Below, one piece after another: positions 1-23,832 of a stretch of DNA of 23,832 bases. Position 1 is the first letter of the stretch, and the number at the start of each line of letters is the position of its first letter. The notes beneath the pieces are model-generated. The model was not told the DNA's origin and did no database searches. It saw only the letters and a list, made by a program, of their open reading frames with translations. The translations under genes and the position numbers were made by a program. This DNA is from a virus, in IMG/VR virus record IMGVR_UViG_3300050821_006291, positions 1-23,832 of that record; one strand, 5' to 3'.

Positions 1-1012
1 TCCCAACTACCGTTAATGCAGCGTCAGCAAGTACATTTGCTCCGAATGTTGTAGGATCGTGTATTAAGAATGTTCCAGATCCAGCACCTAAAGTGGTAGT
101 GGTAGCTATTGACGTGCCAATATTAATGGCAGCTGAATTTATATTAGCAGTGGCAGAGGTCACATTTGTTGTAGTTGCAGCAAGATTAATTGTTGCACCA
201 TTAACAGCCACTGCATTATTAGTGTCGCCTATAATTATATTGTTCGTGCTTAAAGCTTTGACTGTTACTGTTGATCCTTGGACTAATACAGCTTGTGCAT
301 CAGTTCCAAAACGACCATCCATCATTACTTTCGTAGTGTCATATTCGACATTCCAATTGCTTGTTCCATCCGCTATGATTTGCCAACTACCAAGATTTGT
401 ATTTAATACTCTATTCGCACCAACTGAATCAAAAGTATCAGATCCAGTTCTAAGTAATGTAATTGTAGAGGTAGCAGAAACACCGCCAATGTCTTTAATC
501 CTATAGAATCTTCCTGATGTTATTGCTGAAACTGCCGGCAATTGTATGGTTATTGCTCCAGATACTGCCGTACTCACCTCTAAATAATCAAATGTATCTG
601 TTGAGTGAATTGTAAAATTGCTGTTAACTAATTGAGTGGTGTAGAAGTTATTTGAAGAGCCTACAGAAGTTCCGTTAGTAATCTGTATATGACCGCCAGA
701 AGCATTATTAAACCATAAATTTCCGGCATCAACGAATATAGAATTAATATCATCAGGACCTGATAATAGAGCACCGAAATTGTGAAATCGTACGCTTGCC
801 GCGTTGTTTATATTATTCTGATTTAACGGCAAATCCTCATCAATATTTAAACCAGCGACCGGCACCTGAACACCATTTCCACCACCTGGCGTGTGATTGT
901 GAGCACCAATCGTAGTTAATGCAGCACTTACCTCCGTTGCATAAGCACTGCCTGGTTCGGTTAATACTCCGGGATTTTCAAAGCCCATATTAGGATCTAC
1001 AGTAAACGCCAT
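1..1012 (-). CDS. Tail fibre / receptor-binding-type structural protein, C-terminus beyond window
   Basis: An open frame of 337 codons starts at an ATG (1012) behind AAAGGAATTAA and runs off the left edge, so the C-terminus is missing. The N-terminus contains a HNHTPGGG segment followed by a GLNIDEDLPLNQNN segment; this H-x-H plus 'GLNI...DLP...NN' pattern is common in fibre and other surface proteins of environmental phages. The rest is rich in Gly, Ala, Thr, Ser and Asn with repeated short strand-like segments (for example NIIIGDTNNAVAV), as expected for a beta-structured trimeric fibre. It is the last visible gene of the leftward late operon, 9 nt after the preceding gene. The structural role is well supported; receptor binding is inferred from composition and position. 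Confidence 0.6.
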   Translation of the reverse strand, partial: MAFTVDPNMGFENPGVLTEPGSAYATEVSAALTTIGAHNHTPGGGNGVQVPVAGLNIDEDLPLNQNNINNAASVRFHNFGALLSGPDDINSIFVDAGNLWFNNASGGHIQITNGTSVGSSNNFYTTQLVNSNFTIHSTDTFDYLEVSTAVSGAITIQLPAVSAITSGRFYRIKDIGGVSATSTITLLRTGSDTFDSVGANRVLNTNLGSWQIIADGTSNWNVEYDTTKVMMDGRFGTDAQAVLVQGSTVTVKALSTNNIIIGDTNNAVAVNGATINLAATTTNVTSATANINSAAINIGTSIATTTTLGAGSGTFLIHDPTTFGANVLADAALTVVG

Positions 1013-1021
1013 TTAATTCCT

Positions 1022-1363
1022 TTAAAATATCCAGAGACTAACCGTCATCTTATCCAAGCAATTCAAGATCACATATTTGTCGGGATTTTTATTTTCAACA
1101 TCTGATTCAAAAATATCCGTATAGCCTTTTGAATTAAATCGTCTAACAATAAAGTAACCCTGATAAGCATGCCCTAAACCATGATTCACATAATTTTCTT
1201 TTTGATTATCTAATTTGACATTAGTAACCAAAGTTCCAGCCAAAATAGGATTAGATAAAATTGGAGCCAACACAGCTACTAACATATCTTGAAAGCGATT
1301 AAACACACCAATATTTAGAGTTTGAGCTACAATTTTCTGGAACTTCTGTAAGGATCCACTCAT
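1022..1363 (-). CDS. Small virion-associated protein (NHGLG motif), 113 aa
   Basis: The start is the ATG at 1363, which forms an ATGA overlap with the stop of the upstream connector gene and has TAGGA at good spacing; an in-frame TTG at 1369 is less suitable. After a hydrophobic/amphipathic N-terminus the protein carries a VNHGLGHAYQGYFIVRRFN segment and ends in a short beta-rich tail. Small proteins with NHGLG(R/H)-x-GW/Y-x-IVR signatures are often encoded just after the head-tail connector in podovirus-like environmental phages; their precise role is unknown to me. The overlap implies translational coupling with the connector. A minor head-tail joining or tail component is inferred. Confidence 0.5.
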   Translation of the reverse strand: MSGSLQKFQKIVAQTLNIGVFNRFQDMLVAVLAPILSNPILAGTLVTNVKLDNQKENYVNHGLGHAYQGYFIVRRFNSKGYTDIFESDVENKNPDKYVILNCLDKMTVSLWIF

Positions 1364-2055
1364 TCCCAATTCCTATATCTGCCGCCGAAAAAGCCGCCCA
1401 TATTTGCAATGTCAGTCACTCTTTCACCTTGCCCAGCATCCCGATTGATCGCACTTGCATTGATTCGAGCAATCAATTTATCTTTTTGCATTATTAAGTA
1501 ATCTGCATTACTTTCTTCCTGAACCATTAATTTAATAGCCACATCAACCACTATGTAAGTTGACCATCTTTGTAAATCATACAGAATTGAATCTGAATCA
1601 TTTACTAACTCTGGACAGCTCGGCACATACCACATTTGATAATTTCCACTTGCATTAGCAGCCGGAATTATTTTTAATCTTCCCCCAACCCAATCATATG
1701 AAACCAACGGAAAGCCATTCAAGGCAATTAAACCTATCGTGCTATTCCATTTATTCCGTTCCATAAAATTGAATTTGGGCAAAGTAATGTAGTCAGTAGG
1801 ACCGGTGATTTGCTTATCCACTCCCATGACCTTATAAATACCCATAGGCATGTTATAACCATCATCACCGGAAGCTATTGAGAATGTGAAATTTGTAGTG
1901 AAATAGTCCTCAAATTTTGTAACAAGCAAATCATAAAGCTCTGAATAGGAATCGTTGATCTTCGGAATTAAATCCGCATCATCACCGAAACCATCCACAA
2001 CCATATCGCATTGTGCTAAAATTTGAGATTTAATATCAGATAGTAAAGCAGTCAA
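1360..2055 (-). CDS. Head-tail connector (phage adaptor) protein, 231 aa
   Basis: The start is a TTG at 2055 with AGGAG six bases upstream; no ATG fits better. The N-terminal helical half is followed by a central beta-rich part with the LKIIPAANASGNYQMWYVP segment and a C-terminal helix. The 'rL.i.P.....g.y.iwYvP.p..L' pattern after a helical start is typical of the podoviral adaptor that binds the portal ring and lets the tail attach. Length and position (after portal, scaffold and coat; before fibre) also fit. It overlaps the next gene by 4 nt. Assignment rests on pattern and synteny, not on a database search. Confidence 0.6.
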   Translation of the reverse strand: MTALLSDIKSQILAQCDMVVDGFGDDADLIPKINDSYSELYDLLVTKFEDYFTTNFTFSIASGDDGYNMPMGIYKVMGVDKQITGPTDYITLPKFNFMERNKWNSTIGLIALNGFPLVSYDWVGGRLKIIPAANASGNYQMWYVPSCPELVNDSDSILYDLQRWSTYIVVDVAIKLMVQEESNADYLIMQKDKLIARINASAINRDAGQGERVTDIANMGGFFGGRYRNWE

Positions 2056-2080
2056 ATATTTCTCCTATTGATAAAGAGAC

Positions 2081-2326
2081 TTATTCGCCCTTATCACTAT
2101 CCGATTTATAATCAGAACTACCACATTGATCGACAAATGATTTTAGCGCATCTTTTAACGCAGAACTATCACCATCTGTAATGGCTTTTAATACTTCGTC
2201 TGATGCTTGATCTAAACCCATTTCTGAATCTGAACTTGAATCATCTGAATCAGGTTTAGCCATATCATCGTCTGAACCGGGAGCTTTTTTCCCGATTATT
2301 GCCAAGATTGCTTTGGGGTCAGCCAT
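2081..2326 (-). CDS. Small very acidic protein, 81 aa, function unknown
   Basis: The ATG at 2326 shares one base with the stop codon of the upstream gene (TAATG), indicating coupled translation. Apart from a short basic N-terminus (ILAIIGKKAPG), the protein is dominated by Asp, Ser and Glu, with runs such as DSDDSSSDSEMG. No catalytic motif, signal peptide or membrane segment is present. Low-complexity acidic proteins in late operons are sometimes assembly helpers or DNA mimics, but nothing here decides between these. It sits between a probable head-decoration gene and the connector gene, so a virion-assembly role is the simplest inference. Confidence 0.55.
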   Translation of the reverse strand: MADPKAILAIIGKKAPGSDDDMAKPDSDDSSSDSEMGLDQASDEVLKAITDGDSSALKDALKSFVDQCGSSDYKSDSDKGE

Positions 2327-2733
2327 TATCGTCCCTTACCTTGATCAGATTTCTTCGTTTCAATATGAACTAAGAAACCACAATTAGCGGGCAATTCAGT
2401 CGAAGATCCACCAGTCTGCCATTGAGCTATAATAGTCTGAACTGGATGAGTCGTTGCAACTACACCAGGCGCACTGAAACTAACTAAGTGATATGTAAAA
2501 TCCGGACTGCCATTCGGGAACACTGGAGTCATCACGAACGTTTTCATCGCTGGATAAGCTTGATCTAATGTAAAGGTATATTGACCTACACCCGTACGAG
2601 TCACAGTGCACATATCAACGAATTGACTTGCAATTGTTCCAACTGAATCGCCTATGAAGCAATAACCGTCGTGAGCTACGTACCCACTTCCAGCCGCTAA
2701 ATGATCTTTGTAAATTCTATTCGGTCCGCTCAT
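2326..2733 (-). CDS. Putative head decoration or minor structural protein, 135 aa
   Basis: The start ATG (2733) follows AGGAAATAGAA. The product appears mostly beta-stranded, with alternating hydrophobic segments such as GQYTFTLDQAYPAMKTFVM and GFLVHIETKK, rich in Gly, Thr and Val, without membrane segments. A small beta-rich protein encoded just after the coat protein, with a homing endonuclease interposed, fits a capsid-stabilising or decoration protein. I do not recognise a named family. The stop codon overlaps the start of the next small gene by one base. Confidence 0.45.
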   Translation of the reverse strand: MSGPNRIYKDHLAAGSGYVAHDGYCFIGDSVGTIASQFVDMCTVTRTGVGQYTFTLDQAYPAMKTFVMTPVFPNGSPDFTYHLVSFSAPGVVATTHPVQTIIAQWQTGGSSTELPANCGFLVHIETKKSDQGKGR

Positions 2734-2754
2734 TTCTATTTCCTATTGGTAAAA

Positions 2755-2817
2755 CCTCATGAGCTTGCCAGAAACGAGAAATATTAGTTTAATTCGTATT
2801 CTGGATTTCCAATGAGG
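2755..2817. repeat. 63-nt two-tier imperfect palindrome between the HNH gene and the next late gene
   Basis: CCTCAT (2755-2760) pairs with ATGAGG (2812-2817). Inside, after symmetrical 7-nt interior loops, CCAGAAACGA (2768-2777) pairs with TCGTATTCTGG (2794-2804) with a two-base bulge. The loop is AT-rich. It lies in the 135-nt gap downstream of the HNH stop codon and just upstream of the ribosome binding site of the next late gene, so it could be an RNA-processing site, a weak attenuator or the boundary of the HNH insertion. No T run follows on the minus strand, so it is not a classical terminator. Confidence 0.5.
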
Positions 2818-2868
2818 ATGATTAAACAAAAGAGTTAATTTCTTCTGCCTTAATAGAATGTGATATTA

Positions 2869-3399
2869 TTACTTACTTAAATGCGTGGCAGCCTTCAAAA
2901 TCCAGGCAATAAATTTATCTGCCGGCATTGACCTTTTAGCCATATTACAAATTCCACAGCAACTCACGCAATTATCAAGGTGGTAGCCTTTATTATTATC
3001 TACCCTATCAATACCATTACAATAAAAGGCTTGGCTGGAATGCATTTGTTTATTTCCCGGTTCCCCACAATAAAAACAAGCCCCAGAAATCAATTTAATC
3101 CACTGCTCGCAATCTAAAGAACACTCGAGATCCCTGGCTATTACATCCTTGCTATGCCATCTATTGAATTCAGAGATATAGTTAGGTTCAGTATTTTTAA
3201 AAGCATTAATATTCTTCAAATACAAGCATCCACACGATTTTGTGGGTCTTGTCGTTCTTACAATATTGTCTAAACAAATAACTTTTGTTCCGCCGCAATC
3301 GCATAAGGTGTTAACAAATACCTGATTTCCTTTTTTATGGGAAACAGACAATATTTGTAACTGGTGATATTTTTTACCTATGCGATCTATTGTTCTCAA
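2869..3399 (-). CDS. HNH homing endonuclease, 176 aa, inserted in the late operon
   Basis: The N-terminal part has a Cys cluster (CDCG at about 33-36 and SCGCL at about 55-59), a DNA-binding zinc element seen in phage homing endonucleases. The C-terminal part is an HNH nuclease: CFYCG (108-112), GIDRVDNNKGYH (129-140) and NCVSCCGICNMAKR (143-156). The start appears to be TTG at 3399, with AGAGG about 10 nt upstream; that ribosome site lies inside a hairpin stem (3406-3438). The gene separates coat from decoration gene, a typical free-standing homing-endonuclease position, and has 90-135 nt non-coding flanks in an otherwise packed operon. It probably cleaves related phages lacking the insert (inference). 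Confidence 0.85.
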   Translation of the reverse strand: MRTIDRIGKKYHQLQILSVSHKKGNQVFVNTLCDCGGTKVICLDNIVRTTRPTKSCGCLYLKNINAFKNTEPNYISEFNRWHSKDVIARDLECSLDCEQWIKLISGACFYCGEPGNKQMHSSQAFYCNGIDRVDNNKGYHLDNCVSCCGICNMAKRSMPADKFIAWILKAATHLSK

Positions 3400-3405
3400 A
3401 ACAGA

Positions 3406-3438
3406 AATACCTCTTGATTTTATATATCAAAAGGTATT
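3406..3438 (-). promoter_or_regulatory. Hairpin sequestering the HNH ribosome binding site
   Basis: AATACCTCTTGAT (3406-3418) and ATCAAAAGGTATT (3426-3438) form a 13-position stem with one mismatch and a 7-nt loop. In the minus-strand RNA the distal arm contains the AAGAGG that serves the HNH start at 3399, so the folded transcript would hide it. Hairpin occlusion of the ribosome site in read-through transcripts is an established control of T4 homing endonuclease genes such as I-TevI. Alternatively it is a weak terminator/attenuator after the coat gene, since TTTCTGTTTT follows. Confidence 0.55.
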
Positions 3439-3489
3439 CCGAATTATGTGCAGGTGAATTGCAGATTTAAAAATCTATCAAAAACACTG

Positions 3490-4713
3490 TTATATTTGGA
3501 TATTTATATTTCTGCCTGGCGCATTGCAGCTTAAATTACCCTTAAATCCAACACGATATTGAACTGAATCCGCCGTAGGTGAGCGAAGACCATCATTACC
3601 ATCCGCATTAAGGATCTTAACCGCTTTACCAAGTGAATTTAAACGCCATGAATTAATATCTAACCCATATATTCTATTACTTGGACATTTCGGATCGGCA
3701 TAAACTTCAATTTTGCCAGTTGGACCCGTGAAAGGAATACTCTCAAAGCCAACGTCCGGATTCATTTGATTATCGGTGATTCGAACGCGCGTAGTTAAGG
3801 ATTTCTCCCATGCCGCGAAATTATCGAAACTCATAACGAAGTGAGTTAATTTCCCACCTTCACGACCTACTTTAGCCGCACCCTGAATTAATGCTTCAGA
3901 GATATCTAAACCAGTCGCATTATAACGAATCCCGCCTAAACGAGTTACGTCAGATGAACGATCAACACCGTAGAATAGCGTCGAAGTTGGAGCCACAGAC
4001 GGGATCCAAGATTCAAAACCACTTAATGCAATCGCAGTAGGTGACCCTGAGTTCTGGCGAGCACCCTGGATAAAGCACCAATCGCCAGCTACAGCGTTAA
4101 CTGAAGCCAAAGAAGCGCTGAAGGTTACCGTTCCCGCATCACGATCAAGCCCAGTTACGAGCAACGGAGTAGCCGAACGGAGTGCAGAGCTTGATTGAGT
4201 TGAAGCAAATACTACAGACATATTTACTTCCCAATTTGTAATATCGGAAGCTTGAGATAATGTAATGGTTGACCCAGAAACACCACCCGTAGCAATTACG
4301 CCAATATCACCCCAGCCTGATTTGAATAGCATGGTTGATAAGGCTTCTGAAACACCATTAATAGCGTTATCTAATTCGAATCTAAACGCCTCGATAAAAG
4401 CATTAGGATTACCCTTTGAGGCTTCTAATGTTTCAGTATCAATTTCAGCAAAACCGTATTCCTTAACGCGAGTAAGGAAGAATGCTTTGGAAATTGAAGT
4501 GCTTGATAATGCCTGAGCCGTAGCGAAATCAGGTGAAGTATTCTGCGGATTACCAACTACCACAGGAATTTTGAGAGAATCGCCACCGAATGCTTCATAT
4601 TTTTTAAGTAAAGCAAGTGTGGGACGATTGTTATAAACTAAGTTCTCGATCTTTTGATCGGTGTACAGCGTTTTTAATAGCGCCGCGTAAGTTGAAGTAT
4701 TTTGACCAGCCAT
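3490..4713 (-). CDS. Major capsid (coat) protein, 407 aa
   Basis: The ATG at 4713 follows AAGGATAACTTAAC. The protein lies immediately after a scaffold-type gene and has the expected length and composition of a HK97-like coat protein without an N-terminal protease-processed delta domain: a helical N-arm (residues 5-45), an E-loop-like stretch, a long amphipathic helix near 110-135 (IEAFRFELDNAINGVSEALS), a beta-rich middle, and a C-terminal segment with GKIEVYADPKCPSNRIYGLD typical of coat proteins of podovirus-like environmental phages. Codon use is the most GC-rich of the left arm, consistent with high expression. The role as main shell protein is inferred from position, size and this C-terminal pattern. 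Confidence 0.8.
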   Translation of the reverse strand: MAGQNTSTYAALLKTLYTDQKIENLVYNNRPTLALLKKYEAFGGDSLKIPVVVGNPQNTSPDFATAQALSSTSISKAFFLTRVKEYGFAEIDTETLEASKGNPNAFIEAFRFELDNAINGVSEALSTMLFKSGWGDIGVIATGGVSGSTITLSQASDITNWEVNMSVVFASTQSSSALRSATPLLVTGLDRDAGTVTFSASLASVNAVAGDWCFIQGARQNSGSPTAIALSGFESWIPSVAPTSTLFYGVDRSSDVTRLGGIRYNATGLDISEALIQGAAKVGREGGKLTHFVMSFDNFAAWEKSLTTRVRITDNQMNPDVGFESIPFTGPTGKIEVYADPKCPSNRIYGLDINSWRLNSLGKAVKILNADGNDGLRSPTADSVQYRVGFKGNLSCNAPGRNINIQI

Positions 4714-4743
4714 GTTAAGTTATCCTTGTAAGTTATTGAATGT

Positions 4744-5697
4744 TTATTCCCTCCAGGCATCGTTCAGTAATTTAATTGCTGCTCGTTCCCGGTCCGCCTC
4801 AGTTTCTTTTACTTTCACCTTAACTTTTGGAGCCGGTGTTAGTTTATTACTGAGCGTTTTTGAAGCCTTTGTGTCGCGCGCTTCTGATTCAATATCTTCA
4901 AGTTTCTCAACAGGTTTTGAGAATTTTTTCAGTTTCAGTATCTTATTTGCATGAGCTGTTAAAGAATCCTCTAACTCACTCACCGCTGATTCTATACTTT
5001 TTAATTGATAGTTTTTATTGCCAATGTTCTTTTTAGCGTCCTTTTCAATGATTCCAAAGACATCATCAACCAATCCAGCATCCGCAACCATTTCGTATTT
5101 TTCAGCATTAGATTTAATAAACGAGGCAATATCATTCTTAAATCCGTCAAGTTGAGCTTGATTAACTCTTTGCTGAGCTTCATGTAAATCAGCCAATCTT
5201 TGCTTTTCTACCGCTTCTAATCGAGCCTCTAATTTCCTTGTGTTTAAATCTTTTGCTAAATTCTGGTCGTCCATTTCAGCACGAGCAAGATCCTCAAAGG
5301 TAATCCCATGCTGCTTAAGTAAATCAATTACCCCTTTTGGATTTTCCTTACCCTCTAAAATACCCTTACGGAACGCATTGACTTGATCCATATCGGCTTT
5401 AGATTGCTGTTCTCTTGCCCTAACTTCCTTTTCCCTACGACTCAAAGCAGCAAAACGAGCGGCTAATTTTTCATCCTCTTTTTTAGCTACTTCTTTTTTA
5501 TCTTCCTCTTTTTCAGGCTCGGCTTCAGCTTCCTCATCAGGTTCTTTTTCCTCATCTTCTTTACCCATCTTCGCTAATTGATCTTCTACATCCTTCAATA
5601 ATGCGGCTTCAGAATTAAATGAGTTGTCTTCTGTTTCGGTTGATTCTATTTCTTGATTAGTATTTTCTGTTTCATTGATAGCTGTTTCGTCAGACAT
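4744..5697 (-). CDS. Capsid scaffold protein, 317 aa
   Basis: The ATG at 5697 follows AAAAAGGAAACA. The N-terminal third is extremely acidic (Glu/Asp clusters), residues about 70-175 form a highly charged predicted coiled coil, and the C-terminus is basic and helical (KVKVKVKETEADRERAAIKLL), as in scaffold proteins whose C-terminal helix binds coat subunits. It lies between portal and coat genes, the canonical place for a scaffold. No protease motif is visible, so it is probably not a scaffold-protease fusion. Short shadow frames in this gene follow from its Lys/Glu-rich composition. Confidence 0.75.
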   Translation of the reverse strand: MSDETAINETENTNQEIESTETEDNSFNSEAALLKDVEDQLAKMGKEDEEKEPDEEAEAEPEKEEDKKEVAKKEDEKLAARFAALSRREKEVRAREQQSKADMDQVNAFRKGILEGKENPKGVIDLLKQHGITFEDLARAEMDDQNLAKDLNTRKLEARLEAVEKQRLADLHEAQQRVNQAQLDGFKNDIASFIKSNAEKYEMVADAGLVDDVFGIIEKDAKKNIGNKNYQLKSIESAVSELEDSLTAHANKILKLKKFSKPVEKLEDIESEARDTKASKTLSNKLTPAPKVKVKVKETEADRERAAIKLLNDAWRE

Positions 5698-5774
5698 TGT
5701 TTCCTTTTTATCGTTTAAGATGGGATTTTAAACTACCCACCAAGTTGTAGCGTCACTGTAACTCATAGACGTGT

Positions 5775-7733
5775 TTAAGCCTGGAGCGGTGTTCCCTGTG
5801 CGGGTAGCAACTGACTGACTGCCTGTGGTGCCCCTTGTGCGCTTGCCTGCCCTGTTAAATCGGGTTGAGACGCACTTTGGGGAGCCATGCCGGGTTGCGC
5901 TGAGTTGGAAGGTGCGGGAGCTGTAGGAGCCGACATCAGGTCCTGACAGCGATCGATAAACTTCCTCAAAAGTTCCATATTGTTTTCTTTCACGCCTTTT
6001 TGAGTCTTTGCTCTTAAATATGAAGACTGAGCTAATCTTAATGTTAAGCCCAAATTCATGTATGGATCAGGTTCAGAACATTCCCCATCTTCTAATATTT
6101 GCCCAATTACCATTTCGGCATCATCTATTGCCGCATTCTTCAAACTCATAAATCTATCTAAATCTGGGAAATCTAATAGACTTAATGCAACATCCTTATC
6201 CATCATTCCAGCCTGAACCAGTTCCTGAATCATGCTTAGTTTTCCTGCTGGTGTTGATGGCAATGGAGATACTGCAAATAATTCCATTGTGTATTTATCT
6301 TCCGATAAATCACAATCTTTCCAATCAATTTGTCCTAAGAATTTCCCGCCCTTAACCCCATTAGTATAAGGATTAGTTGCTTTAATCTTTAATTCTGGAT
6401 TGTCAGCATATAAATCTTTACTCAAATCCACTACAATTTTAGCAATTTGAAGAAAGAAATTCTCGTATCTTTGTGCAGTTAATAGCCATCGTTCTGTAGT
6501 CTGATCTGAGTATTCCCTAAGAGCTACAGCCGAATCGAGTCCAGCCGGTTTAACGGAAGCAGCACTTAATTGACTAATACCGCTTATTTCATAGGCTTTC
6601 TTATATAATGAATCCACATAATTGTAAGTCTCTGGATTCATCCCTGTAGCAGTCTGGAAAATAGGAGGATTTCCACCACTATATTTTACAATTCCCCCCA
6701 CTTCATTCGTAATTGTTTTAGTGTTGACATTTGAAGTAGAATCAACATACACCCGAGGAACCGCAATTAATTGGTGTGCTTTTGAAATTGTCTTTAGAAC
6801 ATTGTTAATTTCAAATTGAATACCTGATAATTCTTCCGCTAATCCACTTCCCCAATAACCAAATCTTTTTCCTCGATCTAACTTGACAAACGGAAAATAG
6901 TTCTTTTTATATGGTTCACTAAGCAAGGTAGCATTATCAATACAAATGGTGTGTCTACCATCTGCTGACTTTTTACTTGACGGTAAATGCCAAGATTCAA
7001 TAATCATAATATCATCGGCTGTAGTTCTGTAGTCTTCAATTGACTCAGATCCAACGGTTGCATTCATTATTTCCGTTTCAAAATCTGGATATAATTCTAA
7101 TGCCACATCGCGAGAAACTAATTTGCAGCGATGAATTTGACGGGGTTTTCCATACTTAGCCTCTTGATCATCAACTAATAATTCATCAATAAAAACTCGT
7201 TCACATGCAATTTCCTTTTCATCTTGATCGATAAAAACATGCATGATCCCACTACCCAATACGAGACTATCTAAAAAGCAGTCTTGCCCCGTTTCATAAA
7301 CCCCGCATGAGTCAAATACGCCGGAAATGTACTGAGTTAGATACTTGGCTCGCCTCTGGATCTTAAAATCACCATCGTCCGTCTGGAACAATGGTTGAGG
7401 TTTTTTAGAGCTTATTTTCGCGGCTAAAGTATCACAAGCGCTCTTAACCACATTGAGAGTTACTGCATTAACAGCAAACTTATCCATATTTCGATTAGTA
7501 TTAAATCGGCTGGAAAACCCGAGCATCTGAAAGTTTCCATATAATCTTTCAAATTTCTCATTCTGTAAGCGTCTATAACTCTGGTTTTCACGCATTGAAT
7601 TAACAACACTAAAGACACTGGAAAATAAGGTATCATCCTCGAGTCTCCACCAAGAAGCCTGAATATTATCTATGCCCTTATTATCTACCCCGCCTATCTT
7701 CTTTTTGGTTCGAACAACATCAGTTTCTAACAT
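5775..7733 (-). CDS. Portal protein, 652 aa
   Basis: The ATG at 7733 follows AAAGGAATAG. The protein has the length and architecture of podoviral portals: a helical N-terminus, a wing domain with segments such as VFIDELLVDDQEAKYGKP and IIESWHLPS, a stem/clip region (KLDRGKRFGYWGSGLAEELS; then the helix GIQFEINNVLKTISKAHQL), a GISQLSAASVKPAGLDSA tunnel-loop region around residue 390, and a Pro/Ala/Gln-rich tail after about residue 590. It directly follows the terminase block. The portal forms the dodecameric DNA entry ring at one capsid vertex and docks TerL. A 77-nt spacer with no convincing gene separates it from the scaffold gene. Confidence 0.85.
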   Translation of the reverse strand: MLETDVVRTKKKIGGVDNKGIDNIQASWWRLEDDTLFSSVFSVVNSMRENQSYRRLQNEKFERLYGNFQMLGFSSRFNTNRNMDKFAVNAVTLNVVKSACDTLAAKISSKKPQPLFQTDDGDFKIQRRAKYLTQYISGVFDSCGVYETGQDCFLDSLVLGSGIMHVFIDQDEKEIACERVFIDELLVDDQEAKYGKPRQIHRCKLVSRDVALELYPDFETEIMNATVGSESIEDYRTTADDIMIIESWHLPSSKKSADGRHTICIDNATLLSEPYKKNYFPFVKLDRGKRFGYWGSGLAEELSGIQFEINNVLKTISKAHQLIAVPRVYVDSTSNVNTKTITNEVGGIVKYSGGNPPIFQTATGMNPETYNYVDSLYKKAYEISGISQLSAASVKPAGLDSAVALREYSDQTTERWLLTAQRYENFFLQIAKIVVDLSKDLYADNPELKIKATNPYTNGVKGGKFLGQIDWKDCDLSEDKYTMELFAVSPLPSTPAGKLSMIQELVQAGMMDKDVALSLLDFPDLDRFMSLKNAAIDDAEMVIGQILEDGECSEPDPYMNLGLTLRLAQSSYLRAKTQKGVKENNMELLRKFIDRCQDLMSAPTAPAPSNSAQPGMAPQSASQPDLTGQASAQGAPQAVSQLLPAQGTPLQA

Positions 7734-7742
7734 CTATTCCTT

Positions 7743-7961
7743 TTATTCAGTTGGTTCCACACTCCAGAATAATGTTTTTTCATATTCAGGATCGCTCGGA
7801 TCTAACTCTCTTGGTTTTATAGGTTCTTCTTTTATGTCATTTAAATAATAGTGCTTAGTCTTGATTAATTTAATGCCTTCATATTCAAGACATTCAATAT
7901 GATGTTTATTCATTCGTTTAATTAATGCATCCAATGTTCTTAAATTGTTTTTAGTTGTCAT
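7743..7961 (-). CDS. Small protein between terminase and portal, 72 aa, unknown
   Basis: The ATG at 7961 is chosen because GGAGG lies eight bases upstream; two earlier in-frame ATGs (7985 and 7976) have no such site. The gene begins inside the last codons of the terminase gene. The N-terminal half (residues 1-40) looks like a small helix-strand unit with ECLEYEGIKLIKTKHYY; the C-terminal half is Pro/Glu-rich. Small genes with an EYEGVKL-type segment occur at this position in related environmental phages, but I know no function. It ends 9 nt before the portal start and is certainly part of the same transcript. Confidence 0.6.
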   Translation of the reverse strand: MTTKNNLRTLDALIKRMNKHHIECLEYEGIKLIKTKHYYLNDIKEEPIKPRELDPSDPEYEKTLFWSVEPTE

Positions 7962-9480
7962 CCAAATCGCCTCCATATGTATCATTCCAGTCTATTTCCC
8001 ACACTGCTTTGACTCTTCCGTTTTTCTCATCCTCAATTTTCTGTTCTTCCCTCGCCCAAAAAGCCTCTATTTCTTCTTCAGATCCTCGCTTGACCGGAAT
8101 TCTCTCCTTTGTGGCTAAGTAGTTATATGAGTGCTTCCAGACATATCTAAAAGCATCAGCACAGTGATCAGGACACCCAGCGTGTATTTCATTTCTATCT
8201 TCCCTATCACCCCAAATAATTGCCCCTAACTCATCCTTTAGATCTCGAGTTTCAGGCAATAACTTAATCTGACCCAATAATAAATCATTGTTCAAAATAG
8301 CTATAAATCCCGCCTTATCTTGTTTCTCAGCCGGAATAAAAGGCAATTGCGTCCTCTGTCTTAATTCCTCAACTACTTGTTTAGCAGCACCATCCACAAT
8401 AAATTTAGCAATTGGATAGATCTCCATTAATTCTCTAATTTTATATTCGATATCGCTTACAATCATTCCCTCTTTTTTCGAAGCATGAACAATATAAAGC
8501 CTATTATCGTACTGAGAATATGCCCCAACCACAAACGCCGAAGCATCCGTATATCCAAAGTCAATTCCCAAAATGTAAATATAATTACTTCCGGGAGGCA
8601 ATTCAGAAACTGTGTTGATATCAGGATTATACTTAAATACTAATTGATCTGTATCTATGAACCACTGACCTAAATACTCATTCTTAAAAAATGGAGTATC
8701 AACAATATTCGGATTCGCGGCTTTCATGTCCGCAACCAACTCATTATAATTATCTACTTGGTAAGGATTAGCCGTAGTATTCCAACGATGAATAGACCAA
8801 TCACCTTCAAATCCCTCCGATGCTGAATAGAATAATGGTTTATCTAAATGTTCAGCAGCCCCAACATTTCCATATACCGAATTAACTCTTTTTCGGCTAA
8901 CACTGATTAAAGATCCTGGAGTCCCAATCATCCAGATCTGACCCTTTTCATCCATACAAGCGGGTCTCAATACTGCATAAACCAATTCTCTTAAATCCTG
9001 AGTGTAAGAGGCACATTCATCTATTATTGCTAATTTGTACTTCTGACCCCTCAATTTATCTAATTCTTTTGGCGAAGCATCACAACCAACGAAATAGATA
9101 ACTGATTTATTCGGTAGCTTAATAACAATCTTCTGACCGGAAATAAACTTAGCGCCTAAATTATGCTTCTCGTTTATTTTCATCATGACATCTTTAATCA
9201 TGATCTTCTCTGCACTCTCACGACTCAAGGCAATATAGACGCAAGTACACCCAGGGTTCTCCAATGCAGCCTTGAAGAGCCCTAACCCTGCTGCCATGCT
9301 CTTTCCCGCCCTACGAGTACACAGAGCAACCTTGAGCCGTGATCTATCTAAAATAAAGTCATTCTGCACAGTAAATGCCGGATCTAATAAATCCAGCATT
9401 CCGTTCCGTGCACTGTAAGCTTTTAAAACCCGTACAGCTTCAGACTTAGTTAAAGGTTTATTTGGTCTTTTCTGAGGCAC
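7951..9480 (-). CDS. terL: Terminase large subunit (ATPase and nuclease), TerL, 509 aa
   Basis: This is the DNA-packaging motor that docks on the portal and cuts concatemers. The N-terminal ATPase has an adenine-binding/Walker A segment CTRRAGKS (about 54-61), Walker B LAIIDECA (about 150-157) with the catalytic Glu, and a coupling motif IGTPGS. The C-terminal RNase H-like nuclease has metal-ligand acidic residues in LGIDFGYTDAS (about 304-314), FIVDGAAK and DHCADAFRYVW. The start is taken as GTG at 9480, five bases after AAGGA; the TTG at 9483 is too close to it. It overlaps both neighbours. All expected catalytic residues are present, so it should be functional. Confidence 0.93.
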   Translation of the reverse strand: MPQKRPNKPLTKSEAVRVLKAYSARNGMLDLLDPAFTVQNDFILDRSRLKVALCTRRAGKSMAAGLGLFKAALENPGCTCVYIALSRESAEKIMIKDVMMKINEKHNLGAKFISGQKIVIKLPNKSVIYFVGCDASPKELDKLRGQKYKLAIIDECASYTQDLRELVYAVLRPACMDEKGQIWMIGTPGSLISVSRKRVNSVYGNVGAAEHLDKPLFYSASEGFEGDWSIHRWNTTANPYQVDNYNELVADMKAANPNIVDTPFFKNEYLGQWFIDTDQLVFKYNPDINTVSELPPGSNYIYILGIDFGYTDASAFVVGAYSQYDNRLYIVHASKKEGMIVSDIEYKIRELMEIYPIAKFIVDGAAKQVVEELRQRTQLPFIPAEKQDKAGFIAILNNDLLLGQIKLLPETRDLKDELGAIIWGDREDRNEIHAGCPDHCADAFRYVWKHSYNYLATKERIPVKRGSEEEIEAFWAREEQKIEDEKNGRVKAVWEIDWNDTYGGDLDDN

Positions 9481-9718
9481 CAATATCCTTTTCAGGCTTT
9501 GCTAATTGTTCTTTGCTCAATGGCTTATAAAACGGTTTCCACCACAAAGCCCGGCTCGTATGAAAACTAAAACTCTCACCACTTGGCTTATGCAAAACAT
9601 GTAAATTAGATCCATCACGGTGCATTTCATACATTCCATCAACAAACGTATCATTACTCTGCCCACCCAATGGAATAACCATACTCATCTTCAATATCTT
9701 TATCTTTTCAGTTGTCAT
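9458..9718 (-). CDS. Small protein upstream of terL, 86 aa, unknown
   Basis: The ATG at 9718 follows GGAGGAAATAA, one of the best ribosome sites in the window. The product is a compact, probably beta-rich protein (MSMVIPLGGQSNDTFVDGMY, then a region rich in His, Ser, Phe and Trp: SFHTSRALWWKPFYKP). There is no signal peptide, membrane segment or recognised catalytic motif. It overlaps the upstream gene by 11 nt and terL by 23 nt, so it is translated with the packaging genes. A packaging accessory role is only a guess from position. Confidence 0.6.
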   Translation of the reverse strand: MTTEKIKILKMSMVIPLGGQSNDTFVDGMYEMHRDGSNLHVLHKPSGESFSFHTSRALWWKPFYKPLSKEQLAKPEKDIGASEKTK

Positions 9719-10148
9719 TTATTTCCTCCAAAATCATCTTAATCAAATGTTTATTCAACCCACTTCGCCAATTAATTCCTAAATACGATCCCATAGAATT
9801 CCACTTGTTATTATATTCAGAAATCATCGTCTCAATTCTCATAATTAATTCCTTATCAGAATCTAAATCTTCATCGCTAATAGCTTGAGTTTCTACCGGC
9901 GGATCAGAAACATCAAACGACTCAATAGGATCTCTAACATCAGGATTATTATTCACAGGTTTAAATTGAGCTATAGCATCAATTAACTTAGTCAAATCCT
10001 TCCATTCCTTTCCCAATTCATCCACTGTCCCAACTATACCTTTTACTTTGTCCTGCTTAAAAAAATGCAAAACTAACTCACCCAACACAGCACATTGATT
10101 TATATATTTCTCTCTAACTATTAATCTCTCACCTTCAAAATCACTCAT
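9708..10148 (-). CDS. Packaging-region protein, 146 aa, unknown
   Basis: The ATG at 10148 overlaps the stop of the GNAT-like gene (ATGA). The protein looks all-helical and acidic, with a long N-terminal helix (VREKYINQCAVLGELVLHFFKQ), a linker rich in Asp, Pro and Val in the middle, and a C-terminal helix (MRIETMISEYNNKWNSMG). No enzymatic motif is visible. Its place just upstream of terL would also suit a small terminase or a packaging accessory protein, so the small-terminase assignment of the gene at 10554-10916 should be considered together with this one. Confidence 0.55.
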   Translation of the reverse strand: MSDFEGERLIVREKYINQCAVLGELVLHFFKQDKVKGIVGTVDELGKEWKDLTKLIDAIAQFKPVNNNPDVRDPIESFDVSDPPVETQAISDEDLDSDKELIMRIETMISEYNNKWNSMGSYLGINWRSGLNKHLIKMILEEINDN

Positions 10149-10588
10149 TCTATCTCCTTACTGAAAGCTAATTCAGGTTTGTACAAATGTCTAAACTTAC
10201 TCTTTACCGCTGAATAACTCACTCCTCTGTGTGTTATTACCATCGTTTCATCTATCTCATTGTTCGAATATATCGCTCTAATTATATCCCCAGCAAATCC
10301 AAATCCCCTAAATGGATATTTAGTGTAGATCCAATGCAATACCAATATTTCCCCCAATATCTCATAGACTGCATAACTATAGATATCTCCAGGTTTAGCC
10401 GGATCACAGACTATGGCTACAATACTATGTTCTAATATCTCAGCTATAATCTTTTTCTGGACTAAGAAATATTTATGTCCACTAAAGCAAGCATCATCAG
10501 ATTCCTTATAGCTTTTGAGCCATGAAGAATAGATAAAACTAATATCACTTAATTCAGGACTTCGGATCAGACTCGGTATTTTGCTCAT
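10145..10588 (-). CDS. GNAT-type acetyltransferase-like protein, 147 aa
   Basis: The fold pattern is that of GNAT proteins: an N-terminal strand-helix (SDISFIYSSWLKSY), a central strand pair (IVAIVCDPAKPGDIYSYAVYE, then ILVLHWIYTK), and the acetyl-CoA-binding loop YPFRGFGFAGDIIRAI (about 91-106), which matches the R-x-x-G-x-G/A pattern. The predicted C-terminal half is short, so activity is uncertain. Similar proteins (fIyssWlkSy...; YvY.k..fRg.G.a) are encoded near terminase genes in many tailed phages; their substrate is unknown. The start overlaps the previous gene by 35 nt and the stop overlaps the next by 4 nt. Confidence 0.6.
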   Translation of the reverse strand: MSKIPSLIRSPELSDISFIYSSWLKSYKESDDACFSGHKYFLVQKKIIAEILEHSIVAIVCDPAKPGDIYSYAVYEILGEILVLHWIYTKYPFRGFGFAGDIIRAIYSNNEIDETMVITHRGVSYSAVKSKFRHLYKPELAFSKEIE

Positions 10589-10916
10589 TTATCTCTTTTT
10601 GCGATTTTCTCTTTTTGGCATTAATTTGCTTATTCGCTTTATTGGCTAACTCTTCCAACTCATCATCCGACAAAGAATTAATATCGTCTTCCTTGCGAGC
10701 CGCCCTTTCGTCTTTAATCATTAACATTAGAACTTTGGCTATTTCTGATAATTGCCTGTTGTCCTGTGCGTTTAAACACTTATTATCCCGCATCTTCTCT
10801 GTCATTGTGTAAATAGATGCTTGATACAGCAACTTAACGTCATCCAGCATTTCTTGACTCTCTGGTACTATTTCCTCTGTTCTCGGTCTACCTGGTGAAT
10901 TTCTTTTAATAAGCAT
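10554..10916 (-). CDS. Putative small terminase subunit (DNA recognition), 120 aa
   Basis: This is the first gene of the leftward late operon, starting at the ATG at 10916 after a 1-kb non-coding region. The N-terminus is basic (LIKRNSPGRPR), the middle is helical (residues about 18-50), and a helix with LNAQDNRQLSEIAKVLMLMIKDE precedes a typical INSLSDDELEELANKANKQI segment. Small proteins with a 'k.Lt..D...l...ak.L..l...e....... LsdeEL..la' order are common as small terminase candidates of environmental phages. Classic small terminases have an N-terminal helix-turn-helix and an oligomerising helix; the former is not clear here. The assignment is from position and helix pattern only. Confidence 0.4.
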   Translation of the reverse strand: MLIKRNSPGRPRTEEIVPESQEMLDDVKLLYQASIYTMTEKMRDNKCLNAQDNRQLSEIAKVLMLMIKDERAARKEDDINSLSDDELEELANKANKQINAKKRKSQKEINEQNTESDPKS

Positions 10917-11108
10917 TCATATCTATTCTTATTTATGCATACTCACCAATAACCATATAATACTGAACAATAAATATATAATTTGATTTGATGTAAATGA
11001 TCTGAATGTCTTGCTAACTACGCGGATCAATTCATTAGTGCGTAAATGTTTACACGCTTATTGTTTTGACCGTTTCGCGCAATTCAATCGATCATGCAAT
11101 TTCATCAC

Positions 11109-11250
11109 TTTTTAGCCCATTTATCCACTATTTCTAATGTGGTATCGTTGTTTTCAGCCATTTACTGCATGTTTTTCGCAATAATCTCAATATATCAGCC
11201 CATTTTGCTATGTCATTATTTGTCATAGCTGTTTTTAGCCCATATATTGA
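11109..11250 (+). repeat. Four direct repeats (AGCCCATTTA-type) with a 40-42 bp period
   Basis: Copies of TTTTAGCCCATTTA start their AGCC(C)AT core at 11114, 11156, 11197 and 11237. Spacings are 42, 41 and 40 bp, about four helical turns, so all sites face the same side of the DNA. The second copy lacks one C. The DNA between cores is not conserved beyond AT-richness, which argues for a protein-binding array rather than a duplicated gene. An inverted pair GCTATG/CATAGC lies inside the third unit. Candidate ligands are a small terminase, a replication initiator or a repressor. Confidence 0.6.
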
Positions 11251-11261
11251 AGCTTTGTAGA

Positions 11262-11347
11262 GTCAAGTAGTATTCCGATCTTTCTTTTGTGGAACAAAAG
11301 AAAGATCTACTTGACAACCGCTTTTGCCTTTTCAATGGCAAAAGCGG
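11262..11347. repeat. Stem-loop pair 1: CTTTCTTTT palindrome followed by a second perfect hairpin
   Basis: GATCTTTCTTTTGT (11277-11290) and ACAAAAGAAAGATC (11294-11307) form a perfect 14-bp stem with a 3-nt loop. GTCAAGTAG (11262-11270) and CTACTTGAC (11307-11315) extend it across a 7-nt insertion on the left arm. Immediately after, CCGCTTTTGCC (11318-11328) and GGCAAAAGCGG (11337-11347) form an 11-bp perfect stem with an 8-nt loop. There is no U run, so these are not ordinary terminators. Confidence 0.7.
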
Positions 11348-11427
11348 CAAATAATAATGGCGACCACGAAAACCCCAATAGATTCAGTGGTCGGATAGAA
11401 TGAAGTGTTTCTATCGTTCTCACCTTG

Positions 11428-11533
11428 GCATCGTTCACGGCTCCAACCTATCTATTCAATTGGATCTTTCTTTCTGCTTCACAGAAAGAAAGATCTGTCA
11501 ATTGATATAATTAGATGAGCCGACTACCGATGC
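11428..11533. repeat. 106-bp nested palindrome centred on hairpin 2
   Basis: The centre is a perfect 14-bp stem GATCTTTCTTTCTG / CAGAAAGAAAGATC (11463-11476, 11482-11495). Around the same centre lie CAATTG (11457 and 11499), CGGCTC/GAGCCG (11438 and 11517) and GCATCG/CGATGC (11428 and 11528). All four pairs are concentric within about one base, so the whole 106 bp is one interrupted palindrome. Symmetry on this scale suggests a cruciform, a structured RNA or a dimeric protein target. Confidence 0.7.
11503..11511 (+). promoter_or_regulatory. Extended -10 promoter candidate on the right arm of palindrome 2
   Basis: The sequence TGATATAAT has a perfect TATAAT with an upstream TG at the extended -10 position. 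No good -35 element is visible, but extended -10 promoters can do without it. It would fire rightwards, about 410 nt before the gene at 11926, giving a long 5' leader that contains hairpin 3 and the GC-rich stretch. Confidence 0.4.
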
Positions 11534-11557
11534 ACTATTATGGAATGCTGCACTGCG

Positions 11558-11608
11558 TTATAACTTATTCTTTCTTTTAATTCATTAAAAGAAAGCTTGA
11601 CATTATAA
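11558..11608. repeat. Stem-loop 3: third CTTTCTTTT-core palindrome
   Basis: CTTTCTTTTAA (11570-11580) and TTAAAAGAAAG (11585-11595) form a perfect 11-bp stem with a 4-nt loop. TTATAA copies at 11558 and 11603 are concentric with it. It shares the CTTTCTTT core with the two preceding palindromes but has a different loop and flank, so the three look like diverged copies or convergently kept sites. Confidence 0.65.
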
Positions 11609-11632
11609 TCCAGCCTAAAACAGCTGTAGAAT

Positions 11633-11862
11633 CGATCGGGGTGGGGTAGGACCGGGTTTGACATCGATCCTCGTTTGCGCGCACTGAGGCAAATTTTTTT
11701 CGCCTTTATTCCTCCAACCCCAATTTCCTCCCACGATCGCTTTTAAACGGTTCGGCTGCTCTGGGCTTCCCTCGCCTCGTCCCTCAGCTCGATCGCTCGT
11801 TACAGGTTAATTGTGGGGCGCTGTCGATTTTTTTTTGGGTGGGGTCTTGACGGCTTTTTTTT
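11633..11862. other. GC-rich stretch with CGATCG palindromes and long T tracts
   Basis: CGATCG occurs at 11633, 11734 and 11790. T tracts of 7, 9 and 8 bases occur at 11694-11700, 11828-11836 and 11855-11862. Row 11761-11820 is about 62% GC by direct count, against roughly 30-35% in most of the window. No open frame fits. It may be a structured 5' leader of the rightward operon, a packaging/origin element or DNA of different ancestry. Confidence 0.5.
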
Positions 11863-11925
11863 CGTGCTGGTGGTGTCCGGACTGTTGAGACGCACACTTA
11901 CCTACATCGAAAGAATTACCCACCA

Positions 11926-12135
11926 ATGAATGCAGCTCTTAATCACCAAGAAATCGACACGCTCCGAACGACACCCATGCAGCACGATCAAGAGCTGTAT
12001 GCGTTGGCTATGGTTCTACGAAAATTGCCAGCCAAGAAACGGGCGCGCCATGTACACAAGCTTTTACACTTGATTAATTTGGATCACTATATGGGACACG
12101 GAAATATGATTAGCTTTGAGGACTTTGGAAAATGA
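11926..12135 (+). CDS. Small helical protein, 69 aa, unknown
   Basis: The frame opens with ATG at 11926; no strong ribosome site precedes it (AAAGAATTACCCACCA). It encodes a helical protein with a basic central stretch (RKLPAKKRARHVHKLLHLI) that could bind nucleic acid. The stop overlaps the start of the next gene in ATGA fashion, so the two form an operon. The base composition of its first half resembles the GC-rich leader more than the AT-rich gene that follows. I do not recognise the family. Confidence 0.6.
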   Translation: MNAALNHQEIDTLRTTPMQHDQELYALAMVLRKLPAKKRARHVHKLLHLINLDHYMGHGNMISFEDFGK

Positions 12136-12587
12136 AAAAGATTAAACGGAATAAAGTATCTAAATTGTGCAGCGCCTCGTTTGAATGCCCGCAAGCAAAG
12201 GAATTTGTTTTGGAGGTATTTAATAATGGGGAAACTGGCAGGAATTTGGGTCAGGTAATAAATCAATTAAATGATCGCTTAAGGTCGGAAGCAAGAAATA
12301 TTGGTAAGTCAAACCATGAGGAAATGATTTTTGTTAGAAATAAATTGTTGATCTACTTTGCCGCCGATCTACTTATTATGGGACTTGCTTATCAAGCCAA
12401 TGACCAAGATTTCCGTAAATTCATGTTCAATGAATTAATCGAATCACAAAAGAAACTATATGAATATCAGGACGCTTTTCTACATCCTTCCTATCGGATT
12501 GAGTTGACTGTGTTCGGTTGTGATGAGGTTATGGCGCCATTTGTGGAGCTGCAAACCAAATCAGCCAGTAATTACGCCGTCAACTGA
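12132..12587 (+). CDS. Protein of unknown function, 151 aa
   Basis: It is translationally coupled to the preceding gene by a 4-nt overlap. The product is largely helical: a basic N-terminus (MKKIKRNKVSKL), helices around residues 24-55, a hydrophobic helix (KLLIYFAADLLIMGLAYQAN, about 71-90) that seems too polar at its ends to be a confident membrane segment, and a C-terminal amphipathic part. No enzymatic motif was seen. A strong terminator (12601-12642) closes this two-gene operon. Confidence 0.6.
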   Translation: MKKIKRNKVSKLCSASFECPQAKEFVLEVFNNGETGRNLGQVINQLNDRLRSEARNIGKSNHEEMIFVRNKLLIYFAADLLIMGLAYQANDQDFRKFMFNELIESQKKLYEYQDAFLHPSYRIELTVFGCDEVMAPFVELQTKSASNYAVN

Positions 12588-12600
12588 TGCACCAAAGAAA

Positions 12601-12642
12601 AACCCGGGCTACCTTTGACGGCAACCCGGGTTCTAATTTTTT
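12601..12642. terminator. Rho-independent terminator shared by converging operons
   Basis: AACCCGGG (12601-12608) pairs with CCCGGGTT (12625-12632), followed by CTAATTTTTT on the plus strand; upstream AAAGAAAA offers a short U-rich tail on the minus strand. It closes the plus-strand operon ending at 12587 and probably also the minus-strand gene ending at 12653. GCCGTCAA near 12575 and TTGACGGC in the hairpin loop (12614-12621) are also complementary and could form an alternative fold. Confidence 0.8.
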
Positions 12643-12652
12643 GGGGGAAGGT

Positions 12653-12889
12653 TTAGAGCTTTGCCAATTTTGCGGCACAGGTCTTACAGGTTGGGGCAGC
12701 GGTGATATCGTTTGAGTAGATGTCCGCCAGGTTTTCCATTTTTACTTTTCCACAGAGAGCAGAAATCTCATTACCATCCGAATCCAGTTCAATCGCATGG
12801 GTCAGACAAGAATCGAGGTTTTTATTCTTGTACGCGCCAGCAAGGACAGAGCGGGTTTGGATGTTTTTCATGGTTTTAATATGAACCAT
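12653..12889 (-). CDS. Small Cys-rich (probable zinc-binding) protein, 78 aa
   Basis: The start at 12889 has GGATTAAAAGA upstream; an in-frame ATG at 12871 is possible but lacks a ribosome site. The protein contains four cysteines spaced for metal binding: C28 (DSCLTHAIEL), C46 (ALCGKV) and the C-x-x-C pair at 68/71 (PTCKTCAAKL). The order 'C.THai...g...alCG.v......DI......PTC..C..kL' occurs in small phage and actinobacterial proteins of unknown role. It has its own promoter (12962-12989) and stands alone between two terminators. Confidence 0.65.
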   Translation of the reverse strand: MVHIKTMKNIQTRSVLAGAYKNKNLDSCLTHAIELDSDGNEISALCGKVKMENLADIYSNDITAAPTCKTCAAKLAKL

Positions 12890-12961
12890 TCTTTTAATCC
12901 GGTCAATAGTTTATTTTCGATATCTTAATTTATTTTTACCAGGAAATTTGGACAACCTTTA

Positions 12962-12989
12962 ATTTTACCTGAACTAATTTAATAGTCAA
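12962..12989 (-). promoter_or_regulatory. Sigma70-type promoter for the small Cys protein
   Basis: On the minus strand, TTGACT (12989-12984) and TAAAAT (12967-12962) are separated by 16 bp. The element lies just after the terminator of the upstream kinase operon and about 73 nt before the start codon at 12889. The 9-mer CTACTTGAC covering the -35 also occurs, in both orientations, at the first stem-loop near 11262-11315. Confidence 0.6.
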
Positions 12990-12993
12990 GTAG

Positions 12994-13061
12994 AAAAAAG
13001 AAAAACCCCCGGATTAAAGACAAAATTTATTGCTTAACACAAAAAAATCATCCGGGAGTTT
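12994..13061 (-). terminator. Terminator of the RHH / P-loop kinase operon
   Basis: On the minus strand, AAACTCCCGGAT (13061-13050) pairs with ATCCGGGGGTTT (13014-13003) with one mismatch over 12 positions, and is followed by a long T-rich tail (TTTTTCTTTTTT). The loop is long (about 35 nt). It lies downstream of the gene ending at 13132 and just upstream of the next minus-strand promoter, a clear operon boundary. Confidence 0.7.
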
Positions 13062-13131
13062 AAGTAAGAATTGTTTACAGAAAAGGTTTTGGGAGAATTC
13101 AATATGCCAATCCTTACATTTATATATGTAT

Positions 13132-13548
13132 TTATTCCTTATCGGGCTCGACTCGTTTTACTACAGAATAAAATATTGGTATGTTCTTTTTATTTAATAA
13201 TGGTTGAATTTCTTTGAATATTGTATTGAGCCCTTTGTTCATCGCTAATGCTTTTGGCTCAACGGGGGAAAAAGGAATGGTTAAATTCCAGACTCGATCG
13301 ATTTCTATCTGATATTTTTTTGGATCCTTGAGAATTCTGCGGAGCACTCTGGCGGTTTGGATTCCCTCACAAATAAAGTTATCTCCAGATTTTTGCAGAT
13401 CCTTAATAATTAGATCTGGAATATCCGCCCAAGTGCCCTTCCCTATGTATTCATCAGTGTGAATAATATTATACAATGAATCGCAAAGATCATTAGCGAG
13501 TGTCGTTTTGCCGGTCTTACTTCCTCCACAGATAAAAACATGAGCCAT
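13132..13548 (-). CDS. P-loop kinase-like protein, 138 aa
   Basis: The N-terminus MAHVFICGGSKTGKTTLAND carries a perfect Walker A (GGSKTGKT, residues 8-15) directly on the first strand. HTDEYIG (about 30-36) is the usual acidic motif of small-molecule and nucleotide kinases after strand 2, and ICEGIQTARVLRRIL (about 58-72) fits the substrate/base-binding strand-helix with Arg residues. The length is short for nucleoside monophosphate kinases, as in phage 'AAA domain' proteins. The substrate is unknown. AAGGA overlapping the stop of the preceding RHH gene is its ribosome site, so both are co-translated. Confidence 0.65.
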   Translation of the reverse strand: MAHVFICGGSKTGKTTLANDLCDSLYNIIHTDEYIGKGTWADIPDLIIKDLQKSGDNFICEGIQTARVLRRILKDPKKYQIEIDRVWNLTIPFSPVEPKALAMNKGLNTIFKEIQPLLNKKNIPIFYSVVKRVEPDKE

Positions 13549-13556
13549 TTAATTCC

Positions 13557-13742
13557 TTATTCAGGATCCGGATCGAAAATGCAATCCGAATTTATGTAAG
13601 ATAATATAACATCCCTCATTGCCGTTGATAGTCCGGCGAGATTGCTTGTCTTTATCTTATTGTATTTTAATAACTGTTCGTATTCTTGATCGGAGAATTT
13701 AATTAGAAGTTGTTTCGTGTACGTTTTTGTTTTTTTGCTCAT
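13557..13742 (-). CDS. Ribbon-helix-helix (RHH) DNA-binding protein, 61 aa
   Basis: The protein has the size and order of an Arc/MetJ/CopG regulator: a basic N-terminus (MSKKTKTYTK), a strand QLLIKFSD (about 11-18), helix A (QEYEQLLKYNKIK) and helix B (GLSTAMRDVILSYIN). A symmetric AT-rich operator begins one base upstream of its start codon, which points to autoregulation. It is first in a two-gene operon with the P-loop protein and divergent from the nuclease-like gene at 13807. It may regulate both directions (inference). Confidence 0.6.
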   Translation of the reverse strand: MSKKTKTYTKQLLIKFSDQEYEQLLKYNKIKTSNLAGLSTAMRDVILSYINSDCIFDPDPE

Positions 13743-13804
13743 ACCTATATATTTCAGTATTAGTATAATTTATTATATTTATATACTAATATTCCAGTAT
13801 AGGT
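13743..13804. promoter_or_regulatory. Symmetric operator/promoter region of a divergent gene pair
   Basis: ACCTATA (13743-13749) and TATAGGT (13798-13804) bracket an inner pair TATTAGTATA (13758-13767) and TATACTAATA (13782-13791), all sharing one centre near 13774. AGTAT(A/T) half-sites recur four times, which suits ribbon-helix-helix dimers binding side by side. AT-rich -10-like TATAAT/TATACT elements occur on both strands inside. Both start codons follow the TATAGGT arm within one or two bases, leaving almost no room for a ribosome site, so leaderless or near-leaderless transcripts are likely. Confidence 0.6.
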
Positions 13805-13806
13805 GT

Positions 13807-14370
13807 ATGGAGAATGCAATATTTAGCGAAGCTATGCCAAAAATTAAGTTGACTTTAGATGAAATAAATAAATCTGAAGCTCATGCACTCGGATTATTAA
13901 ATAAGAAATCCCGAGCTGAACAAAAACAAGTTGATCCAGATAAATATATTCTGGATACGTCAATGGGAAAAAAAGCAGAATTTGCCGCGGCTCATTATCT
14001 GGAGCAATGCGGATACTCTTGGGTTGAGCCGGATTGTGCGATTTATGCTCAGAATACCGTAGGATTTACACCGGATTTAATTTACGGGGATACAAACATC
14101 CACGTAAAGAGCGTTAGAATAGATAGCTATTTTGGAATTAGCTTCAATTGCTCGATAAATGATGCAATTTTCTACGCACCAAACCCGGCGGATTATATCT
14201 GTGCTGTGATTGCTGACGATAGCAATAACGAGTATTCAATTTTTGCAATCGTCAATTCATTGTTTGCGAAATATAATGAATTGTGGTTGCCGCCCCTGAT
14301 GTCTAAATTTAATGCAACCAAACGATTCATGTACAAGGATATTTTGATCTATGCGAGTTCCTTTATTTGA
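13807..14370 (+). CDS. PD-(D/E)XK nuclease-fold-like protein, 187 aa
   Basis: The start is taken at ATG 13807; ATG 13834 is an alternative. Residues 53-64 (MGKKAEFAAAHY) give the first-helix Glu, 87-91 (FTPDL) the central Asp, and 98-102 (IHVKS) the (E)-x-K position with His where Glu is usual, in the order and spacing of phage and restriction PD-(D/E)XK nucleases (GkkaE..a...l...G...........pDl......i.VK). The His substitution makes catalysis uncertain. It converges on the integrase gene, with the two stop regions overlapping by 8 nt. It may be a host- or competitor-directed nuclease or a DNA-metabolism enzyme. Confidence 0.45.
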   Translation: MENAIFSEAMPKIKLTLDEINKSEAHALGLLNKKSRAEQKQVDPDKYILDTSMGKKAEFAAAHYLEQCGYSWVEPDCAIYAQNTVGFTPDLIYGDTNIHVKSVRIDSYFGISFNCSINDAIFYAPNPADYICAVIADDSNNEYSIFAIVNSLFAKYNELWLPPLMSKFNATKRFMYKDILIYASSFI

Positions 14371-15595
14371 TTACTCGTAGTTTCTCGGCGGGCTTCTGTT
14401 TCCCCTGCCCTATAGATTCCAGTGCTGCCTCGATTGCATCCCTTGAATCGCTATGTAAATAATGCATAGTAGAACTAATAGCCTTATGCCTTAAGTGACA
14501 TTGAATCTTGGTAACATAGACTTCTTTATCAGCAAGATTAGTACCAAGTGAGTGCCTGAATTTGTGATAATTCCGAGTGATTGCAATTGTGGAATCGATT
14601 GTATTAGCGCTTTTCAAGATCATTTCTACCCAATTCCCGATCGTATTGACAGAAGCCGGTCCCGCCCTGAATTTGCTACGATGTGAGAATCTAACTCTCT
14701 GAAAAATTCTGCCCTTTGCCCCATCTGTATGAATTGCCCTTAATGCATTCTTACATCGCTCGGACATATAGACTGTATCGGGTGTCTTGTTTTTGGGTAG
14801 GCGAATTACCTCAGCCTTATCTACCTTACTCACCTTGACAGTTTCGCTAATCTCTACTTCCGAGCGATCCCATAGTACATGTTCCCACCTGAGCCCTACG
14901 CACTCCCCAATTCTTACACCCAGGTCTAATCCACAAACAAATGCAGCATAAATCATGGGGGATTTATTATATGCAATGTCAAGTATTATCTCTTGTTGAA
15001 CGGCTGTATAGTATTTAGAGCCGGAAATTTTTGTTGCTTTTAGTTGCTTGACTCTTTTGACAGTAGCCTTTTCGGTCAGGTACTTTTCAATTTTTGCCCA
15101 ATCAAAAAAGGCTCGTAAGGTATTCAGTGCACCATTGACAGTAGACGGGCTGAGGTTTTTGGGGGTCTTGCTGGTTCTGGATTGAGTTCTCTGGAGTTTG
15201 GAGCGGAAGGTATTTATGGTGCTCTCTTGGGCTGCTACCGATATTCCGAGATCTCCTAAGTGTGGTTTAATGTAGTTATCAAAATCTGTGTGGTACCTAT
15301 CTCGGGTGCCTATGGCTTCTGGGTCAATCTGATCCAAAAAGTCATTGAAACAATCGGAAATAGTTTTCTCAATTGTGGGTGCTTCTGCAATTACTTCAAT
15401 CTCTTCTTTTGCTTCTGGTGTAAGTAATTTGACTACCTTTTGTGCAGCCCATTTTTTACAAACTTCCTCATGTAGTTCTGGCTTTAGGTGTTGGTAGACC
15501 TTACGGGGAATTGTCCAGCGCTTTCTAATTTTATCTTTCCCTTGCATAAACTGGACATCAGCAATTAGCGGAGAGCCTTTAATTTTAATGTTCAT
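14363..15595 (-). CDS. int: Tyrosine-family integrase, 410 aa
   Basis: The site-specific recombinase for prophage integration. The first 70 residues contain an AP2-like arm-binding unit; a core-binding domain (about 75-170; SDCFNDFLDQI to GALNTLRAFFDWAK) precedes the catalytic domain. Catalytic residues are all visible: R228 in GVRIGE, K268 or K270 in LPKNK, H344 and R347 in YHKFRH, H370 in LRHK, and the nucleophile Y379 in MHYLH. The ATG at 15595 lies inside the end of the excisionase-like gene, so the two are co-transcribed. It should be active. Confidence 0.92.
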   Translation of the reverse strand: MNIKIKGSPLIADVQFMQGKDKIRKRWTIPRKVYQHLKPELHEEVCKKWAAQKVVKLLTPEAKEEIEVIAEAPTIEKTISDCFNDFLDQIDPEAIGTRDRYHTDFDNYIKPHLGDLGISVAAQESTINTFRSKLQRTQSRTSKTPKNLSPSTVNGALNTLRAFFDWAKIEKYLTEKATVKRVKQLKATKISGSKYYTAVQQEIILDIAYNKSPMIYAAFVCGLDLGVRIGECVGLRWEHVLWDRSEVEISETVKVSKVDKAEVIRLPKNKTPDTVYMSERCKNALRAIHTDGAKGRIFQRVRFSHRSKFRAGPASVNTIGNWVEMILKSANTIDSTIAITRNYHKFRHSLGTNLADKEVYVTKIQCHLRHKAISSTMHYLHSDSRDAIEAALESIGQGKQKPAEKLRVIK

Positions 15596-15788
15596 TGGAA
15601 TTATCTTTAATATACTTTTCTATTTGGGCTGGAATAAATCTAATGGGTTTTTTCTCGCCCGGTTTGGTTGGAGGACCTAATGGGTAGATTGCTGGAATGA
15701 TACCTTTACGTGCATTTTGGTAGACTGTGTAGTGAGATAGTCCGAGTAGTTCTGCTACCTCCTTCGCTGAGATTGTTTTTTTGCTCAT
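15585..15788 (-). CDS. Excisionase-like MerR/AlpA-type helix-turn-helix protein, 67 aa
   Basis: The segment TISAKEVAELLGLSHYTVYQ is a winged helix-turn-helix recognition unit; GIIPAIYPLGPP followed by PIRFIPAQIEKYI completes the wing and final helix seen in excisionases and AlpA regulators. The start MSKKT (15788) gives the compact family length; in-frame ATG at 15806 and TTG at 15824 would add 6 or 12 residues, and none of the three has a clear ribosome site. TTGACA about 35 nt upstream suggests a promoter close enough to make a leaderless message. The stop overlaps the integrase start, the classic xis-int order, so it probably directs excision and may repress or activate int. Confidence 0.7.
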   Translation of the reverse strand: MSKKTISAKEVAELLGLSHYTVYQNARKGIIPAIYPLGPPTKPGEKKPIRFIPAQIEKYIKDNSNEH

Positions 15789-15824
15789 GCTGAAAAATTT
15801 GAGCATTCTGATTTCAATTGTCAA

Positions 15825-16124
15825 CGGATTCTAAATGTTAATAAATACGATTCTTTTTATACAGGATCCGGCTCATTGGCTTGTCCGGCTCGCGGTTCGT
15901 TTGATGGCAATTTTTGGCACTTTTGGAAAAAATCCTGAATTCCTGTGTGATATCAAGAGTACGATATAATGTTGCACTCACGCTAAAGTCAAGTGAAATC
16001 GACCGAATTAGGCTGAATTGTGAAAATTACCAAAAACTGCCGGTCTTAACCCGTTGTGGGGAGTGTGTGAGTAAGGTGTGTTTTGAGTGGTGTGGTGGCA
16101 CTTTTGGCACTTTTTGGCAGAACG
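15825..16124. other. Non-coding region upstream of the excisionase gene with TGGCACTTTT repeats; attP candidate
   Basis: No convincing gene is present (an 83-codon frame here starts weakly and resembles no protein I know). TGGCACTTTT occurs at 15915, 16096 and 16105, the last two only 9 bp apart, and TCCGGCTC is repeated near 15868 and 15885. Short direct repeats beside an xis-int pair are what integrase arm sites and excisionase sites look like, so the phage attachment site may be here. No tRNA-like core was recognised. A TATAAT at 15964 has no good -35. Confidence 0.4.
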
Positions 16125-16158
16125 AAAAAACCCCCTCGGCTTTGCAGCCGAGAGGGTT
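16125..16158 (-). terminator. Rho-independent terminator downstream of the gene at 16242
   Basis: On the minus strand, AACCCTCTCGGC (16158-16147) and GCCGAGGGGGTT (16140-16129) form a 12-position stem with one mismatch and a 6-nt loop, followed by TTTTTT. It ends the leftward two-gene operon (17159 to 16242) and insulates it from xis-int. Confidence 0.85.
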
Positions 16159-16160
16159 CC

Positions 16161-16227
16161 AGTAGCACCGGGAGGAGTATCAATCGACCTAATGCTACTT
16201 ACGAATTAGTAGCACGCGATCTACTCC
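16161..16227. repeat. Structured element with mutually exclusive stems
   Basis: TGCTACT (16193-16199) can pair with AGTAGCA at 16208-16214 or with another AGTAGCA at 16161-16167. In the first fold, GGAGTA (16174-16179) and TACTCC (16222-16227) close an outer stem around it. It lies between a stop codon (16242) and a terminator (16125-16158) on the minus strand. Alternative pairing before a terminator is an attenuation-like layout; an attachment-site or processing role is equally possible. Confidence 0.5.
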
Positions 16228-16241
16228 GTCAAAGTTCGCTC

Positions 16242-16856
16242 TTACTTGGCGGGTTGTTTTCCCTGGCGCACGATTTTCCCAAAGGTGAGTTTTGGCGCCA
16301 AGTCGGTCACCTTGCCTTTTTCGTCCTTGCCCAAACCGAGCCCGCCGCCCGGACCCTGGATGCGCCCAAGGATCTCCTCGCCGATCATTTCCTGGATCTC
16401 TTCTTTGATGGCTTCCTGCTCCTCCTCGATATCGTTGGGGGAGACTGAGGACAGAAGCATCACGGACATGATGATTGTTGGTTCTGGAGCAATTTCGCGC
16501 CCCAGTTGCTTGTACGCCTTGAAAACATTGCTTCGGCGATTCTTGGCGCGGTTGGCTCGGGCTTCTTCCTCTTTTGCCCAGGCTTCCGCGTTCTCGGTCA
16601 AGTAGGCGGTAAATTTTGCCCCTACTTTTGCGATCGAACCTTTGTCGAGCTTGGCAAAACCACCGAATTCAGCCACCCAAGAATTCACGAGATCGATATC
16701 GAGATTAGCCATTAGTTGATACTCCTCTAATACGTTTGGGGTTAGTAATAGTCCCTGGCGGCTCATTATTGTTGCCGCCTCGAGATCCATCTTAAACTTC
16801 TGAATTGTAGAATCAAGATCTATTTTCCCATCGTCCGAATAATTAACGTAAGGCAT
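16242..16856 (-). CDS. Chimaeric-looking helical protein, 204 aa, unknown
   Basis: The start at ATG 16856 has AAGGA at ideal spacing; upstream in-frame ATGs (16898, 16946) lack one. The first 48 residues are AT-rich phage-like sequence (MPYVNYSDDGKIDLDSTIQK...). From about 16712 downstream the DNA becomes GC-rich (row 16321-16380 is 70% GC by count, row 16801-16860 is 33%) and codes for a charged helical protein (ENAEAWAKEEEARANRAKNRR) with an acidic helix (EEEQEAIKEEIQEM) and a Gly-rich tail (IQGPGGGLGLGK). A second start, ATG 16712, has its own GAGGAG site, so a 156-residue short form is possible. No known domain was recognised. Confidence 0.6.
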   Translation of the reverse strand: MPYVNYSDDGKIDLDSTIQKFKMDLEAATIMSRQGLLLTPNVLEEYQLMANLDIDLVNSWVAEFGGFAKLDKGSIAKVGAKFTAYLTENAEAWAKEEEARANRAKNRRSNVFKAYKQLGREIAPEPTIIMSVMLLSSVSPNDIEEEQEAIKEEIQEMIGEEILGRIQGPGGGLGLGKDEKGKVTDLAPKLTFGKIVRQGKQPAK

Positions 16857-16970
16857 TGTTTTCCTTACGAAAGATTTTTTTGAACGACGGGAAGCCATAG
16901 GACGCGGTTTAGATACCGTAAGAATTAAGCTAAGACAAGCACTCATTGAATTATGATACTGCTGGAATGT

Positions 16971-17159
16971 TCAGGTAAGCCGGATCCAGCGCCTATAGAT
17001 GGTCCACTCCCAACGCAACCCGTCATCGCTACGCATTGAGAGATTTTCTCCCTCGACAAAGAAAGAGAGAATTGATCCGCTCTTCCAACTGTCCGGAATT
17101 CTCTTGAATGCTTCTGGATAAAGCTTTTTTGCTTGTTCCTCTGTGATTCTAATCTTCAT
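16971..17159 (-). CDS. Small protein, 62 aa, unknown
   Basis: ATG 17159 (MKIRITEEQAKKLYPEAFKR) is preceded by GAGGAG nine bases upstream; the longer frame from 17204 would merely translate the ribosome site. The N-terminal part looks like a helical recognition element, followed by a short beta-rich Trp-containing end (GLRWEWTIYRRWIRL). A promoter (17209-17237) and a 7-bp hairpin in the leader (TGGCTAA/TTAGCCA, 17180-17201) lie upstream. It is the first gene of a leftward pair with the gene at 16242. Confidence 0.55.
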   Translation of the reverse strand: MKIRITEEQAKKLYPEAFKRIPDSWKSGSILSFFVEGENLSMRSDDGLRWEWTIYRRWIRLT

Positions 17160-17208
17160 TTTTTGATACTCCTCTTTTCTGGCTAATGTTTTCGTTAGCC
17201 ACAAGAGA

Positions 17209-17237
17209 AATCTAATTCATAATAAATCATTCGGCAA
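17209..17237 (-). promoter_or_regulatory. Promoter of the leftward pair 17159-16242
   Basis: On the minus strand, TTGCCG (17237-17232), a 17-bp spacer and TAGATT (17214-17209). The -10 is identical to that of the strong divergent promoter at 17317. The -35 is imperfect. It sits just upstream of the leader hairpin and about 50 nt before the start codon. Confidence 0.45.
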
Positions 17238-17316
17238 GCATTATCTTAAAGATTATAAAAATAGCTGTATAGAAAGACATTATTTTGACACTGGAATTCT
17301 AAAACGGATTGAGGGC

Positions 17317-17345
17317 TTGACACTTGATTTCGGCGTGGTTAGATT
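17317..17345 (+). promoter_or_regulatory. Strong promoter with a leaderless-type layout
   Basis: A consensus TTGACA (17317-17322), a 17-bp spacer and TAGATT (17340-17345). The ATG of the next gene begins at 17352, six bases after the -10, exactly where transcription should start. No ribosome binding site exists between them, so the message is probably leaderless. Confidence 0.7.
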
Positions 17346-17351
17346 TTAACG

Positions 17352-17708
17352 ATGGAAAAATATAAAAATGAACTTGGCGAAAAAAGTAAAAAACAAATAA
17401 AACGTGAGGTATTAGCCGATCAGATAGAGGCTGCATATACAGCGCTCAAAAATGGAGATTGTTCAATTTATTATCAATTAGGATCTCATGCGCAATTTAT
17501 AATTATGGATGACAAGCCTCGCGTAAGAGTATTATTGGCTAAATCAAGTAATATTACGACTCAACAATTAAAGATCTTATTAAAAGATTGTAAAAAAAGC
17601 CAACACCATATAGCGCGGAAACTAATTATACAGAGAATAGAATGGAAAATTAATGCTGAAAAGGCAATTACTGCTGAAGAAACTGACTTGACAATTAAAA
17701 TGGAATGA
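17352..17708 (+). CDS. Basic helical protein, 118 aa, unknown, probably leaderless
   Basis: The ATG coincides with the expected +1 of the promoter at 17317, and there is no ribosome site, so translation from a leaderless message is likely. The N-terminal 30 residues are highly charged (MEKYKNELGEKSKKQIKREV); the remainder alternates strand-like (AQFIIMDDKPRVRVLLA) and helical segments (TTQQLKILLKDCKKSQHHIARKL split by a turn). Leaderless early genes in temperate phages often encode repressors (lambda cI is the model), but no helix-turn-helix is evident here. Confidence 0.6.
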   Translation: MEKYKNELGEKSKKQIKREVLADQIEAAYTALKNGDCSIYYQLGSHAQFIIMDDKPRVRVLLAKSSNITTQQLKILLKDCKKSQHHIARKLIIQRIEWKINAEKAITAEETDLTIKME

Positions 17709-17739
17709 CTTACAATTTCTGGTTATGGAGGAATTCAAA

Positions 17740-18033
17740 ATGAAATTCGCGATGTTAGCTTCGGTTCTGTTAGTTGTGGGGTGTGGGTCTGCGCCGAGTG
17801 ACCCTGACAGTCATGTGTCGGAGCGGGTTGTTTGTGACAGTACTCCCGAGAGTATCTTTACTGTGCCGGGAAAAACATTAGCCCAAATGACGGCACACAC
17901 CACCTTACAGAATGTTGATACCGGAAAGTATTATATATACTTTTTCGATTCTTTTGGAGAGGCGCGGAGCACGGATGTTTGCGGGGGAATGTCTGGAATC
18001 ATCAGCGGCACCTATTGGCAATACAACGAATAA
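17740..18033 (+). CDS. Small predicted lipoprotein, 97 aa
   Basis: ATG 17740 follows GGAGGAATTCAAA and is preferred over ATG 17725. The N-terminus MKFAMLASVLLVVGCGS is a lipoprotein signal with lipobox VVGC, so the mature protein should start at C15 and be attached to a membrane. The mature part is about 83 residues, with two further cysteines (C33 in VVCDS and C77 in DVCGG) that could form a disulphide, and a short strand pair (GKYYIYFFDSFGEA). Phage- or prophage-borne lipoproteins can block superinfection or change the host surface, or help lysis (spanin); the role here is open. A terminator follows. Confidence 0.7.
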   Translation: MKFAMLASVLLVVGCGSAPSDPDSHVSERVVCDSTPESIFTVPGKTLAQMTAHTTLQNVDTGKYYIYFFDSFGEARSTDVCGGMSGIISGTYWQYNE

Positions 18034-18039
18034 ATAGCG

Positions 18040-18073
18040 AAAACTTTATTAGGATTAAGTTTAATAAAGTTTT
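18040..18073. terminator. Bidirectional terminator after the lipoprotein gene
   Basis: AAAACTTTATTA (18040-18051) and TAATAAAGTTTT (18062-18073) form a perfect 12-bp stem with a 10-nt loop. The arms themselves supply terminal T-rich or A-rich ends. It separates the plus-strand lipoprotein gene from the small minus-strand gene ending at 18085. Confidence 0.7.
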
Positions 18074-18084
18074 GGTTGACTTTG

Positions 18085-18228
18085 CTAGAAGAGCTCTATA
18101 GATGGGGCTTCTTTTATTTCTGGTTCGGGGATTTTAATATAAATTTCTTCCTCAATTAATAATTCTTCTTGCTTGTATTTATTTAATTCATTCTCAAGAA
18201 TCTTTTTAATAATCCAATTGGGAAGCAT
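18085..18228 (-). CDS. Small acidic phage protein, 47 aa
   Basis: ATG 18228 opens a 47-codon frame beginning MLPNWIIKKILENE and ending with a Pro/Ile-rich tail (IKIPEPEIKEAPSIELF). The order 'MP.WLIK.I...E......Q..L.I..P.P' is shared by many tiny accessory proteins in phages of diverse bacteria; their function is unknown to me. A TATAAT lies just upstream, with no clear ribosome site. It points against the flanking genes and ends at the bidirectional terminator. Confidence 0.5.
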   Translation of the reverse strand: MLPNWIIKKILENELNKYKQEELLIEEEIYIKIPEPEIKEAPSIELF

Positions 18229-18269
18229 CAATTATATGCCGCAATAATTCTTTTTCGAGAATCATACGG

Positions 18270-18350
18270 ATATTGGTATATACTTAATGTAGTTCCAAAT
18301 CTTTCCGGATTTAAATGAGCTGGCTAATTAAATTTAGTCGGCTCTTTTTT
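18270..18350 (+). ncRNA. Candidate small RNA ending in a strong terminator
   Basis: GAGCTGGCTAA (18317-18327) and TTAGTCGGCTC (18334-18344) form an 11-bp stem including two G-U pairs, followed by TTTTTT: a textbook intrinsic terminator with no plus-strand gene upstream of it after the lipoprotein terminator. A TATATA/TATACT-like -10 with upstream TG lies near 18276-18285, and a small hairpin AAATC-GATTT at about 18297-18312. The transcript would be roughly 60-70 nt. The start is a guess; the terminator is well supported. Confidence 0.4.
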
Positions 18351-18613
18351 ATTCAATATATGATGTAGGTAAATGTAGGTTTTTGCATTTTGGATGAAAG
18401 TTAGAGGGTCGTTTTATATCTACTTTTCGGGGAAACATGCTGGAATTGTTATTTTAGGCGGGGTGCATAATACTACCATACCTATCCAGTCTATCCTTCC
18501 TTCCTATTCTATCTATCTCATTATCTATTATTATCTCTCCTTTCATTATTATTAATCTACCTAAAACATGATATTTTTTTTTTCGGATATACGCATAACC
18601 TAATATTATTATC
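18351..18613. other. Leader of the replication operon: no gene, G-free tract and a repeated box
   Basis: No gene is seen. The plus strand has no G at all from 18490 to 18569 (80 nt of C/T/A with CTATC repeats), followed by a run of nine or more T at about 18574, the 13-mer ATATACGCATAAC (18587-18599) and then the RHH start codon. The promoter of the replication operon should be in this stretch. The skewed tract could be an unwinding element or an origin (inference). Confidence 0.5.
18587..18599 (+). promoter_or_regulatory. 13-bp repeated box, copy 1
   Basis: ATATACGCATAAC lies 14 nt before the start codon of the RHH gene. The identical 13-mer occurs at 20552-20564, 13 nt before another start codon. 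Repetition at the same distance to a start codon points to a regulatory site (operator, translational control or phage-specific promoter). Confidence 0.5.
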
Positions 18614-18778
18614 ATGAGCAGAAAAAAGACAATAGATTATCCGAACAATATTGTATTCAGAGTTGGAAATGATTTTTTAAAACAGATCAGATCGTTAGCC
18701 AAAAAAGAAAAAACATCATTGTCGAGTTTGATCAGAAAAATTCTAACCGATCATATGGGACCCGGAAATTCCAAATGA
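18614..18778 (+). CDS. Ribbon-helix-helix (CopG/Arc-like) regulator, 54 aa
   Basis: The ATG at 18614 opens a 54-codon frame: basic start MSRKKTIDYP, a strand NNIVFRV (11-17), helix A (NDFLKQIRSLAKKEK) and helix B (SLSSLIRKILTDHM), the order and size of CopG/Arc proteins. CopG-type proteins repress plasmid replication genes and lie directly upstream of them, exactly the arrangement here: 16 nt separate it from the polymerase-like gene. It is therefore a candidate copy or replication control repressor acting on its own promoter, perhaps through the nearby 13-bp box. Confidence 0.65.
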   Translation: MSRKKTIDYPNNIVFRVGNDFLKQIRSLAKKEKTSLSSLIRKILTDHMGPGNSK

Positions 18779-18794
18779 TTAACAAAGGAACTAC

Positions 18795-20129
18795 GTGCAG
18801 AGAATATTTAATCCAGAGCGAGACTGGCGATATTATATTAGAAATTACAAGACATTTAATAATAGCCTAAAAGGTTTTGCAAATTCAGAAGATGCACATT
18901 ATTTAATTGTCTTCTCGAATTTTATTAAAATATGTTTTTATACTGGTGAATTTCATGCGCCTTACAATTATTTCGAGGCAATTGGAATTCCTGATATTAA
19001 ATTACACATTGATAGACTTATATCAAGATATCCCGGAAAAATAGAACTAACTGACTATTCACCTGGAAATCATTGCAGGATCTTGACCACAACCGATCAA
19101 AACTGGATAACTGACATGTATTATAAAATGATGGAATCCAAATCAGAATTATCAAAGGACCAAACTAAATATTATCGTTCTCTGCACAATAAAATATCAA
19201 CTGAACAATCGATTAAATATTCAGATTCGCCAATCATTAAATATGTTGAGTATTTAAACTCAGTAAATCTACCAGAATGCATATTAAATAATTGTGAAGC
19301 CGCAAAGTCAATATTCAAGGATCCATACAGCTTAATTTCAATTCAGGACACCATAGAAAACATAATCTCAAAAAAACCAATAACATTTAATCCTCACGAG
19401 ACGATAAATTATAGAATTGGCGGTTTATTTTCAAATTTGCTCAAGGAGGTTAGGCGATTTATCCTAAAGGATTGTGTTGAGTTTGATATTAAGTCCGCCC
19501 ATTTATCATTTCTGTGCGCAAAAACCGGTTTAGAATTGCCAGATAATATTTACGATTTAATTTCTGCCGAAACTGGATTAAAAAAGGAACTGGTAAAGCT
19601 CTGTATCGTCCGGACCATCTACGGAGGCACACAATCGCCCCGAGACGCGCTGATAACAGATCCTGACCGCAGAGCACGACAGGACCGGAAGCGCGCTAAT
19701 CACTGTCCAGAGGTGACGCAGGATCAAGAGCGAGACGACTACCAGACAATCAAATCTAATCTCTGGTTTTCGCAAATTCTAAATGCGGTGGAAAAATTCT
19801 CAAAAGAAATAATCGATAATAATGGAGTAATGGATGCTTTTGGTAAATTTATTCCTTACACATTCATTTTCGACGATCTCATAGAAGTAAAAACTGACAT
19901 AAAAACTATAATGGCTGCTTATTATTCATCGATTGAAAAACGATTAATAATGAAACTTTTACCATTAACTAATAAAGGAATGAGAATAATTAGCGACGAG
20001 CATGACGGCGTTAGCTGTTATTTTTCTAATCCAGACAGAAAAGAAGAAATGATTAAGTTGTGTAAGAGTGCAGTTGAAAAAGAAGCTAAAAAAATGGGCA
20101 TAAAAACAACATTGGAGATTAAATCATGA
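18795..20129 (+). CDS. Superfamily A polymerase-like replication protein (TV-Pol type), 444 aa
   Basis: It starts with GTG at 18795, six bases after AAAGGA. The three palm motifs of family A DNA polymerases and T7-like RNA polymerases are visible: motif A VEFDIKSAHLSFL with D231; motif B ELVKLCIVRTIYGG with K264, K268, Y276 and G277 (K-x3-K-x7-Y-G, the T7 RNAP R627/K631/Y639 and Pol I R754/K758/Y766 spacing); motif C SDEHDGVS with H403 and D404. DAFGKFIPY (about 347-355) fits the extra Gly-containing segment before motif C. No 3'-5' exonuclease domain is seen. The size and motifs resemble TV-Pol proteins of bacterial mobile elements and viruses. The N-terminal 200 residues are unassigned. An internal GC-rich patch is described separately. 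Confidence 0.6.
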   Translation: MQRIFNPERDWRYYIRNYKTFNNSLKGFANSEDAHYLIVFSNFIKICFYTGEFHAPYNYFEAIGIPDIKLHIDRLISRYPGKIELTDYSPGNHCRILTTTDQNWITDMYYKMMESKSELSKDQTKYYRSLHNKISTEQSIKYSDSPIIKYVEYLNSVNLPECILNNCEAAKSIFKDPYSLISIQDTIENIISKKPITFNPHETINYRIGGLFSNLLKEVRRFILKDCVEFDIKSAHLSFLCAKTGLELPDNIYDLISAETGLKKELVKLCIVRTIYGGTQSPRDALITDPDRRARQDRKRANHCPEVTQDQERDDYQTIKSNLWFSQILNAVEKFSKEIIDNNGVMDAFGKFIPYTFIFDDLIEVKTDIKTIMAAYYSSIEKRLIMKLLPLTNKGMRIISDEHDGVSCYFSNPDRKEEMIKLCKSAVEKEAKKMGIKTTLEIKS

Positions 20130-20551
20130 GCAAGAAAAATAAGAGATTGACCAAGAGAGAATTAAAGGGACAACCAATATCATTTAGTCAGGCAGTGGAA
20201 ATAGGAATGGCGCCAAATTTCGACAAAATAAAACACCTTTTACATGAATACGAAAAGACAAATGATATGGAAGTACCTCCAGGAACCAATTTAAAAGAAA
20301 ACATAGATCTATCTGTATATAAATGTAAGCACTGTAATTTACTAAAATACGGTTTCAATAATATGTTTCAATGCGGCAAATACCTATATAATGTGGAACC
20401 TATTAACTGTGCATCAGTGATCGGACACCTATATTCACGCGCTCTATGTGTGGCAAATAATGATCCGCATGAATTAAAGATCAGCGATAAAGATGGGAAT
20501 TTAATTGATCATGCAGATCTTGATCAATTATTTAATCAGCCAAGAAAATAA
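20126..20551 (+). CDS. Cys-containing protein coupled to the polymerase, 141 aa
   Basis: The ATG overlaps the polymerase stop (ATGA), so both are made together. The N-terminus is basic (MSKKNKRLTKRELKG) and is followed by a short amphipathic helix; YKCKHCNLLKYGFNNMFQCGKY (about residues 65-86; C-x-x-C then one more Cys) and NCASVIG form a likely metal-binding knuckle; the C-terminus is acidic. It might be a replication accessory factor, inferred only from coupling. I do not recognise a family. Confidence 0.6.
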   Translation: MSKKNKRLTKRELKGQPISFSQAVEIGMAPNFDKIKHLLHEYEKTNDMEVPPGTNLKENIDLSVYKCKHCNLLKYGFNNMFQCGKYLYNVEPINCASVIGHLYSRALCVANNDPHELKISDKDGNLIDHADLDQLFNQPRK

Positions 20552-20564
20552 ATATACGCATAAC
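20552..20564 (+). promoter_or_regulatory. 13-bp repeated box, copy 2
   Basis: ATATACGCATAAC begins directly after the stop codon of the preceding gene and lies 13 nt before the start of the gene at 20578. It is identical to the box before the RHH gene (18587-18599), so the two operon segments may be co-regulated, with this copy marking the head of the small-gene train. Confidence 0.5.
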
Positions 20565-20577
20565 GCCATATACATGT

Positions 20578-20736
20578 ATGAGAAAAAATAAATTTGACGC
20601 TACTCCCTGGTATCCACACGAATTCGTAGAAATACCAGATGATATTACAACAGAACATAAGTGCTCTAAGTGCGGAGAATATTATATCAGTTTTGGGCAC
20701 TACATGACAAAACACAGCGATCAGAGGAGTGTTTGA
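20578..20736 (+). CDS. Small zinc-finger-like protein, 52 aa
   Basis: The frame MRKNKFDATPWYPHEFVEIP... ends with HKCSKCGEYYISFGHYMTKH, in which C29, C32, H41 and H46 give a C-x2-C-x8-H-x4-H pattern like a compact C2H2 finger. It is preceded by the 13-bp box; no classical ribosome site is visible. Its stop codon lies 2 nt before the GTG of the HAD fragment. The frame is short, but the Cys/His spacing and the tight arrangement with its neighbours support it. It may be the most distant member of the following Cys-rich gene family. Confidence 0.55.
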   Translation: MRKNKFDATPWYPHEFVEIPDDITTEHKCSKCGEYYISFGHYMTKHSDQRSV

Positions 20737-20738
20737 TT

Positions 20739-20858
20739 GTGGAGGATAGTCCGGTAGGAATACAATCAGCAAAAGCAACTGGAGCAAAAGTATGGGAACT
20801 GAAAAAATCAAGTCATTTAACTTTAGATAACTATAATCAACAATTAGGAATATTATGA
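20739..20858 (+). CDS. C-terminal fragment of a HAD-superfamily hydrolase, 39 aa
   Basis: From GTG 20739 the frame reads VEDSPVGIQSAKATGAKVW, the motif IV region of HAD phosphatases (EDSxxGIxAAxxAG). Upstream in the same frame are the codons EECLI, which also match the family (PEECLVVEDS), but the HAD homology stops there and upstream DNA is used in another frame for the zinc-finger-like gene. Only about 40 of the usual 200 residues are present, without the nucleophile DxD motif, so it cannot be a phosphatase alone. GAGGAG lies nine bases before the GTG and the stop overlaps the next start, so it may still be translated. It could be a genuine mini-protein or a recombination remnant. Confidence 0.55.
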   Translation: MEDSPVGIQSAKATGAKVWELKKSSHLTLDNYNQQLGIL

Positions 20859-21058
20859 GCTATGCAGGAATTGACCCCGACAACGCAGAAGAATTAAGCC
20901 AATACGACCACGACAACGCAGAACCAACATTATCAGAATCAACCGATAATCTACTTTCATTCATCCGTTCAAAAACCTATGAGGAGAAAAAAGATCCTCT
21001 CGTTTTGGCGGAAATTAAGGCTAAAATTGAGGAGTTTGAGAAGGAGTGGATAGGATGA
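20855..21058 (+). CDS. Small acidic protein, 67 aa, unknown
   Basis: The ATG overlaps the previous stop (ATGA). The N-terminal half contains two similar units, IDPDNAEELSQYDHDNAEP (DNAE repeated), and the C-terminal half is a probable helix (LVLAEIKAKIEEFEKEWIG). It has no cysteines, unlike its downstream neighbours. Its 3' end carries AAGGAG eight bases before the next ATG, so it also provides the ribosome site for the next gene. Confidence 0.6.
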   Translation: MSYAGIDPDNAEELSQYDHDNAEPTLSESTDNLLSFIRSKTYEEKKDPLVLAEIKAKIEEFEKEWIG

Positions 21059-21402
21059 GCGAAGGAGTATATGGACACGATTTCGATAGGCGCGATGGTA
21101 AATGTAAGAATTGCGGAATTAATAAAAACAATCACTATCGTATCGAATGTAAAGAGATTATTAAGGCTAACGAGGATGCGGCAGTTAGGAATAATGCTTT
21201 TGCTACTCATCAATGGCGAGTAAGTCCTTTGCCAACCGTTGATAACAAGTACCTATCCGTAGTGTGCAACGTGTGCGGTTTACAATATAGCTACGATGAT
21301 GGCGGCTATTACGGATCAGCAAGTGAAACGGATGTATTTTGGCACAACGATCGTAATAAGCTTTCTTGTGATGAATTAATCATAAAAGGCATCATCGAAT
21401 GA
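21055..21402 (+). CDS. Double-module Cys-rich zinc-ribbon-like protein, 115 aa
   Basis: ATG 21055 overlaps the preceding stop and has AAGGAG upstream. Two copies of the same module are fused. Module 1 (about 7-40) has HDFDRRDGKCKNCG then ECKEIIK. Module 2 (about 50-115) has HQWRV, VVCNVCG and the tail LSCDELIIKGIIE. Each has one His and three Cys in the order H...C-x2-C...C, suggesting one zinc per module. The first module lost its stop codon, giving a fusion. The final codons include the AAAGG ribosome site for the next gene. Confidence 0.65.
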   Translation: MSEGVYGHDFDRRDGKCKNCGINKNNHYRIECKEIIKANEDAAVRNNAFATHQWRVSPLPTVDNKYLSVVCNVCGLQYSYDDGGYYGSASETDVFWHNDRNKLSCDELIIKGIIE

Positions 21403-21914
21403 AACCCATCTATCTCGACCCAACGCAAAACCTATCTTATGGCAATGCAGTAGTGAGCAAAATCGATCATTCTTCCGGGCTAATTATTCTATCTGCGCAA
21501 GACCAGCATTCCAACGGTAATTATACATACAGTAATAGTCCTTATGCTTCTCTTGCGGCAAATGCAATGCAGAACACAATGCAGAGTATTTATCAGTCAA
21601 TGAATCAGCAGCCTTATGCAGGTTTATATAATTGGGCACCATCATTTCAAAAACAATCACTAAAAGACTATGGTGAACAATTTACAACTATCGCCAAGCA
21701 AAAATTGAAAACAGCCCAAGAACTATATGAGGTTCACGGCAATATGATCGATATCAATTATGTCAACCAAGAGTATCTATTTAAATTGAACGAAATGACA
21801 CATACCTGGGACTTCGAAAATCAAAAGTGTAGTAATTGCAATAGTAATTATTGGGGATGCACAGAGAATGAGTTGAGTTGTGATGAAATAATAATAAAGG
21901 ATGTAATTGAGTAG
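21399..21914 (+). CDS. Protein with a Cys-module tail, 171 aa
   Basis: The ATG overlaps the previous stop (ATGA). The first 130 residues are Tyr/Gln/Asn/Ser/Ala-rich and low in charge (for example ANAMQNTMQSIYQSMNQQPY), then a linker helix. The C-terminal 37 residues are the recurrent module: HTWDFENQKCSNCNSN, WGC and SCDEIIIKDVIE. So the module is attached to a large, different N-terminal part here. Function unknown; the module probably binds zinc, and the N-terminus resembles structural or adhesive low-complexity segments. Confidence 0.6.
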   Translation: MKPIYLDPTQNLSYGNAVVSKIDHSSGLIILSAQDQHSNGNYTYSNSPYASLAANAMQNTMQSIYQSMNQQPYAGLYNWAPSFQKQSLKDYGEQFTTIAKQKLKTAQELYEVHGNMIDINYVNQEYLFKLNEMTHTWDFENQKCSNCNSNYWGCTENELSCDEIIIKDVIE

Positions 21915-22110
21915 TCCCGCCGAAAAACTAACTGCGCTACAGGAACTTATCAAAGCTGGATTAATTCCGGTATTTATGGGTCGTGTGTTAATGGATTTCC
22001 CCATACAATCATACGTAATAGACTGTCCCAAATGCCATAACCACACAATTGATGTTTTTGCAAATGAAATGTCTTGTGATGAATGGATAATAAAAGGAAT
22101 AATAGAGTGA
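21907..22110 (+). CDS. Cys-module protein, 67 aa, TTG start
   Basis: The start is TTG at 21907 inside the end of the previous gene, five bases after AAGGA; the other overlaps in the train use ATGA or GTGA, but here the site reads GTAG and the start has slipped to TTG. The N-terminal 35 residues form a helix (SSPAEKLTALQELIKAGLI), then DCPKCHNHTI and EMSCDEWIIKGIIE give the C-x2-C...C module, with the His between the Cys groups rather than before them. Unknown function. Confidence 0.6.
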   Translation: MSSPAEKLTALQELIKAGLIPVFMGRVLMDFPIQSYVIDCPKCHNHTIDVFANEMSCDEWIIKGIIE

Positions 22111-22295
22111 AAAATCCGGAAAAAGCCTTTGAATTTCTTTATTCAGTGGGACATAAATTTACTACTATAAGTGATGATTGCTTAAACTGTGGTGTATCTT
22201 ACGAAACTCTATTAGGCATTTTACTTCATCAGCGGCAAAACAAACAACACCAATCCAATTGTGATGAGTGGATTATAAAAGGAATAATAGAATGA
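22107..22295 (+). CDS. Cys-module protein, 62 aa, GTG start
   Basis: GTG 22107 forms a GTGA overlap with the previous stop; AAAGGA eight bases upstream is contributed by codons of the previous gene's IIKGIIE tail. The sequence has GHKFTTISDDCLNCGVS, a His/Gln-rich loop, and SNCDEWIIKGIIE. The module order H...C-x2-C...C is intact. The last 13 codons are nearly identical in DNA to those of the previous gene, indicating recent duplication or conversion. Confidence 0.65.
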   Translation: MKNPEKAFEFLYSVGHKFTTISDDCLNCGVSYETLLGILLHQRQNKQHQSNCDEWIIKGIIE

Positions 22296-22507
22296 CGCAC
22301 ATATGGAATGACTCCTATACAATTGAGCACGATCGTAATGGTTCGGATGCGATTATGTTGGATCATAAATTTGAGTGTAAACTGTGCGGTATAACAAAAT
22401 ATTACGGCAAAATAGTATACGACAAAAATAATTTAGAATCCGTATTGACAAAACACAGAGACGATATTGAGAATAATTATCCCGCGAGTTGTAAAAGAAT
22501 AGAGTGA
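22292..22507 (+). CDS. Cys-module protein with shortened tail, 71 aa
   Basis: ATG 22292 overlaps the previous stop and uses the AAAGGA in its neighbour's tail. Start MTHIWND resembles the HTWDF of the module in the gene at 21399. A central HKFECKLCGITKYYG provides the H and C-x2-C; the end is PASCKRIE, a version of the tail lacking the middle residues (SC-KRIE against SCDEWIIKGIIE). The shorter tail still ends in GAGTGA, overlapping the next start. It is probably an older or edge member of the array. Confidence 0.6.
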   Translation: MTHIWNDSYTIEHDRNGSDAIMLDHKFECKLCGITKYYGKIVYDKNNLESVLTKHRDDIENNYPASCKRIE

Positions 22508-22656
22508 AGATTATCAAGCTCGCTATATTAGGAGACAACGGGGAAAAATATATTACCGAACTTGAAGGTGATTATATCTACTCCGAATCAATTATTATAC
22601 ATAAGGACAATAAAATAATAATAGTTGGCATGAGATTTCATTTAAATAATAGATAA
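22504..22656 (+). CDS. Last gene of the train, 50 aa, no Cys module
   Basis: GTG 22504 overlaps the previous stop in GTGA fashion. The product (MKIIKLAILGDNGEKYITEL...) is a short predicted beta-rich protein with three strands (KIIKLAILG, ESIIIHKD, KIIIVGMRF) and no cysteine. It overlaps the convergent minus-strand gene end by 19 nt, so it marks the right edge of the rightward operon; no terminator is seen between the two. Unknown function. Confidence 0.5.
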   Translation: MKIIKLAILGDNGEKYITELEGDYIYSESIIIHKDNKIIIVGMRFHLNNR

Positions 22657-22979
22657 CCGATCAAGCAATAACACAGAGTCAAAGCCGCATAGACATAACC
22701 AAGGCTAAGTTTTGGAACAGTCATTAGCTTTTTATTTTGTTCTCTTTGACCATCAAGCAACCTATCCAATTTCCCATTCAATCGTGGAAACTCAACTTGT
22801 GTTATGTGGTTAAGTGAATCCTCGATATTATATAATCTTTTTTCCGTGAATGTTAGGCGATCAGAAGTATCAATTACAAATTCTTTAGAATGAAGCTGAA
22901 TCACATTACCATTTGATATTGCGGGGAGTGGAGTGTTAGCTGACTGATCTACTTCGTCGTTAGGATCTTCGGGTGTCAT
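22638..22979 (-). CDS. XhlA/holin-accessory-like membrane protein, 113 aa
   Basis: Residues about 1-45 are polar and unstructured; 45-80 form a coiled coil (FTEKRLYNIEDSLNHITQVEFPRLNGKLDRLL); the C-terminus has one transmembrane helix (about 93-112; LGYVYAALTLCYCLIGYLLF) ending in K. A coiled coil plus a single C-terminal helix is the XhlA/hemolysin-type layout of phage lysis cassettes. It overlaps the holin-like gene by 4 nt. Role in host-cell permeabilisation is inferred; the sequence pattern alone is not specific. Confidence 0.5.
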   Translation of the reverse strand: MTPEDPNDEVDQSANTPLPAISNGNVIQLHSKEFVIDTSDRLTFTEKRLYNIEDSLNHITQVEFPRLNGKLDRLLDGQREQNKKLMTVPKLSLGYVYAALTLCYCLIGYLLFK

Positions 22980-23293
22980 TTTTCAGACTCCTTTTGCAAT
23001 ATTGATTTTAGAGCGGAAAAGATATAACCACTACAAAAACCAGTAATGATCGAATATCCAACTCTATCAATTAGTTTTGCGCCGATTAAATATGATGGTG
23101 ATAACCCACTAAATAAAACAATCACAAGGCTAATTATAATTGCTAAAGTTGGTAAATAAATTCCAGTAAATTGTTTATTGGTTATCAAGCTCGGAAATTT
23201 CAATTCCAACCAGGTCCTAATAAAATAAACCACGATCCCAACTACTGAAGCGTGAAATAAAGTGCTAATTTGAAATAGTGATTGAATATCCAT
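22976..23293 (-). CDS. Putative holin, 105 aa, three or four membrane segments
   Basis: Hydrophobic segments occur at about 12-30 (FHASVVGIVVYFIRTWL), 44-64 (IYLPTLAIIISLVIVLFSG) and 78-96 (YSIITGFCSGYIFSALKSIL), with a short amphipathic stretch between (SYLIGAKLIDRVG). Small size, several membrane helices and a charged tail (LQKESEK) fit a holin, which forms the inner-membrane lesion at lysis. It is flanked by two coiled-coil/membrane genes of the same strand, and no endolysin is in view; that may lie outside the window. Confidence 0.5.
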   Translation of the reverse strand: MDIQSLFQISTLFHASVVGIVVYFIRTWLELKFPSLITNKQFTGIYLPTLAIIISLVIVLFSGLSPSYLIGAKLIDRVGYSIITGFCSGYIFSALKSILQKESEK

Positions 23294-23294
23294 T

Positions 23295-23567
23295 TTATTT
23301 TTTGAAGTAGTAAGTAATTACCAAAGTAAGTAATAGCCCAATTAAACCACATCCACCTTTCCAAACTATGTCAGAAATAGTTCCAACTTTCACAGACAAA
23401 TTTTCCACCGTAATACTTAATTGTTTGATATGATTTTGATGATTATTTATTGTGTCGGCTAAATTATCGATACTCTCTTTTAAATATTCGTTTTGTTGTT
23501 TTACGGAGTGAATATCTAAATCATTTTGAGAGTAAGATCGTGGAGGTTTGGGTGGGGGAGAATTCAT
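23295..23567 (-). CDS. Coiled-coil protein with C-terminal membrane anchor, 90 aa
   Basis: The first residues are Pro-rich (MNSPPPKPPRSYSQND), residues about 20-60 form a regular coiled coil (QNEYLKESIDNLADTINNHQ, QLSITVENLSVKVGTI), and residues 68-87 form a membrane helix (WKGGCGLIGLLLTLVITYYF) followed by KK. The layout parallels the gene at 22638 and again resembles XhlA-type lysis-module proteins. The ATG shares a base with the stop of the next structural gene (TAATG), so it is translationally coupled to it. Confidence 0.45.
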   Translation of the reverse strand: MNSPPPKPPRSYSQNDLDIHSVKQQNEYLKESIDNLADTINNHQNHIKQLSITVENLSVKVGTISDIVWKGGCGLIGLLLTLVITYYFKK

Positions 23568-23832
23568 TATTGAGCTGTTCCCGTGTATCCTAATTGTCCG
23601 CCTGCAAAATTAACTAACTGACTCAGAACATTTAAAGTAGCCGTTTGAGTTGGACCGGATAATCCAGAATTAGCTAATTGGTTATCGTATTGAGTAATTG
23701 TCCCATCTGGATTATTTATAGTAACCAAAAAATGCAGAACATTCGGAGGATTTGATCCAGAGTCAGAGTAATAAAATTCTACTCTAATATTTTGTAAACC
23801 AACTGAATTGACTATTTGTTTTGTAATTGTAA
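23567..23832 (-). CDS. C-terminal end of a structural protein, start beyond window
   Basis: The frame enters from the right edge and ends at TAA 23569-23567. The visible 87 residues include strand-like segments (VGLQNIRVEFYYSDSG, VLHFLVTINNPDGTITQYDN) and end in a Gly-rich tail (VNFAGGQLGYTGTAQ). This composition suits a tail or minor virion protein. It is upstream of the lysis-type genes in the same transcript. No family recognised. Confidence 0.5.
   Translation of the reverse strand, partial: TITKQIVNSVGLQNIRVEFYYSDSGSNPPNVLHFLVTINNPDGTITQYDNQLANSGLSGPTQTATLNVLSQLVNFAGGQLGYTGTAQ

Follow-up and report, generated by a model that had tools for sequence, protein, structure and literature searches.

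TV-Pols form a little-studied family with members in transposons, in plasmids and in a few viruses, and were predicted in 2008 to both prime and polymerise (PMC2579912). Members of the family are either linked to a D5 helicase or, standing alone or carrying an N-terminal domain, encoded beside a resolvase, integrase or transposase. A palm-fingers-thumb fold, an absolutely conserved arginine on a beta-hairpin that precedes the palm, and the lack of a nuclease domain in both protein and operon are further characteristics of the family. Recombinase-linked TV-Pols without a neighboring helicase are known (Iyer, Abhiman and Aravind 2008, PMC2579912). The same authors also reported that the cyanophage Ma-LMM01 carries a TV-Pol (PMC2579912). 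CcPol, which is related to the TV-Pols, initiates DNA synthesis de novo in combination with MP; in the 2020 paper on this protein, other members of the TV-Pol family were, to its authors' knowledge, without biochemical characterization (PMC7581432).

We analyzed an IMG/VR virus contig of 23,832 bases (the window) in which a sequence-only reading had proposed a 444-residue protein as a superfamily A polymerase-like protein of the TV-Pol type and as the sole replication candidate. The sequence comparisons described below place this protein in the TV-Pol family, as a new, deep-branching member encoded by a tailed phage. The contig carries genes for a portal protein, a large terminase, an SU10/PHROG-like capsid protein and a tyrosine integrase, as well as an excisionase-like gene, and therefore corresponds to all or part of the genome of a temperate tailed phage. 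The genes of interest are located as follows:

14363-15595, minus strand: tyrosine integrase (Pfam PF00589, 8.6e-14; PHROG 1, 4.9e-38)
15585-15824, minus strand: excisionase-like HTH_17 protein (Pfam, PHROGs)
18614-18778, plus strand: 54-residue ribbon-helix-helix (CopG/Arc-like) protein (weak matches to RHH families, E 0.004-0.02)
18795-20129, plus strand: TV-Pol-like superfamily A polymerase gene, 444 residues (open reading frame and TV-Pol profile match)
20126-20551, plus strand: 141-residue protein with CKHC...C (a CxxC...C pattern; open reading frame)

The polymerase gene is placed in the early region of the phage, between the CopG-like gene and the 141-residue gene. Its coordinates are those given in the sequence-only reading: a clean frame of 444 codons that starts with GTG, preceded by a ribosome-binding-like AAAGGA, and ends with TGA. 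The ribbon-helix-helix gene (54 codons) lies 16 nt upstream, and its product is a probable autoregulator. The start of the 141-residue gene overlaps the polymerase stop (ATGA); this gene is probably translationally coupled to the polymerase gene, and its product is a possible partner of the polymerase. The 141-residue protein has no family match above the cut-off in Pfam, PHROGs and further family searches. The same searches gave no nuclease match for either the polymerase protein or the product of the next gene, in agreement with the proposal that the polymerase lacks an exonuclease.

Direct searches with the window protein detected no relative in Pfam, PHROGs, NCBIfam, PDB sequences, annotated phages, IMG/VR or GTDB contigs, and IMG/VR searches with alignments or with the terminase gave no relatives either. 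A single relative was found by translated search of plasmids, the hypothetical protein WP_157449112 on plasmid pDEIPE01 of Deinococcus peraridilitoris (E 2e-6; 22-25% identity, with an alignment that covers 71% of the window protein). Motifs A (D231), B (K268, G277) and C (HDG) are all retained in this alignment, as is a G..DAFG[KR]F.P element. The Deinococcus gene is located on a megaplasmid, adjoining a gene for an HTH_17 protein and about 4 kb from an IS630 transposase, and its product differs from the window protein in having no counterpart of the ~20-residue insertion after motif B. The best phage matches of the Deinococcus protein, all weak (E 0.4), are family A DNA polymerases of Caulobacter phages.

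For the profile comparisons, the window protein and its Deinococcus relative were combined into a two-protein profile, and the hhalign controls were 100 column shuffles. The TV-Pol profile consists of the only four sequences available, which were recognized by motif, homology and context and not from a curated list. The Ma-LMM01 sequence is the 506-residue MAP_030, chosen by position and motifs and presumed to be the protein described previously (PMC2579912); it is encoded beside two transposase genes and is outside the top profile hits in the Ma-LMM01 genome. A tblastn search with MAP_030 identified one Calothrix and one Polaromonas plasmid, which in turn led to another plasmid of Polaromonas; all three plasmids carry a resolvase/recombinase gene. 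For the PolA reference, eight PolA proteins were aligned, among them those of E. coli (Pol I), T7 (gp5), SP6, phiCbK and ICP1. As expected for TV-Pols, the four-sequence alignment matches the PolA alignment with an hhalign score of 60.3.

The two-protein profile matches the TV-Pols with a score of 98.5 (Prob 97.7, E 1.6e-12; shuffles at most 20.8), and the window protein alone with 40.0 (E 1.9e-4; shuffles at most 21.2), while five unrelated window proteins score 12.9-18.4 against the same profile. Against the eight PolA proteins, the two-protein profile scores 33.8 (shuffles: mean 13.0, maximum 19.4), with motifs A, B and C and the GRR-like element, all present in Pol I and T7 gp5, aligned in register. 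The window protein alone is at chance level against the PolA profile (14.2) and is not matched by Pfam PF00476. When eight phage records were searched with the two-sequence profile as an HMM, no match was obtained, the sequences being too divergent for this type of search, whereas hhalign worked. These matches, far above the column shuffles, place the order and spacing of the motifs noted earlier beyond chance, and show homology of the window protein, at the level of profiles, to TV-Pols and through them to PolA.

The unrooted IQ-TREE phylogeny of the core separates the eight PolA proteins from all six others with support 100. The window and Deinococcus proteins form a pair on a branch apart from the rest (support 83); only the PolA split is taken as firm, since the branches are long and the alignments short. 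Assignment of the window protein to the TV-Pol family is thus well supported by the profile-profile tests with shuffled controls and by the tree, in line with the type proposed from the sequence alone. The following parts of the protein were delineated:

18795-19379, plus strand: N-terminal ~195 residues, without detectable relative (hhalign against TV-Pol N-terminal regions)
19407-19457, plus strand: pre-motif A element, residues 205-221, N-Y-R-I-G-G ... V-R-R (alignment)
19476-19514, plus strand: motif A, residues 228-240, VEFDIKSAHLSFL, with the metal ligand D231 and H236 at +5 (alignment)
19584-19625, plus strand: motif B, residues 264-277 (alignment)
19607-19747, plus strand: GC-rich patch, spanning the latter half of motif B and the insertion behind it (composition)
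19824-19847, plus strand: GVMDAFGK element, residues 344-351, equivalent to GYVxTLxGRR of PolA (alignment)
20001-20009, plus strand: motif C, H403-D404-G405, HDG in TV-Pols and HDE in PolA (alignment; predicted strand-turn-strand at 396-410)

Eleven positions are invariant in the five aligned members, namely Y206 and R220 of the pre-motif A element, L224, D231, K268, G277, E381, H403, D404, G405 and one C-terminal leucine. Both catalytic aspartates of the palm, D231 in motif A and D404 in motif C, are therefore retained in all members compared. No stretch of the five-way alignment is conserved enough for a pattern scan. All seven residues singled out previously (D231, K264, K268, Y276, G277, H403 and D404) are at the positions claimed. 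However, of the motif B residues only K268 and G277 are kept in the six-way alignment, whereas K264 and Y276, which the first reading had emphasized, are variable in the family. In particular, K264 occupies the -4 position of the RxxxK of the first fingers helix, which is not conserved in the four TV-Pols aligned. The GVMDAFGK element represents a fourth motif that the first reading had overlooked.

Histidine at position +5 of motif A and HDG in place of the PolA HDE are TV-Pol-type features, and by both the window protein departs from canonical PolA, which has a glutamate at the former position; the Deinococcus and Calothrix proteins have a glutamine there. In Pol I, the +5 residue is the sugar gate E710, and therefore nucleotide choice is not readable from the sequence of the window protein. 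Two columns of the family are replaced. The pre-motif A arginine of TV-Pols corresponds to N205, and R207, two residues further on, could stand in for this pre-palm arginine; where the other aligned members have the glutamine of their LLQGxE helix, the window protein has S378. Comparison of the N-terminal ~195 residues with the N-terminal regions of the four TV-Pols by hhalign remained at shuffle level, and this part is presumed to bind DNA or a partner. Single-sequence AlphaFold2 models are poor, with a mean pLDDT of 38.6 for the whole protein and 44.1 for residues 200-444. Their usable part is limited to residues ~380-434, modeled as a helix, a strand, a turn with HDG, a strand and a helix, and its resemblance to palm motif C lends weak support to the assignment.

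The GC-rich patch comprises 141 bp, or exactly 47 codons, with 60% GC compared to 31% elsewhere in the gene. Part of motif B is encoded within it, in register. It has no stable fold as RNA or DNA (z -0.85 and -0.49), and its DNA has no match in plasmids. The patch is possibly a segment recombined from a GC-richer relative.

The recombinase-linked TV-Pols (PMC2579912) are thus similar to the window protein in the ordered palm and fingers motifs, D-x4-H, HDG, the invariant K and G of motif B, the lack of an exonuclease and the size, and similar to its locus in the integrase context and the lack of a helicase nearby. The window protein differs from them in its N-terminal part, which is not detectably related, and in the replaced arginine and glutamine, and its gene differs in location, as it belongs to the early region of a tailed phage that encodes head proteins of its own. 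The CcPol-MP system of SCCmec and the PolA-SSB primases (PMC7581432, PMC10061031) likewise have a short A-family polymerase on a mobile element, and de novo priming of DNA together with a small partner has been demonstrated for them. However, CcPol closely resembles ordinary Pol I, including the sugar-discriminating residues of the latter, and is helicase-coupled, whereas neither a helicase nor an OB-fold partner was recognized in the window. By description, the window protein also resembles divPolA1 and divPolA2 of Caudoviricetes, divergent PolA relatives of tailed phages without a working exonuclease (PMC11348598), but these occur in larger genomes beside a regular phage DNA polymerase, and none was seen in the window. 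Pol I and T7 gp5 differ from the window protein by the glutamate gate, HDE and the exonuclease.

No helicase, primase, exonuclease or second polymerase was recognized in the 23.8-kb window, whose only classical Walker A motif is in a 138-residue kinase-like ORF (13132-13548). The earlier claim of a sole replication candidate therefore holds for these 23.8 kb of a contig whose completeness is unproven. With one short TV-Pol gene and no other copying enzyme recognized, this gene is the best candidate for starting the copying of the phage DNA. The reading that we favor, and consider fairly probable, is that the window protein is a divergent TV-Pol that serves as the replication-initiation enzyme of the phage. 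It would be a minimal superfamily A polymerase, consisting of palm and fingers, without an exonuclease and with an unrelated N-terminal part of ~195 residues. The adjacent CopG-like repressor may hold it in check. The enzyme would bind the phage origin or single-stranded DNA via the N-terminal part or the coupled partner, synthesize a primer or a short piece of DNA de novo, with the metal ions bound by D231 and D404, and then hand over to the host helicase and replicase. The putative primase-polymerase role is proposed by analogy with the TV-Pol prediction and the primase activity of CcPol-MP (PMC7581432); no counterpart of MP was recognized in the window. The replacements at N205 and S378 and the poor models count against this reading, and no close relative exists for a test of selection.

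A more far-reaching version, which we regard as doubtful, is that the contig is a complete circular 23.8-kb genome, in which the TV-Pol with its histidine sugar gate would be the only replication enzyme of a primase-polymerase replicon without a phage helicase. Minus-strand frames at both contig ends (1-1012 and 23567-23832) join in frame into a 424-residue fiber-like protein, hinting at a circular, complete genome, although such joining is expected by chance about one time in three. The contig has no end repeat, and it may lack genes, as typical large tail genes are missing. It is unlikely that the polymerase is instead a passenger, belonging together with the recombinase to a mobile element or its remnant in the phage, which would replicate by host enzymes or by genes missing from the contig. 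TV-Pols are indeed typically found in transposon- or plasmid-like elements beside resolvases, integrases and transposases (PMC2579912), and the cyanophage TV-Pol is flanked by transposases in a phage that has its own PolA. However, the surroundings of the window gene showed neither a transposase nor a repeat boundary. The gene is embedded between the CopG-like and coupled genes in the early region, and the contig has no other visible replication gene.

Even less probable is a catalytically weakened or decayed polymerase retained for another task, such as origin binding. The lost arginine and glutamine columns and the patch of foreign composition after motif B are consistent with decay, but the two metal-binding aspartates are intact, as are K268 and HDG, the 444 codons form an uninterrupted frame, and the 47-codon patch leaves the frame intact and supplies part of motif B. 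A T7-like RNA polymerase for phage transcription was rejected as highly improbable. The K-x3-K-x7-Y-G spacing of motif B is equal to that of R627, K631 and Y639 in the T7 RNA polymerase sequence, as noted previously, and the histidine at the PolA E710 position leaves sugar choice open. However, D-x4-H and HDG are characteristic of TV-Pols, the protein is half as long as T7 RNA polymerase (883 residues), and its scores against the latter (13-16) are at the level of unrelated proteins, in a weak test in which the PolA and TV-Pol profiles likewise missed the single T7 RNA polymerase sequence.

The description of the context as unusual was only partly right. The context of the window TV-Pol is sparsely documented, but recombinase-linked TV-Pols without a neighboring helicase are known, the small plasmids of Polaromonas and Calothrix provide further cases, and one TV-Pol is on record in a tailed phage; the surprise is therefore limited. 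As a deep-branching member of the family from a small temperate tailed phage in which no helicase is visible, the window TV-Pol offers a compact test system for three questions: can such an enzyme initiate phage replication by itself, are dNTPs or NTPs its substrates given the histidine gate, and how is the host replisome recruited?

 MAP_030 of Ma-LMM01 (AB231700, 22749-24266) is annotated as hypothetical but carries TV-Pol motifs, and is kept at 96.8% or above in other Microcystis phages. The small plasmids of Polaromonas and Calothrix (7-14 kb) encode TV-Pols without polymerase annotation, two of them at 6095-7600 and 37-1653. The Calothrix TV-Pol runs from 12635 over the start of its record and has no entry in the gene table.

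Three other regions of the window have distinct features. The segment 16000-17000 has ~49% GC in a genome of 38% GC and holds a 234-residue ORF without a family match. A minus-strand ORF downstream of the capsid gene (2869-3399) has CxxC pairs and no Pfam match, and its sequence is reminiscent of an HNH homing endonuclease. Finally, the region 21046-22507 contains tandem small ORFs, most of them with CxxC pairs, whose stops overlap or abut the next starts. Four of these ORFs have the common tail CDE(L/I/W)IIK(G/D)(I/V)IE, and the array looks like a serial duplication of small zinc-knuckle proteins.
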